Positions 1 through 64,000 of a stretch of 64,000 nucleotides of DNA are shown piece after piece (positions within the stretch are counted from its first letter, which is position 1; each line of letters begins with the position of its first letter). Source of the stretch: Gilliamella apicola (GTDB lineage Bacteria > Pseudomonadota > Gammaproteobacteria > Enterobacterales > Orbaceae); contig NZ_CP007445.1 in assembly GCF_000599985.1 (NCBI RefSeq), forward strand, positions 2,294,001 to 2,358,000. The letters run 5' to 3'. The notes below the pieces were generated by a model. That model was given only the letters and a program-made list of their open reading frames with translations, was not told where the DNA came from and made no database searches. The position numbers and the translations under genes are program-made.

Positions 1-64
1 TTTTGAGATATTAAGGATGCATTAATTTAATTGTTACTTATATCAAATAAACACGGTGTAATTC

Positions 65-532
65 ATGGATATACGCAAAATTAAAAAATTAATTGAATTA
101 GTTGAAGAGTCAGGTATTTCTGAACTTGAAATTTCCGAAGGTGAAGAATCAGTTCGAATTAGTCGAACGATACCTACAACAAACTATTCAGCGCCAATAC
201 AAAACATTCAAATACCTCAAGCAGCTCCGGTTGTTGTTGCACCAAGCTCAGCAGGTGAAAGTGTAGCTGAAGCGGATCCTATTACTCCGGCTCCGGCTGG
301 AACAACTATAAAATCACCAATGGTTGGAACATTTTATCGTACACCAAGCCCAGAATCGAAAGCTTTTGTAGAAATCGGTCAAGCTGTCAATGTCGGTGAT
401 GTACTTTGTATCGTTGAAGCGATGAAAATGATGAACCAAATTGAATCTGAAAAAGCGGGCACAATTAAAGCTATTTTAGTTGAAAATGGTCAACCTGTTG
501 AATTTGATCAACCACTATTCATCATTGAGTAA
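65..532 (+). CDS. accB: Biotin carboxyl carrier protein of acetyl-CoA carboxylase
   Basis: This is the carrier subunit of acetyl-CoA carboxylase, which makes malonyl-CoA for fatty-acid synthesis in the cytoplasm. The 155-residue length matches the E. coli protein (156). An N-terminal interaction segment (about 1-35) is followed by a Pro/Ala-rich linker (about 40-80) and a C-terminal biotinyl domain with the EAMKM motif; Lys121 is the expected biotin attachment site. accC starts 33 bases downstream, so the two are very likely one operon, as in most proteobacteria. Only 64 bases of upstream sequence lie in the window, so the promoter cannot be judged. Confidence 0.97.
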
Positions 533-565
533 TATTAACTTATTTATAAGATTAAGAGATCGAAT

Positions 566-1912
566 ATGCTTGATAAAATTCTTATTGCTAACCGTGGAGA
601 AATTGCTCTACGTATCCTACGAGCATGTAAAGAACTTGGAATTAAAACTGTCGCTGTTCATTCTTCGGCAGATAAAGATTTAAAACATGTATTACTTGCA
701 GACGAAACTGTCTGTATTGGTCCAGCGGCTTCCGCTAAAAGCTACCTCAATATCCCAGCGTTAATTTCTGCCGCCGAAGTTACCGGTGCAGCAGCAATTC
801 ATCCGGGATATGGTTTTTTATCTGAAAACGCTGACTTCGCCGAGCAAGTGGAACGTTCTGGATTTGTTTTTATTGGACCAAAACCAGATACTATACGCTT
901 AATGGGTGATAAAGTGTCAGCAATTCATGCCATGAAAAAAGCTGGTGTACCTTGTGTACCTGGTTCTGATGGCCCTTTGAGTAATGATATTGAAAATAAT
1001 AAGCAGATCGCCAAACAGATAGGCTATCCAGTTATTATCAAAGCATCTGGTGGGGGCGGTGGTCGTGGTATGCGTATTGTTCGGGAAGAAAAAGATCTTG
1101 AACAAGCAATTAAAATGACCAAATTAGAAGCAAAAACCGCTTTCAATAATGATATGGTTTATATGGAAAAATTCCTTGAGAATCCTCGTCATATTGAAAT
1201 TCAAGTGCTTTCTGATGGTCAAGGTCATGCTATTTATTTAGGTGAACGTGATTGTTCAATGCAAAGACGTCACCAAAAAGTTGTTGAAGAAGCACCAGCG
1301 GTTGGTATTACTTCTAAAATGCGCAAATTCATTGGTGAACGCTGTGTTAATGCATGTATTGAAATTGGTTATCGTGGTGCAGGAACATTTGAATTCTTAT
1401 TTGAAAATGGTGAATTTTATTTCATTGAAATGAATACGCGTATTCAGGTAGAACATCCAGTTACCGAAATGATAACAGGTGTGGATCTGATTAGAGAACA
1501 GATCCTAATCGCTGCAGGCAAACCTCTTTCTATCAAACAAAGTGATATTGAAATCAAGGGTCATGCTATTGAATGCCGTATAAATGCCGAAGATCCTAAA
1601 ACATTTATGCCTTCACCAGGGAAAATTACTCGCTTTCATGCACCAGGCGGGTTTGGTATTCGTTGGGAATCACATATTTATGCGGGTTACACTGTACCAC
1701 CTTACTATGATTCAATGATTGGTAAGCTAATTGCTTATGGTGAAACACGTAATGTTGCTATTGCACGAATGAAAAATGCATTAGCTGAACTAGTGATTGA
1801 TGGTATTAAAACGAATATTGATCTTCACATTGAAATTATGAATGACAAAGGCTTCCAAAAAGGAGGAACAAACATTCATTATTTAGAGAAAAAATTAGGC
1901 ATTTACGAGTAA
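566..1912 (+). CDS. accC: Biotin carboxylase subunit of acetyl-CoA carboxylase
   Basis: This ATP-dependent enzyme carboxylates biotin on AccB with bicarbonate. Its 448 residues match the family length. It shows the biotin carboxylase N-terminal fold ([11 protein letters not shown] at the start), the ATP-grasp glycine-rich loop ([10 protein letters not shown], about residue 161-170), the [14 protein letters not shown] active-site segment near 286-300 and the C-terminal biotin carboxylase domain. The ATG follows an AAGAGA-type ribosome site. It is the second gene of accBC; a hairpin without a T-run separates it from eda. Confidence 0.98.
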
Positions 1913-1915
1913 CAA

Positions 1916-1942
1916 AATAATCCCTATCAATTAGGGATTATT
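1916..1942. terminator. Hairpin between accC and eda
   Basis: Perfect 11-bp inverted repeat (AATAATCCCTA / TAGGGATTATT, 5-base loop) just after the accC stop. There is no clear T-run after it, so it may act as a weak terminator or a transcript-stabilising hairpin and allow read-through into eda. Confidence 0.45.
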
Positions 1943-1969
1943 GCTATAAATAAAGATGGATTGATACAA

Positions 1970-2608
1970 ATGAAAAACTGGAAAAGAAGTGCTGAAGAAA
2001 TTCTAACTATGGGACCTGTTGTTCCTGTTATCGTTATTGAACGACTTGAAGATGCTGTGCCATTAGCGAAAGCTTTAATTGCTGGCGGTGTAAAAGTTCT
2101 TGAAGTTACTCTTCGAACAGAATGTGCACTTGAAGCAATTAAAAAAATCATTAAAGAAGTTCCAGAAGCTGTGGTTGGTGCGGGTACAGTAACAAGTGTT
2201 GAACAACTTAAGCAAGTAACCGAAGCTGGAGTTGAATTTATTATTACTCCTGGCATAACTGACGCTATTTTAAAAGCTGCAGTTGAAGGATCTGTTCCTG
2301 TCATTCCAGGTATTGCGACCATTTCTGAATTATTAACAGCCCAAGAATATGGCTTAACTGCATTAAAGTTCTTCCCAGCAGAAATCAATGGCGGCGTGGC
2401 TGCATTAAAAGCTTTTGCTGGTCCTTGTGGATATATGAAGTTTTGCCCTACTGGCGGTGTAAATCCAAAAAATTATCGAGACTATTTAGCGCTTAGTAAT
2501 GTACTTTGTGTTGGTGGAACTTGGTTTATTCCTACTGATGCTATTGCTAATGGTGATTTTACTAAAATTACTCAAATGGCAAAAGAAGCAGTTGCTGGTG
2601 CTAAGTAA
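1970..2608 (+). CDS. eda: KHG/KDPG aldolase
   Basis: Class I aldolase that splits 2-keto-3-deoxy-6-phosphogluconate to pyruvate and glyceraldehyde-3-phosphate and also acts on 4-hydroxy-2-oxoglutarate. The protein is about 212 residues (E. coli 213). Family hallmarks visible are EVTLRTE near residue 45, VGAGTV, the Schiff-base lysine region LKFFPAE and FCPTGGV. The frame is open from a TTG at 1961, but the ATG at 1970 gives the conserved MKNW start and has an AAAGATGGA ribosome site at good distance. No edd lies beside it, so its role could be Entner-Doudoroff or hexuronate breakdown. Confidence 0.95.
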
Positions 2609-2615
2609 TTATTTT

Positions 2616-2645
2616 CCGCCGATATTTTTCGGCGGTTGTATTTTT
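2616..2645 (+). terminator. Terminator after eda
   Basis: CCGCCGA and TCGGCGG arms (2616-2622 and 2629-2635) form a GC-rich stem followed by a T-rich tail (TTGTATTTTT). A standard intrinsic terminator for the eda transcript, placed between convergent eda and yadH. Confidence 0.85.
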
Positions 2646-2656
2646 AGTTAATTAAT

Positions 2657-3427
2657 TTAACTTCTTAACCCTCGCCCACTTTCAATCAGTCGCCATGCAA
2701 TTATATAGAGCACGGTAACAAATAAAATCAACATTGAAAATGTGATCCATAGTGATACGTCAGTCACACCTAAAAAACCATAACGAAAACCATTAATCAT
2801 ATAAACGATTGGATTTAGTTTTGATACCCATTGCCAAAAAGTAGGTAGCATGGTTATTGAGTAAAATACCCCACCAAGATAAGTTAATGGCGTTAATACA
2901 AATGTTGGAATAATACTAATATCGTCAAAAGTCTTAGCAAATACGGCATTTAATAAACCTGCTAATGAAAACAAAATTGATGTTAATAATAAAGTGCAAA
3001 TAACAAAGAGCCAAGAGTGCACTTCAAGACGAACAAAAAATAACGATACTATCGTCACTAAAATTCCAGTTAAAATACCTCGGATCACGCCACCACCTAC
3101 ATATCCACAAATCAAAATATGCGTTGGTACAGGTGCAACCAATAATTCCTCAATATTACGTTGAAATTTAGCGCTAAAAAATGAAGAACAGACATTGGTA
3201 TAAGAGTTTGTAATTACAGACATCATGATTAAACCAGGAACAATAAATGACATATAACTAAAGCCACCCATATTCCCCACACGTGAGCCAATTAAATTAC
3301 CAAATATAATAAAATAAAGTGACATAGTGATAACTGGCGGTATCAATGTTTGCAGCCAAATTCTTAAAAATCTAGTCACCTCTTTACGCCAAATACTTTT
3401 TAAGGCAATCCAATATAAATTACACAT
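2657..3427 (-). CDS. yadH: ABC transporter permease, YadH family
   Basis: Membrane subunit of an ABC-2 type exporter. The 256-residue product from the ATG at 3427 matches E. coli YadH in length and nearly throughout (for example VPPVITMSLYFIIFGNLIGS, FQRNIEELLVAP, FDDISIIPTFVLTPLTYLGG). About six hydrophobic helices are seen. The frame extends to 3469, but AAAGGAGC sits just before the ATG at 3427 and the conserved MCNLYW start follows, so 3427 is preferred. The start overlaps the end of yadG by 8 bases, indicating translational coupling. The substrate is unknown in the family. Confidence 0.93.
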   Translation of the reverse strand: MCNLYWIALKSIWRKEVTRFLRIWLQTLIPPVITMSLYFIIFGNLIGSRVGNMGGFSYMSFIVPGLIMMSVITNSYTNVCSSFFSAKFQRNIEELLVAPVPTHILICGYVGGGVIRGILTGILVTIVSLFFVRLEVHSWLFVICTLLLTSILFSLAGLLNAVFAKTFDDISIIPTFVLTPLTYLGGVFYSITMLPTFWQWVSKLNPIVYMINGFRYGFLGVTDVSLWITFSMLILFVTVLYIIAWRLIESGRGLRS

Positions 3428-4361
3428 TATCAGCTCCTTTTGCATTATTGTTACGTAATAAATCAACAAATAACTCTTCTAATCGATTAGTTTTATTACG
3501 CACGCTAATCACTTTGACGTTTTGATGATTAAGTTGCTCAAATAACTGATTTAAGCCACGTTGTTTATCAACTTTAACTTCTAACATGCCCGTATCAACA
3601 TTTACATAACTATAATCTGTTAAAACAATGGATTCACTTGTTGGTACATAATCAATAATAATAGTTTCAGATTGGCTATTAGCTAATAATTCACGCATAG
3701 AAGAGTTTGCTATCAATTGACCATGTTGAATTATGCCAATATTGCGACATAGCATTTCTGCCTCTTCTAAATAATGGGTAGTTAATATAATAGTAATGCC
3801 TTGACGATTGATTTCACGTAAAAAGTCCCACATTGAGCGCCGCAACTCAATATCAACCCCGGCTGTTGGTTCATCAAGAATCAATAATTTAGGCTCATGA
3901 ACGAGTGCTCTTGCAATCATTAAACGTCTTTTCATACCACCAGATAACATGTTGGCTCGACTATGGCGTTTATCCCATAAATCTAAAATTCTTAGATATT
4001 TTTCTGCGCGTTCTAATGCTAATTTACGTGGCAATCCATAATAGCCTCCTTGATTAGTGACAATCTGAATCACTTCTTCAAATTGGTTAAAATTAAATTC
4101 TTGTGGTACTAAGCCTAATTGTCTTTTGGCATTGACAATATCAGTATCCAAATCGTAACCAAATATTCGCACTTCACCAGAAGTTTTGGTTACAAGTGAG
4201 CTAATTATGCCAATAGTTGTTGATTTTCCGGCACCATTTGGACCAAGCAATGCATAAAAGTCACCTGCTTGAACCGTTAAATTAATACCTTTTAATGCTT
4301 CTACACCATTTTTATAAATTTTTTTAAGCGCGACCAATTCAAGCGCAGGAATAGATGACAT
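3420..4361 (-). CDS. yadG: ABC transporter ATP-binding protein, YadG family
   Basis: Nucleotide-binding subunit partnered with the overlapping yadH permease. Of 313 residues, the first about 220 form the ATPase domain: Walker A GPNGAGKST, signature LSGGMKRR, Walker B LLILDEPTAG and switch histidine TTHYLEEAE. The C-terminal about 80 residues are a family-specific extension. It is transcribed divergently from mog across a 241-base intergenic region. Export is inferred from the ABC-2 type partner; the cargo is not known. Confidence 0.94.
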   Translation of the reverse strand: MSSIPALELVALKKIYKNGVEALKGINLTVQAGDFYALLGPNGAGKSTTIGIISSLVTKTSGEVRIFGYDLDTDIVNAKRQLGLVPQEFNFNQFEEVIQIVTNQGGYYGLPRKLALERAEKYLRILDLWDKRHSRANMLSGGMKRRLMIARALVHEPKLLILDEPTAGVDIELRRSMWDFLREINRQGITIILTTHYLEEAEMLCRNIGIIQHGQLIANSSMRELLANSQSETIIIDYVPTSESIVLTDYSYVNVDTGMLEVKVDKQRGLNQLFEQLNHQNVKVISVRNKTNRLEELFVDLLRNNNAKGADNV

Positions 4362-4602
4362 GATAAAATCCTAATTGAATAAGTTATGATTGAAATTATG
4401 TAAACTCAATTATTAATGACCAGCAATATTGACAATATAATCAATTGTTGTAAAGGTCTTTTTAGTTTTCTTTATATTGAGTATAAATAAGTTATAATTT
4501 TTAACTTTTAGCGTATATTAATTTTAGCGAACCATTGGCCATATATAGGCGGTCTTAATTTCTAATTAATATAGATAAATAATATCCTAAGGAATAAGTA
4601 TT

Positions 4603-5181
4603 ATGTTCAAAATTGGTTTAGTTTCTGTGTCTGATAGAGCGGCAAATGGGATCTATGACGATGAAGGTATCCCATCATTAATATCTTGGTTACAAACAGC
4701 ATTGAAAACTCCGTTTATTACCGAAAATCGAATAATTCCAGATGAACAACCTATTATTGAACAAACATTATGTGAATTCGTTGATAAATTACATTGTGAT
4801 TTGATTCTAACCACTGGCGGTACAGGGCCAGCTATTAGAGATGTCACCCCAGATGCAACTTTAGCAATAGCCGATCGAGTTATGCCTGGATTTGGTGAAC
4901 AGATGCGCCAAATTAGTTTACATTTTGTACCTACTGCCATTCTTTCCAGACAAGTTGGTGTTATTCGCAAAAAATGTTTAATTTTGAACTTACCGGGTAG
5001 ACCAAAATCGATAAAGGAGACACTTGAAGGTGTAAAAGATAGTGCAGGAAAAATAATTGTTAATGGAATTTTTGCCAGCGTTCCTTATTGTTTAGAGTTA
5101 TTAGAAGGTCCCTACATTGAGACGCATGATCAAATAGTAAAGTCATTTCGCCCTAAAAGCAGTAACAAATCGAATATTTGA
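4603..5181 (+). CDS. mog: Molybdopterin adenylyltransferase
   Basis: Adenylylates molybdopterin before molybdenum insertion in cofactor synthesis. The 192 residues align with E. coli Mog (195) along the whole length: VSVSDRA near the start, the substrate-binding LTTGGTGPAIRDVTPDAT segment about residue 65-85, PGFGEQMRQISL and NLPGRPKSIKE. The ATG follows CCTAAGGAATAAGT, a good ribosome site. No other molybdenum-cofactor gene is adjacent. A GC-rich imperfect hairpin at 4531-4553 lies in the leader. Confidence 0.96.
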   Translation: MFKIGLVSVSDRAANGIYDDEGIPSLISWLQTALKTPFITENRIIPDEQPIIEQTLCEFVDKLHCDLILTTGGTGPAIRDVTPDATLAIADRVMPGFGEQMRQISLHFVPTAILSRQVGVIRKKCLILNLPGRPKSIKETLEGVKDSAGKIIVNGIFASVPYCLELLEGPYIETHDQIVKSFRPKSSNKSNI

Positions 5182-5195
5182 TTTTATGCAAATCT

Positions 5196-5213
5196 TATGC
5201 ATAATTATGTTTA
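5196..5213. promoter_or_regulatory. Candidate ARG box upstream of argR
   Basis: The 18-base segment TATGCATAATTATGTTTA resembles the ArgR operator consensus (AATGAATAATTATTCATA), matching at about two thirds of positions. It lies about 160 bases before argR. Autoregulation by ArgR is known in E. coli; here it is inferred from one imperfect box. Confidence 0.3.
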
Positions 5214-5375
5214 AATATTTTAAAGTCTAAAACTTGTTGTTTGATATTCAATTCATTAACAAAATGTCTATAAAACTTACTAATTAACTTAGATTTTATT
5301 ACTAATATATCAAGCAACAAACAATTATTACTGCTTTTACCTAAAACAGCAATCAATTAATCCAAAAGGAAAAAT

Positions 5376-5834
5376 ATGAAACAAGATGATCTTACTAAAG
5401 CTTTTAAAGAAATGCTTCTACAAGAAAAGTTCAGTTCTCAAATAAGCATTGTGCAAGCTTTACAAGAACAAGGTTTTGATAACATTAATCAATCTAAAGT
5501 TTCACGAATGTTAACCAAATTTGGAGCGGTTAGAACACGTAACGCAAAATCAGAAATGGTCTATTGCTTACCTGCTGAAATGGGTGTGCCAACAGCCAGT
5601 AGTCCACTAAAAAATTTGATTGTTGATATTGATTATAATAGCTCAATGGTTGTCATTCGTACCAGCCCAGGAGCGGCTCAACTTATCGCTCGCTTACTTG
5701 ATTCAATTGGTAAATCAGAAGGTATTTTAGGTTCAATTGCAGGCGATGATACAATTTTTAGTACGCCAACCAAATCCTGTACGGTTAAAAGTTTATATCA
5801 AACTATTATTCAACTATTTGAACAAGAATTATAA
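5376..5834 (+). CDS. argR: Arginine repressor
   Basis: Hexameric arginine-responsive regulator of arginine synthesis and a cofactor in plasmid resolution in E. coli. The 152-residue protein has the N-terminal winged helix (recognition region [15 protein letters not shown], about 37-51), a short linker, and the C-terminal arginine-binding/oligomerisation domain with [13 protein letters not shown] and the [10 protein letters not shown] motif. The ATG is preceded by AAAAGGAAAAAT. Usual neighbours such as mdh are not present in the window. Confidence 0.97.
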
Positions 5835-5944
5835 CTATTGATATATCAATTTAATATTTAATAAATAATTTTTCCTATTTAACCTATTGACACATTTAGT
5901 AAAATCGTTAATTCTATATAGCACTTAAATTGTAACTCAAGTTA

Positions 5945-6117
5945 CGAGAACGAAGAGGCGCATTGCTCAGGTAGATTATTTTAGATACTGGAATCGGTGA
6001 TAAATAATTGAGGGGATGCAATGCCGAGGTTTGATTGAGTAGCCAGAAAGCAATCAAATCGACTGCAAGGGCTGAATCCCTTGGGTTGTCACCTTAACAG
6101 GTGGAGCGCTTCGCGGT
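5945..6117 (+). promoter_or_regulatory. Lysine riboswitch (L box) in the lysC leader
   Basis: The leader carries the conserved core of the lysine riboswitch, recognisable against the E. coli lysC leader: GAAGAGGCGCATTGC (from about 5952), TGAGGGGATGCAATGCCGAGG (about 6008-6030), GGGCTGAATCCCTTGGGTTG (about 6069-6088) and AGGTGGAGCGCTTCG (6100-6114). The CGAAG/CTTCG pair near the two ends can form P1. No T-run terminator lies between it and lysC, so control is probably by blocking translation start and by RNA decay rather than attenuation, as in E. coli. Exact ends are approximate. Confidence 0.93.
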
Positions 6118-6201
6118 TTGTACTTTTTAAATTATAACTGTAAATTGCACATACCCTCGCTCTAACTCTGTTAAAAATAAAATTTTTAATATGAGGAATC
6201 C

Positions 6202-7563
6202 ATGGAAACATCATTCGTAATTGCTAAATTTGGTGGTACTAGTGTTGCTGATTATTCAGCAATGGTAAATAGTGCTAATATTGTTATTGCTAACCCTAGT
6301 GTAAAAGTTGTTGTATTATCTGCTTCTGCGGGTATTACGAACTTATTAGTTGCATTAGCAGAAGGACGTGATGCGGAGGTTCGAGCTCAGCATTTAGCCA
6401 AAATTCAATCAATTCAATACAATATTTTAGAGCAACTTCCTGAAAACCCTACGTTAAGAGCCGAAATTGACCGAATTATTGCAAATATAGCCTCTTTATC
6501 GGAAGCTGCAAGTTTAGCAACGTCACCAGCATTAACTGATGAGTTAGTCAGTCATGGTGAAATTATGTCTTCAAAACTATTTGTTGAGGTATTAAGAGAA
6601 AAACAAAAAAGTGCCATATGGTTTGATGTACGTAAAGTTATGCGTACTGATGATAAATTTGGTAAAGCTCAACCCAAAATTGAAGAAATCAAACAACTTT
6701 GTTGTGCACATTTAAAATCTTTAAATACTAATGCGCTAATTGTTACTCAAGGTTTTATTGGCAGTGAAAGTACAGGTAAGACGACAACATTAGGACGTGG
6801 TGGAAGTGATTATACAGCTGCGTTACTTGGTGAAGCATTAAATGCAACACAAATAGACATTTGGACTGATGTTGCAGGAATTTATACCAATGACCCACGA
6901 ATTACGCCAGCGGCAAAAAAAATTGATGAAATATCTTTCGCAGAAGCCGCGGAAATGGCAACCTTCGGAGCAAAAGTTTTACATCCTGCGACGTTGGTTC
7001 CAGCAGTACGAAGTAACATTCCTGTTTTTGTTGGCTCAAGCAAAGCACCACAAGATGGCGGCACAATTGTTTATAACACTAATAGTATTACATCAAAATT
7101 ACCTGTGTTTAGGGCGTTAGCATTACGACGCAAACAGACATTATTAACCTTAACAAGTTTAAATATGCTGCATGCTCAAGGTTTTCTTGCAAGGGTATTT
7201 ACTATATTAGCTAAACATAATATATCCGTTGATTTAGTTACTACATCAGAAGTCAGTATCGCTTTAACAATTGATACTACAGGCACTTACACTAATGGTA
7301 ACAGTTTATTAACCAAAGAACTATTTGATGAACTTTCAACTCTTTGTCATGTAGATGTTGAGGAAGATTTAGCTCTTATTGCCATTATTGGCAATAACTT
7401 AACGACGACAAAAGGTATAGCAAAAGAAGTATTCGGCGTGTTAGATGATTTTGTTATAAGACTTTGTTGTTATGGTGCAAGCACCCACAATCTGTGCCTG
7501 TTATCAAAAAGTAATGATGCAGAAGCTATTATCAAAATTTTACATAAATCTATTTTTGAATAA
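6202..7563 (+). CDS. lysC: Lysine-sensitive aspartokinase III
   Basis: Phosphorylates aspartate, the first step to lysine, threonine and methionine. At 453 residues it aligns with E. coli LysC (449): the KFGGTS nucleotide-binding motif at residues 9-14, SPALTDELVSHGE, the TTLGRGGSDYTAALL segment, and two C-terminal ACT domains (about 310-450) that bind lysine in the family. It is a single-function kinase without a homoserine dehydrogenase domain. The ATG follows ATGAGGAATCC. The upstream lysine riboswitch fixes its regulation by lysine at RNA level in addition to allosteric inhibition. Confidence 0.98.
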   Translation: METSFVIAKFGGTSVADYSAMVNSANIVIANPSVKVVVLSASAGITNLLVALAEGRDAEVRAQHLAKIQSIQYNILEQLPENPTLRAEIDRIIANIASLSEAASLATSPALTDELVSHGEIMSSKLFVEVLREKQKSAIWFDVRKVMRTDDKFGKAQPKIEEIKQLCCAHLKSLNTNALIVTQGFIGSESTGKTTTLGRGGSDYTAALLGEALNATQIDIWTDVAGIYTNDPRITPAAKKIDEISFAEAAEMATFGAKVLHPATLVPAVRSNIPVFVGSSKAPQDGGTIVYNTNSITSKLPVFRALALRRKQTLLTLTSLNMLHAQGFLARVFTILAKHNISVDLVTTSEVSIALTIDTTGTYTNGNSLLTKELFDELSTLCHVDVEEDLALIAIIGNNLTTTKGIAKEVFGVLDDFVIRLCCYGASTHNLCLLSKSNDAEAIIKILHKSIFE

Positions 7564-7928
7564 CAACTCATTCAAAGGGAGAGTTAATCTCCCTTCGACT
7601 TAAATCAAAGTGACTATCTTAAAGAAGCATGTTAAAAGTTTGAAAACGCAATAAAAGACCTTAACTTTTGTTACAAATAATTATAGAATATTCATCAATT
7701 ACTATATGAATACGCTTTTATGCACTCAATTCATATAGTCATTCTTTAGTCTTACGATTAAATCTTCTATCTCCATTTTATGACTGTTATTTATTAATAT
7801 TTTTAAATTTTGATTTATTAATTTTAATCAATATCGTTAAAGCTATTACATTAAATATCAACATTTCTTAGATTTTTAGATTGTGTTTATAAACTAAATT
7901 TAACCTTAATCAAACAAAGGAAATTATC
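7564..7928. other. Intergenic region lysC to GlsB-like gene, with inverted repeat
   Basis: This AT-rich gap of 365 bases holds the lysC hairpin and, further on, an 11-bp perfect inverted repeat ACTATATGAAT (7701-7711) / ATTCATATAGT (7729-7739) with a 17-base spacer. I see no supported gene. The repeat could be an operator or fold as RNA; nothing in the sequence decides. Confidence 0.4.
7575..7595 (+). terminator. Hairpin after lysC
   Basis: AAGGGAGA / TCTCCCTT stem with a 5-base loop, 12 bases after the lysC stop. The tail is not T-rich (CGACTT), so termination strength is uncertain. Confidence 0.5.
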
Positions 7929-8171
7929 ATGGGTATTTTAAGTTGGGCTATTCTAGGATTAATTGCCGGTTGGATTGCAAAGTTTTTTATGCCACTTGGA
8001 CGTGTAGGAGTATTTAAAACTATTCTATTAGGAATTGCAGGCGCTATCGTTGGTGGGTATATAAGTACATTCTTTGGCTGGGGAACTGTGACAGGATTTA
8101 ATTTCCCTAGTTTATTTATCTCAGTCTTAGGCGCAATATTACTTATTTATATCTACCGTCTAATGAAATAA
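7929..8171 (+). CDS. GlsB/YeaQ/YmgE family small membrane protein
   Basis: An 80-residue, very hydrophobic protein of the transglycosylase-associated (GlsB/YeaQ/YmgE) family. The sequence shows the typical start MGILSWAILGLIAGWIAKF, a glycine-rich second helix (ILLGIAGAIVGGYI) and a third helix near the C-terminus, so three membrane spans. Family members are linked to general stress responses, but the molecular function is not known. The ATG follows AAAGGAAATTATC. It appears to be a single-gene unit with its own terminator. Confidence 0.85.
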   Translation: MGILSWAILGLIAGWIAKFFMPLGRVGVFKTILLGIAGAIVGGYISTFFGWGTVTGFNFPSLFISVLGAILLIYIYRLMK

Positions 8172-8188
8172 TACTTTGTTTTACACAA

Positions 8189-8217
8189 AATTGGCGGGGA
8201 TTCACCGCCAATTGTTT
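8189..8217 (+). terminator. Terminator after the GlsB-like gene
   Basis: AATTGGCGG (8189-8197) and CCGCCAATT (8205-8213) form a strong stem followed by GTTTATT. Lies 17 bases after the stop codon. Confidence 0.75.
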
Positions 8218-8290
8218 ATTAAAAAGAGAATTGAAATTTGTATCGACTGGATGACATCAACTATTTATTTCTGTAAACCATAGCTTATAT

Positions 8291-8569
8291 TTAACATATC
8301 AAATTTCTTAAGTATTTAATCAGGCGCCATATACACAAACAAAAAATCACAATGAAAAATGAAAATAAAGATGAAATGAAAAAGAAAAATAAACCATCTA
8401 TTATAGTAATAGGCCACTTAAAAATTAAGTAAGATACAAACACAACAATATTTAAAATAATGAAAGGATACCTAATTGGTGTATCTTTCCAGGTTACCAA
8501 CTCACAAATACCTCTCAAACCTTCTTCAACGATAGTTTCTACAATAATACCAATAAAATCGCCTGGCAT
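8291..8569 (-). CDS. Small two-helix membrane protein, copy 1
   Basis: A 92-residue protein that I cannot assign to a known family. Two hydrophobic segments are visible (about 34-53 and 58-84), with an amphipathic N-terminus and a basic C-terminus. It is a paralogue of the product of 8844-9146; both share FIILNIV, a LIFKWPI linker, GL-x2-F-x-ISSL-x-SF and a terminal WR-x-IK. It is transcribed divergently from the truncated cysS head, just as copy 2 is divergent from intact cysS. Small paired membrane proteins of this size include immunity proteins and toxin-like peptides, but nothing in the sequence proves either. Confidence 0.6.
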   Translation of the reverse strand: MPGDFIGIIVETIVEEGLRGICELVTWKDTPIRYPFIILNIVVFVSYLIFKWPITIIDGLFFFFISSLFSFFIVIFCLCIWRLIKYLRNLIC

Positions 8570-8682
8570 ATGATTAAATTCTAATTACAGTACATAGAAG
8601 CATTATAATAAATAATTTCACGATAACAATATTTTTGTTATATTATTTAGCAAACTTCATTAAATTAAACCTAAAGATTGTA

Positions 8683-8757
8683 ATGTTAAAAATATTCAAT
8701 ACGTTAACTCGAGAAAAAGAAACCTTTAAATCAATTTATCCCAATAAAATTGGCTAG
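8683..8757 (+). pseudogene. Truncated head of cysS (24 codons then stop)
   Basis: The reading frame from the ATG at 8683 encodes the first 23 residues of cysteinyl-tRNA synthetase (starting [18 protein letters not shown]) with one change from intact cysS (Tyr19 for His19), then Gly and TAG at the duplication junction. It carries an exact copy of the 100 bases upstream of cysS. It is a by-product of the tandem duplication and cannot make a synthetase; whether the short peptide is translated is unknown. Confidence 0.9.
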
Positions 8758-8771
8758 GATTACCCATTAAT

Positions 8772-9330
8772 TATTTATTAAAGAGTGAATTGAGATTATT
8801 ATTGACTAGATACCTACAACCATTTATTTCTGCAAACTTTAAGTTATATTTTACATTTCTTAAAATGTTTAATGAAGCGCCACATACCCCAACAAAAACT
8901 TATAGTCAAAAATGAAAGTAAAGATGAAATCAAAAAGAGTAACAAACCCTCAGTTATACTAATAGGCCACTTAAATATTAAGACAAATGCAAACATAACA
9001 ATATTTAAAATAATAAAAGAAACCCAGAATAGTTTGCTTTTAAAAGTACTTTTTGACCATCCTAATTCCAGCATATCTTCAGAAAATACATGAATGAAAC
9101 CACTTGCAATGTAACCAAAAAAGTAACCAAAAACTTCGCCTAGCATATGATAAAATTATAATTACAGTACATAGAAGCATTATAATAAATAATTTCACGA
9201 TAACAATATTTTTGTTATATTATTTAGCAAACTTCATTAAATTAAACCTAAAGATTGTAATGTTAAAAATATTCAATACATTAACTCGAGAAAAAGAAAC
9301 TTTTAAATCAATTCATCCCAATAAAATTGG
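8772..9330. repeat. Tandem duplication, right unit (small membrane gene plus intact cysS head)
   Basis: Right copy of the duplication described at 8215-8757. It contains the leftward small membrane gene copy 2, the shared divergent promoter region and the start of functional cysS. The shared intergenic segment holds a palindrome ATAACAA-5-TTGTTAT (9200-9218, copied at 8623-8641) that may be a regulatory site. Confidence 0.9.
8844..9146 (-). CDS. Small two-helix membrane protein, copy 2
   Basis: A 100-residue protein of unknown function and a paralogue of the product of 8291-8569. Hydrophobic segments lie at about 40-60 and 66-88, joined by the shared LIFKWPI motif; the C-terminus is basic ([10 protein letters not shown]). 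The N-terminal 35 residues differ from copy 1 in sequence and length. The stop and start positions keep the same spacing to the cysS promoter as in copy 1 (577-base offset). Retention of an open frame in both copies despite heavy divergence argues for protein-level function. Confidence 0.6.
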
Positions 9331-10651
9331 ATTATATGTTTGTGGTGTTACTATTTATGACCTCTGTCATATTGGTCATGGTCGCACCTTTGTTGCATTT
9401 GATGTTGTAACACGTTATTTGCGCTTTTTAGGTTATCAACTAACTTATGTGCGTAATATCACCGATGTGGATGACAAAATTATAAAACGCGCTCTAGAAA
9501 ACGGTGAAACTTGTGAACAACTAACTGAACGTATGTTACAAGAAATGTATGCGGATTTTGATGCGTTAAATATTAAGCGCCCTGATGTCGAACCTCGCGC
9601 TACACAGCAAATGCCACAGATTATTCAATTAATAGAAGAATTAATTGCAAAAGATCATGCTTATATTGCTGATAATGGTGATGTAATGTTTTCAGTCGAT
9701 AGTGATCCCAATTACGGTATTTTGTCGCGTCAAAATTTGGAGCAACTTCAGGCTGGTGCACGCGTTGATGTGGTTGATGTTAAACGTAATCCAATGGATT
9801 TTGTACTTTGGAAGATGTCAAAACCTAACGAGCCTAACTGGGATTCACCATGGGGCAAAGGACGCCCAGGTTGGCATATTGAATGTTCTGCGATGAACAG
9901 TTTTCAATTAGGTAATCACTTTGATATTCATGGCGGAGGGTCAGATCTAATGTTTCCTCATCATGAAAATGAAATTGCTCAATCTACATGTGCCCATGAT
10001 GGACAATATGTTAATTATTGGATGCATTCAGGTATGGTGATGATAGACCAAGAAAAGATGTCAAAATCACTTAATAATTTTTTCACTATTCGCGATGTAT
10101 TAAAACACTATGATGCTGAAACTGTCCGTTACTTTTTATTATCGGGTCATTATCGTAGTCAGCTTAATTACAGTGAGGAAAATTTAAAACAAGCAAGAAT
10201 GGCTTTAGAACGCCTTTATACAGCACTTCGTGATACTGATGCAGATTATCCATATACTACAAAAGAGAGTGATTATTACCGTCAATTCTGTAATGCGATG
10301 AACGATGACTTCAATACTCCTGAAGCTTATTCAACCTTATTTGACTTAGCCCGAGAAATCAATAAAGCTAAAGCTGATAACGATATGTCATTTGCCAACA
10401 AATTAGCGGCTGAATTACGTTATTTAGCAGCCGTACTTGGTCTACTTGAACAAGATCCAATAAAATTCTTACAAGGTAATCAGCAAGATGACGCCGATGC
10501 AGAATTAATTGAAGCATTAATAAAACAACGTAATGAAGCTCGTGCTAGCAAAAATTGGGCTCAAGCTGATGAAGCGCGTGATAAACTTAACGCAATGAAT
10601 ATTGTGTTGGAGGATGGGGCAAATGGTACAACTTGGCGGAAAAAAAGTTAA
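9260..10651 (+). CDS. cysS: Cysteinyl-tRNA synthetase
   Basis: Charges tRNA-Cys. The product from the ATG at 9260 has 463 residues (E. coli 461). Visible are zinc ligand Cys28 in YVCGVT, the HIGH motif at 37-40, the zinc-site segment WHIECSAM, the [18 protein letters not shown] block and the KMSKS loop ([11 protein letters not shown], about 266). The C-terminal DALR and anticodon-binding parts follow. The open frame runs upstream to 9104 but those codons are AT-rich non-coding sequence, and 9260 gives the conserved start. Its first 71 bases are duplicated upstream. Confidence 0.98.
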
Positions 10652-10690
10652 TCCATTAAATTAACCTTATCATAATTGATTATTATTCAA

Positions 10691-10725
10691 AAATACCCAC
10701 TCTTTTGTGGGTATTTATTTTTATT
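10691..10725. terminator. Bidirectional terminator between cysS and trmJ
   Basis: AAATACCCAC (10691-10700) and GTGGGTATTT (10707-10716) with a T-rich tail on the plus strand and A-rich flank on the left, serving the convergent genes cysS and trmJ. Confidence 0.85.
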
Positions 10726-10733
10726 TCTAGGAA

Positions 10734-11471
10734 TTAGAATTTTTTATCAATCGACGTTAAAATACCACGTAAAATATTCAGTTCTTGCTGTTCAATACGT
10801 GCCCGAGTAAATAATCTTCGCAAACGTCCCATAATTTGACCTGGGTGATTAGCATTTATAAATTCTGTTTGCAATAAAGTTTGCTCTAAATGCTGATAAA
10901 AACGCTCAACATCGATATCTTTAGGGTACTCGCTTGTATGCGTATTTAAATTTGCTGGCTCTGATTGATTATCTTGAAAGTTTAGCATTGACATGCGAAT
11001 TTCATAACATAATACTTGTACTGACATAGCAAGATTCAAAGAACTATATTGAGGGTTAGCAGGAATACCAACATGAAAATGGCACTTTTGCAATTCATCA
11101 TTAGTTAAACCCACTCTTTCACGACCAAATACTAACGCAACTTGGGCATTAACGGCCTCCTCAATGATTTTATCACCGCACTCTTTTGGTGTTAAATTAG
11201 GCCATTGTAAGGTACGAGGACGAGCACTAGTACCTATCACAAGTGAACAATTAGCAATTGCCTCTTCTAAAGATGAAAAAACTACTGCATTTTTAATAAT
11301 ATCACTAGCACCTGCCGCTAATGAAATTGATTGAGAGTCAGGTTTTATCACTGGATTGACTAAGCAAAGATTGGATAAACCCATAGTTTTCATTGCTCTA
11401 GCGGCAGACCCCATATTACCCGTGTGGGACGTTTCAACCAAAACAATCTTAACATTGTCTAAATAGCTCAC
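10734..11471 (-). CDS. trmJ: tRNA (cytidine/uridine-2'-O)-methyltransferase TrmJ
   Basis: SPOUT-class enzyme that 2'-O-methylates position 32 of several tRNAs. The 245 residues align with E. coli Trm[24 protein letters not shown] at the N-terminus, then [15 protein letters not shown] and [11 protein letters not shown], the motifs that form the SAM-binding knot, and a C-terminal extension with ENHPGQ-like [20 protein letters not shown]. In E. coli it sits near iscR; here it is alone and convergent with cysS. Confidence 0.96.
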
Positions 11472-11720
11472 ATCTTCCTCATTAAAAGATCTTATAGAAA
11501 TAGTATTTAGCTACAGTATATAGTAAAGCGATGCAAAATGCAGGTTCATAGCCATATAGTCATAAAATACATGATTAATAAAATCTTTTTTTTAGATTTA
11601 AATCACAAAAACTCATGTTAATAGCAAAGTTCTTATTGACGAAATAAAAATAATTTGCCAATGTATTAATGGAAGCTAAAAAAATCAACTTAGTTGTTTG
11701 AAATTATAAAGGAGGTCGAT

Positions 11721-12053
11721 ATGGCTTTAAGTATTACCAGTAAACAAATGGATATTACCCCTGCAATTCGTAGTTATTTAGAAGATAAATTTTCGAAGTT
11801 GGATAAGTGGAGAGCGCTGTTAATCAATCCTCATTTTATATTATCTAAAGAACCAGATGGATTTATCATTGATGCAACAATTGCCACAAAAGGAACTCCA
11901 CTTGTTGCGTCTGCAAAGCATATTGATATGTATGCGGCTATTAACGATCTTATTGGTAAACTTGAAAAACAATTGAATAAAATTCAACATAAAGGTGAAG
12001 CCCGTCGAGCAACGGAAAGTATTAAAGGAGCAATTCTTGAAGAAGAAATTTAA
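11721..12053 (+). CDS. raiA: Ribosome-associated inhibitor / hibernation factor RaiA
   Basis: Binds the 30S subunit and blocks translation in stationary phase or cold shock. The 110-residue product matches E. coli RaiA (YfiA): [32 protein letters not shown], and [13 protein letters not shown]. The ATG at 11721 has a near-perfect AAAGGAGGT ribosome site seven bases upstream and gives the conserved start; the frame is open from a TTG at 11694, which is not needed. It precedes pheA exactly as in E. coli. Confidence 0.96.
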
Positions 12054-12078
12054 TAAATAAATCATTCTATTTTATTTA

Positions 12079-12111
12079 AAAGGTACTACTTTATGTAGTG
12101 CTTTTTTTTTT
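12079..12111 (+). terminator. Terminator between raiA and pheA
   Basis: A stem AAGGTACTAC / GTAGTGCTTT (with G-T pairs) runs into a run of about ten Ts at 12102-12111. It ends the raiA transcript. In E. coli this gap holds the pheL attenuator; no Phe-rich leader peptide is apparent here. A TATAAT at 12118-12123 just after it could be the pheA -10 element. Confidence 0.8.
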
Positions 12112-12155
12112 GCTTGTTATAATAACATCAATCTTTTTTAAAATATCGAATAAAA

Positions 12156-13307
12156 ATGACTACAAATCCTTTATTACCTTTACGCGATAAAATTAACGAG
12201 CTTGATAAAGCGCTATTAGAACTTGTAGCTAAACGTCGTGAACTTTCGACACAAGTAATAAATACTAAAATTAAGGCAAACATTCCTGTACGTGACATTC
12301 AGCGTGAACGTTCCTTGGTTAAATCATTAATTGAACAGGGCAAAAACTATCATCTCGATGATATTTTTATCAAACGGTTATATCAAATAATTATCGAAGA
12401 TTCTGTACTTTTACAACAAAAAATTCTACAAGAAAAACTGAATCATGGCACTATCAAAACAGCTAAAATTGCTTTTTTAGGGCCAATGGGATCTTATTCT
12501 CATTCGGCTGCTCGCCGCTACGCTAGTGCTCATTTAGAACAGATAGTTGAATCAAGTTGTAGTAATTTTAAAGATGTTTTTGAACAATTAGATAAAGGCG
12601 TTGTTGATTATGGTGTTGTACCAATCGAAAACTCCAGTTCTGGATCCATTAACGAAGTTTATGATTTACTACAAAAAACGAATTTGCATATTATCGGAGA
12701 GTTATCACTACCGATTGATCACTGTATTTTGGCACTCCCAAACGCTCAATTAGATCAAATTGACACCGTCTATAGTCACCCACAACCATTCCAACAATGT
12801 TCTCACTTTTTGGAAGGATACCCGCATTGGAAGATTGTCTTTTGTGATAGTACCTCATCAGCAATGGAAATGGTTGCTAAGTCAAACAAAACTAATTTTG
12901 CAGCTATGGGTAATAAAGATGGTGGTGAACTTTATGGATTACAAGTTCTTGAACATAGTTTTGCTAATCAAAAAGAGAATATAACGCGATTTATAGTGTT
13001 ATCTCGTGATCCAGTTCATGTATCTGATCAAATCCCAGCTAAAACTACAATATTGATGAAAACAGGTCAGCAAGCAGGCGCTCTCGTTGATGCCCTTTCT
13101 GTGTTACGTAATCATAACATTGTCATGACTAAACTTGAATCTCGTCCAATTCATGGTACTCCATGGGAAGAGATGTTTTATATTGATCTACAAGGCAATC
13201 TTTATTCTGACGAAATGCAAAACGCATTAAAACAGTTAGCTAAAATTACCTTATACACAAAAGTATTGGGCTGTTATCCAAATGACTCAATTACTGCTGT
13301 AATGTAA
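12156..13307 (+). CDS. pheA: Bifunctional chorismate mutase / prephenate dehydratase
   Basis: Catalyses chorismate to prephenate to phenylpyruvate in phenylalanine synthesis. Domains of the 383-residue protein in order: AroQ chorismate mutase (about 5-95), prephenate dehydratase (about 104-285, with GPMGSYSH and [19 protein letters not shown]) and a C-terminal ACT domain (about 297-375) containing the ESRP motif that binds phenylalanine. The stop overlaps the mutY start (TAATG), so the two are probably co-translated. Confidence 0.97.
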
Positions 13308-14353
13308 TGCGGGTAACAATGCCTTCCTTTGCAAAGTCTGTATTAAAATGGTATGAACAGTACGGCAGAAAAACACTACCATGGCAGATTGAGAAAACGC
13401 CTTATCATGTATGGTTATCAGAAGTAATGTTGCAACAGACACAAGTTGCAACTGTTATCCCCTATTTTAACCATTTTATTAAACTATTTCCTAAAATAAC
13501 GGATTTAGCAAAAGCACCTATTGATGATGTATTGCATCTTTGGACGGGGCTTGGTTATTATGCTCGTGCTCGTAACTTACACAAAGCCGCACAAGTTATT
13601 AATAATAAGTTTAATGGGCTATTTCCAACCAAATTTGAGGATGTCATTGCATTACCAGGAATTGGTCGTTCAACAGCTGGAGCAATTTTATCACTTTCAC
13701 AAAATCAACATTACCCAATTTTAGATGGTAATGTAAAGCGAGTTTTAACACGATATTTTGCCGTTGAAGGATGGCCTGGTAATAAAACTATCGAAGATAA
13801 ACTTTGGCAGTTAAGTGAACAAGTTACGCCTAAACAAAATATTGCCAAATTTAATCAAGCAATGATGGATATTGGCGCGATGGTTTGTACTCGTACAAAA
13901 CCTAAGTGCACACAGTGCCCATTGCATGAAGATTGTATTGCTTATAAAGCAGAAAGTTGGCAACAATATCCAACTCCAAAACCTAAAACAAACAAGCCAG
14001 AAAAAACGGCTTATTTTTTAATGTTAGAATATAATCGCGCCATTTGGTTAGAAAAAAGACCACCAACAGGTATATGGGGAGGCTTATATTGCCTACCAGA
14101 ATTTTTAAGCGAGCAAGAGCTAAAAGATTGGTTAGAAAAAAAAGGAATAGTATCAACTGAACCTAAACCATTAAACTCGTTCAGACATACATTTAGCCAT
14201 TTTCATTTAAATATTGTTCCAATTTATTGTGTTATTAGCAATTTCACAAAATGTTGGGATGAATCTTCTGGCTATTGGTATAAACTCGAATCAGATAATG
14301 CCAAAATAGGACTTGCTACACCAGTATATAACTTACTAAAACAATCTGCTTAA
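13307..14353 (+). CDS. mutY: A/G-specific adenine glycosylase
   Basis: Removes adenine mispaired with 8-oxoguanine. Of 348 residues, the N-terminal half is the helix-hairpin-helix glycosylase ([13 protein letters not shown] with the catalytic glutamate; [14 protein letters not shown]; the aspartate in [10 protein letters not shown]) followed by a 4Fe-4S cluster loop with Cys spacing C-x6-C-x2-C-x5-C. The C-terminal third is a Nudix-like 8-oxoG recognition domain ([10 protein letters not shown]). The ATG shares one base with the pheA stop; a second ATG at 13319 is also possible. Coupling to pheA instead of yggX is unusual. Confidence 0.96.
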
Positions 14354-14426
14354 AATTACTAACAAGTAAAAGCATTCTTATTTTTAATATATAATTTATT
14401 ATTATTTTTATGTAACATTCATTTTT

Positions 14427-15605
14427 ATGAACAGTAAACAATCTCAAGATTTATCAAATTGGTTAGTTTTTTTAATGGCATTTGCTATTGGAGTAACTAT
14501 TGCTAGCAACTATTATGCTCAACCACTACTACATTCAATTACTCATGATTTAAATATTGCTGTTGAGCATGCTGGCTCAATCATAATGGCAGCGCAGTTT
14601 AGTTATGCTGTTGGTCTACTTTTTATTACACCTCTTGGTGATAAATTTGAACGAAAACATTTAATTATTATTTTAATGGTGTTATCCACCTGTGGGCTTA
14701 TTGTCAGCGCTTTATCAAAGAATTTATGGATGTTAATAATAGGTACATCCATGACAGGACTATTTTCAACCGTTGCGCAGGTTTTAATCCCTTTTGCTGC
14801 TACCTTAGCAAAACCTGAACAGCGAGGTAAAATCGTTGGTACTTTAATGAGTGGAATGTTACTAGGGATTTTATTAGGTAGAGCTTTTGCTGGTGCTATT
14901 TCAACTATCGCCGATTGGCATTACGTATATTGGATTGCAACAGGTATCATGGTTATTGTTACGCTGTTACTTTCGATTTCACTTCCGACTTACCGTAGTA
15001 CAATCAATATCAATTACTTTCAACTGTTGTGGTCAATTAGCTCATTATACAAACAAGAACCCATCCTCAGAATTCGTTCATTATTAGCAGTTATATCATT
15101 TGCACTGTTTTCTTTATTATGGACACCTCTTGCCTTTTTATTAAGCAATGATCCTTATCACTACTCAGATTTTATTATTGGCCTTTTTGGAATTGCTGGA
15201 GCAGCTGGTGCATTGGGTTCGCCTATAGTGGGTAAATTATCAGACAAAGGTAAAGGCTGGCTTGCTACCACAATAGGATTGTGTTTGTTATTATTATCAT
15301 GGTTACCACTTTCATTCGCACAGTGCTCAATCATTGCTTTAATTTTAGGTGTCGTTATATTAGATTTTTCAGTACAAGTTACGCATGTTTCAAATATGAG
15401 TGCAATTTATCAAATAAGACCAGAAGCTCGTAGCAGAATGAATACTGGTTACATGGTATGTTATTTTATTGGTGGTATGCTTGGTTCTGTCGGTTCAACC
15501 TACTTATTTAGCCATTATGGTTGGATAGCAATTGTAGTATCAGGAACAATATTGGGGTTAATGGGTATCATTTGTTGGCTATTTTATACTAAAACGTATA
15601 GTTAA
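14427..15605 (+). CDS. MFS transporter (drug/metabolite exporter type)
   Basis: A 392-residue major facilitator protein with about twelve hydrophobic helices. The N-terminal NYYAQPLLHSI segment is typical of a DHA1-like subgroup of proton-driven exporters, and the loop between helices 2 and 3 reads PLGDKFERKHLI, the MFS signature. The substrate cannot be inferred. It stands alone between mutY and a flavin reductase. The last 25 bases of the gene plus 15 downstream bases recur almost unchanged at 49681-49720 (see findings). Confidence 0.85.
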   Translation: MNSKQSQDLSNWLVFLMAFAIGVTIASNYYAQPLLHSITHDLNIAVEHAGSIIMAAQFSYAVGLLFITPLGDKFERKHLIIILMVLSTCGLIVSALSKNLWMLIIGTSMTGLFSTVAQVLIPFAATLAKPEQRGKIVGTLMSGMLLGILLGRAFAGAISTIADWHYVYWIATGIMVIVTLLLSISLPTYRSTININYFQLLWSISSLYKQEPILRIRSLLAVISFALFSLLWTPLAFLLSNDPYHYSDFIIGLFGIAGAAGALGSPIVGKLSDKGKGWLATTIGLCLLLLSWLPLSFAQCSIIALILGVVILDFSVQVTHVSNMSAIYQIRPEARSRMNTGYMVCYFIGGMLGSVGSTYLFSHYGWIAIVVSGTILGLMGIICWLFYTKTYS

Positions 15606-15919
15606 TCTGAAACTTTTTTACAAATTAATTGATAATTAACTTATTGTTCATTTTCTATCTATAAATACAAGTAAATAATTATTCCTCAACAAAAAACTAT
15701 TAGGCAATAAGGAACAAATAGAACTAATAATAAAAACTTCTTTTCGAATAAATAAACAAAGAATCGTGCTATCATATTTTTAAGCATAGTTGCTCTTGCA
15801 TTTTACTCATTGAAAATAATGAATAATTCTAAACTCAATTGAATTAAGATGTTGATATTTACTTTTACTGACGAATAAACTAATTTAGTATTTTTATTAA
15901 GTTACTCAAGGAGTCATTT
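15606..15919. other. AT-rich intergenic region before the flavin reductase gene
   Basis: No gene, tRNA or clear hairpin terminator is seen in these 314 bases. A good ribosome site (AAGGAGTCATTT) closes it before the next start codon. Confidence 0.5.
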
Positions 15920-16960
15920 ATGGCTAAAATTTCCTTTCTCAATACTCCCTTTAGTATCAAAAATTTATCACTCAAAAACCGCATTGTTATGCCTCCTATG
16001 TGCCAATATCAGGCTACCGACGGAATGCCTAATGATTGGCATTTTGTTCACTATGTATCTCGAGCAATTGGAGGTGTAGGTTTAATTATAGTTGAAATGA
16101 CAAATGTTGCACCTAATGGTCGTATTTCGCCAAATTGTCTTGGGTTATGGAATGATGAGCAGCGTGATCAATTTAAACGAATTGTTGATGCTGTACATGC
16201 TCAAAATGGTAAAATTGCTATCCAAATTGCTCATGCTGGTCGTAAAGCTTTAGGTGCTTCCGATGTTGTCTCTTGTTCACCTATTCTTTACGATGGTTCA
16301 AATGAAGCTAATCAAAAATGGCAATATCAAATGCCAAGAGAATTATCAAAAGATGAAATTATTGATATCATTCATAAATTTAAAGAATCAACAAAACGGG
16401 CTGTTGAAGCAGGTTTTGACGCCATTGAAATTCATGGTGCTCATGGATATTTAATTCATCAGTTCAGCTCACCAAAAACTAATCACAGAACCGATGAATA
16501 TGGCCAAGATAAATTATTATTTGGTGAACAAGTCATACAAGCTGTTAAATCGGTAATGCCTAGTGATATGCCACTTATTATCCGTTTTTCAGCACAAGAG
16601 TATAGTAAAGATGGATATGATATAGAATATGGACGTAAAATAGCAAAACGTTTTGCTGATGCAGGCGCTGACATTTTGGATGTAAGTGGTGGTGGCGATG
16701 GGCAATTAGATCCAGCTCATACACCGCAGTTTCATGCTGGATACCAAGTATACCTAGCTCGTGCGATCAAACAAGCAATCAATTTACCTGTAATAGCTGT
16801 TGGTATGTTAGAAGATCCATACCTAGCAGATTATGTATTGAGTACTGGAGATGCTGACCTAGTAGCTATTGGGCGAGGATTATTAAACGATCCATATTGG
16901 GCATTACATCTACCATCTTCACCATTTGTACCAACATCTTATCAAGTTGCATTCAAATAA
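15920..16960 (+). CDS. namA: NADPH dehydrogenase, old yellow enzyme family (YqjM-like)
   Basis: FMN-dependent ene-reductase. The 346-residue TIM-barrel protein carries the YqjM-class features: PPMCQY with the redox-tuning cysteine near residue 27, the conserved AHAGRK segment, the substrate-binding histidine pair in EIHGAHGYLIHQFSSP, and the FMN phosphate site IAVGMLED...VAIGRGLLNDP. The physiological substrate is unknown; such enzymes reduce electrophilic alkenes and help in detoxification. The symbol follows the B. subtilis enzyme by similarity only. Confidence 0.85.
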   Translation: MAKISFLNTPFSIKNLSLKNRIVMPPMCQYQATDGMPNDWHFVHYVSRAIGGVGLIIVEMTNVAPNGRISPNCLGLWNDEQRDQFKRIVDAVHAQNGKIAIQIAHAGRKALGASDVVSCSPILYDGSNEANQKWQYQMPRELSKDEIIDIIHKFKESTKRAVEAGFDAIEIHGAHGYLIHQFSSPKTNHRTDEYGQDKLLFGEQVIQAVKSVMPSDMPLIIRFSAQEYSKDGYDIEYGRKIAKRFADAGADILDVSGGGDGQLDPAHTPQFHAGYQVYLARAIKQAINLPVIAVGMLEDPYLADYVLSTGDADLVAIGRGLLNDPYWALHLPSSPFVPTSYQVAFK

Positions 16961-16973
16961 CTCAACTATTATT

Positions 16974-17000
16974 AAATCCTGTAAAAGCATTACAGGATTT
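16974..17000. terminator. Bidirectional hairpin between namA and the ubi-type gene
   Basis: Perfect 11-bp arms AAATCCTGTAA / TTACAGGATTT with a 5-base loop between convergent genes. Flanks are A/T-rich on both sides. Confidence 0.7.
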
Positions 17001-17016
17001 AAATATTCTGATTTGA

Positions 17017-18201
17017 TCAAATATGCATTGCATATTTAATAAGTTGTTTTTTCAAGGGTGAACAATTGTCTATAGCATTCATGCCTACAGTTCTTAACGT
17101 TTTCTTCAGAACGTTATCGCCATTAAACATATCTTGAATAGTTCGCATCGCTGTTAACATAACAAATGTATCTTTACGACGAGTGAATTGGAAAGATTTC
17201 AAATTATCAGCAAGTCCAATATCCTTTTGTTTATCATGTAATTGCTTAATTGCCGAAACTAACAAAGCAGAATCTTGAAAACCTAAATTCACCCCCTGCC
17301 CAGCCAAAGGATGAATAGTATGAGCTGCATCACCAATAAGCACTGTTCGATGTTTAACAAATTGTTTGGCAAAACGCGCTTTTAGTGGGAAGACCATCCG
17401 TTGATTGATTAATTGGCATTTACCTACTTTATCGCCGGTTAATTTAAACAGTTCTTGGCAGAACTCTGATTCTGTAAGCGATGTTAAAATTGTTGCTTGG
17501 TCAGGTTTAGTTGACCAGACCAAACAACTTTTATTTGCTTGCCAAAGTGGTAAAAAAGCAACAATACCATTTGGATAAAAAATTTGTTTGGCACAAGATT
17601 GATGGGGATATTGAGTTTCAACGGTTGTAATTACCGCATGATGAAGATAGTTACGTTCAAAAACTGAAATCTTTTCATGTTTACGCAACCAAGAGTGTGC
17701 ACCATCAGCGCCGATAATAAGTTTAGCTTGTAAAATAGTATTATCAGCCAATGTTAAAAAAGCATAATCGTCATTGTAACAATTATCAATGGCAGCCAAA
17801 TTAAAAATTGTTATATTGTGATTTTCTCTAACAAAGAGATATAAATAGTGAGAAATCAGATTATTTTCGATGATATAGCCAAGATTGGGATAACTATAAT
17901 CTTTTGCGTGGGCCGAAAGTTGCGCTAAGCCGTTTTTTTCCCATACGCCTATTTCGGTAAATTCCTGAACACGATGACTATTCAATAAATCATCCCAAAT
18001 GCCTATTTGAGAAAAATATCTTTGGCTAGCGCCATTAATTGCTGAAGCTCTTACACCGATTTCATTGTGTGGAAAAGATTCATTGTGATGAACCTTAGCA
18101 TCTATGATAGCTATCTTTAAATCATATTTACTAAGTGCACAAGCTGTTGCTAATCCAACTAAACCACCACCAACGATTACAATATCAAACTGAGTATTCA
18201 T
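17017..18201 (-). CDS. FAD-dependent ubiquinone-type hydroxylase (UbiF/UbiH family)
   Basis: Flavoprotein monooxygenase of the UbiH/UbiF/VisC family, which hydroxylate the ubiquinone ring. Of about 394 residues, the N-terminus has the dinucleotide motif IVGGGLVGLATA, the middle has IGADGAHSWLR, and the C-terminal part has the GDAAHTIHPLAGQGVNLGFQD FAD motif. Segments such as IGVRASAINGAS and LGYIIEN look closest to UbiF. The ATG at 18201 is preferred; a TTG three codons upstream is also possible. It lies 12 bases after a tatA/tatE gene and is probably co-transcribed with it. Confidence 0.88.
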   Translation of the reverse strand: MNTQFDIVIVGGGLVGLATACALSKYDLKIAIIDAKVHHNESFPHNEIGVRASAINGASQRYFSQIGIWDDLLNSHRVQEFTEIGVWEKNGLAQLSAHAKDYSYPNLGYIIENNLISHYLYLFVRENHNITIFNLAAIDNCYNDDYAFLTLADNTILQAKLIIGADGAHSWLRKHEKISVFERNYLHHAVITTVETQYPHQSCAKQIFYPNGIVAFLPLWQANKSCLVWSTKPDQATILTSLTESEFCQELFKLTGDKVGKCQLINQRMVFPLKARFAKQFVKHRTVLIGDAAHTIHPLAGQGVNLGFQDSALLVSAIKQLHDKQKDIGLADNLKSFQFTRRKDTFVMLTAMRTIQDMFNGDNVLKKTLRTVGMNAIDNCSPLKKQLIKYAMHI

Positions 18202-18213
18202 ACTAATCAATCA

Positions 18214-18378
18214 TTACTTATTATCTTTTTTTAATTCAATTTCATCATCATTCATCGCTTTTTTGAAGCTTTTTAATGCGAAACCAAGATCTGAACCTAA
18301 ATTACGTAATTTTTTAGTACCAAATAATAGAACGACCACAGCAAGAAACACTAAAAGGTGTGGGATACTAAATGACAT
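18214..18378 (-). CDS. tatA: Sec-independent translocase protein TatA/TatE
   Basis: A 54-residue protein with one N-terminal membrane helix ([14 protein letters not shown]) followed directly by the TatA/TatE hallmark [14 protein letters not shown], an amphipathic helix and the FKKAMNDDE hinge. E. coli TatE and TatA show the same order; this one is shorter, lacking the long acidic tail. TatA-type proteins form the pore of the twin-arginine export system. AGAGGA lies before the ATG. No tatB or tatC is in the window, and the gene runs into a ubi-type hydroxylase. Choice between tatA and tatE cannot be made from sequence. Confidence 0.92.
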
Positions 18379-18501
18379 AATAAAATCCTCTTAATTAACT
18401 ACTCTTATCTATTCAAACTTTCTTCTTAGACGTAAGTTTTAATGAGGTTTGATTATACTCTTTTTGTGAAAGGATTTCATAACTAGTTTATGAATAAAAA
18501 A

Positions 18502-18524
18502 AGACCTGTATAAAGCTATACAGG
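18502..18524 (-). terminator. Minus-strand terminator-like hairpin with no obvious gene
   Basis: CCTGTATA (18505-18512) and TATACAGG (18517-18524) form a perfect 8-bp stem; read on the minus strand it is followed by TC and a run of seven Ts. No minus-strand gene is recognisable to its right up to the repressor, so it may end a short unannotated RNA or act on plus-strand transcripts. Confidence 0.4.
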
Positions 18525-18561
18525 CCAACATGAAATATAAGGAATATAAGGAAAGAAAACA

Positions 18562-18639
18562 ATGAAAAATCCTTACCCTGCTTATTATCCATTTTTTTTC
18601 GCTTTAGTCAACGTTTTTATTTGTTTTTTTGTTTTATAA
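18562..18639 (+). CDS. Possible 25-residue membrane peptide
   Basis: An ATG at 18562 with AAGGAAAG upstream opens a frame of 25 codons: MKNPYPAYYP followed by a strongly hydrophobic segment FFFALVNVFICFFVL and a stop. It could be a single-span micropeptide. An even shorter frame (11 codons, 18530-18565) ends in the same ATGA, an arrangement typical of leader-coupled translation. I do not recognise a family, and AT-rich DNA yields such frames by chance. Confidence 0.3.
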   Translation: MKNPYPAYYPFFFALVNVFICFFVL

Positions 18640-19018
18640 AAACGAATAGCTTAAATTGTGTACAAAATATTAAAAATCATGTTATTAAAATAGATTTCCA
18701 ATGAAATTAAGCTCTTTCGTTAATTAGATAAATATCAAAAAAATGTAAAAAAAACCTTATTACTCATAAAAATAATACAAATAACGCGCAAAACTACAGA
18801 TTTAAAGCGGAAAAAACAATTCAAAAGTTTTTTTCTAAATTTTGGTTCAAAAATCTAAAACTGCAAAAAAAAGCATAAACCGCGATATAACACGAATTAA
18901 AAACATTAAATCGTAGAAAAACACATTAAAACACATATTATTCCCAATACCGTGTATATAAAACTAAAAAAATATGCTCTATAATTAGCAAACGGATGAA
19001 AAAGAAAACGAGACAGAA

Positions 19019-19711
19019 ATGAGTATGATCAAAAATAAAAATGTCAAAACCTTCAAAGACAGACTATATAATTCAATGCAAGGTTTATCTGTTTCTGCTT
19101 TTGCGAAAAAATGTGATATGTCAGAAACTGTTATTAGGGATTATTTATCAGGAAAAACCTATCCCTCACTTACTCGTCTAGAAGTAATTGCTGAAAAATG
19201 TAATGTTTCATTTAACTGGCTTGCCACGGGTTATAGACTTGAAGTATTTGACCCAAAAGACGATGACGATGATGTATATAATGAAAATATTTACCGTATT
19301 CCTGTTTATAAAAAACAATTACCTACCAAAGAAGAAGCACAATATCAACGCTATATTCGAGAAACACCTCCTGTAATGAATTATCCAGTTGTGGAAGGCT
19401 GGGCATCTCATCGTGGTTTAGATATAAAAAAATTAATTATCTATTGGGCAAAAGGTGATTTAATGTCTCCTGAAATTGAAAATAATAATGGGCTTATAAT
19501 AAACACGGATATAACTGAGATAGTTGATGGTGCAACATATTTAATCGAATATGAAAATTTCACCTTGTTAAGAAAAATACGTTTAACTTTGAGTAGTTGG
19601 ATCTTAATATGTAATAATGATCAATATTCAACAATAGAAGTACCTAAAGCACATTTTGATAAGTACAATATAGTTGGTCGTGTTGTACAGATAATTAAAG
19701 ACGTTTTTTAA
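19019..19711 (+). CDS. XRE/S24-type repressor lacking the catalytic serine
   Basis: A 230-residue regulator with an N-terminal helix-turn-helix (about 13-70; SVSAFAKKCDMSETVIRDYL) and a C-terminal LexA/CI-like peptidase S24 domain. In the usual G-D-S-M-x-P nucleophile motif, this protein reads GDLMSPEI with Leu148 in place of serine, while the partner lysine region (TLLRKIRL, Lys186) remains. Self-cleavage should therefore be lost, leaving a dimerising repressor. An acidic run DDDDD (81-85) marks the hinge. No phage genes flank it. The target is unknown; its own AT-rich upstream region is the likely first candidate. Confidence 0.8.
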   Translation: MSMIKNKNVKTFKDRLYNSMQGLSVSAFAKKCDMSETVIRDYLSGKTYPSLTRLEVIAEKCNVSFNWLATGYRLEVFDPKDDDDDVYNENIYRIPVYKKQLPTKEEAQYQRYIRETPPVMNYPVVEGWASHRGLDIKKLIIYWAKGDLMSPEIENNNGLIINTDITEIVDGATYLIEYENFTLLRKIRLTLSSWILICNNDQYSTIEVPKAHFDKYNIVGRVVQIIKDVF

Positions 19712-19756
19712 ATCAATAAATAGAAATCTACTGTTTTTCAATATATAATTACTAGA

Positions 19757-19796
19757 GTGAGGAAATATTAGTCAGATATTTTCCTCACTATTTTTT
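19757..19796 (+). terminator. Terminator after the repressor gene
   Basis: Long stem GTGAGGAAATAT (19757-19768) / ATATTTTCCTCAC (19776-19788) followed by TATTTTTT. Strong intrinsic terminator. Confidence 0.88.
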
Positions 19797-19966
19797 ATGT
19801 TCATAACTTCTTTAATGACAGACAGGTAGATAGCTAAATAATGTTTATTTAAAATTTCACTTTAAATTGGGTATCAGGATAACTTATATCCATTAGCCCT
19901 AACCTCATATTCCAATATCATTGATATATTTACCAATAAAATATCATTTTACTAATTAGGTCTATT

Positions 19967-21802
19967 ATGTATCGATTTTTTGAAAAATTGGTGTCACCTT
20001 ATCCTAAAGATGATCCTCAACCAGCGGCCAAAAACTTTTTTAGTTTTATATGGCAATCAACCAAAGGCACACGCACATTTATACTATTATTAATCATACT
20101 AAGTGGATTAAGTGGTGCTTTTGAAGCTTTTTTATTTGCTGCATTAGGTAAAGTAGTTGACTGGCTTGCAGAAGTTGAGCCATCTAAATTTTGGCAGCAA
20201 GAAAAGACAACATTAATTTTATTAGCTGTAATAATTTTAGCCAGTACGTTAATTATTAGCTTACAAACAATTATTAAACATCAATGTCTTGCTGGAAATT
20301 TTCCAATGAGAATGCGTTGGAATTTGCACAGATTAGTTCTTAATCAAAGTATGCGCTTTTTCCAAGATGAATTTGCAGGAAGAATATCAGCAAAAGTTAT
20401 GCAAACAGCGCTTGCGGTTAGAGATACTTGTTTTTTAGTCGCAGATATTTTTATCTATGTTCTTATTTCCTTTATTACCATGGCAGCTATTATTGGACAA
20501 TTAGATCCTTGGTTGTTAATGCCTTTTCTTGGTTGGGGTGTGCTTTATGGAATTGCAATGTATTACTTTATTCCACGCTTAAGTAAAGTTGCCAGTATGC
20601 AGGCCGATGCACGTTCGACCATGACAGGACGAGTGACCGATGCTTATACCAATATCATGACTGTTAAACTGTTCTCACATGCAGGTAATGAAGCTAGATA
20701 CGCTCAAGAATCAATGGATGAGTTTTTAGTTACTGTTAATCGACAAATGCGTTTGGTCAGCAGTTTTGAAATTGTTAACCATCTATTATCTATTACATTG
20801 ATACTCTGCACGACTGGTGTTGCTTTATGGTTATGGACAGATCAGTTAGTTGGTGTTGGGGCAATTGCTACAACGACCGCGGTCGCATTACGATTAAACG
20901 GTTTCTCTCATTGGATCATGTGGGAAATGGCTGCTCTATTTGAAAACATTGGTGTAGTGAAAGATGGTATCAATACATTCTCTTCAACTAAAACAGTCAA
21001 TGATCAACCTGATGCAACTGAACTTGTTGTAAAACAAGGTAAAATTGAGTTTCAACATATTAACTTTAATTATGATGCCAAAAGGCAAAATTCAATCATT
21101 CAAGATTTGGATTTAACGATTAATCCAGGTGAAAAAATAGGTTTAGTTGGTCGATCTGGAGCAGGTAAATCCACGCTTATTAATTTATTATTACGCTTTT
21201 ATGATTTACAAAGCGGTAAAATTATTATTGATGGACAAGAGATCACAACCATTACTCAAGAAAGTTTACGCGCCCAAATTGGTATGGTAACTCAAGATAC
21301 ATCTCTACTACACCGCTCGGTACGAGAAAACCTACTCTATGGCAACAATCAAGCCACTGAAGAAGAAATGATTATAGCAGCCAAAAAAGCTCATGCTGAT
21401 AGCTTTATTCAAACACTTGTTGATGCAAACGGTAGAACAGGTTATGACGCATTTGTAGGAGAGCGAGGCATAAAATTATCTGGTGGACAACGACAACGCA
21501 TTGCAATAGCCAGAGTTATATTAAAAAATGCCCCAATTCTATTATTAGATGAAGCAACCAGTGCCTTGGATTCTGAAATTGAACAGGCCATCCAAGAAAG
21601 TTTATATACTTTAATGGAAGGTAAAACTGTTATTGCCATTGCTCATCGATTATCGACTATCGCGGCAATGGATAGATTAGTTGTACTTGATCAAGGAAGG
21701 ATTATTGAGCAAGGAACTCACCAAGAATTGCTTGATAAAAATGGACTGTACGCTCAACTTTGGAAGCATCAGAGTGGTGGATTCTTAGCTGAAAATATTT
21801 AA
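19967..21802 (+). CDS. ABC exporter, fused membrane and ATPase domains
   Basis: A 611-residue half-transporter of the type I (MsbA-like) exporter class. An N-terminal cytoplasmic segment leads into about six membrane helices (40-330), then an ATPase domain (about 345-600) with Walker A GRSGAGKST, Q-loop MVTQDTSLL, signature LSGGQRQR, Walker B ILLLDEATSALD and switch histidine AIAHRLS. It probably homodimerises. It is not msbA by its N-terminal region, and the substrate is not evident. It sits alone, flanked by terminators on both sides. Confidence 0.87.
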   Translation: MYRFFEKLVSPYPKDDPQPAAKNFFSFIWQSTKGTRTFILLLIILSGLSGAFEAFLFAALGKVVDWLAEVEPSKFWQQEKTTLILLAVIILASTLIISLQTIIKHQCLAGNFPMRMRWNLHRLVLNQSMRFFQDEFAGRISAKVMQTALAVRDTCFLVADIFIYVLISFITMAAIIGQLDPWLLMPFLGWGVLYGIAMYYFIPRLSKVASMQADARSTMTGRVTDAYTNIMTVKLFSHAGNEARYAQESMDEFLVTVNRQMRLVSSFEIVNHLLSITLILCTTGVALWLWTDQLVGVGAIATTTAVALRLNGFSHWIMWEMAALFENIGVVKDGINTFSSTKTVNDQPDATELVVKQGKIEFQHINFNYDAKRQNSIIQDLDLTINPGEKIGLVGRSGAGKSTLINLLLRFYDLQSGKIIIDGQEITTITQESLRAQIGMVTQDTSLLHRSVRENLLYGNNQATEEEMIIAAKKAHADSFIQTLVDANGRTGYDAFVGERGIKLSGGQRQRIAIARVILKNAPILLLDEATSALDSEIEQAIQESLYTLMEGKTVIAIAHRLSTIAAMDRLVVLDQGRIIEQGTHQELLDKNGLYAQLWKHQSGGFLAENI

Positions 21803-21829
21803 TCATTGATACGTTATAAAAAAAGTGGT

Positions 21830-21866
21830 AGGACACATATAAAGTTAAATGATATGTGTCCTTATT
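21830..21866. terminator. Bidirectional terminator between ABC exporter and dacB
   Basis: AGGACACATAT (21830-21840) and ATATGTGTCCT (21852-21862) form an 11-bp perfect stem with A-rich left and TATT right flanks, between convergent genes. Confidence 0.75.
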
Positions 21867-21868
21867 AA

Positions 21869-23305
21869 TCAATCAATAAAATTCTTATAAAATTCTGATT
21901 CGAATCGCATTATTGCACCATTTTTCGGTTCACCTTTAGTATCAGCATGATATCCTGATAATAACTGCACAAATGCTAAATATTGACCATCGGACTTTTG
22001 AATAAATCCAGCTAAATTATAGCTACCTTGAATATAACCAGTTTTGGCCCTAATGGTTTCCTTAAATGGTAATTGATTAAAGCTTTTACGATTTTGCAAG
22101 GTTCCATCAACACCAGCAATTGGAAGCATCTCAATAATGCCTAATTGTGCATTATTTGCTGAAATATATTGTAATATTTCCATTAATTTGTCTGCACTAA
22201 CCAAGTTTAATCGTGATAAACCTGAACCATCAGCAATGACTAAATTTTCAAGATTAATACTTGCCTTCTTAATTAAAATTCGTTTAACTGCATCACTGCT
22301 ATTGCGCCAAGTTCCTGCAATATTGTAATGATGTGCCCCGAGCGTTCTAAAAATAGCATCAGCATATAAATTATTTGACTTTTTGAGCATAACGGTCAGT
22401 AATTCAGAAAGTGGGGCTGACTGACTGGAAGTTAATAAAGTCAATTGTGAATTATTTTTTTGGTTGTTCTCTAAAATTTTACCGGTATAAACTATTTTTT
22501 GTAACTTAAGTTCTTTTTTTAATATTGCGGAAAAATAAGCTGTTCCATCAAGTATCGCAAATTTTAATGGTATTTTATTATTACCAGAAGCAACGCACCC
22601 AGATAGATGATAACGATTTTTATCTGAATAGCTTACATCTAACTCACAATATCTATCATTTAAATCTTTACTATTGGCGGCAATTGTTTTGATATCAGCA
22701 GATACCACTACAGGAATATTAGACGCTACTGAAACAGATGCTTTAGAACCTACCTTCCCTGGTGTAACTGTTGCATAAAAACAGTTATCGTTTATGATTG
22801 CAGCGGATGGAGGTGCATTATAACAAGCGGTTAAATTATTCCATGACCAACCAGCTGCTTTATCATGACTGGAAAAAACTGAAGTGTCTAAAATGATATT
22901 TCCCGCAATTTTTTCAATACCTTTTTGGTGCAGTTCAGTAAGCATGATCTTTAATCTATCACTTGAAAAAGTGGGATCTCCACTTAATTGAATAATAAGG
23001 TCGCCATTTAGCTGCTTATTACTTATTGAACCATTAGTTTTCATAAGCGTATTAAAGCGAAAATCACTACCTAATTCGAGTTGAGCGGCTAAAGCAGTAA
23101 TAACTTTTTGAGTACTAGCAGGTTGTTTAAATTCACTGCTCTTATATTTTGCTAATGTTTTCGGATTACTACCAACAGATTGTACCAAAATGGATAAATC
23201 ACTTCCTTTAGGTAATGTTGATAGATAAGGTTCTACTGGTTGTGCATGTAATAATCCTGATAAAAAAGGAAGAATACATAAAATAATTATCCTGATATTA
23301 ATCAT
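21869..23305 (-). CDS. dacB: D-alanyl-D-alanine carboxypeptidase/endopeptidase (PBP4)
   Basis: Periplasmic peptidoglycan hydrolase of the S13 family. A signal peptide (about 1-21, ending in LLHA) precedes the mature protein. The three active-site motifs are present: SxxK as Ser64-Thr-Gln-Lys67, SxN as SNN in LKKSNNLYAD, and KTG in RAKTGYIQG. The 478-residue length equals the E. coli protein (477), including the inserted domains between the first two motifs. It cleaves cross-links and terminal D-Ala in murein. Confidence 0.96.
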   Translation of the reverse strand: MINIRIIILCILPFLSGLLHAQPVEPYLSTLPKGSDLSILVQSVGSNPKTLAKYKSSEFKQPASTQKVITALAAQLELGSDFRFNTLMKTNGSISNKQLNGDLIIQLSGDPTFSSDRLKIMLTELHQKGIEKIAGNIILDTSVFSSHDKAAGWSWNNLTACYNAPPSAAIINDNCFYATVTPGKVGSKASVSVASNIPVVVSADIKTIAANSKDLNDRYCELDVSYSDKNRYHLSGCVASGNNKIPLKFAILDGTAYFSAILKKELKLQKIVYTGKILENNQKNNSQLTLLTSSQSAPLSELLTVMLKKSNNLYADAIFRTLGAHHYNIAGTWRNSSDAVKRILIKKASINLENLVIADGSGLSRLNLVSADKLMEILQYISANNAQLGIIEMLPIAGVDGTLQNRKSFNQLPFKETIRAKTGYIQGSYNLAGFIQKSDGQYLAFVQLLSGYHADTKGEPKNGAIMRFESEFYKNFID

Positions 23306-23486
23306 GAAATGTGGCTCAAAATGTTATTTAATTATAATAGTTAATGGATGTTCAAATATAACTTTTTTTGATTTAGCTAGCAATATATACTGTATCACTT
23401 TTATAATTACATGATACCGTTTATATTAAACAGTACCTACCTTTCAAATTATCTGTATATCAATATTATAACTAGGTGACATAAAT

Positions 23487-24509
23487 ATGATTCAACACTC
23501 ATTAGGATTTCCAATAGAGACAGTATTAGTATTTGTTGGGCTATCCATAGCTGCAATTATTATCGACTTATATGCTCACCACAATGATAAACCTATCAGT
23601 TTAAAAAATGCAATTGGATGGTCAATTTTTTGGATAGCTGTTGCATTAGGATTTGCACTATTTTTATATGTTCATCATGGTAGCACAGCAGCAAATTTAT
23701 TTATAACTGGTTATGTTCTTGAAAAAGCGTTATCCGTCGATAATTTATTTGTTATTATGGCTATTTTTTCATGGTTTACCGTACCTAATAATTACCGTCA
23801 TCGTTTACTTTATTGGGGGGTTATTGGTGCCATTATATTCCGAGCAGTTTTTGTAATAATTGGTACAAGTTTATTATCTTTAGGACCGTGGATGGAATTG
23901 GCTTTTTCAGTTATGGTTGCTTTTACAGGAGTAATGATGCTAAAAAACCAAAACAATGATAACGAAATTAAAGATTATTCCAATCATATTGCTTTTCGTA
24001 TAGCTAAACGTATTTTTCCCGCATACCCTAAAATTGTAGGACACTCTTTTTTATTAACTCAAAAACAAGTAGATACGGAACTAAAAAAACCAGAAAACAG
24101 CGATCTAATTGGTAAAATATCTAAGGGTGCAGTTTATGCAACACCTTTATTTCTATGTATTGTTGTTATTGAACTCAGTGATGTTATGTTCGCTTTTGAC
24201 TCTGTTCCTGCAGTAATTGCGGTTAGTCAAGAACCATTAATTGTTTATAGTGCCATGATTTTTGCAATTTTAGGACTTAGAACGATGTATTTTGTTTTAG
24301 AAGCTATGCAACAATATTTGGTTCATCTTGGTAAAGCCGTTATCTGTTTATTATTTTTTATTGCAGGTAAATTAGCTTTAAATGCCAGTCATCATCTGTT
24401 TGGCTATGGAATTGATATTAGCCCAAACATGAGTCTTTACATCGTTTTAGGAATTTTAGTTTTAGGCATTATTGCAAGCTTTATCTGGCCAGCAAAAAAT
24501 GATGAATAA
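23487..24509 (+). CDS. alx: TerC/Alx family integral membrane protein
   Basis: A 340-residue protein with about nine membrane helices and the TerC-family motifs EKALSVDNLFV (near residue 80) and ELSDVMFAFDSVPA (near 235), whose acidic residues are proposed to bind metal. It aligns with E. coli Alx, a manganese exporter that is induced by alkali. The E. coli gene has a pH- and Mn-responsive RNA leader; the 180 bases upstream here show no feature I can match to that element. The symbol is by family similarity. Confidence 0.82.
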   Translation: MIQHSLGFPIETVLVFVGLSIAAIIIDLYAHHNDKPISLKNAIGWSIFWIAVALGFALFLYVHHGSTAANLFITGYVLEKALSVDNLFVIMAIFSWFTVPNNYRHRLLYWGVIGAIIFRAVFVIIGTSLLSLGPWMELAFSVMVAFTGVMMLKNQNNDNEIKDYSNHIAFRIAKRIFPAYPKIVGHSFLLTQKQVDTELKKPENSDLIGKISKGAVYATPLFLCIVVIELSDVMFAFDSVPAVIAVSQEPLIVYSAMIFAILGLRTMYFVLEAMQQYLVHLGKAVICLLFFIAGKLALNASHHLFGYGIDISPNMSLYIVLGILVLGIIASFIWPAKNDE

Positions 24510-24518
24510 TTAAAAGAG

Positions 24519-24545
24519 AATTGGCAGGAGAAACCTGCCAATATT
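24519..24545. terminator. Bidirectional terminator between alx and cycA
   Basis: AATTGGCAGG (24519-24528) / CCTGCCAAT (24534-24542) stem with AGAAA loop between convergent genes. Confidence 0.78.
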
Positions 24546-24557
24546 TAATTTACATTA

Positions 24558-25928
24558 TTATCTTTTTAATGAACGAAAATAATAACTTATTCCTAATATT
24601 ACAAACCAAATAGGTGTTGCGATTAAAGCTTGGCGAGTGTCAGCTTCGAAAGTAAGCAACACAATCACAAATGCAAAAAAGACCAAACAGACAAAACACA
24701 TCAAAATACCGCCAGGCATTTTAAAGTCAGACTGCTCATGCAAATCAGCTTTCTTACGACGATAAGCAATATAAGAAATCAAAATCATCGACCAAATAAA
24801 CATAAATAAAATAGCCGAAATCGTCGTAACTATGGTAAAGGCCTCCATTACATTAGGCACAAGGTAAATCAATACCACACCACCAAATAAGCAGAGACAA
24901 GAAAATAACAAACCATTAGCTGGAACAGACCGACTTGACAGTTTTCCGAAAGGTTCTGGAGCATCTTGCTTTTTTGCAAGTCCAAATAACATACGACTGG
25001 TTGAGTAAATACCACTATTAGCAGAAGAAGCCGCTGATGTTAGCACTACAAAATTAATAATGCTTGCTGCAGCAGGTAAACCGATTAAAGTAAATAATTC
25101 CACAAACGGACTTTTATTTGGTGAAATTAATGTCCAAGGTGTAACACTCATAATTATGATTAAAGCAAACACATAGAAAAAGATAATCCGAGCGGGCACA
25201 GAATTAATTGCTCGTGGCAAATTTTTATTTGGATCGACAGTTTCTGCTGCGGTAGTGCCAACTAGCTCAATTCCTACAAAAGCAAAAATCGCAATTTGAA
25301 AGCCAGCAAAAAAGCCCATACTACCATTAGGGAAGAAACCGCCATATTGCCATAAATTTGAAAAAGCCGCTGTTGTACCAGTTTCTGTAGAGTGATATGA
25401 AATTAAAATTAATACAATCCCAATAACAATTAATCCAAGAATCGCAACGATTTTGATCATTGAAAACCAAAATTCTGTCTCACCAAACATTTTTACGGTT
25501 AATAAATTTAGAGTTGCTAATAAAATAACCGTCAAAAACATAGGTATCCATGCCTGTAATTCAGGAAACCAATGTTGTGCATATCCCGCAATGGCAACAA
25601 CGTCTGCAATTCCGGTAATTACCCAACAAAACCAATAAGTCCATCCTGTAAAAAAACCAGCCCAAGGTCCTAAAAGGTCATTTGCAAAATCACTAAACGA
25701 TTTATAATTTAAGTTTGAAAGTAGAATTTCACCCATTGCACGCATAACAAAAAACAGGATAAAACCAATTACCATATATACAAAAACAATTGAAGGTCCA
25801 GCAAGACTTATCGTTTTACCTGACCCCATAAATAAGCCAGTACCAATTGCGCCACTAATGGCAATTAACTGAATATGTCGGTTAGAAAGGTTTCGCTTTA
25901 GATCATGGTTAGAGGATTTAATGCTCAT
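24558..25928 (-). CDS. cycA: D-serine/D-alanine/glycine transporter
   Basis: Proton-coupled amino-acid permease of the APC family in the inner membrane. The 456 residues have about twelve helices and follow E. coli CycA nearly throughout: RNLSNRHIQLIAISGAIGTG at the N-terminus (trimmed to 20 residues), GPWAGFFTGWTYWFCWV, FAFVGIELVGTTAAETVDP and TSAASSANSGIYSTSRM. The N-terminal tail is shorter than in E. coli. Strong match over the family-specific segments supports the assignment rather than a general aromatic or proline permease. Confidence 0.92.
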   Translation of the reverse strand: MSIKSSNHDLKRNLSNRHIQLIAISGAIGTGLFMGSGKTISLAGPSIVFVYMVIGFILFFVMRAMGEILLSNLNYKSFSDFANDLLGPWAGFFTGWTYWFCWVITGIADVVAIAGYAQHWFPELQAWIPMFLTVILLATLNLLTVKMFGETEFWFSMIKIVAILGLIVIGIVLILISYHSTETGTTAAFSNLWQYGGFFPNGSMGFFAGFQIAIFAFVGIELVGTTAAETVDPNKNLPRAINSVPARIIFFYVFALIIIMSVTPWTLISPNKSPFVELFTLIGLPAAASIINFVVLTSAASSANSGIYSTSRMLFGLAKKQDAPEPFGKLSSRSVPANGLLFSCLCLFGGVVLIYLVPNVMEAFTIVTTISAILFMFIWSMILISYIAYRRKKADLHEQSDFKMPGGILMCFVCLVFFAFVIVLLTFEADTRQALIATPIWFVILGISYYFRSLKR

Positions 25929-26113
25929 TGCTATTATTACCTTTTATTTTCACAATTTTCCGATTCACAAGAATATAGGACTATAAAGTCTATAGAATCA
26001 AATCGCAAGCTGAATTGTTATGAAAACTTTTTATTGGTACATAGTAATTATCTATAGTTTCTTATAATAGAATTGTGTAGCATAATCCACTATTTAATAA
26101 CTTATTATAAAAA

Positions 26114-27208
26114 ATGATCAATATGAAACAAAATAAACGTTCTTTTTACTTATCGCTCTTATATATCTTAATTATTCTATCAATATCTACTGGTTGCCAA
26201 AGTCATTTAAATAAAGATCTTAAGCAACAACAATACATGGATGGTAAGATGATATTAACTTCTAATGAACCATATCCTCAATTAAGTGCTCCTGTTAACA
26301 TATCCGATTATGTTATTCAAGTTGCTATGATTGAATCTTCATCCCCTGAGTTATATCGTCAAAATGAACATATTTATACCGCTGTTAATAACTGGATTAA
26401 TAACTTATTAGATTTTGATGAATTATATAAAGTAGGATTAAATAGTTATGGGATGGTCGGGCAAGATGGCTACGGTAATGTACATTTTACTGGTTATTAT
26501 ACACCCGTCATTAAAGCAAGACATACTCCAACATCTGAATTCAAATACCCTATTTATAAAATGCCGACCCTAACAGAAGGGCAATTTCCGAGTCGTGAAC
26601 AAATTTATAATGGTGCATTAGCAGGTAAAGGGTTAGAAATAGCTTACAGCAACTCTCTAATGGATAACTTTATTATGGAAGTTCAAGGAAGTGCTTATAT
26701 TGATTTTGAAGATGGTGAGCCCTTAGTATTTTTCAGTTATGCTGGTAAAAATGGTTACAGCTACTCAAGTATCGGTCAATTGTTAGTAAAACAAGGTGAA
26801 ATCAAAAAAGAAGATTTATCAATGCAAGCAATAAAAGATTGGTCTAAAAATAAAAGTGAAGAAAAACTTAAACAATTGCTCATTAAAAATCGTTCTTTTG
26901 TCTTTTTTGAACCGAAATATAATGCAGAAGTAAAAGGTGCGGCATCGGTACCCTTAATTGCTAATGCATCGGTTGCTTCTGATAAATCTTTAATTCCCAT
27001 TGGTTCAGTAATCTTAGCCGATGTGCCACTGCTTGATGAAGATGGTCAACATCGAGGAAGAAGAGAGACGAGATTAATGGTAGCTTTAGATATAGGAGGT
27101 GCCATCAAAGGGCAACACTTTGATCTTTATCTAGGTGTTGGCGAAAAACCAGGAGAGCTTGCTGGTTTTTATAATCACTATGGACGAGTATGGGTCATAA
27201 AACCTTAA
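26114..27208 (+). CDS. mltA: Membrane-bound lytic murein transglycosylase A
   Basis: Outer-membrane lipoprotein that cleaves the glycan strand of murein. Of 364 residues, the N-terminal signal ends in a lipobox-like STGC (Cys28). MltA-family segments follow: YGNVHFTGYYTPVIKA, VQGSAYIDFEDG, and the C-terminal 3D domain with the catalytic aspartate in ALDIGGAIKGQHFDLYLG. Start may be the ATG at 26114 or at 26123; neither has a strong ribosome site. Followed by dcd and asmA on the same strand. Confidence 0.94.
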   Translation: MINMKQNKRSFYLSLLYILIILSISTGCQSHLNKDLKQQQYMDGKMILTSNEPYPQLSAPVNISDYVIQVAMIESSSPELYRQNEHIYTAVNNWINNLLDFDELYKVGLNSYGMVGQDGYGNVHFTGYYTPVIKARHTPTSEFKYPIYKMPTLTEGQFPSREQIYNGALAGKGLEIAYSNSLMDNFIMEVQGSAYIDFEDGEPLVFFSYAGKNGYSYSSIGQLLVKQGEIKKEDLSMQAIKDWSKNKSEEKLKQLLIKNRSFVFFEPKYNAEVKGAASVPLIANASVASDKSLIPIGSVILADVPLLDEDGQHRGRRETRLMVALDIGGAIKGQHFDLYLGVGEKPGELAGFYNHYGRVWVIKP

Positions 27209-27278
27209 TTTACGAACATCGACGACATTAAAAGAACCTGCTAGAATAAAGTAATATAAGTTGCACTAAGGATTATTC

Positions 27279-27860
27279 ATGAGATTATGCGATCGAGATA
27301 TCGAAACGTATTTACAAAATGGTAAATTAAAAATAACCCCTCAACCAGCACCAAACTGCATCAATGGTGCAACTATTGATGTTAAATTAGGTAATAAATT
27401 TCGTACATTTAAGGAACATACAACTCCTTATATTGATTTGAGCGGTCCTAAAGAAGAAGTATCTGCAGTATTAGAAAAAGTGATGAGTGATGAAATAGTA
27501 TTACCTGAAGGTGATGCATTTTATCTTCATCCAGGTGAATTAGCTTTAGCCGTCACTTTAGAGTCTGTTACTATCCCCAATGATTTAGTTGGTTGGTTAG
27601 ATGGACGCTCATCCCTTGCTAGACTTGGGCTTATGGTACATGTAACAGCTCATCGTATCGATCCTGGCTGGCAAGGACAAATTGTATTAGAGTTTTTTAA
27701 CTCTGGAAAAATTCCATTAGCACTTAGACCGGGAATGACAATAGGCGCACTTAGCTTTGAAACACTAACCGGTCCCGCAGCTAGACCGTATAATAGTAGA
27801 CAAGATGCAAAATATAAAGATCAACATGGCGCAGTTGCAAGCCGTATTGATAAAGACTAA
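27279..27860 (+). CDS. dcd: dCTP deaminase
   Basis: Converts dCTP to dUTP for thymidylate supply. The 193 residues equal the E. coli length. Diagnostic segments: MRLCDRDIE start, [28 protein letters not shown] with the catalytic glutamate just after in IVLEFFNSG, and the C-terminal [15 protein letters not shown]. The ribosome site is AAGGATTATTC. Paired with asmA as in E. coli. Confidence 0.98.
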
Positions 27861-27896
27861 ATCACTCTGTAGTTTTTATTCTGAAGGAATATTAAC

Positions 27897-29783
27897 ATGA
27901 TCAAAAAAATATTGGTTACTCTTTTAATTTTAATTCTTCTTACTGCCATTGGTATCGTATCCCTTATTGTTTTTGTTGATCCTAACAATTATAGAGGCTT
28001 TATTTCTGATACAGTTAAAGATAAAACAGGTTATGAATTAACTATTGACGGAAATTTACGATGGCACATCTGGCCACAAATAAGCATATTAACTGATTCA
28101 GTTAAATTGTCTGACATTGATGCCAAAAAACCAATTTTAACAGCAGATAATATGCGCCTTGATGTAGAACTATTTCCTTTATTTTCAAAAAAATTAGAAG
28201 TTAAAAATGTATTTATAAAATCGGCTATCATCAATATTACCGATAACAGTAAAGGAAAAGTTTATAAACATAAAGCTGAACAGCTACCCTCTACAAATGA
28301 AAGTCAAACTACACAAACTAATCAGCAGAAAGATTCATCAAAATGGGCATTTACCTTAAATAAACTTGAAGTTTCTGATAGCACTATTGTTTTACAAAAT
28401 AAAGATGATTTTATCAACTTTAGAAACATTAACCTTGCTATCATCCAAAAGGCTGATAAAAAGATCGCTATTGATGTTAAGGGCAATATCGATCGTAATC
28501 AGCAGAATTTTTCTTATGTGGCTGATGCAGATGTCGATTTAACTCTATTTCCAGAAAAAGCCATAATAGATTTAAAGAAATTTGATTACACCTATAAGGG
28601 AATAGCTCTTCCTACCAAAGAATTAAAAGGCAATTTAAAAGGTGTTATTAATTATCAACACAATTCAAAACAATTAACAAGCAAAGATTTATCTTTCTCA
28701 GTTAATGAAAATTATTTTTCTGGCGCCTTTAATGCTAATTTTGACAAAAAGCCTTATATCGATTTAACAGTAACAAGTAATGAGTTAAATCTTACTCCTT
28801 TTTTAGAGAAAGACAAAAAAACAAATGAAAACATTACAATACAACAAACTCCACCTGTTGTATCTAATGTTACAAAAGTAGATAACGAACTAAGCTTTCT
28901 AAATAGTTTTAGCGCTAAAGCAAAATTAGATATTAAAAAATTAAATATTAACAAGATGATATTAAATAATATCGATGTAGCTTTAACCAATAATGATGGA
29001 GTTGCAACATTCCAAAATATTAGTTTTGACTTCGCTAAAGGTCACATAGCAGCTACGGGTATGGCAAATGGTAAACAAAAATATACTCAAATAAAACTAA
29101 TTCCAAAAGTTACTAATATTGATTTAAATACATTCTTTAATCAAATGGAAACACCTAATGATTTAGAAGGATTATTTAATGCAAACGGAGATATAGAAGT
29201 AAATACATTATCTGGAAATAAGTTATTAGAAAGTTTAAAAGGTAACTTATCAATTAATGTAACTAATGCGAAATTAAATAAAATCAATATAAATAGCATC
29301 ATTGAGAATGCTGCAACTAAATATACGAAGGATATTTCATCAACTGAAAATATGAAAAATTATACAGAATTTTCTAAAATCAGTACTGATGCCTATTTAA
29401 ATAAAGGAAATCTGGAATTAACAACATTAAATGCCCTTTCACCAACCCTTGAAGTGATTGACGGTTCAGGCAGAGTTGGTATGACTCAAAAAGATCTTGA
29501 TATCAACATGAATATCAAAATTCTTGGTGGTTGGAACGGAAAAAGCAACACTATTGCTAAACTACAAAAGTTGGTAATTCCATTGCGTATTTATGGACAA
29601 TTTTCTAAACTTCATTATCAACTTGATATAGGTCAAGTGATTAAAGATCTCTTTAATGATAAATTACAAGAAAGTTTAGATAAATTTCGCATTAAATTAG
29701 AGAATCGAAATTCAAAAGATGACTCAAAATCAAAGTCCAAACAAAAAGCCGTCGATATGTTAGAAAATTTATTGAGCAAATAA
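27897..29783 (+). CDS. asmA: AsmA family outer-membrane assembly protein
   Basis: Large inner-membrane-anchored periplasmic protein of the AsmA family, involved in outer-membrane biogenesis and thought to form a lipid-transfer bridge. Of 628 residues (E. coli 617), one N-terminal membrane helix (about 5-27) is followed by the AsmA motif region DPNNYRGFISDTVKDKTGY, a long beta-rich body, and the C-terminal domain ending in a Lys/Ser-rich tail. A Gln/Thr/Ser-rich insert lies near 130-145. Directly behind dcd, as in E. coli. Confidence 0.93.
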   Translation: MIKKILVTLLILILLTAIGIVSLIVFVDPNNYRGFISDTVKDKTGYELTIDGNLRWHIWPQISILTDSVKLSDIDAKKPILTADNMRLDVELFPLFSKKLEVKNVFIKSAIINITDNSKGKVYKHKAEQLPSTNESQTTQTNQQKDSSKWAFTLNKLEVSDSTIVLQNKDDFINFRNINLAIIQKADKKIAIDVKGNIDRNQQNFSYVADADVDLTLFPEKAIIDLKKFDYTYKGIALPTKELKGNLKGVINYQHNSKQLTSKDLSFSVNENYFSGAFNANFDKKPYIDLTVTSNELNLTPFLEKDKKTNENITIQQTPPVVSNVTKVDNELSFLNSFSAKAKLDIKKLNINKMILNNIDVALTNNDGVATFQNISFDFAKGHIAATGMANGKQKYTQIKLIPKVTNIDLNTFFNQMETPNDLEGLFNANGDIEVNTLSGNKLLESLKGNLSINVTNAKLNKININSIIENAATKYTKDISSTENMKNYTEFSKISTDAYLNKGNLELTTLNALSPTLEVIDGSGRVGMTQKDLDINMNIKILGGWNGKSNTIAKLQKLVIPLRIYGQFSKLHYQLDIGQVIKDLFNDKLQESLDKFRIKLENRNSKDDSKSKSKQKAVDMLENLLSK

Positions 29784-29810
29784 CAAGCTAATTTAACTGG
29801 CAAGTATAAT

Positions 29811-29839
29811 AAAAAAGGTGAGTTTAACTCACCTTTTTT
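29811..29839. terminator. Bidirectional terminator between asmA and hslU
   Basis: AAAAAAGGTGAG (29811-29822) / CTCACCTTTTTT (29828-29839): a symmetric stem with poly-A and poly-T flanks, serving convergent asmA and hslVU. Confidence 0.92.
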
Positions 29840-29866
29840 ATTGTTAGTAAAATCTTAATCTATCTA

Positions 29867-31195
29867 TTATAGAATAAACTTACTCAGATCTTCATCTGCC
29901 ACAAGTTTATCTAAATGGTCACTTACATATTTTGCATCAATAGTAACTGTTTTGCCATTAAGTTCACTTGCATCAAATGATACGTCTTCCATAAGGCGTT
30001 CAAGCACAGTATGCAACCTACGCGCTCCTATATTTTCATTTTGCTCGTTCACTTGCCAAGCTGATTCTGCAATTTTACGGATACCATCAGGAGTAAAATC
30101 GATATTCACACCTTCCGTAGCCATTAATGCTTTATATTGCACGGTTAGTGAGGCATTAGGTTCAGTTAAAATTCTTTCGAAATCTTCGGTAGTTAACGCT
30201 TGTAATTCAACTCGAATTGGTAAACGACCTTGAAGTTCAGGAATTAAATCTGATGGATTTGCTGTTTGGAATGCTCCTGAAGCGATGAATAAAATATGAT
30301 CGGTTTTTACTGAGCCATGTTTAGTTGAAACGGTACAACCTTCAACAAGTGGTAATAAATCTCGCTGAACACCTTCACGCGAAACATCTGGTCCAGAGGA
30401 ATTCCCTCTTTTACACACTTTATCAATCTCATCAATAAACACAATACCATTTTGTTCAACTGCTTCAATTGCTTCATGTTTAAGCTCATCAGGGTTAACC
30501 AATTTTGCCGCTTCTTCTTCAGTAAGCTGCTTGAAGGCATCTTTAATCTTCATTTTGCGAGCTTTAGTTTTTTGCCCACCTAAATTTTGGAACATTGACT
30601 GCAATTGATTAGTCATTTCTTCCATTCCTGGTGGCGCCATAATTTCAACGCCAATATTAACGCCAGCAACTTCGATTTCTATTTCTTTATCGTCAAGTGA
30701 ACCTTCTCGTAATTTTTTTCTAAATGCTTGTCGAGCAGTCGAATCATTATTATTTTCAACTTGCCCCCAACCATCTTTAGCAGGCGGTACAAGCACATCT
30801 AAAATACGTTCTTCAGCTAGTTCTTGAGCTCTATTTCGGTTTCTTTCAATTGCTTCTTGCCGAATCATCTTAACAGCAGAGTCAGTTAGATCTCGAATGA
30901 TTGAGTCAACTTCTTTACCTACATAACCAACTTCGGTAAATTTTGTTGCTTCGACTTTAATAAATGGAGCTCTAGCAAGTTTAGCTAATCTTCTTGCTAT
31001 TTCTGTTTTACCAACACCTGTTGGACCTATCATAAGAATATTTTTTGGCGTAACTTCATGACGTAATGCTTCATCAAGTTGCATTCGACGCCAGCGATTA
31101 CGTAAAGCAATAGCAACGGAACGTTTTGCTTTATCTTGTCCAATAATATGTTGGTTTAATTCGCTTACAATTTCGCGAGGAGTCATTTCAGACAT
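29867..31195 (-). CDS. hslU: ATP-dependent protease ATPase subunit HslU
   Basis: AAA+ unfoldase that feeds substrates to HslV. At 442 residues it is nearly identical in layout to E. coli HslU (443): Walker [10 protein letters not shown] (about 60), the GYVGKE pore motif, the inserted I-domain (about 110-240), Walker [11 protein letters not shown], sensor regions and the C-terminal SKFIL tail that docks into HslV. It starts 27 bases after hslV ends, in one operon. Confidence 0.98.
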
Positions 31196-31222
31196 AATAG
31201 TAGTTCTCTTAAATCAGTTTAA

Positions 31223-31750
31223 TTAATAATTGAGCTCTTCAATAGTTTGGAAGTTGTTGGTGTAAACACAAATGTCACCCGCTATTGATAGAGATTTTTG
31301 TACGATATCATGTGCAGATAGTGATGTATTATCTAACAAAGCTCTGGCTGCTGCTTGAGCATAAGGTCCACCCGAACCAATGGCAATAAGATCATCTTCT
31401 GGTTGTATAACATCACCAGTACCTGTAATAATCAGTGAGGCACTTTCATCGGCAACAGCAAGTAATGCTTCTAATTTACGTAACATTCTGTCTGTACGCC
31501 AATCTTTGGCTAGTTCAACAGCAGCTTTAGTTAAATGACCTTGGTGCATTTCTAATTTACGTTCAAATAGCTCAAAAAGTGTAAAAGCATCGGCAGTACC
31601 ACCAGCAAAACCCGCGATTACTTTATTATTATATAAACGACGAACTTTACGTGCATTACCTTTCATAATAATACGTTCACCAAGTGTAACTTGACCATCA
31701 CCACCAATAACCACTTGCCCTTCACGGCGAACGCTGACTATTGTTGTCAT
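31223..31750 (-). CDS. hslV: ATP-dependent protease peptidase subunit HslV
   Basis: Proteasome-like threonine protease; the dodecamer works with HslU on misfolded proteins. The 175 residues begin Met-Thr-Thr-Ile-Val, so removal of Met exposes the catalytic threonine. Also visible are the GGDGQVTLG and [13 protein letters not shown] segments and the [14 protein letters not shown] motif near the C-terminal third. First gene of hslVU. Its upstream region faces the end of tolA. Confidence 0.98.
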
Positions 31751-31822
31751 ATTCTGCTCCTTCTCTTACTTAAAATAACTAAATTTGGAATGAATAGAGA
31801 ATATATGAGGACGAATAACTGA

Positions 31823-31854
31823 TTTTCAACATCTCCATTAAAAGATGTTGAAAA
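31823..31854. terminator. Inverted repeat between tolA and hslV
   Basis: Perfect 12-bp arms TTTTCAACATCT / AGATGTTGAAAA with an 8-base loop. It lies downstream of tolA and upstream of hslV on the same strand. There is no long T-run on either side, but the position suggests a tolA terminator. Confidence 0.55.
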
Positions 31855-31910
31855 TTTATTTCTATAAAGAAGCTTTTTGGTCAAATCATTTTGATAAAAT
31901 AATTTCAATA

Positions 31911-33065
31911 CTATTTTGGTTGGAATTCAACTATCATATTTTTTACTTCATCATATAAACCGCTCGCTGGCTTTGGGATGGTTGCAAGTTTAGTTGCAGC
32001 AACCGCTTCACGACATAAGGCACTATCGCCTCCACCAGAGCTTACATTAAGTAATAACCCATCTGGTGCTATTTGAATTTGTAAAACACAACTTTTACCA
32101 CTGTAAACATTAGCTGGATTTATAAATTTATTACTTATGGCATTTGTAACTAATGCTTTGTATTTAGCTAGTTCATCATCGGAAGAACCTTTACGGCTTG
32201 CGGCTGCTCCATTTTGATTACTTGGAGAATTTGGAGCACCAGCAGTCAGACCACCTAACAGATCATTAATAGCTTTATCTTTTTTAGCCTGTTCGGCCCT
32301 TTGTTTAGCTTTTTTCGCCTCTGCTGCCTTCCTTTCAGCGGCTGCTTTTTCTGCTGCTACTTTCTCTGCCGCCGCCTTTTCAGCGGCTGCTTTCTCTGCC
32401 GCCGCCTTTTCTGCTGCTGCTTTCTCTGCCGCCGCCTTTTCTGCTGCTGCTTTCTCTGCCGCCGCCTTTTCTGCTGCTGCTTTCTCTGCCGCCGCCTTTT
32501 CAGCGGCTGCTTTCTCTGCTGCCGCCTTTTCTGCTGCTGCTTTCTCTGCTGCCGCCTTTTCTGCCGCTGCTTTTTCTGCCGCCGCCTTTTCTGCTGCCGC
32601 CTTTTCTGCCGCTGCTTTCTCTGCCGCTGCTTTTTCTGCCGCCGCCTTTTCCGCTGCGGCTTTCTCTGCTGCCGCCTTTTCCGCAGCAATCCTTTCTTCT
32701 TCTTGCTGTTTCAATTGCTCAGCAAGTTTTATACGTTCTTTGGTTAAATCCTTTAAATGTTGCTGTTCAGCTAATTGTCTTTCTTGCAATTCTTTAGCTT
32801 GATCGGCTAACTGCTGTTCTCTTTTTCTATCAGCTTGCTGTTGGCTCTCTTTCGTTTTTAATTGGCGTTGATATTGATCAGTCATAACAGAAGGATCGAT
32901 CATAATAGCATCAATACTGTTTCCAGTTTCTCTACCATAATTGACACCATCTATATTTTGTATAGCTTGATAACCAAGAACAACAATTAATATTAAATGT
33001 AATATAATTGATATTACAATTGGTATACTTAATTTAGAATTTTGCATATAAGACATTGCTGACAT
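31911..33065 (-). CDS. tolA: Cell envelope integrity protein TolA
   Basis: Inner-membrane protein linking TolQR to the outer membrane during constriction. Of 384 residues, one N-terminal helix (about 14-33) anchors it. A long charged and alanine-rich helical domain II contains 24 consecutive pentapeptides of the AAAEK type. The C-terminal domain III (about 300-384) has the paired cysteines in SGKSCVLQIQ and DSALCREAV. It is the third gene of tolQRA; tolB and pal, which normally follow, are absent here, and hslVU lies downstream instead. Confidence 0.94.
   Translation of the reverse strand: MSAMSYMQNSKLSIPIVISIILHLILIVVLGYQAIQNIDGVNYGRETGNSIDAIMIDPSVMTDQYQRQLKTKESQQQADRKREQQLADQAKELQERQLAEQQHLKDLTKERIKLAEQLKQQEEERIAAEKAAAEKAAAEKAAAEKAAAEKAAAEKAAAEKAAAEKAAAEKAAAEKAAAEKAAAEKAAAEKAAAEKAAAEKAAAEKAAAEKAAAEKAAAEKAAAEKAAAEKAAAEKVAAEKAAAERKAAEAKKAKQRAEQAKKDKAINDLLGGLTAGAPNSPSNQNGAAASRKGSSDDELAKYKALVTNAISNKFINPANVYSGKSCVLQIQIAPDGLLLNVSSGGGDSALCREAVAATKLATIPKPASGLYDEVKNMIVEFQPK
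32331..32690 (-). repeat. 24-unit 15-bp tandem repeat inside tolA
   Basis: Exactly 360 bases encode 24 pentapeptides (IAAEK, then 21 AAAEK, VAAEK and AAAER). Synonymous codons alternate in a partly 30-base higher-order pattern, so the DNA is a coding minisatellite. Slippage in 15-base steps would change the length of the TolA rod without shifting the frame. Confidence 0.95.
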
Positions 33066-33088
33066 TTTTAATGTATTATTATGGTTAG

Positions 33089-33508
33089 TTAAATTGGTTG
33101 GGTCATCAATCCAACGGATTTAACGCCTGCAGATTGCAATAAATTCAACGCTTTTATAATTTCTTCATAAGGAACACTCTTAGCACCACCAACTAAAAAA
33201 ACAGCTTTTTCATTTATAGAAATTTGATGTTTTACCTCAGCAATAATCTGCTCTTGAGGTAAGTCGGATTGACGAGTTTGATCAATAATGAGTGCATATA
33301 CACCAATACCAGATACTTCAATGATTATCGGTTTATTGTCTGCAGGAGAAACTGTTTTTGATTCTGATGCTTCAGGTAAATCAACCTCAACACTCTGACT
33401 TATAATTGGCGCTGTTGCCATAAAAATAAGTACCAATACTAATAATACATCAAGCAACGGAACTATATTGATTTCAGATTTAGTTGAATATCGTGAACGT
33501 CTACTCAT
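33089..33508 (-). CDS. tolR: Tol-Pal system protein TolR
   Basis: ExbD/TolR family stator protein of the proton-driven Tol motor. The 139 residues have an N-terminal cytoplasmic stretch, one membrane helix (about 18-36) with the conserved aspartate in NIVPLLDVLLVLVLIFMATAP (proton path), and a periplasmic domain. It follows tolQ by two bases and precedes tolA by 23. Confidence 0.96.
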   Translation of the reverse strand: MSRRSRYSTKSEINIVPLLDVLLVLVLIFMATAPIISQSVEVDLPEASESKTVSPADNKPIIIEVSGIGVYALIIDQTRQSDLPQEQIIAEVKHQISINEKAVFLVGGAKSVPYEEIIKALNLLQSAGVKSVGLMTQPI

Positions 33509-33510
33509 AG

Positions 33511-34191
33511 TTATTTCCTAACAGCCACAGCTTGACGTTGTAAAATAGCTGAAAATTCGTCAATAAAGTTAAGGTAATTCTGTTCAATTCGGCTAACACG
33601 TAATGATAAACGATTATAAGCAAGAACAGCAGGTATAGCAGCAAATAAACCAATTGCCGTTGCAATTAAAGCTTCAGCAATCCCCGGGGCAACCATTTGT
33701 AATGTTGCTTGTTTTACTGCTCCTAACGAAATGAATGCATGCATAATTCCCCACACAGTACCAAATAAACCGATATAAGGGCTAATTGAACCTACAGTAC
33801 CCAAAAAAGGAATATGTAATTCTAAATTATCCAGCTCACGGTTCATTGCTAAGCGCATAGAGCGAGAAGCACCATCTAATGCAGCTTCAGGCATATTAGG
33901 GTTAATTTGGTAAAGACGTGTAAACTCCTTAAAACCCGAATAAAAAATATGTTCTGTACCACTAATGTCTTCTTTATGATATTTTGCTTTATCAAACAAC
34001 ATATTCAGTTCTTCCGATGCCCAGAAACTATTTTCAAATTGATCTATTTGTTTTTTAGCCTTGCCTAAAATTTTAGTACGCTGGAATATAATAGCCCAAG
34101 ACATCACAGAAAATGTTAGTAGCAGTAACATAACACCTTGCACCAAAAGACCTGCCTGTAAAAAAAGATCAATGATATTCAAATTTTCCAC
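33511..34191 (-). CDS. tolQ: Tol-Pal system protein TolQ
   Basis: ExbB/TolQ family motor subunit in the inner membrane with three helices. The 226 residues match E. coli Tol[14 protein letters not shown]-like [13 protein letters not shown], then [20 protein letters not shown] and [20 protein letters not shown] around the proton-channel helices. The start codon is GTG at 34191, directly after the ybgC stop, so translation is likely coupled to ybgC. Confidence 0.97.
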
Positions 34192-34587
34192 TTAAATAAA
34201 CTCCAAAACTAATAACTTCGGAAGCGCACATGGCTTCATTTTAGTTATATTGACACAAGCAATAATTACATCAGCATTGCTGATAATCTGCTTATTCTGA
34301 TTTAATATAGTCTGCTTAAAAATAATAGACGCCTTACGAATTTGCTCAACCTGAGTGCTGATAGTTAGCATGTCATCTAAACGAGCTGGAAAGTCATAGC
34401 TAATATCCATCTTTTTAACAACAAAAGCAATACCTTCTTGTAGTAACGTTTGTTGCTTAATATCAAGCAGTCTTAGCATTTCTGTTCTAGCTCGTTCATA
34501 AAAAGCAAGATACCTAGCATGGTAAACAACTCCGCCAGCATCTGTGTCTTCATAATAGACTCTTGCATTCCAATTGAATTGTTTCAT
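34192..34587 (-). CDS. ybgC: Acyl-CoA thioester hydrolase YbgC
   Basis: Hot-dog fold thioesterase of the Tol-Pal operon. The 131 residues show the family motif YYEDTDAGGVVYHARYLAFYERAR (shown here only as YEDTDAGGVVYHARY) with the catalytic aspartate, near residue 12-35. It probably acts on acyl-CoA or acyl-ACP near the membrane. It is the first gene of ybgC-tolQRA and abuts tolQ. ybgE, which lies between cydX and ybgC in E. coli, is missing. Confidence 0.95.
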   Translation of the reverse strand: MKQFNWNARVYYEDTDAGGVVYHARYLAFYERARTEMLRLLDIKQQTLLQEGIAFVVKKMDISYDFPARLDDMLTISTQVEQIRKASIIFKQTILNQNKQIISNADVIIACVNITKMKPCALPKLLVLEFI

Positions 34588-34727
34588 ATTCTTAGATCTA
34601 ATTTAAACTAAAAAATTAGCGACATTATATCCGAATATAAAATTCGCTGCACTATGATATAAAAATAGTTAAATGAAAACAATTATCATTTGTAAATTAT
34701 TTGTCACATTGACAGACTAATAATCAA

Positions 34728-34750
34728 AAAGGTGACAATTTGTCACCTTT
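34728..34750 (-). terminator. Terminator after cydX
   Basis: AAAGGTGACAA / TTGTCACCTTT palindrome 23 bases after the cydX stop, with A-rich sequence on the left that gives a T-run on the minus strand. Separates the cyd operon from ybgC-tolQRA. Confidence 0.75.
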
Positions 34751-34773
34751 ATATTTATTTTTTGTAGATTTTA

Positions 34774-34881
34774 CTATTTGTTTGTTTCTTTTTCATTACT
34801 AGAATTTTCAACCCAAAGTCCAGTAACTACAGCAAGCATACAAGTTGCAATAACACCAATGAACCATAAAACATAATACAT
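34774..34881 (-). CDS. cydX: Cytochrome bd-I accessory subunit CydX
   Basis: A 35-residue single-span protein beginning MYYVLWFIGVIATCMLAVV and ending in a short polar tail with Glu and Asn. E. coli CydX (37 residues) has the same layout, including the Trp in the first helix turn and an acidic residue after the helix (VEN here). It is needed for stable haem binding in the bd oxidase. The ATG lies 9 bases after the cydB stop with AAGGA between, so it is the third gene of cydABX. Confidence 0.92.
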   Translation of the reverse strand: MYYVLWFIGVIATCMLAVVTGLWVENSSNEKETNK

Positions 34882-34890
34882 AATTAATCC

Positions 34891-36027
34891 TTAATAAAGT
34901 GAATGTTTATTATTTTCAATATGATTTTTGTCTAATCGTCCAAACATTTTTATATAACTCCAAATAGTATAGAAAAGAATGATAGGTAAGAATATCACCA
35001 CCACTCCAAACATTATATTCAGTGTTAATTGACTAGAACTTGCGTCCCATATTGTTAAACTAGCATTTGGCATGATACTTGACGGAATAACGAATGGGAA
35101 TGTTGCAATACCATATGTGAATAATACACAAGCAATGGTTAAAGAAGATGTTAAAAACACTAATCCATTTTTATTCAAACCAGAACAAAAAATAGTTAAT
35201 AAAGGTAATAATACACCTAATGCAGGTACCACCCATAAAATTGGATAATTCATATAATTTTTTAGCCATGAAACATCCGTTGATACTGTCTTGCTTAATG
35301 GGTGAGAAACGCCATTGTAATCTATTGCACTAGTAACCTCATAACCATGAATACCAAAAGTAACCCAAACACCAGCCAATACAAATGCAATTAACATAAT
35401 CAAACTAGCAACTTGGGTTGCTTTTCTAGCTCTTAGATAAAGCTCACCAGAAGTTTTTAACTGTAACCAAGCACCACCATGAGCAACCATTAACATTAAA
35501 CTGACAATGCCAGCTAATAATGCAAATGGATTAAGTAGACCAAAAAAAGACCCATCATAAAAAGCACGATAAGAATTATCAAATCTAAATGGTACGCCTT
35601 CTAATAAGTTTCCAAAAGCTACCCCTAACACAAGTGCAGGGACAAAGCTTCCTAAAAAGATAGCAATATCCCACATGTTACGCCATTTAGTGTTTTCTAG
35701 TTTACTACGATAATCAAAACCAATAGGTCTAAAGAATAATGCACATAGCACTAAAATCATCGCAATATAAAAACCAGAAAAAGATACAGCATAAGCCATA
35801 GGCCAAGCAGCAAATATACCAGCACCGCCAGTAATTAACCAAACTTGGTTACCATCCCAGTGTGGGGCAATTGCGTTTATCATTATACGGCGTTCGGCAT
35901 CAGTTTTTCCGATAAAAGGTAATAGAATACCAACGCCCATATCAAAGCCATCAGTGATAACAAAAGCGATTAAAACAACACTAATCAACAACCACCAGAT
36001 GACGCGTACAATTTCGTAATCAATCAT
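34891..36027 (-). CDS. cydB: Cytochrome bd ubiquinol oxidase subunit II
   Basis: Membrane subunit of the high-affinity bd oxidase, which reduces oxygen with quinol at low oxygen. The 378 residues have about eight helices; the N-terminus VIWWLLISVVLIAFVITDGF, the DGFDMGVGILLPF motif, APHWDGNQVWLITGGAG and the FRPIGFDYR segment are diagnostic. E. coli CydB is 379 residues. It starts 18 bases after cydA. Confidence 0.97.
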   Translation of the reverse strand: MIDYEIVRVIWWLLISVVLIAFVITDGFDMGVGILLPFIGKTDAERRIMINAIAPHWDGNQVWLITGGAGIFAAWPMAYAVSFSGFYIAMILVLCALFFRPIGFDYRSKLENTKWRNMWDIAIFLGSFVPALVLGVAFGNLLEGVPFRFDNSYRAFYDGSFFGLLNPFALLAGIVSLMLMVAHGGAWLQLKTSGELYLRARKATQVASLIMLIAFVLAGVWVTFGIHGYEVTSAIDYNGVSHPLSKTVSTDVSWLKNYMNYPILWVVPALGVLLPLLTIFCSGLNKNGLVFLTSSLTIACVLFTYGIATFPFVIPSSIMPNASLTIWDASSSQLTLNIMFGVVVIFLPIILFYTIWSYIKMFGRLDKNHIENNKHSLY

Positions 36028-36045
36028 TGTATATACTCCCTATGC

Positions 36046-37617
36046 CTATTCTGATATCGCTTGTGTTTTTTCATAATAATAGTTGCCAGTACCTAATGAA
36101 CTCGGTCCTAATCGTGCAAACTTGAACATCAAGAACAATTCAGCAACTAAAAATAGCGTATATAGACCACAAACTAAGGTCATAGTAAATAATACTTCTC
36201 CTGGTGTTAATGATGAATTCGCAACACCAGTTGGTAAAATATCTTGAATTGCCCAAGGTTGACGACCATATTCAGCAACAAACCAGCCACATTCACAAGC
36301 AAGCCATGGCGCAGGCAATAATAGAAGTAGTAAACGATGTAACCAGCGTTTTTGACCAATGTTATTTTTGTAAGTTACCCACAAAGCTAGTCCAGCACCT
36401 AAAATCATCAACATTCCAAAGCCAACCATCCCTCTAAATGCCCAGAACAAAGGCCATACAGTTGGTATTGAATCTTCTGTAGCCGCTTTAATATGTTCTT
36501 CAGTCGCTTCTGGAATCGTTAAATTATCACGATCAGTAAAACGTTTAACTAAATATCCATATCCTAAATCGGCTTTATTATCTTCAAAGGCTTTAAGAAC
36601 AGATGGATCTTGATCACCCTTTTGAATTTTTTCTAAATTAGAATAGGCTAAAATACCATTACGAATTCTGGTTTCATTATTAGTAATAATATCTTTCAAA
36701 CCGATTACTTGTTTATCAAGCGAACGAGTTGTCATTATTCCCATTACATATGGAATCTCAATTGCAAATGAATTTTCCTTATTTTTTTGTGATGGAAATG
36801 CAATCACATTAAATGACGCTGGTGCAGGTTGAGTTTCCCATTCACCTTCAATTGCTGCAAGTTTAGTAGGTTGTACAGTCGACAATTCGTGACCTGCTTC
36901 ATCCCCCATGACGGCAACAACAATTGACATGACAAAGCCAAACATGGCGGCTACTGCAAAAGAACGACTAGCAAAAGGTAAATCTCGTTTCTTTAAAAGA
37001 TAATATGAACTAATACTTAAAACAAACATCGCACCAGTTAAATACCCTGCCGCGACAGTATGCACGAACTTATATTGAGCAACAGAATTGGTAACTAGCT
37101 CAAAAAAACTGGCCATTTCCATACGGGAGTTTATCGGATTAAAGTCTGATCCAATAGGGAATTGCATCCAACCATTTGCAACTAAAATCCAAAGCGCCGA
37201 AAAGTTTGAACCAAAAGCTACACACCAAGTAACCATTAAATGTTTACCACGACTAAGTCTATCCCATCCAAAAAAGAATAAACCAACCATCGTTGATTCC
37301 AAGAAAAATGCCATTAATCCTTCAACTGCAAGCGGTGCTCCAAAAATATCACCCACATAGTGCGAATAATAAGACCAGTTGGTACCGAATTGAAATTCCA
37401 TGGTTAGACCTGTAGCAACACCAACGGCAAAATTAATACCGAATAGTTTACCCCAGAATTTAGTCATATCCTTCCAGACTTGCTTGCCACTTACAACATA
37501 TACTGTTTCCATAATTGCAAGCATAAATGCCATACCCAGTGTTAATGGTACAAAAATGAAATGATACATTGCTGTGAGTGCAAACTGAAGGCGTGACAGT
37601 TCTACTATATCTAACAT
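36046..37617 (-). CDS. cydA: Cytochrome bd ubiquinol oxidase subunit I
   Basis: Haem-bearing subunit of cytochrome bd. At 523 residues it equals E. coli CydA (522). His19 (haem b595 ligand) lies in LTAMYHFIF; the second haem ligand His is in [10 protein letters not shown] near 186; the methionine ligand lies in RGMVGFGM near 393. A long Q-loop (about 250-380) is present and is of the full-length type. Motifs [12 protein letters not shown] and the quinol-site acidic residues are retained. First gene of cydABX, downstream of sucCD. Confidence 0.98.
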
Positions 37618-37716
37618 AAAGCGCTCCCTTATCCTTAAATGCCCACAAATTTTGTAACGTTATTTTAGCAATTGTACAACATTATTTAAAGAATAAAAAT
37701 TGACGGAGATCAAAAA

Positions 37717-38589
37717 TTATATTTCAAATTGTTTTTTTACAGCATTTCCGATATCAGCAAGATTAGTAACAATAGTTATACCTGCTGATAATAACGCTTT
37801 AGTTTTTTCTTTAGCAGTTCCTTTATTACCTGAAATAATTGCACCAGCATGTCCCATACGTTTACCTGCTGGAGCTGATGTTCCCGCAATATAGGCTATA
37901 ACGGGTTTAGTTACGTATTTTTTAATATATTCAGCAGCCTCTTCCTCTGCACTACCACCAATTTCACCTATCATAACGATAGCCTCTGTCTTAGGGTCTT
38001 GCTCAAGTAATTTCAAAATTGAAACAAAATCACTTCCAGGAATTGGGTCTCCGCCAATACCAACACAAACAGATTGACCTATACCTATATCCGTTGTCTG
38101 TTTAACTGCTTCATAAGTTAGCGTTCCCGAACGAGAAACGATCCCAACTTTACCCTCTAAATGAATATGTCCAGGCATAATACCAATTTTACATTCATTC
38201 GGTACGATAATTCCTGGGCAATTTGGTCCAATCAATGTTACGTCATTTTGTATCAATTTTTCTTTGACGATTAACATATCTAAAGTTGGGATGCCTTCAG
38301 TTATACAAACAATTAATTTTATTCCAGCATCAATTGCTTCTAAGATGGAATCTTTTCCAAATGCAGCTGGCACATAAATGACGGTGGCAGTAGCGCCAGT
38401 AGCCGCGACGGCCTCTTTAACGGTATTAAAGACTGGCAAACCTAAATGTGTTGTTCCACCTTTACCTGGTGTGACGCCTCCAACCATTTTAGTACCATAT
38501 GCAATCGCTTGTTGAGAATGGAAAGTACCTTGGCTTCCAGTAAATCCTTGACAGATGACTTTGGTTTCTTTATTAACTAAAATTGACAT
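37717..38589 (-). CDS. sucD: Succinyl-CoA synthetase alpha subunit
   Basis: Forms succinyl-CoA synthetase with SucC, making ATP or GTP from succinyl-CoA in the TCA cycle. The 290 residues contain the CoA-binding [15 protein letters not shown] motif, the phosphohistidine loop in [12 protein letters not shown] ([15 protein letters not shown] here, about 245), and [10 protein letters not shown]. It starts 21 bases after sucC. Highly conserved with E. coli (289). Confidence 0.98.
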
Positions 38590-38610
38590 AATAAATCTTC
38601 TCCATTCTTA

Positions 38611-39783
38611 CTATTTTGCAACAGCAACGATTTTCTTTGCAGCATCTGTTAAACCTTTTGCAGTAATAATATTTAACTTACTTTCAGCTAAAATATCTCT
38701 GGCTATTTCGGCATTATTACCTTGAAGTCGTACAACAACTGGAACCTTAAGACCTATTTCTTGAATTGCACTAATAATACCTTGAGCGATTAAATCACAA
38801 CGGACAATACCACCAAAAATATTGACTAAAATTGCTTTGACATTTTTTTCTGATAAAATCAATTTAAACGCTTCTGATACACGTTCTTGAGTGGTACTAC
38901 CGCCAACATCTAAAAAGTTAGCTGGTTCTCCACCATGTAATTTAATGATATCCATAGTAGCCATAGCTAATCCAGCACCATTAACCATACATCCTATATT
39001 TCCATCTAAAGAAACATAACTAATACCTTGCTTGGCAGCAATGGATTCAAGTTCATCTTCTTGCGTTGTATCTTTTAAATAATTTAATTTAGGATGACGA
39101 AAGAGAGCATTATCATCAAGCACGATTTTAGCATCTAAACAAACGAGCTCCTGTTCATCAGTAATAACCAGTGGGTTAACTTCAGCTAATGCTACATCGT
39201 TATCTAAAAATAGAGTGGCAAAATTAACAAATAATCTAGAAAATTGGTTAACAAGTTTGCCTGTTAATCCCAATTTAAAAGCTAGTTCACGACCTTGAAA
39301 AGCAGATGGTCCAGTTAACGGGTCGAGCGGCGTTTTATGAATTAAGTGTGGAGATTTTTCAGCAACACTTTCAATATCAACTCCACCCTCCGTTGATGCC
39401 ATAATAACAACACGTTTAGTACTTCGATCAATGACTGCACCCAAATAAAGTTCTTTATAAATATTTGAAGCTTTTTCAATTAAAATCTGATTTACGGGTT
39501 GTCCTTTAGATGTTGTTTGATAAGTGACTAGATATTTGCCTAACCACTTCTCAGCAAAACTTTTAATCTCGTTGAAGTTCTTAGTACAAATTACGCCTCC
39601 AGCTTTTCCTCTTCCTCCGGCATGAACCTGGCATTTAGCAACCCAAGAACTAATATCCGATTGTGGTTGTAGCTTTGATATAATATCTTTCACCTCATCA
39701 ACTGAATTGCAAACATAGCCTTCAGGTACAGGTAAATTGTATTCTTTAAAAATATATTTTGATTGATACTCGTGCAGGTTCAT
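38611..39783 (-). CDS. sucC: Succinyl-CoA synthetase beta subunit
   Basis: Nucleotide-binding subunit with an ATP-grasp fold. Of 390 residues, [15 protein letters not shown] starts the protein; [12 protein letters not shown] forms the nucleotide loop, EVNPLVI holds metal ligands, and [11 protein letters not shown] lies near the interface with SucD. sucA and sucB are not upstream; instead fldA is divergent across 182 bases, so the pair has its own promoter. Confidence 0.98.
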
Positions 39784-39891
39784 AAATAAATTCCATGATT
39801 TAAATTAATATAAACACTAATAATAATTCTAATCCAAGATGAATAAATTGTGTAGTAAATAATATGTTATGTTGATAGTAATTGAGAATGA

Positions 39892-39936
39892 TTGCTGATA
39901 TTAATTGACAATGATATACTCGAAAAATATTTTTCG
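39892..39936 (+). promoter_or_regulatory. Candidate fldA promoter with palindrome and Fur-like half sites
   Basis: TTGCTG (39892-39897), a 17-base spacer and TATACT (39915-39920) form a plausible sigma-70 promoter toward fldA. TGAGAATGATT just upstream (39884-39894) and TTGACAATGATAT overlap it and resemble Fur half sites. Immediately after lies the perfect 16-base palindrome CGAAAAATATTTTTCG (39921-39936). Control by Fur is inference. Confidence 0.35.
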
Positions 39937-39965
39937 ATGAAGTAATAACAGTAAAAGGTATAAAT

Positions 39966-40478
39966 ATGGCGAACGTTGGTATTTTTTTTGGTAGTGATAC
40001 AGGCAATACAGAAAATGTAGCAAAGCAAATCCAACAAATTTTAGGCAGTGACAAAGCAGATATTTTTGATATTGCAAAAACAACTAAAGAAACAATAGAA
40101 CAATATAATTACCTTTTTTTAGGTATTCCAACTTGGTATTATGGTGAATCACAAGCTGATTGGGAAGACTTCTTTCCTAACTTAAAACAAATGGATTTCA
40201 ACGGAAAAACAGTTGCTATTTTTGGGTGTGGCGATCAAGAAGATTATGCAGAATATTTTTGTGATGCGATGGGTTCATTACGCGATATTATTGAGCCTAA
40301 TGGCGCGAAAATAGTTGGACATTGGTCAACTGAAGGATATAGTTTTGAAGCATCGAAAAGTCTAGTAGACGATACTCACTTTGTAGGATTAGCTATTGAT
40401 GAAGATCGTCAACCAGAATTAACAGAAGAACGAATCAATAATTGGGTCAATCAAGTCAAAACCGAGATGAATATTTAA
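39966..40478 (+). CDS. fldA: Flavodoxin 1
   Basis: Low-potential FMN electron carrier for reductive enzymes such as pyruvate-formate lyase activation and biotin and methionine synthesis. The 170 residues contain the FMN phosphate loop GSDTGNTENVA (about 10-20), the tryptophan in IPTWYYGE (about 57) and the tyrosine in GDQEDYAEYF (about 94) that stack on the flavin. A GTAAAAGGTATAAAT ribosome site precedes the ATG. It is followed by fur, as in E. coli. Confidence 0.97.
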   Translation: MANVGIFFGSDTGNTENVAKQIQQILGSDKADIFDIAKTTKETIEQYNYLFLGIPTWYYGESQADWEDFFPNLKQMDFNGKTVAIFGCGDQEDYAEYFCDAMGSLRDIIEPNGAKIVGHWSTEGYSFEASKSLVDDTHFVGLAIDEDRQPELTEERINNWVNQVKTEMNI

Positions 40479-40557
40479 TCAATTAAAATGATTTCTTTTA
40501 TTTACCGTGCATAGTTTCTATAATATGTAATTATTAATAACTTAATTGGGATGTAAT

Positions 40558-41016
40558 ATGAAAAATCATGATAATGATAATAATGCAGCGCTTAAAAGTG
40601 CTGGTTTAAAGGTTACGTTACCACGATTAAAGATTTTAGAATTATTGAGAGATCCTTCATGTCAACATATCACTGTCGAGGATCTTTATAAAAAATTGCT
40701 TGATATGGGCGAAGAAATCGGACTCGCCACCGTCTACCGTGTTTTAAACCAATTTGATGATGCTGGGATCGTCACACGTCATAATTTTGAGGGTGGCAGA
40801 GCGGTATTTGAGCTTGCAACGCAAAAACACCATGATCATTTAATTTGTTTAGATTGTGGTGAAGTATTTGAATTTCGAGATGAAATTATCAATGCAAGAC
40901 AAAAAGAAATTGCTGAGCAATATGGAGTTAAATTAACTTTTCATAGCTTATATCTTTATGGACATTGCCAATCAGGTAATTGTAAAGCCCATCCCGAACT
41001 TCATACAAAAAAATAA
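40558..41016 (+). CDS. fur: Ferric uptake regulator
   Basis: Iron-dependent repressor. The 152-residue product from the ATG at 40558 carries the winged helix (LKVTLPRLKILELL; GLATVYRVLNQFDDAGIVTRH), the metal-binding HHDHLICLDCGEVFEF segment with the CxxC zinc site, and a C-terminal GHCQSGNC pair. An upstream TTG at 40546 keeps the frame open, but the conserved start and spacing favour 40558. It lies downstream of fldA; E. coli has the small coupling ORF uof here, which I do not see. Confidence 0.97.
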   Translation: MKNHDNDNNAALKSAGLKVTLPRLKILELLRDPSCQHITVEDLYKKLLDMGEEIGLATVYRVLNQFDDAGIVTRHNFEGGRAVFELATQKHHDHLICLDCGEVFEFRDEIINARQKEIAEQYGVKLTFHSLYLYGHCQSGNCKAHPELHTKK

Positions 41017-41038
41017 GCCTATTTTTGATAGGCTTTTT
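41015..41038 (+). terminator. Terminator at the fur stop codon
   Basis: AAGCCTAT / ATAGGCTT stem (41015-41022, 41028-41035) followed by TTTC; the left arm overlaps the TAA of fur. Confidence 0.82.
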
Positions 41039-41091
41039 CACTTACAATTATAACTAAGACAAGTTATCTTTTCTACTAGGTTAATATTTAC

Positions 41092-41634
41092 ATGAAACAG
41101 CTTTTGAACTTTATACCACTTGTAATCTTTTTTATTTTTTTGACAATGTATGATGTCTTTGTTGGTGTACAAGCCTTAATGATAGCAGCAACAGTCTGTT
41201 TTCTAATTGTTCTTATCATTTATCGAAAAATCGACAAAATAGAATTGATATCTTATTTAATGGTGATGGTTTTTGGTGGATTTACTCTTTATACCCGAGA
41301 ACCAAACGTTATAAAATGGAAAGTGACAATTATTAACTTTTTGTTTGCATCAGGTTTACTCATTAGTCAGTATGGTTTCAAAAAAAACTTGCTTCAAAAA
41401 CTACTAGGTAAAGAAATCCAGCTAGATTCAGTCATTTGGAATAGATTAAATATATTATGGATAGCTTTCTTCATGACCTGTGGAGTATTCAGTTTAGGTG
41501 CAACCTATTATACAACAGATGACTTTTTCTGGATTTTTAAAGTATTTATTTTACCTGGCGCATCGTTATTATTATCCTTGATATCAGGAATCTATATATA
41601 TAAAAATATGGATAAAGATATAGACAATAAATAG
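41092..41634 (+). CDS. yciB: Intracellular septation protein YciB (inner membrane)
   Basis: A 180-residue inner-membrane protein with about five helices, aligning with E. coli YciB: MKQLLNFIPLVIFFIF at the start, the conserved VFGGFTLYTREPNVIKWKVT segment and LGKEIQLDSVIWNRLNILW. YciB interacts with the cell-division and elongation machinery and contributes to envelope stability; no catalytic role is known. It is followed by yciA and cls, a gene order close to E. coli. Confidence 0.95.
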   Translation: MKQLLNFIPLVIFFIFLTMYDVFVGVQALMIAATVCFLIVLIIYRKIDKIELISYLMVMVFGGFTLYTREPNVIKWKVTIINFLFASGLLISQYGFKKNLLQKLLGKEIQLDSVIWNRLNILWIAFFMTCGVFSLGATYYTTDDFFWIFKVFILPGASLLLSLISGIYIYKNMDKDIDNK

Positions 41635-41654
41635 CACAGATGGAGTATTTTAAT

Positions 41655-42113
41655 ATGAAACAATCCGATACAACCCCTAAAGGTCAACTAGTACTAAGAA
41701 CACTGGCAATGCCTGCTGATACAAATCCTCATGGTCACATTTTTGGCGGTTGGATAATGTCGCAAATGGATCTTGCTGGCGGTATTCTATCAAAAGAGAT
41801 CGCTAGAAATCGAGTTGTAACGGTAAACGCAAGTAGTATTACTTTTCACAAGCCGGCAATGGTGGGAGATGTAGTTTGTTGTTATGCTCATTGTATCAAA
41901 ACAGGAAAAACATCTATTACTATTGGTATTGAAGTTTGGGTAAAAAAAGTAATTGATACAACAGATTCACTAAAACGTTTTTGTATCACTGATGCAGTAT
42001 TTACTTATGTTTCAGTAGATAAACACAATAATCCCAAACCATTACCTGAAGTATTTCAGGATTATGATTGTACTAAAGATGGGATTAGTAAACTCAACCT
42101 AAGCAATAGCTAA
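41655..42113 (+). CDS. yciA: Acyl-CoA thioesterase YciA
   Basis: Hot-dog fold thioesterase acting on a broad range of acyl-CoAs. The 152 residues show LRTLAMPADTNPHGHIFGGW with the catalytic aspartate region (DLAGG), then VGDVVCCYAHCIKTGKTSI. The frame is open from 41640, but ATGGAG at 41640-41645 is well placed as ribosome site for the ATG at 41655, and the conserved MKQSD-type start supports it. Six bases of spacing from yciB to the earlier start suggest one transcript. Confidence 0.93.
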   Translation: MKQSDTTPKGQLVLRTLAMPADTNPHGHIFGGWIMSQMDLAGGILSKEIARNRVVTVNASSITFHKPAMVGDVVCCYAHCIKTGKTSITIGIEVWVKKVIDTTDSLKRFCITDAVFTYVSVDKHNNPKPLPEVFQDYDCTKDGISKLNLSNS

Positions 42114-42118
42114 CTTAT

Positions 42119-43582
42119 ATGCAATATACTTCATTCCACGCCTTAGTCAGTTCATTGATCTTTTTAGTTTATTGGTTGATGATTGTTGCTACGACGTTAC
42201 GAATTGTGTTTAAAAGAAGGCCAACTACCTATGTAATTGCATGGATGCTAGTGATTTATATTTTACCGATAGTTGGAATCATACTTTATTTCTCATTAGG
42301 TGAAGCTCATTTAGGGCAACAGCGTGTTAAACGCGCACAGAAAATGCGTCCAATCATTGCTAACTTTATAAATAGAATTAGCATTTTTCCAGATATTTTC
42401 ACAACCCAAGTCAGTCAAGTTAGTAAACCTATTTTTCAACTTTGCAAACATCAAACAGGGCTAGATGGTATAAACGGTAATCATATTGAACTACTGAGTG
42501 ATACTGACACTATTTTTGATCACCTAATTGAAGATATTAATCAAGCAACCTCTAACATCGAGATGGTATTTTATATTTGGAATGAAGGTGGCAGAGCCGA
42601 TGATGTTGAAAAAGCATTGATTGAAGCAACTAAGCGTGGTGTGACTTGTCATTTAATGGTAGATTCTGCTGGTAGTCGCCGTTTTCTTAGAACAAATGCA
42701 AGTAAAAGAATGCGTGAAGCGGGAATCATCATTATTGAAGCCCTAAAAGTCAACTTACTTAGATTTATGTTTAGACGACTAGATTTACGACAACATCGCA
42801 AAGTTGCAATCATAGACAACTATATCTCATATACAGGTAGCATGAATATTGTCGATCCTCGCTTTTTTAAACAGAATAAGCATGTTGGTGAATGGGTCGA
42901 TATCATGGTAAGGATGCGTGGTCCAGTTACCACGTTAATGGGCGCAATTTATGCTAGTGATTGGGAATTAGAAACTGGTACCGATCTTGCTTTACCTCAA
43001 ATTACGGATTTTGCTGAACCACCAGAAGAAAAAAAACATATTATGCAACTTATTGCTTCTGGCCCTGGTTATACAGAAAACATGATACATCAGGTATTAT
43101 TGACAGCAATTTATGCAGCACAAAAACAAATTATTTTTACTACACCCTATTTAGTTCCAAGTGATGACATCTTACATGCAGTATGTACTGCAGCTCAGCG
43201 TGGAGTAGAAGTTATTATTATCGTTCCGAAAAAAAACGATTCCTTAATGGTTAAATGGGCTAGTCGAGCATTTTTTTCAGAATTACTTGAAGGAGGAGTC
43301 AAACTTTATCAATACAATGATAATTTATTACACACTAAAAGTGTATTAATTGATAATCAATTAAGTTTAGTTGGTACAGTCAATTTAGATATGCGAAGCT
43401 TATGGTTAAATTTTGAAATTACAACTGTCATTGATGATGCTGAATTTGCCCAATCACTTTTTTCTCTTCTACAAAAGTATTTAGCTCAGTCTGAGAAAGT
43501 AAATAATGAAATATGGAAACAACGACCTATTTGGCAACGTATTGTTGAACGGCTATTTTACTTTTTTGCCCCATTACTATAA
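42119..43582 (+). CDS. cls: Cardiolipin synthase
   Basis: Phospholipase D-type enzyme that joins two phosphatidylglycerols to form cardiolipin. Of 487 residues, two N-terminal membrane helices (about 8-60) precede the catalytic part with two HKD motifs: HRKVAIIDNYISYTGSMN (about 225) and HTKSVLIDNQLSLVGTVN (about 403). Length equals E. coli ClsA (486). It starts five bases after the yciA stop, so yciB-yciA-cls probably form one operon. Confidence 0.96.
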   Translation: MQYTSFHALVSSLIFLVYWLMIVATTLRIVFKRRPTTYVIAWMLVIYILPIVGIILYFSLGEAHLGQQRVKRAQKMRPIIANFINRISIFPDIFTTQVSQVSKPIFQLCKHQTGLDGINGNHIELLSDTDTIFDHLIEDINQATSNIEMVFYIWNEGGRADDVEKALIEATKRGVTCHLMVDSAGSRRFLRTNASKRMREAGIIIIEALKVNLLRFMFRRLDLRQHRKVAIIDNYISYTGSMNIVDPRFFKQNKHVGEWVDIMVRMRGPVTTLMGAIYASDWELETGTDLALPQITDFAEPPEEKKHIMQLIASGPGYTENMIHQVLLTAIYAAQKQIIFTTPYLVPSDDILHAVCTAAQRGVEVIIIVPKKNDSLMVKWASRAFFSELLEGGVKLYQYNDNLLHTKSVLIDNQLSLVGTVNLDMRSLWLNFEITTVIDDAEFAQSLFSLLQKYLAQSEKVNNEIWKQRPIWQRIVERLFYFFAPLL

Positions 43583-43611
43583 TAATTAGATAAAATTATT
43601 ACTTATTATAA

Positions 43612-44442
43612 CTAATAGCCATTTTGCGATAAATCAGGAACAAAACGGTTATCATTAATTCGAAATACTTCTGTTTCAAGCATACCATCATTGGTTAGTA
43701 TTATTTCACGCCAGCCAGGTGCATCTTTATCTGCTAATCCAAAATCATAACTATTGGGTTTAAACTGTACACAAGTTGAAGGAGTAGAAAATGCTTTGCA
43801 TGTATACCATAGATGATCTTGACTTTGGTGGATATGTCCCCACCCTAATCCTTTTATTTGAGGGTAATTTTGTATAATTTTTTCCAGATCAACACTATTT
43901 TTCAATATATGTTGATCCAACCAGTGACAGTTTGAATTGATTGGGTGATGATGTAAAAAGACCAATGCATTTCTGTCACAATACTTATCTAAATTTTTTT
44001 GTAAAAAAAGTAGTTCTGAACTAGATAATAAACCGTAAGCTTGCCCTTCAACCTGACTATTTAAAAGAATAATTAGCCATTTATCACTTAATAAAACGAT
44101 TTTATTATCTAAAAGTCGATAATTAGCAAAAACCGATTGCATATAATCATAGTTATCATGATTTCCAGGCAACCAAACACAAGGTGTATTTAATGTAGTT
44201 ATTTGCTCTGCAAAAAATTTATACGCTTCTTTAGTACCATCTTGAACAAAATCGCCTGTGGCTACAATTAAATCATATGTTCTGCTGAGGTTTTTTATCT
44301 CATCAATTACAGCCAAAAAACTTGTGTTTGAATTCACGCCAAGCAAAGCACGGCTACCATCAGCAAAAAGATGGGTATCTGTAATTTGTAATATTTTACC
44401 GTAATTTTTATTTTTTGTTGGCAGCTGTAAAAGTGACTCCAA
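43612..44442 (-). CDS. cpdA: 3',5'-cyclic AMP phosphodiesterase
   Basis: Hydrolyses cAMP and so tunes CRP-controlled genes. The 276 residues carry the metallophosphoesterase ligands: DTHLF, GDFVQDG, GNHDNYDY, HHHPINS and GHIHQ. E. coli CpdA is 275 residues, with matching MESLL start and the terminal Gly-Tyr. It lies downstream of nudF on the same strand (cpdA-nudF are close in E. coli too, with yqiB between, which is missing here). Confidence 0.96.
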   Translation of the reverse strand: MESLLQLPTKNKNYGKILQITDTHLFADGSRALLGVNSNTSFLAVIDEIKNLSRTYDLIVATGDFVQDGTKEAYKFFAEQITTLNTPCVWLPGNHDNYDYMQSVFANYRLLDNKIVLLSDKWLIILLNSQVEGQAYGLLSSSELLFLQKNLDKYCDRNALVFLHHHPINSNCHWLDQHILKNSVDLEKIIQNYPQIKGLGWGHIHQSQDHLWYTCKAFSTPSTCVQFKPNSYDFGLADKDAPGWREIILTNDGMLETEVFRINDNRFVPDLSQNGY

Positions 44443-44609
44443 AATTCACCTCAGTTATTCATCAATATATTATGGTTAATAATGTTAATAGCAAAACAAA
44501 ACATTGCTGCAGACAATATTATTTTATTATAAATCCTAGCGTTATATAAAAATGTAAAATAGATCACATTTTAATGAAAGAAATAATTAAATATAATTAA
44601 TAATATTAA

Positions 44610-45239
44610 TTACTTCCATTGATTTTTTAGATTCAAATAATTAAGTTGTAACCATTGTAACGCAATAATTGATGCAGCATTATTAATTACTCCATCTTCA
44701 ACCCATTTATATGCTTGATCTCTGCTGACAACATGAACTTTGATATCTTCATTTTCTTCCGCAAGTCCATGAATACCAGTTGCGGTGGACGCATCAACTT
44801 CACCAATCAAAATATGCAATTTTTCAGTTAAGCCACCAGGAGAAGCTAAATAACTAATAATAGGTTTACAACGACCAATGGCAATACCTGCTTCTTCAAT
44901 TGCCTCACGCCTTGCCACTTCTTCACATGATTCATTTTCATGATCCATCATTCCTGCTATCAACTCTAACATCCATGGAGTTTCTTGAGTTTCTATTGCA
45001 GCAATACGGATTTGTTCAATTAAAACGACTTCATCACGTTTAACATCATATGCTAGCAAGACTACCGCATGACCACGCTCTAACACCTCTCTGGTAACAA
45101 CATCGCTTGTTGTACCATCGAATTTACGATATTGAAAACGATATTCTAATAAAGAAAAAAAGCCTTTATAAAGAACTCGTTTAGTTAGATTAAAAACATC
45201 ATTTTTGTTAAAATTTATAGGATTATTGTTAATTTTCAT
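44610..45239 (-). CDS. nudF: ADP-ribose pyrophosphatase NudF
   Basis: Nudix hydrolase that cleaves ADP-ribose to AMP and ribose-5-phosphate. The product from the ATG at 45239 has 209 residues, the same as E. coli NudF. The Nudix helix is seen in EEVARREAIEEAG (about 110-125). Compared with the usual GX5EX7REUXEEXGU box, one extra residue lies between the first glycine and glutamate. The frame extends to 45287 but the conserved start favours 45239. Divergent from tolC, as in E. coli. Confidence 0.93.
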   Translation of the reverse strand: MKINNNPINFNKNDVFNLTKRVLYKGFFSLLEYRFQYRKFDGTTSDVVTREVLERGHAVVLLAYDVKRDEVVLIEQIRIAAIETQETPWMLELIAGMMDHENESCEEVARREAIEEAGIAIGRCKPIISYLASPGGLTEKLHILIGEVDASTATGIHGLAEENEDIKVHVVSRDQAYKWVEDGVINNAASIIALQWLQLNYLNLKNQWK

Positions 45240-45377
45240 ATTGTGTCTCGTTTTGGGCTGAATTTTAATAAAAAGTGCGAATGACAAATAAACTATGCTT
45301 ACTATATGCTAATTATCTGTTAAAATCGCATAAATGAAAATACAATTATATTTTATATGTTTTTAAAGAGATGATTG

Positions 45378-46733
45378 ATGAAAAAAACGCTAACTTTTTT
45401 AATCGGCTTAACATTAAGCCAAGCAGTTTTTGCTGAAAATTTGATTCAGGTTTATGAACAAGCTAAAGAGACAAACCCAGATTTACGCAGTTCTTTAGCT
45501 GAAAAAGAGAAAGCTTACTCAGCAATTTCAGGTTCACGAGCAAGTTTATTACCACAAGTTGGTCTAAATGCATCTTATGGTGTAACACATGGTCGTCGCG
45601 ACATCAGTGGACAAAAAAATAAAAGTGGTAATTTATATCAAGTAACGGTATCACAAAGTATTTTTAATTTCTCAAGTTGGAAAGCTTTAGATATTACCAA
45701 AAAACAAGCAAGTATTGCTGATATTGCTTATCAATACCAAGGCCAAACATTAATTCTAAATACATCGGTTGCTTATTTTAATGTTTTAAAAGCACTTGAT
45801 GCCTTAAGCTTTATCGATGCTCAGAAAAAAGCAATTGGTCGCCAATTAGAGCAAACGCGTCAACAACATCAAGTTGGTTTAGTGGCCATTACTGATGTAC
45901 AAAATGCTCAAGCTAATTATGATTTAACGGTTGCCCAACAGGTTAACGCATTAAATGAGTTAAATAATTCAATTGAAAACTTACGTCAAGTCAGTGGGCG
46001 TTTCTATTCTAGTTTAGCAACTATTGATACCAAAACATTTAAAACCGAAACACCAACTCAAATTGGCGTATTGTTAAAACAGTCAGAAGCATCTAATCTT
46101 AATTTATTAACAATGAAATTAAATCAAGATATTGCCCGTGAACAAATTAAACTTGCACAATCTGGATATATGCCAACTGCAAGTTTAGATGCATCGACAA
46201 ACTTAAATAAAAGTGAGAGATATGGAAGTTACTCATCAAATGGAGCTATAGGATCTCATCACAGTAAAAGCTACTCTGGTAATAATTATGTTGGTGTAAG
46301 TGTCAACATGCCAATTTTTTCAGGTGGCGCAACTATGTCACAAGTAGAACAAGCACAGCATAATTTTGTCAGTTTCAGCGAGAAATTAGAAAGCACTAAT
46401 CGTAGTGTAATCAATCAGGTGCGCTCATCTTACAACAATATTGCATCTTCAATCAGTTCAATCAAAGCTTACCAACAAGCTGTTGTGTCTGCCGAAAGTT
46501 CATTAGAAGCAACTTCATCTGGATATCAAGTTGGTACACGTACCATTGTTGATGTGTTAAATGCAACGACTCAGCTTTATAGTTCTAAACGAAACTTATC
46601 AGATGCAAAATATAATTACCTAACAAGTTTACTACAGTTAAAATATGCCGTTGGGACTTTAACAGCAGATGACTTAGTATATTTAAACAACATGTTAGGA
46701 AAAGAACTAAGCACTCTAGTTACCATAAAATAG
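45378..46733 (+). CDS. tolC: Outer membrane channel protein TolC
   Basis: Trimeric outer-membrane tunnel used by tripartite efflux pumps and type I secretion. The signal peptide (about 1-20, ending AVFA) is followed by the internal repeat of TolC proteins: helix/strand units such as QARNVGLVAITDVQNAQA-like HQVGLVAITDVQNAQANYDL in the first half and YQVGTRTIVDVLNATTQLYS in the second. It is 451 residues (E. coli 493), with a shorter C-terminal tail. The ATG at 45378 has AAAGAG upstream; a TTG at 45375 is less likely. Confidence 0.96.
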   Translation: MKKTLTFLIGLTLSQAVFAENLIQVYEQAKETNPDLRSSLAEKEKAYSAISGSRASLLPQVGLNASYGVTHGRRDISGQKNKSGNLYQVTVSQSIFNFSSWKALDITKKQASIADIAYQYQGQTLILNTSVAYFNVLKALDALSFIDAQKKAIGRQLEQTRQQHQVGLVAITDVQNAQANYDLTVAQQVNALNELNNSIENLRQVSGRFYSSLATIDTKTFKTETPTQIGVLLKQSEASNLNLLTMKLNQDIAREQIKLAQSGYMPTASLDASTNLNKSERYGSYSSNGAIGSHHSKSYSGNNYVGVSVNMPIFSGGATMSQVEQAQHNFVSFSEKLESTNRSVINQVRSSYNNIASSISSIKAYQQAVVSAESSLEATSSGYQVGTRTIVDVLNATTQLYSSKRNLSDAKYNYLTSLLQLKYAVGTLTADDLVYLNNMLGKELSTLVTIK

Positions 46734-46770
46734 TAAGCATTGCTGATTATTTTAGAATCTCTCACATATA

Positions 46771-46796
46771 AAAAGGCGATTTTTATCGCCTTTTTT
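46771..46796 (+). terminator. Terminator after tolC
   Basis: AAAAGGCGAT / ATCGCCTTTT stem with a TTTT loop and a T-run; 38 bases after the tolC stop. Confidence 0.88.
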
Positions 46797-46880
46797 GTTA
46801 TTGTTGACTTTATTGAGTATCTAAATAAAGCAAATCCGAATTTTTAAACTAATTCAAAACTTCAAAAAACATTCTATTTA

Positions 46881-47768
46881 TCACATTGAATCAGTGATAA
46901 ATTCAATAAACATTTTAAGTTTAGGTAGCTGCTGTTTATCAGATTTATAAAGTAGATGAACTTCTCTTGCTGGTGGTAAAAAATCTTGTAATATTGGAAA
47001 TAATTTATTCTGACGAATAAGCTCACTTAGCATTGATTGAGGTAACATAGTTATACCCAAACCTTCGACAGCAGCATTTGCTAAAGCTAAAGTATCATTA
47101 CTTTTTAAGGATCCAGATATGGGGATATTGATTACCTTTCCATTGATACTAAAAGGCCAAAGATAATCTTTTTTAGTAGGATTGACATATTGATAAATTA
47201 AACACTGATGTTTTTTTATATCATTAGGCGTCGCCGGTATACCATTTTTAGCAAGATAGGTTGGGGAAGCTGCAAAAATAAGTTTATAACAATTGAGTTT
47301 ACGAGCAATATAACTTGAATTAGATAATTCACCGATTCGAAAAACAATATCAAAATCATCTTTTACTAAATCGACATAGCGATCACTTAATTGAAGATCT
47401 ACATTGACTTTTGGATAGCATCTCATAAAACGACTAAGCACAGAAATTAAATTAAAATGTCCATAACTCACTGGTGCACTAATTCTAAGCCGACCTTTAG
47501 GTTCCTCAATAAATTGTTGCGCTAATGTTTTTGAGCTTTTCACTTCATCAAGGATGAATAAACACTTTTCATAATATTGTTTACCAAACTCAGTTAACTT
47601 TTGCGACCGTGTTGTACGATTCAGTAATTTTAAGCCTAAATAATCTTCTAAAAATACCACATATTTGGCGATCATTTGTGGTGAAGTATTTAGTGAAATG
47701 GCTGAAGCTGCAAATGAACCTGTTTTTACGGTCAATACAAAAGCTTCCATACTTCTTAAAAGATCCAC
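46881..47768 (-). CDS. LysR family transcriptional regulator
   Basis: A 295-residue LysR-type regulator. The N-terminal winged helix-turn-helix is at about 1-60 (SFAASAISLNTSPQMIAKYV; LGLKLLNRTTR), followed by the effector-binding domain. It is transcribed divergently from a Rossmann-fold oxidoreductase gene across 102 bases, the classical layout for a LysR protein controlling its neighbour. The effector is unknown. The sequence resembles the subgroup of DhcR/AaeR-like single-domain activators that often control quinone- or aldehyde-type oxidoreductases; this is family analogy only. Confidence 0.88.
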   Translation of the reverse strand: MDLLRSMEAFVLTVKTGSFAASAISLNTSPQMIAKYVVFLEDYLGLKLLNRTTRSQKLTEFGKQYYEKCLFILDEVKSSKTLAQQFIEEPKGRLRISAPVSYGHFNLISVLSRFMRCYPKVNVDLQLSDRYVDLVKDDFDIVFRIGELSNSSYIARKLNCYKLIFAASPTYLAKNGIPATPNDIKKHQCLIYQYVNPTKKDYLWPFSINGKVINIPISGSLKSNDTLALANAAVEGLGITMLPQSMLSELIRQNKLFPILQDFLPPAREVHLLYKSDKQQLPKLKMFIEFITDSM

Positions 47769-47870
47769 ATTACCAACCTCTAGTTGTTAATAAAACAATT
47801 TTGATATCATTTATTCTCTTTTATTTTAAGAGAATAATATAACAAATTCATTTATGACTTAGGAATTAAT

Positions 47871-48536
47871 ATGTTAAAAAAAATTGGAATAATTGGAGCT
47901 GGCTTTGTTGGTCAGGCTTGGGCTAAGTTATTTCTACAAAATGGATATCAAGTCATGTTATGTAACTCACGAGATAAAAACACATTATTTAGTGTAGCAA
48001 GCAGTTTGGGTTGTGAAATTGGTAGTCAGGAAGAAACAATAGATTTCAGTGATATTATTCTCGTTGCAATTCCTTTTATCAATTATCAACAGTTACCAGC
48101 GAATATTCTTGGCAATAAGATCGTTCTTGATGCAATGAATTATTATCCTGAACGTGATGGACACATAGAACTTTTAGATACTTATCAAACGACCACAAGT
48201 GAATTAGTCGCCCAACATCTTTGTAAATCTAAAATAGTTAAAGTATTTAATGCTATTCTTGCAAGAGATATTTTGAAAGATGCAAAACCAAATGATAAAA
48301 CAAATCGAAGAGCACTCCCTATCGCAGGTAATGATGATTTAGCAAAACAAACTGTATATGAGTTAATTGATCGAATCGGATTTGACTATTTCGACGTAGG
48401 TAAATTATCCGAAAGTTGGCGTTTTGAGCGTGCTAAACCAGCTTATTGTGTGCCACTCAATCTTGATCAATTAAAGCATGCATTATCTAAAGCTGATAGA
48501 CAACTCGAATTACAACACAACTCGTGGAAATCTTAA
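47871..48536 (+). CDS. NAD(P)-binding Rossmann-fold oxidoreductase (F420-reductase-like fold)
   Basis: A 221-residue protein with an N-terminal dinucleotide-binding motif IGIIGAGFVGQAWAK (about 5-19). The layout resembles the NADP oxidoreductase/coenzyme F420-dependent reductase fold family, for which bacterial members act on various substrates. DAMNYYPERDGH near residue 90 and VKVFNAILARDIL near 120 fit that family. The substrate is unknown. It is divergent from the LysR regulator and upstream of an SDR gene. Confidence 0.8.
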   Translation: MLKKIGIIGAGFVGQAWAKLFLQNGYQVMLCNSRDKNTLFSVASSLGCEIGSQEETIDFSDIILVAIPFINYQQLPANILGNKIVLDAMNYYPERDGHIELLDTYQTTTSELVAQHLCKSKIVKVFNAILARDILKDAKPNDKTNRRALPIAGNDDLAKQTVYELIDRIGFDYFDVGKLSESWRFERAKPAYCVPLNLDQLKHALSKADRQLELQHNSWKS

Positions 48537-48651
48537 GCTAAAATAGAAAATACTATCATCTTAACACTTCTATAATTACAGATGATATTAAGAAGTTAAT
48601 TTAATCATTAAGCAAAATTTTAATAACAACTTTAAAAATGGATAAGAAAAA

Positions 48652-49440
48652 ATGGTCAAAAAAGATTTGAGATATACAGTCATTACTGGCGCAAGTTCAG
48701 GAATAGGTTATGCAACAGCCATCGCCTTTGCAAAACGAAATAAACCACTAATTGTTATTGCTAGACGGCAAGAACAGCTAACTTTACTTAAACAAAAAAT
48801 TGCAGATATTAATCCTGAATTAGATGTCATTATAAAAAAATGTGACTTATCTATATCTAGCAATGTGCATTCACTTTTTACAGAATTAGAACCATATTTT
48901 ATTGAAACATGGATCAATAATGCTGGTTTTGGTCATTATGGCAGTGTAGGCGAGCAAGATTTAAACAAAATAGAGTCAATGTTGCATTTGAATATTGAGG
49001 CATTAACGATTCTATCAACTCTCTATGTGCGTAAATATCATAATCAATCAGATACACAACTTATCAATATTTCATCAAGAGGAGGATACACTATTGTTCC
49101 AAATGCGGTCACCTATTGTGCAACTAAGTTTTACGTGAATGCTTTTACCGAAGGATTAGCACAAGAATTGATACAAGCTAATGCGCAGTTACGTGCAAAA
49201 GTTCTAGCTCCCGCAGCAACGCAAACCGAATTTGGAAAAAAAGCTAATGATATTGATGAATATGATTATGATAAACGTTTTGCAAAATATCATTCCGCCG
49301 ATGACATGGCGCAATTTTTGTTAGCACTGTATGATAGCGATAAAATTATTGGGGAAATTGACACGAAAGATTTTTCATTTTCGTTAAAAGATAGCATATT
49401 ACCTTATTCTGGAAATCCTTCACAAAATCAGAAGAGTTAA
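48652..49440 (+). CDS. Short-chain dehydrogenase/reductase
   Basis: A 262-residue classical SDR. Visible are the NAD(P)-binding TGASSGIGYATA motif (about 13-24), the NNAG motif (INNAGFGHYG, about 89), the catalytic serine in NISSRGGY, and the catalytic Tyr-x3-Lys in YCATK (about 157-161). Basic residues after the second strand (ARRQEQ) suggest NADP preference. The substrate is not evident. Same strand as the preceding oxidoreductase, 115 bases apart. Confidence 0.88.
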   Translation: MVKKDLRYTVITGASSGIGYATAIAFAKRNKPLIVIARRQEQLTLLKQKIADINPELDVIIKKCDLSISSNVHSLFTELEPYFIETWINNAGFGHYGSVGEQDLNKIESMLHLNIEALTILSTLYVRKYHNQSDTQLINISSRGGYTIVPNAVTYCATKFYVNAFTEGLAQELIQANAQLRAKVLAPAATQTEFGKKANDIDEYDYDKRFAKYHSADDMAQFLLALYDSDKIIGEIDTKDFSFSLKDSILPYSGNPSQNQKS

Positions 49441-49544
49441 GAAAAAATTAATTTATTTTACTCATTAATAACAAGATCGGATGTACAGTTTATAAATCTA
49501 AAGATAAACAACATTTTTATCCAACATTACTAACCGACGACACT

Positions 49545-49572
49545 TAGGGTATAACAACATTGTTATACCCTA
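49545..49572. repeat. Perfect inverted repeat
   Basis: TAGGGTATAACAA (49545-49557) and TTGTTATACCCTA (49560-49572) are perfect 13-base arms with a two-base centre. No T-run follows. It lies 105 bases after the SDR gene and could be a terminator, a transcript-stabilising hairpin or an operator. Confidence 0.75.
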
Positions 49573-49680
49573 GCCTCTCATTTATAACATCATACTAAAT
49601 TTAAAATAATGGCAATTGGATTTATTGCTAAGTTTTTCAGTTATTAGCTATCGCCAATAATAACAGCTTAAATTCAATAA

Positions 49681-49720
49681 ATTTTATACTGAAACGTATA
49701 CTTAATCTGAAACTTTTTAA
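49681..49720 (+). repeat. Copy of the 3' end of the MFS gene at 14427-15605
   Basis: These 40 bases match 15581-15620 at 37 positions. The source spans the last 25 bases of the MFS coding sequence (stop included) and 15 bases after it. Sequence upstream of the match is not obviously related. Confidence 0.75.
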
Positions 49721-50012
49721 CATAAAAGAGCAATGATATGTTCATAAATTAAGATTCACGACAACCTAATTGCTGATATGTGAACATACAATTGAATTAG
49801 ACTTATCAACTCTATTTTAGCTATTCTATGTTCCACTTTTTTAACTGCGCCTTCTAATCAATAACTGTCATCAATTAATTCTTAAATAAGAATGATTTTT
49901 TAATATTTGCTAAATCAGGTAAGTTTCTAAAAATTTATTGCTCTTTGTTGAACATACAACGCCAAGTAATATTGGATTACGTTAACTGGTATGAAATAAT
50001 GTATCGTAATTT

Positions 50013-50125
50013 AAACATAAACTTTATTTATGGAAGATTATTGAACCCAATGAAACAGTAATGGTATTTGCAAAAGATGCCGAATGAGATTTTATTTGAG
50101 AGGGTCGACAAAAACAAAATGGTTA
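50013..50125 (+). pseudogene. Possible decayed coding remnant
   Basis: One frame reads KIIEPNETVMVFAKDAE, then a stop, DFI, another stop, then EGRQKQNGYIKVS. The composition looks more protein-like than the surrounding DNA, but the frame is broken twice and I recognise no family. It may be a relic of a lost gene. Confidence 0.25.
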
Positions 50126-50226
50126 CATAAAAGTTAGTTAAATAAACATTTATAATCGAAAAAGAGACTTAAATAAATATTACTTTAATTAATAAATTTT
50201 TCTACTAAAACGTATGTGTAACCTCA

Positions 50227-50262
50227 AACATCTTAACAAGCATATGAACTTGTTAAGATGTT
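50227..50262. terminator. Hairpin downstream of metG
   Basis: AACATCTTAACAAG (50227-50240) and CTTGTTAAGATGTT (50249-50262) are perfect 14-base arms with an 8-base loop, 22 bases beyond the metG stop. ATTTTAAAA on the right gives a weak tail on the plus strand; metG is on the minus strand, so its use as metG terminator is uncertain. Confidence 0.6.
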
Positions 50263-50284
50263 ATTTTAAAAATGCTGATATGAA

Positions 50285-52312
50285 TTATGAAATTCGCATT
50301 CCTGGTTTTGCTCCGCTATCCGGTGATAAAAGGTAAACACCCTCACCATCGTCTTTACCGCTTGCACAAAGTACCATACCTTCTGAAACGCCAAAACGCA
50401 TTTTACGAGGAGCTAAATTAGCAATCATAATTGTTAAACGACCAATTAAAACTTGAGGATCAGGATAAAATTGTTTTATGCCCGAAAATACATTACGCGT
50501 TTCATCACCAATATCGAGGGTCAATTGCAATAATTTATCAGAACCTTCCACAAAAGTAGCATTCTTTATTAATGCAACGCGCATATCAACTTTAGCAAAA
50601 TCATCAAAAGTAATAGTATCAGCAATTGGCTCAGCTACTTTTTCTTTAGCAGGTGCTGTCGATGTCGTTAATTCTTTAGTTTCTTCAATCATTGCAGTAA
50701 TTTTATCCATATCAATTCGGTTAAATAAGGCTTTAAAGCGATTAATAGTGTGTCCAGTTAAGGCGTTATCAATACCTCGCCATTCCAATTGGCTATTTAA
50801 AAACTCTTCAGTACGCTGTGCTAACGATGGTACAACAGGTTTTAAGTAAGTCATTAGAATACGGAATAGGAAAATACCCATTGAACAAATATCTTGTAAA
50901 GCTTGATCTTGTCCTTCTTGTTTAGCCACAACCCACGGTGCTTTTTCGTCAATATAACGATTTGCTTCATCTGCTAATGCCATAATTTCACGAATAGCCT
51001 TACTTGATTCACGTTGTTCATAGTAATCGGCGATCACTTTAGCCTTTTCAACAAATTGTGCATAAAGCTCTGGCTCTGCAACTTTATCAGATAATTTGCC
51101 ATCAAAACGTTTGCTAATAAATCCAGCCGAACGCGATGCGATGTTCACGACTTTATTCACTAAATCACTATTAACACGTTGTACAAAATCTTCTAAATTT
51201 AAATCAATATCATCAATATGTGGTGATAGTTTTGCCGCATAATAGTAACGCAAACAATCTGGATCTAAATGTTTTAAGTAAGTGCTGGCTTGAATAAAAG
51301 TACCGCGTGATTTAGACATCTTCGCGCCATCAACCGTAACATAGCCATGTACAAAAATATTGGACGGTTTACGGTGTTCACTACCGTCAAGCATCGCTGG
51401 CCAAAATAGGCTGTGGAAATAGACAATATCTTTACCAATAAAGTGATAAAGTTCAGTACTTGAATCTTTTTTCCAAAATTCATCAAAGATTGCTTTGTTA
51501 TTTTTATTACAATAATTAAGGAAAGAGCCCATATAACCGATTGGCGCATCTAACCAAACATAAAAATATTTTCCCGGTGCATCAGGAATTTCAAAACCAA
51601 AATAAGGAGCGTCACGACTGATATCCCATGGTTGTAAACCTGCTTCAAACCACTCTTGCATTTTATTTGCAACTTGCTCTTGCAATGTACCAGAACGGAT
51701 CCAAGCTTGTAACATATTTGAAAAAGCAGGCAGATCAAAAAAGAAATGTTCCGATTCTTTCAAAATTGGCGTTGCACCTGAAACAACTGATTTTGGATCA
51801 ATCAAATCAGTAGGATTATAAGTAGCACTACATACTTCACAGTTGTCACCATATTGGTCTGGTGCCTTACAACGAGGACATGTCCCTTTAACAAAACGGT
51901 CCGGTAAAAACATCTGTTTTTCTGGATCGAACAATTGAGAAATAACTTTAGTTTTAATATAGCCGTTAGCTTTTAAGCGTTTATAGATTTGTTCTGATAT
52001 TTGACGATTTTCAGGGCTATGGGTTGAATGGTAATTATCATAACTAATGTTAAAACCAGCAAAATCGCGTTGGTGTTCAGTTTTAACTTCTTCAATCATC
52101 TGCTCTGGTGTAATACCTAATTGCTGAGCTTTAAGCATAATTGGCGTACCGTGTGCATCATCGGCACAGATAAAATAGATTTCGTTACCGCGCATACGTT
52201 GAAAACGTACCCAAACATCTGCTTGAATATGTTCAAGCATATGACCTAAATGAATTGAACCGTTTGCATAAGGAAGTGCACAAGTCACCAATATTTTGCG
52301 TTGCGTTGTCAT
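50285..52312 (-). CDS. metG: Methionyl-tRNA synthetase
   Basis: Charges tRNA-Met and initiator tRNA. The 675 residues match E. coli MetG (677). In order: catalytic Rossmann fold with [11 protein letters not shown] (HIGH-type, about 14-24), zinc-binding knuckles [17 protein letters not shown] (about 145-161), the KMSKS loop ([11 protein letters not shown], about 330), the anticodon-binding helical domain, and a C-terminal tRNA-binding EMAP-II-like domain ([12 protein letters not shown] onward, about 575-675) that dimerises the enzyme. Divergent from mrp, as in E. coli. Confidence 0.98.
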
Positions 52313-52537
52313 GTTAATTAATTACCTTCTATTACATAATGACAGAAATAGTACATCAAACGTGTGATTATCGCTAGATTTATGCCATAATTTGATAAAA
52401 TTTCTTTATATGCTCAACAAAATTGTAAAATGTAAAAGCCAAAATGTTAGATTAAGAAAGCGTATAACAATATATTTTATAAATATATGACAAGAGTTGA
52501 AATAATCTAAAACCAAAACAATATGAGTATAAAGTAG

Positions 52538-53629
52538 ATGCACAAAATTAGGGCTAAAATAATGGAAGTAAAAAAAATTCTAGAAAATTTTTCTCATCCT
52601 ACCTTACAAAAAAATTTGATTGAACTTGGTGCTGTAAAAACTTGTGAAATAGTCGATCAACATTTAATCATAAAATTAGTTATGCCATTTGCTTGGCAAA
52701 TTGCTTTCGAAGAACTTAAATCAGAGCTTACGCCACAGTTACTCAAACTTACCAATGTTAAAGAAGTTAAATGGCATATTGAATACAATATCGCTACACT
52801 TAAGCGTGCCAACAACCAACATGCTATAAACAATATAAAAAATATTATTGCCATTAGTTCTGGTAAAGGTGGTGTTGGTAAATCGTCAACTGCCGTTAAT
52901 ATAGCACTTGCACTACAAAAACAAGGCGCCAGTGTAGGGATTTTAGATGCAGATATTTATGGTCCATCCATTCCTACCATGTTAGGTACAGAAAAACAGC
53001 AACCATTAACACCTGATAATAAACATATGACACCTATAATGGCATATGGACTCGCCAGTAATTCAATTGGCTATTTAGTGGATTCTGATGGTGCAATGGT
53101 ATGGCGTGGTCCAATGGCCAGTAAAGCTTTATTACAAATCTTACAAGACACATTTTGGCCTGAACTTGATTATTTGGTTATTGATATGCCACCAGGAACG
53201 GGCGATATCCAGTTAACTCTTGCGCAAAGTATTCCCGTTACAGCTGCAGTTATTGTCACCACTCCGCAAGATATCGCACTCATTGATGCCAAAAAAGGGA
53301 TTACCATGTTTACTAAAGTTAATATTCCTACTTTGGGTATTATTGAAAATATGAGTTACCATATTTGTGAAAACTGTGGTCATCATGAAGCAATTTTCGG
53401 CGAAGGCGGTGCAAAGCGTCTATCTGAACAATATCATACAACATTACTCGGACAGATCCCATTACACAAAATTTTGCGCCAAGATCTGGATACAGGTAAA
53501 CCGACGGTTATCAATCATCCAGAAAGTGAATTTACCCAAATTTATTGTCAAATTGCAGGCCGCATTGCCAGCGAACTTTATTGGCAAGGTCAAGCGATCT
53601 TACCAGATATATCCTTTAAAGCACTTTAA
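52538..53629 (+). CDS. apbC: Iron-sulfur cluster carrier protein Mrp/ApbC
   Basis: P-loop ATPase that carries Fe-S clusters to target proteins. Of 363 residues (E. coli Mrp 369), a MIP18/DUF59-like N-terminal domain (about 8-90) precedes the ATPase domain with the deviant Walker A SSGKGGVGKSS (about 106-116), DADIYGPS, MPPGTGD, and the cluster-binding CENC pair (about 283-286). The ATG at 52538 is used; 52562 is possible. Back-to-back with metG, the E. coli arrangement. Confidence 0.96.
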   Translation: MHKIRAKIMEVKKILENFSHPTLQKNLIELGAVKTCEIVDQHLIIKLVMPFAWQIAFEELKSELTPQLLKLTNVKEVKWHIEYNIATLKRANNQHAINNIKNIIAISSGKGGVGKSSTAVNIALALQKQGASVGILDADIYGPSIPTMLGTEKQQPLTPDNKHMTPIMAYGLASNSIGYLVDSDGAMVWRGPMASKALLQILQDTFWPELDYLVIDMPPGTGDIQLTLAQSIPVTAAVIVTTPQDIALIDAKKGITMFTKVNIPTLGIIENMSYHICENCGHHEAIFGEGGAKRLSEQYHTTLLGQIPLHKILRQDLDTGKPTVINHPESEFTQIYCQIAGRIASELYWQGQAILPDISFKAL

Positions 53630-53640
53630 TACGCAAAAAT

Positions 53641-53671
53641 ATATTGGCTTTTAACGACTAAAAGCCAATAT
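53641..53671. terminator. Hairpin after apbC
   Basis: ATATTGGCTTTTA / TAAAAGCCAATAT, perfect 13-base arms with a 5-base loop, between convergent apbC and the phosphatase gene. No T-run immediately follows. Confidence 0.6.
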
Positions 53672-53723
53672 CAAGATAGATTTTAAAAAATAGTAATCGA
53701 ATAAAGCCTTTCAGATTTGATAT

Positions 53724-54467
53724 TTACTTTTTCAATTGACTAAATTCCGCTTTAGCTTTAACTAACTGTTTATTAAACTCTTCATTGGTATGTAGATGTG
53801 CAACTACAGCTGCAGCCATCACTTTGGCAGCATCAACATCACTTTGCCAATGATAACCACAAATTACTCGACTTTCCCCAATTTCATAACCACGTTTCAA
53901 AATCTCATTTTGGCGTTGTGGATTTATCTCGGCAAGCACTAACGAAATAGCAAATCCTAAAGTAGTATGCCCTGATGGATAAGAACCATTGGTTGATAAT
54001 GTTTTCTCATCTTCAGGTCGACAAGTTGGTTCTTTAAAAAATGAAAATGGTCGAACCCGGTTATAATGAACTTTTGCAGATCGTGTGGCAAGATCACCAG
54101 CATCTTCTTTCATTGTGGTAATAAGCTTGTAAATCTCTGGTGTTTTAGTGCTCGAAATCTCATAACCAAAAGATGGGGAAAATTGTTTTGTAACATTATC
54201 TTTTGTCGCATCCGCATCTAAATATGCCTGATGTCCTCGTTCCGTATTACGCATGGATTTCCCCCAATCATATTGAGCTTTATCTCTAAGAAATTCAATA
54301 CTATTGTAGGCGGGTGGTTGCGGCAAAAGTAATAAACTATCTGGAGCTTGGTCTTCTCGAAGATAATAATCTTGCGGATCAGTTGTTACATCCTTTGCTT
54401 CAATGGCAAACACATTCGTACATAATAAAGAACAGATGATAATACTTTTTACAAATACTTTTTGCAT
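53724..54467 (-). CDS. phoN: Class A non-specific acid phosphatase (PhoN/PhoC type)
   Basis: Periplasmic acid phosphatase with broad phosphomonoester range, of the PAP2 superfamily. From the ATG at 54467 (AAGGAGA ribosome site) the 247-residue precursor has a signal peptide (about 1-21, TNVFA). The three PAP2 motifs are complete: K-x6-RP in KVHYNRVRP, PSGH in GSYPSGHTT and SR-x5-H-x3-D in SRVICGYHWQSD. The N-terminal block DYYLREDQAPDSLLLLPQPP is typical of class A enzymes. The frame is open upstream to 54524 but without a signal-like start. Confidence 0.93.
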   Translation of the reverse strand: MQKVFVKSIIICSLLCTNVFAIEAKDVTTDPQDYYLREDQAPDSLLLLPQPPAYNSIEFLRDKAQYDWGKSMRNTERGHQAYLDADATKDNVTKQFSPSFGYEISSTKTPEIYKLITTMKEDAGDLATRSAKVHYNRVRPFSFFKEPTCRPEDEKTLSTNGSYPSGHTTLGFAISLVLAEINPQRQNEILKRGYEIGESRVICGYHWQSDVDAAKVMAAAVVAHLHTNEEFNKQLVKAKAEFSQLKK

Positions 54468-54791
54468 ACTTATCTCCTTAATAAAAAATAAAATTTGAAA
54501 TTTAGTCAGCTGCTTTAATAACATAAATTTCCTTATTCATTTTTTTAAAGTGATAAAAAGCAATTACATTAGGTTGTTTAATCGTTGCTTAATAATACTG
54601 ACTTATTTATAAATTGATTAATCATAAATGAATTTTATATTAATAAATCACGATCTTTTATTGTGTGATAAGTATCACATTTCAATATTAAACAGCCTAT
54701 ACGACTAAATCTAAAAAGATTTTATAAAAAGTATTGTTTCGGATTAAAAGATTGAAAAACTAACCGACCACCAGCTGATTCTAACCTTCTA

Positions 54792-55145
54792 TTACACAAA
54801 GATTTTATCTCGAAACATAAAAAACACAGCACCAAGCAGACATAACCCCACCCAAATAAAATTAGTTTTAAAAGGTTCTTTTAAGATAAAGATTGAAAAT
54901 GGGATAAAGACAGATAAACTAATCACTTCTTGAATAATTTTTAACTGACCAGCCGTTGCGACTTGAAAACCGATACGATTGGCTGGAACTTGCAATAAAT
55001 ATTCAAAAAGTGCAATTCCCCAGCTAACAAATACCGCAATAATCAAAGTTTGATTATGCAAAAAGCGTAAATGCCCATACTAAGCAAAGGTCATAAAAAT
55101 ATTACTTAAAATGAGTAAACAGACAGTGATAAAAAGAGGGTTCAT
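54792..55145 (-). pseudogene. DUF486 (DMT superfamily) gene broken by an in-frame TAG
   Basis: A 117-codon frame from the ATG at 55145 encodes a four-helix DUF486 membrane protein, MNPLFITVCLLILSNIFMTF at the N-terminus and GQLKIIQEVISLSVFIPFSI later on. Codon 22 is TAG (55080-55082) where the family has tryptophan in the FAWYGHL motif, so a single TGG to TAG change stops the gene after the first helix. Everything after the stop is intact (VSWGIALFEYLLQVPANRIG; LCLLGAVFFMFRD). Either a recent pseudogene, read-through, or a sequencing error. The fragment downstream could start at an internal TTG near 55061. Confidence 0.85.
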
Positions 55146-55377
55146 AATAATCATTAGTGTATTAAAATAAGGGAATATCATTATATACCTTTGCATAAAT
55201 AACTCGCAAAAAGGCAAGGTTATTTTTTTACTTATTACATCATCACCAACAAATTTAACAATACGATCAATTGCAGATTTTAAGCAAAGTAAATTGTTGT
55301 TGCTTATTGATTCTAGCTTTATAGTAAATGAAAATTAAAAACTGCATTCACTTCAACTCGACACAAAGGAAACCATT

Positions 55378-55890
55378 ATGCAAAAAAGAGTAAATCAAGT
55401 TACTATGAAAGGTCATCCTATTACGTTACTCGGACCTGAAATCAAAGTTGGTGATAAGGCACCCGATTTTGTTGTCGAAAATAGCGAAATGCAACCAGTA
55501 AAAATATCGGATTTTAAAGGTAAAGTCAGAATTATTAACTCAGTACCCTCCATTGATACTTCGGTATGTAGTGCTCAAGTGCATCGCTTTAATGTCGAAG
55601 CAACAAAATTAAAAGATACCATTATATTTTCAGTCAGTGTCGATTTACCTTTTGCTTTAAATCGCTATTGTGCTGCTGAGGGAATTGATGAGGTTAAAGT
55701 CACATCAGATCACAAAACTCTCGATTTTGGATTAAAATATGGAGTTGTAATTGAAGAAATGCGTTTATTGGCACGTGCAGTATTTGTCGTTGATAAAAAT
55801 GATAAAATTGCCTATGTGGAATATGTTAAAGAGATCTCAAATGAACCTGATTACGATAAAATATTAAAGGTAGTCAAAACGCTATTATAA
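55378..55890 (+). CDS. tpx: Thiol peroxidase
   Basis: Atypical 2-Cys peroxiredoxin that reduces hydroperoxides with thioredoxin, in the periplasm or cytoplasm. The 170 residues contain the peroxidatic Cys64 in PSIDTSVCSAQVHRF and the resolving Cys98 in NRYCAAEG, the spacing typical of Tpx. E. coli Tpx has 168. The ATG follows AAAGGAAACCATT. The first half is somewhat diverged from E. coli, but the active-site motif is intact. Confidence 0.95.
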   Translation: MQKRVNQVTMKGHPITLLGPEIKVGDKAPDFVVENSEMQPVKISDFKGKVRIINSVPSIDTSVCSAQVHRFNVEATKLKDTIIFSVSVDLPFALNRYCAAEGIDEVKVTSDHKTLDFGLKYGVVIEEMRLLARAVFVVDKNDKIAYVEYVKEISNEPDYDKILKVVKTLL

Positions 55891-56031
55891 AAATAAATAC
55901 AATGATGATATTCATGCCACCTTACTGCAACAGGTGGTCTTTGTTAAGAATTATCATTCCGATATATGTAACTATGGTCAATATTCAGTTATAATTACCA
56001 ACAATCAATTTATCCCGTCTTTAATTACATC

Positions 56032-57195
56032 ATGAATAATGCTAAAAAGCGCTCTCGGATCTGGTCGTCGATTCTTTGTTTAGCTTTTGCCGGATTTATT
56101 TTCAATACCACCGAATTTGTACCAGTTGGTTTACTACCTAATATTGCGGAAAGCTTTTCGATGGATGTCGCTCATGCAGGGTTATTATTAACGATATATG
56201 CTTGGGCTGTATCATTATTATCGTTACCCTTAACAGTATTAACATCCAAAATGGAGCGCCGCAAGCTCCTTATTTTTTTGTTTTGTCTATTTATTAGCAG
56301 CCATTTATTAGCTGGCTTTGCTTGGGATTTTTATAGTTTAATGACTGCTCGCATTGGTATCGCTTGTGCACATGCAGTATTTTGGGCTATTACCACGCCA
56401 TTAGCGGTTCGATTAGCGCCGAATGGCAAAAAGGCCAAAGCAATGAGCTTTATTGTAGTAGGCACATCTATGGCAACGGTTCTCGGCATTCCTATTGGTA
56501 CCAAAATAGGAGAATTAGTAGGTTGGCGTATCACGTTTTTATGTATTGGTGGTATTGCTTTTGGTATCTTAATTTTACTAATTTACTTACTTCCTAAAGT
56601 ACCTAGTATTAACACCATTTCTATCAAGGATCTACCCAAAGTGTTAAAACGCCCAGCCTTACTCAATATTTACTTATTAACGGCAATAATTATCACTGGG
56701 CATTTTACCGCCTATACTTACATTACCCCATTTATGATGAAAGTGGGTGGATTCAGTCAAGAAATTGTTGTCCATCTATTATTAGTTATTGGATTTTCAG
56801 GCATGATTGGTAGTGTTATTTTTACTCGATACGCAAGTAAATATCCTACAGCTATATTAGTTGTACCCGTAATATTATTGATGGCATGCTTATTATCACT
56901 TTACTTCAGCTCATTTAGTCTCTACACCGCGATGATGCAAGGCATAATATGGGGATTAGCAATTACAATTATTGGTATGGTCATGCAAAGTAAAGTGATC
57001 GACGTAGCACCCGATGCAACTGACATTGCCACATCTGTTTATTCAGGAATTTATAATATTGGTATCGGCGGAGGAGCCTTTGTCGGCAGCCAAGTGTTAG
57101 TAAAACTGTCAACGGATTATATTGGGATAGTCGGTGCTATTTTTGTGATCCTTGCGTTACTTCTTTTCTTCGTTTTATCCAAAAAAACTTGGTAA
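56032..57195 (+). CDS. sotB: Sugar efflux / MFS transporter SotB
   Basis: Twelve-helix MFS exporter similar to E. coli SotB (YdeA), which exports arabinose and other sugars. The 387 residues start with FIFNTTEFVPVGLLPNIA (about 21-38) as in SotB, followed by LLLTIYAWAVSLLSLPL, ERRKLLI and the MFS loop. The GTSMATVLGIPIGTKIGELV and APDATDIATSVYSGIYNIGIGGGAFVG-type helices (cited in part) match the family. Physiological substrate is not certain from sequence. Confidence 0.87.
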   Translation: MNNAKKRSRIWSSILCLAFAGFIFNTTEFVPVGLLPNIAESFSMDVAHAGLLLTIYAWAVSLLSLPLTVLTSKMERRKLLIFLFCLFISSHLLAGFAWDFYSLMTARIGIACAHAVFWAITTPLAVRLAPNGKKAKAMSFIVVGTSMATVLGIPIGTKIGELVGWRITFLCIGGIAFGILILLIYLLPKVPSINTISIKDLPKVLKRPALLNIYLLTAIIITGHFTAYTYITPFMMKVGGFSQEIVVHLLLVIGFSGMIGSVIFTRYASKYPTAILVVPVILLMACLLSLYFSSFSLYTAMMQGIIWGLAITIIGMVMQSKVIDVAPDATDIATSVYSGIYNIGIGGGAFVGSQVLVKLSTDYIGIVGAIFVILALLLFFVLSKKTW

Positions 57196-57201
57196 AAAGC
57201 A

Positions 57202-57230
57202 AATAAGCGCTGGTTGTAACAGCGCTTATT
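57202..57230. terminator. Bidirectional terminator between sotB and uup
   Basis: AATAAGCGCTG (57202-57212) / CAGCGCTTATT (57220-57230) stem with a 7-base loop, between convergent genes. Confidence 0.75.
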
Positions 57231-57262
57231 AATTTTGTTTATTGATTTGGAAGTAAAATTCA

Positions 57263-59188
57263 TTACTGTTGACTAAGTGCTTCTAACTGTTCCCAGCGTT
57301 CAAACACTGCTTCTAATTCTGCTTCTTTGTCGCTTAATGATTGTAAAATAGGACCGGTTATATCATGAGGTTGATTAAAAAAGTCACTTTGACCAATTTG
57401 CGCTTGTAAATCAGCAATCGCAATTTCAAGCTGTTCTATTTTGCTTGGCAACTGGGCTAATTCACGTTGTTCGTTATAGCTAAGTTTTACTTTCTTTTTA
57501 ACCGCAGATTCTTTATTCTGATTATTGACCGTATTTGATTCTTTTTTAGGTTGTTGACTGCTATTTACCGTCGAAACTTTAACGGGTTGAGCCTGCTGCT
57601 GTTGTTGCAACGCATCAGCATAACCTCCAGCATAAATACCAATATGCCCTTTCTCTTCGAAGAACCAACATTGCGTAACAACATTATCAACAAATTGCCG
57701 ATCATGGCTTACCAATAAAACAGTTCCTTGATAATCATTAACCAGTTCTTCTAACAATTCCAACGTTTCAATATCTAAATCGTTTGTTGGTTCGTCCAAT
57801 ACCAGTAAATTGCTAGGTTTTAAGAATAGTTTTGCCAATAACAAGCGATTACGTTCTCCGCCAGATAATGCCCTTACTGGTGTTCTAGCTCGTTTAGGTG
57901 GAAATAAGAAATCCTGCAAATAACCTAATACATGACGCGAACGACCATTTACCATCACCTCTTGCTTGCCTTCAGCTAAGTTATCCATGACTGTCTTTTC
58001 AGGATCCAGCTCTAAACGATACTGATCAAAATAGGCGACTTCAAGTTTAGTGCCGCAATGTACTCTGCCTGATGTTGGTTTTAAATTACCAAGCATCAGT
58101 TTTAACAAAGTAGTTTTACCAATACCATTAGGACCAATCAGGGCAATCTTATCACCTCGTAAAACTTGCACAGAAAAGTCATTGACTAATAATTTATCAT
58201 CAACTTGATAAGTCACGTTTTCCAATTCAAAAACGATTTTTCCGGAACGTAACGCTTCCTCAATTTGCATTTTAGCGCTGCCCATCACTTGGCGACGCTC
58301 AGAATATTCTTGTCGCATAGCCTTCAATGCTCGTACTCGCCCTTCATTACGAGTACGACGCGCTTTGATACCTTGACGGATCCACACCTCTTCTTGAGCT
58401 AATTTTTTATCAAACTCGGCATTTTGCAATTCTTCAACACGTAATGCTTCTTCTTTACCAAGTAAGTAATTATCATAATTACCACTCCAAGAGGCGATTT
58501 TGCCACGGTCTAAATCAATAATTCGTGTTGCCATTTGACGAATGAATGAACGGTCATGTGAAATAAATACAATGCTGCCATTAAAGCCTTTTAAAAATTC
58601 TTCTAACCATTTAATAGTTTCAATATCTAAATGGTTAGTTGGTTCATCAAGTAATAAAACGGTTGGTTGACAAACCAAAGCTTTAGCTAAAGCAGCTTTA
58701 CGCAGCCAACCTCCAGATAGTGATGATAATTGAGCTTCACTATCTAGGGATAACGATGAAATCACATTGCGAATTCGATTTTCAAGTTGCCAACCATTTT
58801 GGTGATCGAGCTGTTCTTGCATTTTTGCTAGTTTTGCTAAGTTACTTTCACTAGGTTCTTGCTCAACTCGATGCGATAATTCGTGATAATCTTTTAACAA
58901 CTGAGCTTGTTCTTGTAATCCTTCCGCCACAAAATCGAATACATTACCTTGAACATCACGGGGCGGATCTTGTTGTAAGCGTGACACAACAACATTATTT
59001 TCATAAACAATTTGCCCATCATCCAATGGTACTTCTTTATTAAGCACTTTAAGTAAAGTGGATTTACCTGCACCATTACGGCCTACAAGACAAACGCGTT
59101 CGTTAACTTCGATCGACATATCAATATGATCTAATAAAGGCGCATCACTGAATGAAAGATAAGCATTGGTAAGATTAATTAATGACAT
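57263..59188 (-). CDS. uup: ABC-F ATPase Uup
   Basis: Soluble ABC-F protein acting on ribosomes; in E. coli it also affects transposon precise excision. The 641 residues hold two ATPase domains: the first with Walker A GRNGAGKST (about 37) and signature LSGGWLRKAALAKAL, the second with GPNGIGKTT (about 350) and LSGGERNRLLLAKLF; both have LLDEPTN Walker B. A linker helix pair lies between. The C-terminal coiled-coil (about 560-640) is typical of Uup. Confidence 0.96.
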   Translation of the reverse strand: MSLINLTNAYLSFSDAPLLDHIDMSIEVNERVCLVGRNGAGKSTLLKVLNKEVPLDDGQIVYENNVVVSRLQQDPPRDVQGNVFDFVAEGLQEQAQLLKDYHELSHRVEQEPSESNLAKLAKMQEQLDHQNGWQLENRIRNVISSLSLDSEAQLSSLSGGWLRKAALAKALVCQPTVLLLDEPTNHLDIETIKWLEEFLKGFNGSIVFISHDRSFIRQMATRIIDLDRGKIASWSGNYDNYLLGKEEALRVEELQNAEFDKKLAQEEVWIRQGIKARRTRNEGRVRALKAMRQEYSERRQVMGSAKMQIEEALRSGKIVFELENVTYQVDDKLLVNDFSVQVLRGDKIALIGPNGIGKTTLLKLMLGNLKPTSGRVHCGTKLEVAYFDQYRLELDPEKTVMDNLAEGKQEVMVNGRSRHVLGYLQDFLFPPKRARTPVRALSGGERNRLLLAKLFLKPSNLLVLDEPTNDLDIETLELLEELVNDYQGTVLLVSHDRQFVDNVVTQCWFFEEKGHIGIYAGGYADALQQQQQAQPVKVSTVNSSQQPKKESNTVNNQNKESAVKKKVKLSYNEQRELAQLPSKIEQLEIAIADLQAQIGQSDFFNQPHDITGPILQSLSDKEAELEAVFERWEQLEALSQQ

Positions 59189-59413
59189 ATTTATGATTTT
59201 TATTTGGATATTAAATAATAAAGCGTTATTCTATCACAAAGTTGTTAAAGGCAGCTAAAAATCAACTTTCAAAGAAAATAAAACCCTTACAAAATGATAA
59301 TTGCGCTTCTCTTCTATAACAAAAACAAATACAGCTATATATATTAATAATTATAGTTAAAAAATTTATTACCAATTGAATATACTAATAATATTTTGGT
59401 GCGGAGGTTATTT

Positions 59414-61609
59414 ATGAGTCATATGTGGACATTCCAGCGAGTAGGTGGATTAGATCAAGTAGTATTTAAAAATGCTAACGACATTATCAATCTGCCTGAT
59501 TTAGATCCTAAATTGTGGGTAGCGTTAAGCTGCCCAACAACAGGTTTAGATTTTGATGAACGAACCTTAGCTTTACTTGATACTGACCAAGATGGACGCA
59601 TTCGTATACCCGATATTTTAGATGCAATTAGTTGGACCAAAGACAAAATACTATCGTTTGAGACGATTTTACACTCCTCTGACACATTACCCTTATCTGA
59701 AATCGACACCTCAACAGAACAAGGTAAAAAACTGTCAGTTACAGCACACAGCATTCTTGCTAATTTAAACAAGCATAATACAAATTATTTAACTCAAGAA
59801 GATGTACAAGAATCAATAAAAATTAATGCAGGTAAGCTTTATAATGGTGATTTAATTTTTCCACCTTCTGCAGAATTATCACCTGAAATGCAAACATTCA
59901 TTGAAACTGCAATTAAAACAACCGGTGCCCAGAAAGACATGAGTGGGCAAGATGGTATTGACCTAGAGATTGCACAAACCTTTGTTGATAATCTAAAAAC
60001 TTGGCAGAATTGGCAAACCGATATTAGTAATACCCATACACCTTTTGGTGAAGACCGAGCTGAAATTTGGAAATTAGTCCAACTTTTAAAACCCAAAATT
60101 GATGATTATTTTTTACGTGTTGAATTGGCCGAATATGCCCCACAAGCACAAACCGCGCTTAATGTTGATGAAAAATATATTGTCCCAACTGAAAATGGTT
60201 TACTGTCAGACGAAGCTTTGGCTGAATTACCTTTATCAAAAATTGATTCCACCCGTTATCTTGATTTAGTCAATGGGCTCAATCCACTTTGGAAAGATAA
60301 AATCAGCCGTTTTAAAACATTAGTTGCCTCATCATTATCAAATCCTGACCAACTTACCCAGCAAGAGTGGCAAAATATTCAACAAAGTTTACAAGCCTAC
60401 ACTACGCTAATTAGTTCAAAACCCGAACTAACTCAGTTAAAGGTTGTAACCGAACCAACAGCAAGTATAGAAGATATTCACAATGATGTTATCACCAGTT
60501 TGATAAATTCGGATTTATTTACAGAATTTAAGCAAATGGTCGAACAAGATAACCAAACCCCTATTTCAGCATCGGATGTACTCGTACTTGAAAAGTTAGT
60601 TCTGTTTCATAAACATCTTTATCGTTTACTAGTTAATTTTGCTTCGTTCGCTGATTTCTTCTCACTTGAAAAAAGAGCCGCTTTCCAACTTGGTAAACTG
60701 TATATTGATGGTCGCTGTGCTACTCTTTGTGTCGCCGTCGATAACATTGCCAAACATGCCAATATGGCAAATTATTCTGAGCTCTGTTTACTCTACTGCG
60801 AATGTACTCGTCAGGGTGAAAAGAAACTGATTGCTGCAGCTATGACCGCTGGACAAGGTGATTTATTGATTGAAGGTCGTAATGGTGTATTTATTGATAA
60901 TAATGGCAATGATTGGGATGCCAATGTGGTTAAAATAATCTCTAAGCCAATTAGTATTCAACAAGCCATTTGGGCGCCTTATCAACGCATTGGTCGTTTA
61001 ATTACCGAACAAATTAATAAGTGGGCAACAGACAAAGATGCTGATATTGATAAGTCTAGCGAACAAGCGTTACAAAATCCTGCTAATAAATTTGATATCG
61101 GTAAAAGTATGGGGATTTTTGCTGCAATTGGCTTAGCCATTGGTGCTATTGGTACCGCTTTGGCATCTATCTTTCAGGCTATCTTTTCGCTCGCTTGGTG
61201 GCAATTTCCATTAGTCATTATTGGACTATTTCTAATTGTATCCGGTCCTTCGGTGATTTTAGCATGGTTAAAACTACGTCGTCGCACTCTCGGACCATTA
61301 CTTGAAGCATCGGGATGGGCTATTAATGGACAAGTAAAAATCAACTTAATGTTAGGAGGATTGCTCACAAGCAAAGCCGAACTGCCTGACAATGCTAAAC
61401 GCAATTTAAGCGATCCATTGAAGCAACATAATCATAAATTCATCATTATTCTATGGTTAGCCATATTATTAGGTGTGGGGATTAGTGGTGGCTGGCTTTG
61501 GCACAAAGGTTATTTAGATAAAATTTTTGAACCACAACATCATGCTGAACAAAATGTGCAACAACAGTCAGAAAAGCAAAACAATAGTAACACAAGTGAA
61601 AATCATTAA
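59414..61609 (+). CDS. Large EF-hand-containing membrane protein of unknown function
   Basis: A 731-residue protein that I cannot assign a function. The first about 80 residues hold a calcium-type EF-hand loop, DTDQDGRIRIPD (about 56-67), in an otherwise conserved block GGLDQVVFKNANDI...PKLWVALSCPTTGLDFDERTLALLD. There is no signal peptide. After about 540 mostly soluble residues come two or three hydrophobic helices (about 555-620) and another near 665-685, followed by a His/Gln/Asn-rich tail. The ATG at 59414 has GCGGAGGT upstream. It forms a single-gene unit between uup and glyA. Confidence 0.8.
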   Translation: MSHMWTFQRVGGLDQVVFKNANDIINLPDLDPKLWVALSCPTTGLDFDERTLALLDTDQDGRIRIPDILDAISWTKDKILSFETILHSSDTLPLSEIDTSTEQGKKLSVTAHSILANLNKHNTNYLTQEDVQESIKINAGKLYNGDLIFPPSAELSPEMQTFIETAIKTTGAQKDMSGQDGIDLEIAQTFVDNLKTWQNWQTDISNTHTPFGEDRAEIWKLVQLLKPKIDDYFLRVELAEYAPQAQTALNVDEKYIVPTENGLLSDEALAELPLSKIDSTRYLDLVNGLNPLWKDKISRFKTLVASSLSNPDQLTQQEWQNIQQSLQAYTTLISSKPELTQLKVVTEPTASIEDIHNDVITSLINSDLFTEFKQMVEQDNQTPISASDVLVLEKLVLFHKHLYRLLVNFASFADFFSLEKRAAFQLGKLYIDGRCATLCVAVDNIAKHANMANYSELCLLYCECTRQGEKKLIAAAMTAGQGDLLIEGRNGVFIDNNGNDWDANVVKIISKPISIQQAIWAPYQRIGRLITEQINKWATDKDADIDKSSEQALQNPANKFDIGKSMGIFAAIGLAIGAIGTALASIFQAIFSLAWWQFPLVIIGLFLIVSGPSVILAWLKLRRRTLGPLLEASGWAINGQVKINLMLGGLLTSKAELPDNAKRNLSDPLKQHNHKFIIILWLAILLGVGISGGWLWHKGYLDKIFEPQHHAEQNVQQQSEKQNNSNTSENH

Positions 61610-61618
61610 AAAACAAAA

Positions 61619-61647
61619 TGGCTATTGGAAATTCAATCCGATAGCCA
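61619..61647. terminator. Hairpin between the EF-hand gene and glyA
   Basis: TGGCTATTGG (61619-61628) / CCGATAGCCA (61638-61647), one G-T pair, between convergent genes. A-rich flank on the left gives Ts on the minus strand. Confidence 0.62.
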
Positions 61648-61702
61648 ATACAAACTAATTGCCAATCGATTTATCGGCAATGCTTAACTAAATAATAGTT
61701 AA

Positions 61703-62959
61703 TCAGTGTTGATAAACTGGTAAACGGCGACAAATATCTAACACTTTAGCTTTTACTGCTTGAATGGTTTGCTCGTCATCAATGTTATCTAACACATCAC
61801 AAATCCAATTTGCCAACTCACGTGATTCAGCTTCTTTAAATCCTCGACGTGTAATGGCTGGTGAACCGATACGCACACCTGAAGTTACAAATGGGCTTTG
61901 TGGATCTTTTGGTACACTATTTTTATTTACCGTAATATTTGCGCTACCTAATGCGGCGTCAGCTTCTTTACCGGTAATTTTTTTATCGACTAGATCAATT
62001 AAAAATAGATGATTTTGTGTTTCGCCTGAAACCACTTTATAACCACGTTTTAAAATTACATCAACCATGGCTTGCGCATTTTTAATCACTTGATGTTGAT
62101 ACTCTTTATAGGCTGGTTCCATCGCTTCTTTTAATGCTACAGCTTTGGCGGCAATCACATGCATTAATGGTCCACCTTGTGCACCAGGGAAAACTGCCGA
62201 ATTTAATTTTTTATAAAGTTCTTCACTACCACCTTTGGCTAAAATTAACCCGCCACGTGGTCCGCCTAATGTTTTATGAGTTGTCGTGGTAACGACATGA
62301 GCAAAAGGTACTGGATTAGGATATACGCCTGCTGCAACTAGACCTGCCACATGCGCCATATCCACAAACAAGAACGCTCCGACACTATCAGCAATCTCGC
62401 GCATACGTTTCCAATCGACAACGCCTGAATAAGCAGAGAACCCACCAATAATCATTTTAGGTTTTGAATCTAAGGCTATTTTTTCTAATTGTTCATAATC
62501 AATATGGCCAGTTTCGTCTACACCATAAGCGACGACATTATATAATTTACCAGAAAAACTTACAGGTGAACCGTGTGTTAGATGACCACCTTCTGACAAA
62601 TTCATGCCTAATACCGTATCACCAGGTTTTAATAATGCCATATAAACGGCAAAATTAGCCTGTGACCCCGAATGCGGTTGCACATTAGCATAATCAGCAC
62701 CAAACAAAGTTTTTGCTCGCTCAATAGCTAAAGTCTCGACGATATCAACATACTCACAACCACCATAATAACGTTTGCCAGGGTAACCTTCGGCATATTT
62801 ATTGGTTAATTGCGATCCTTGTGCTTGCATTACTCGAGGACTGGTATAATTTTCAGATGCGATTAATTCAAGGTGATCCTCTTGACGTTGCTCTTCACCT
62901 TTAATTGCATCCCATAATTCTTTATCATAAGTGGCAATGGTCATCTCTTTACTGAACAT
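61703..62959 (-). CDS. glyA: Serine hydroxymethyltransferase
   Basis: PLP enzyme that interconverts serine and glycine, charging tetrahydrofolate with one-carbon units. The 418 residues equal the E. coli protein (417). Visible are [18 protein letters not shown], the PLP lysine in [14 protein letters not shown] (about 229), and [13 protein letters not shown]. The promoter region (62960-63177) has no site I can call for MetR or PurR. Strong conservation throughout. Confidence 0.98.
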
Positions 62960-63177
62960 ATTGACTCCTAGTTATTAATTGCATCAACTATTAAGCATTA
63001 CTGCACCTAAATTGGTTTAAAAAACATCATTGGCAATTATCCTCACTTAATCAGCATATTATTTCAATCTTTTTTTTTAATTATAAAAAAATTTTATATT
63101 AAAACAGTAATTAAATAAGAGAGTTTTTATTGTTAACCTAATCTTTGAAAACAACTAAGAGTTACAATTTTTAAGTC

Positions 63178-63558
63178 TCAAAAGCCACCTTCTTTTGAGA
63201 TAAAATAAAATTCGCTATAACCACCATACGAACAATCAAACCTATTTTTAGGTGATTCAACTGTATCAATTTTAGTGATAACTTGATAACTTTTGCCATC
63301 ATCGTCATAAAAAACGAAATTATAGATATTTGTATAAATAAACTTCTTTTTAATCATTTTATTGGTATTAATCTTTTTTTCTGATGCCAATAAATTAATT
63401 TTAGTTTTTGAAGAATCTATATCCCCCATAGCAAGGATGCCTTCATTCTGCATCCATGTCGCGGTAGTATTCATCGGAAAAGAAGCACAATCGGGTGCTT
63501 TAGCAAAGGAGTATGTTGACCATAACATTACTCCTACAATAAGAAAAATTGTTTTCAT
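63178..63558 (-). CDS. Secreted protein of unknown function, paralogue A
   Basis: A 126-residue protein with an N-terminal signal peptide (about 1-19, TYSFA). The mature part has two cysteines (in PDCASF and FDCSYG) likely to pair. It shares PDC, a LLASE-type segment, the pattern YTNIYNFVFYDDDGKSYQVITK and a terminal YFISK with the next gene (63657). I do not recognise the family. Both lie in the same orientation behind each other at the right edge. Confidence 0.65.
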   Translation of the reverse strand: MKTIFLIVGVMLWSTYSFAKAPDCASFPMNTTATWMQNEGILAMGDIDSSKTKINLLASEKKINTNKMIKKKFIYTNIYNFVFYDDDGKSYQVITKIDTVESPKNRFDCSYGGYSEFYFISKEGGF

Positions 63559-63656
63559 TTTATAACCTTATGTTTTACTTTGCTTTTATTTTCGCCTGTT
63601 TCGTTGACAAGTGAAATTGAACATTAATGGATTAAATCTTTATTTAATTTAATTGT

Positions 63657-64000
63657 TTAGTTTAAATGGTTGATCTGGCGTTTTGAAATAAAATAACTAT
63701 CTACGTCACCAAAACATTCTGTTTTAGAGGCCTTACTTTTTGTGATCACATCATAAGCTTTATTTTGATTATCATAAAAAATAAAATGATAAATTTGTGT
63801 ATAAAGATTTTTACTTTTTTGTTCAGTCGCTAAAAGTGTGATTCTCATTTTTGATTCACTTAAATTTTGACTATCAACAATATTACTACTTTTTAACCAC
63901 TCTTTGGCTTTATCTAAAGACCAAGCTTTGCAATCAGGCTCTTGGGCGTGGGACATCAGTGGAAGTGATACCAACAGCATTAGAATAGAAAGTTTCCTCA
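63657..64000 (-). CDS. Secreted protein of unknown function, paralogue B (start just outside)
   Basis: Related to the gene at 63178-63558: shared PDC start, a LLATEQ segment, YTQIYHFIFYDNQNKAYDVITK (cited in part) and YFISK end. The frame is open to the window edge; TG at 63999-64000 on the minus strand is followed by AGG-AAA-CTT (Arg-Lys-Leu), so the true ATG start most likely lies one base beyond the window and gives a signal peptide of MRKLSILMLLVSLPLMSHA type. An internal ATG at 63980 would lose the basic n-region. One further cysteine (TECFG) pairs plausibly with that in PDC. Unknown function. Confidence 0.65.
   Translation of the reverse strand, partial: RKLSILMLLVSLPLMSHAQEPDCKAWSLDKAKEWLKSSNIVDSQNLSESKMRITLLATEQKSKNLYTQIYHFIFYDNQNKAYDVITKSKASKTECFGDVDSYFISKRQINHLN

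Follow-up and report, generated by a model that had tools for sequence, protein, structure and literature searches.

A tandem duplication that ends inside cysS in Gilliamella apicola, and the unequal divergence of its parts

In Gilliamella apicola, the interval before cysS carries a tandem duplication whose right end lies inside this essential gene and whose parts have diverged unequally. The promoter region and cysS start of the two units are nearly the same and their small membrane genes are very different, a pattern that suggests, with a confidence we place near the midpoint, an older duplication followed by gene conversion of the promoter block. Gilliamella are inhabitants of bee guts. The window, by which we mean the whole 64,000-nt stretch of DNA analysed, comes from a genome (G000) assembled as a single contig of 3.14 Mb.

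Two units that share an octamer

Two head-to-tail units lie between cysS and a gene of the Transgly_assoc family, presumably yeaQ and referred to here as yeaQ-like (Table 1). Both contain a terminator site, a small membrane gene read leftward, promoter-like sites arranged back to back and the opening 71 nt of cysS. The direct repeats are 96% identical between 8549-8753 and 9126-9330, 82% between 8310-8466 and 8863-9019, and 76% between 8187-8300 and 8746-8859, and the duplication is not a product of chance. The original prediction, made from the sequence of the window, had proposed a tandem duplication with a small leftward membrane gene and the first 71 bases of cysS in both units, and it is confirmed in these respects; the extent it gave, 8215..9330, takes in the two units, except that the left one begins slightly further left, at 8187.

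Table 1. Features of the yeaQ-cysS interval in the window.
Feature	Position	Strand	Basis
yeaQ-like gene, left neighbour	7929..8171	+	Transgly_assoc family, Pfam PF04226 E 4.9e-12
Left unit: terminator, small gene L, divergent promoter-like sites, truncated cysS head	8187..8753	.	repeat comparison
Right unit: decayed terminator, small gene R, divergent promoter-like sites, start of intact cysS	8746..9330	.	repeat comparison
Octamer AAAATTGG, left edge of left unit	8187..8194	+	sequence match
Octamer AAAATTGG, junction of units	8746..8753	+	sequence match
Octamer AAAATTGG within cysS, right edge of right unit	9323..9330	+	sequence match
Terminator-like hairpin 3' of yeaQ, intact (left unit)	8189..8213	+	-14.5 kcal/mol
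Terminator copy, decayed (right unit)	8748..8772	+	-1.0 kcal/mol; 5 unique substitutions in 31 nt 8746-8776
Small membrane gene L, 92 aa	8291..8569	-	open frame, hydropathy
Small membrane gene R, 100 aa, likely ortholog of nearest relatives' single gene	8844..9146	-	open frame, divergence
121-nt block identical to 9159-9279: back-to-back promoter-like sites and first 20 nt of cysS	8582..8702	.	alignment, consensus scan
121-nt block identical to 8582-8702	9159..9279	.	alignment, consensus scan
Truncated cysS head, 24 codons then TAG	8683..8757	+	open reading frames
Intact cysS (cysteinyl-tRNA synthetase), 463 aa	9260..10651	+	Pfam PF01406 E 9.7e-148

The same octamer, AAAATTGG, stands at both outer edges and at the junction, and the chance of at least 8 bases being shared at a junction is about 3e-4 at this base composition. 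Its place at both edges makes a short repeat the probable site of the duplication. Direct head-to-tail copies, with a short identity common to both ends and the junction, mark this as a real tandem duplication that probably arose by microhomology. Recombination or replication slippage between the two 8-nt repeats, one in the terminator after yeaQ and the other in cysS codons 22-24, would duplicate in tandem the unit running from the terminator through the small membrane gene and divergent promoters to the first 71 nt of cysS, giving exactly the observed order with cysS whole at the right end. The right copy continues into the full gene, so that cysS would never have been broken, whereas the left head would have been reduced to 24 codons that lead nowhere, and the terminator copy on the right would have lost its use and decayed. 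The truncated head with its stop had been predicted correctly, and its TAG was created at the unit junction; the proposed regeneration of the head of cysS is a plain consequence of a tandem duplication with its right end inside the gene. The interval is a clear example, from nature, of how a duplication can have one end within an essential gene and do that gene no harm.

Single units in the relatives and exchange at the slot

We compared 35 Gilliamella genomes, including G000, the only strain of its species in the sample. In 29 of the 35, yeaQ and cysS lie on one locus and the interval was read; in the other six (G003, G004, G011, G015, G020 and G023) a yeaQ-like gene is absent from the 1.5 kb that precede cysS, and the small proteins gave a single match, of 12 residues (E 0.06), in the 0.6 kb before it. 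Two units occur in G000 alone. The nearest relatives, G002, G005 and G014, have one unit each and may have lost a second one later; the same two units with proportional divergence in all relatives, the outcome that would have spoken against the original prediction, are not what the genus shows. These three are close kin, with small-gene dN of at most 0.009 and cysS dS of only 0.03-0.07 among themselves.

A leftward small membrane gene occupies the slot in 10 of the 35 genomes and belongs to family A1 (G000, G002, G005, G014), A2 (G027, G019, G009, G029) or A3 (G013, G026). Relic-like A2 pieces are found in G031 (E 1e-6, one stop), G008 (1e-4) and G012 (0.002), by E-values from a small database with no composition correction. 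The next relative, G007, has kept the length of the interval (495 nt), which holds no frame of at least 60 residues. Remaining intervals are short, at 179-256 nt, or 286 nt in the relic-bearing G012 and G031; the exception, 626 nt in G017, is without a 55-aa frame in the leftward direction. In the A3 protein of G026 (L023), the final 18 residues match in another frame, and a frame break near the gene end therefore seems present.

The lysC-cysS interval seems prone to duplication. That of Gilliamella sp. App6-5 (L032, 2104-3778) contains an additional yeaQ-like gene that has diverged (85% over 205 nt), and 2.7 copies of a 192-bp tandem repeat lie between it and the first; G016 has a second yeaQ-like gene too.

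Sequence around the slot also appears to have moved between species. G013 (L021) and G026 are 74-84% identical in the lysC end, yeaQ and cysS body, but the promoter reaches 96% and the opening 90 nt of cysS 99%; their small genes give dN 0.38 and dS 0.27. The cysS-body tree rejects the G013/G026 pair (AU p 0.0006) and the promoter-plus-head tree rejects G013 with its body sister G024 (AU p 9e-6), both groups having been picked after the alignment was inspected. G028 and G010, neither of which has a small gene, are 97% identical in the interval, 93% in the promoter and 96% in cysS 1-90, compared with 84% in cysS 91-390, 90% in 391-990 and 91% in yeaQ, but 95% in cysS 991-1380. These patterns across the genus point to exchange among species of the short region just before and at the cysS start, as by ordinary homologous recombination, and small genes can be gained or lost along with it.

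Such exchange is all that stands of the cassette exchange that the original prediction gave as one of two readings, to be checked by comparing the lysC-cysS interval across relatives; the comparison gave single units, different small-gene families at one slot, and allelic exchange of the G013/G026 kind. A search for A1 in 60 genomes found the slot to hold all five strong matches (E 1e-43 or better); six weak matches (E 2e-4 to 0.003) fall at other places, within frames of 297-327 residues. In 44 genomes, A2 had four strong matches and one relic, all at the slot, and one weak match elsewhere, and A3 two strong and one weak at the slot and two weak elsewhere. With no strong match away from the slot in any of these searches, the sequences carry no sign of mobile cassettes.

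The A1 proteins are strongly hydrophobic, with about two membrane spans predicted from hydropathy. No curated family was reached above cut-off in Pfam (L, R and A2), PHROGs and NCBIfam (A1) or PADLOC (four small proteins); for DUF4282 (PF14110), L scores 17.1 bits against a cut-off of 27, and R is not listed. From their placement, their fast protein change in some branches and their repeated absence we infer a possible part in conflict with phages or rival bacteria. Such change is not found in every branch, given that four A2-family pairs have dN below dS (0.03-0.24 versus 0.05-0.65). It is an unlikely but conceivable extension that the slot is a diversifying locus, in which a fast small membrane protein evolves under arms-race-like selection and its alleles move between species with the cysS promoter and head as homologous anchors; G000 would then carry two divergent alleles side by side, a tandem 'two-allele' state maintained because the proteins differ in use.

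Unequal divergence and the history of the units

The small genes L and R lie on the same strand, both frames are open, and the gaps in their alignment (6, 12 and 12 nt) are all multiples of three. They have diverged as heavily as had been claimed, with 32% of compared sites different and proteins 42% identical, at dS 0.42 (interval 0.23-0.73) and dN 0.42. Against the three nearest relatives, R gives dS 0.15-0.17 (interval 0.06-0.26) and dN 0.24-0.25, and L gives dS 0.42-0.47 (interval 0.27-0.67) and dN 0.23-0.24; the dS intervals of all three comparisons are wide. Neighbouring genes, measured against the same relatives, have dS 0.15-0.17 (cysS), 0.22-0.24 (lysC) and 0.11-0.27 (yeaQ), which places R at the level of cysS, inside the yeaQ range and somewhat below lysC, and L at about 2.5-3 times R. 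In the 3' non-coding stretch L differs from the relatives at 24% of sites and R at 9-10%. The R gene itself differs from theirs by 19-20%, more than the non-coding sequence to either side of it (9-10% and 4-6%). In the small gene, quartet sites that include G007 are split 2, 3 and 6 among the groupings and support none of them.

Agreement between the units is concentrated in the promoter block. Some 100 identical non-coding bases had been predicted; there are 101, inside the identical run that extends into cysS. Across the promoter (9147-9259) 2 of 113 sites differ, both no more than 13 nt from the small-gene start codon, and across the cysS head 3 of 71. Both units have a leftward TTGTTA-16-TATAAT and a rightward TTCACG-16-TATATT with TG before the second hexamer. 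The claim of an identical divergent promoter holds for the sequence of the 121-nt block; as promoters, the sites are consensus matches, in a scan that gave 7 sites against a shuffle mean of 10.6, no excess over shuffles.

Four promoter sites carry an allele common to L and R and absent from all three relatives. G007 also has the relatives' allele at two of the four, and the window's base at each of these two occurs in 1 of 24 other, remoter genus members. A promoter tree joins L and R as sisters (support 98/81). The paralogs thus share derived changes that the relatives lack, within a bounded tract, as gene conversion would leave them. L and R have an allele in common at 4 of 5 variable sites in the core promoter block, against 11 of 111 upstream (Fisher p 0.0009), the limits of the core having been picked after the data were seen; the whole promoter plus head, a fairer measure, has 4 of 9 (p 0.014). 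Set against the terminator and 3' non-coding sequence, at 2 of 26, the promoter plus head gives p 0.027 and the core p 0.002. The longest run of polymorphic sites with L equal to R is 7 (permutation p 0.0002), or 4 when only relative-fixed sites are counted (p 0.017). When constraint is normalised for, changes private to L/R versus those private to G007 or the relatives stand at 4:7 in promoter plus head against 50:104 (p 0.75), and at 1:7 in the promoter alone against 17:15 (p 0.054, a marginal deficit), though the G007 small-gene region aligns poorly. The promoter and head are constrained and together show no deficit in this test, so that conversion is favoured and not proved.

The dead parts of the units serve as further clocks. 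At the same junction, the left cysS head, a dead remnant, has 2 changes in 71 and the right terminator 5 in 31 (p 0.026), and the head therefore looks refreshed. The right 3' non-coding stretch adjoining the decayed terminator, which is of the same age, has only 3 unique changes in 67, and this weakens the terminator as a clock. Relative to the three nearest genomes, the left terminator differs at 10% of sites (3 differences in 31) and the right at 16%.

We infer a history in which the duplication is probably older than, or about the same age as, the split from the nearest relatives, which would have kept, or gone back to, one unit. Later recombination between the units, by gene conversion or unequal crossing-over, would have re-homogenised the promoter and cysS start, whereas the two small genes, with too little similarity for efficient recombination and a fast-changing protein sequence, would have kept diverging. 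Conversion of the promoter block, the better half of the original reading for this window, is the best fit to these data. An old duplication requires a loss in the relatives that left no trace, which counts against it.

The main rival is a recent tandem duplication, after which the left small gene was replaced by homologous recombination from another Gilliamella lineage, with a crossover just upstream of the start codon. The exchange of promoter and cysS head between G013 and G026 gives it a precedent, the L/R differences start near the small gene's start codon, and the synonymous distance of L from the relatives is similar to that of G007 for cysS and lysC (0.39-0.53). The search of the 35 genomes, however, gave no allele with a closer match to L than its nearest relatives have, the left-edge terminator resembles theirs, and the decay of the right copy argues for a longer time since duplication. 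We regard such an import as somewhat unlikely.

A simple duplication after the split, with the contrast produced by promoter constraint and very fast, perhaps diversifying, small-gene evolution, would fit the excess of dN over dS between R and the relatives and between G013 and G026, as well as the constraint-normalised count in promoter plus head. It does not account for the fact that L is more divergent at synonymous sites and in the 3' non-coding stretch as well, where selection on the protein is no explanation, or for the concentration of shared alleles in promoter and head relative to the terminator and 3' non-coding sequence, and the A2 pairs indicate that fast protein change is not general. 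We consider it rather improbable, and the earlier view that this is not a simple recent duplication is probably right, on the strength of the shared-allele contrast, though the constraint-normalised count lacks that contrast. An assembly artefact or two-strain mixture, suggested by the rarity of the arrangement alone, is most improbable in a single-contig genome whose small-gene copies differ so much and whose right terminator and left cysS head show decay expected only once the duplication existed. One locus assembled twice is ruled out by the small-gene difference and the lost stem of the right terminator (-14.5 versus -1.0 kcal/mol).

Comparison with known systems

The duplication is ordinary in kind. 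What it adds is a set of internal clocks, in the dead head and terminator, the pair of small genes with open frames and the two copies of the promoter, that record the unequal fates of the parts of one duplication. PMC11111574 describes 9-bp microhomology borders used for tandem duplication in E. coli. Here, too, the units are head-to-tail and share 8 bases at the junction; unlike that system, this duplication is natural, has been kept long enough for 32% gene divergence, and consists of exactly two units with the right end inside an essential gene. Concerted evolution of paralogous genes in prokaryotes is the subject of PMC6053082. The likeness is that, over part of their length, the two units resemble each other more than they resemble the relatives; the difference is that the process would here be confined to the promoter and the 5' gene end. 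Fast-evolving orphan small membrane genes are a general notion. L, R and their counterparts resemble them in being about 92-116 aa long, hydrophobic, and present or lost between species, and differ in that their strong matches lie at one position only, beside cysS.
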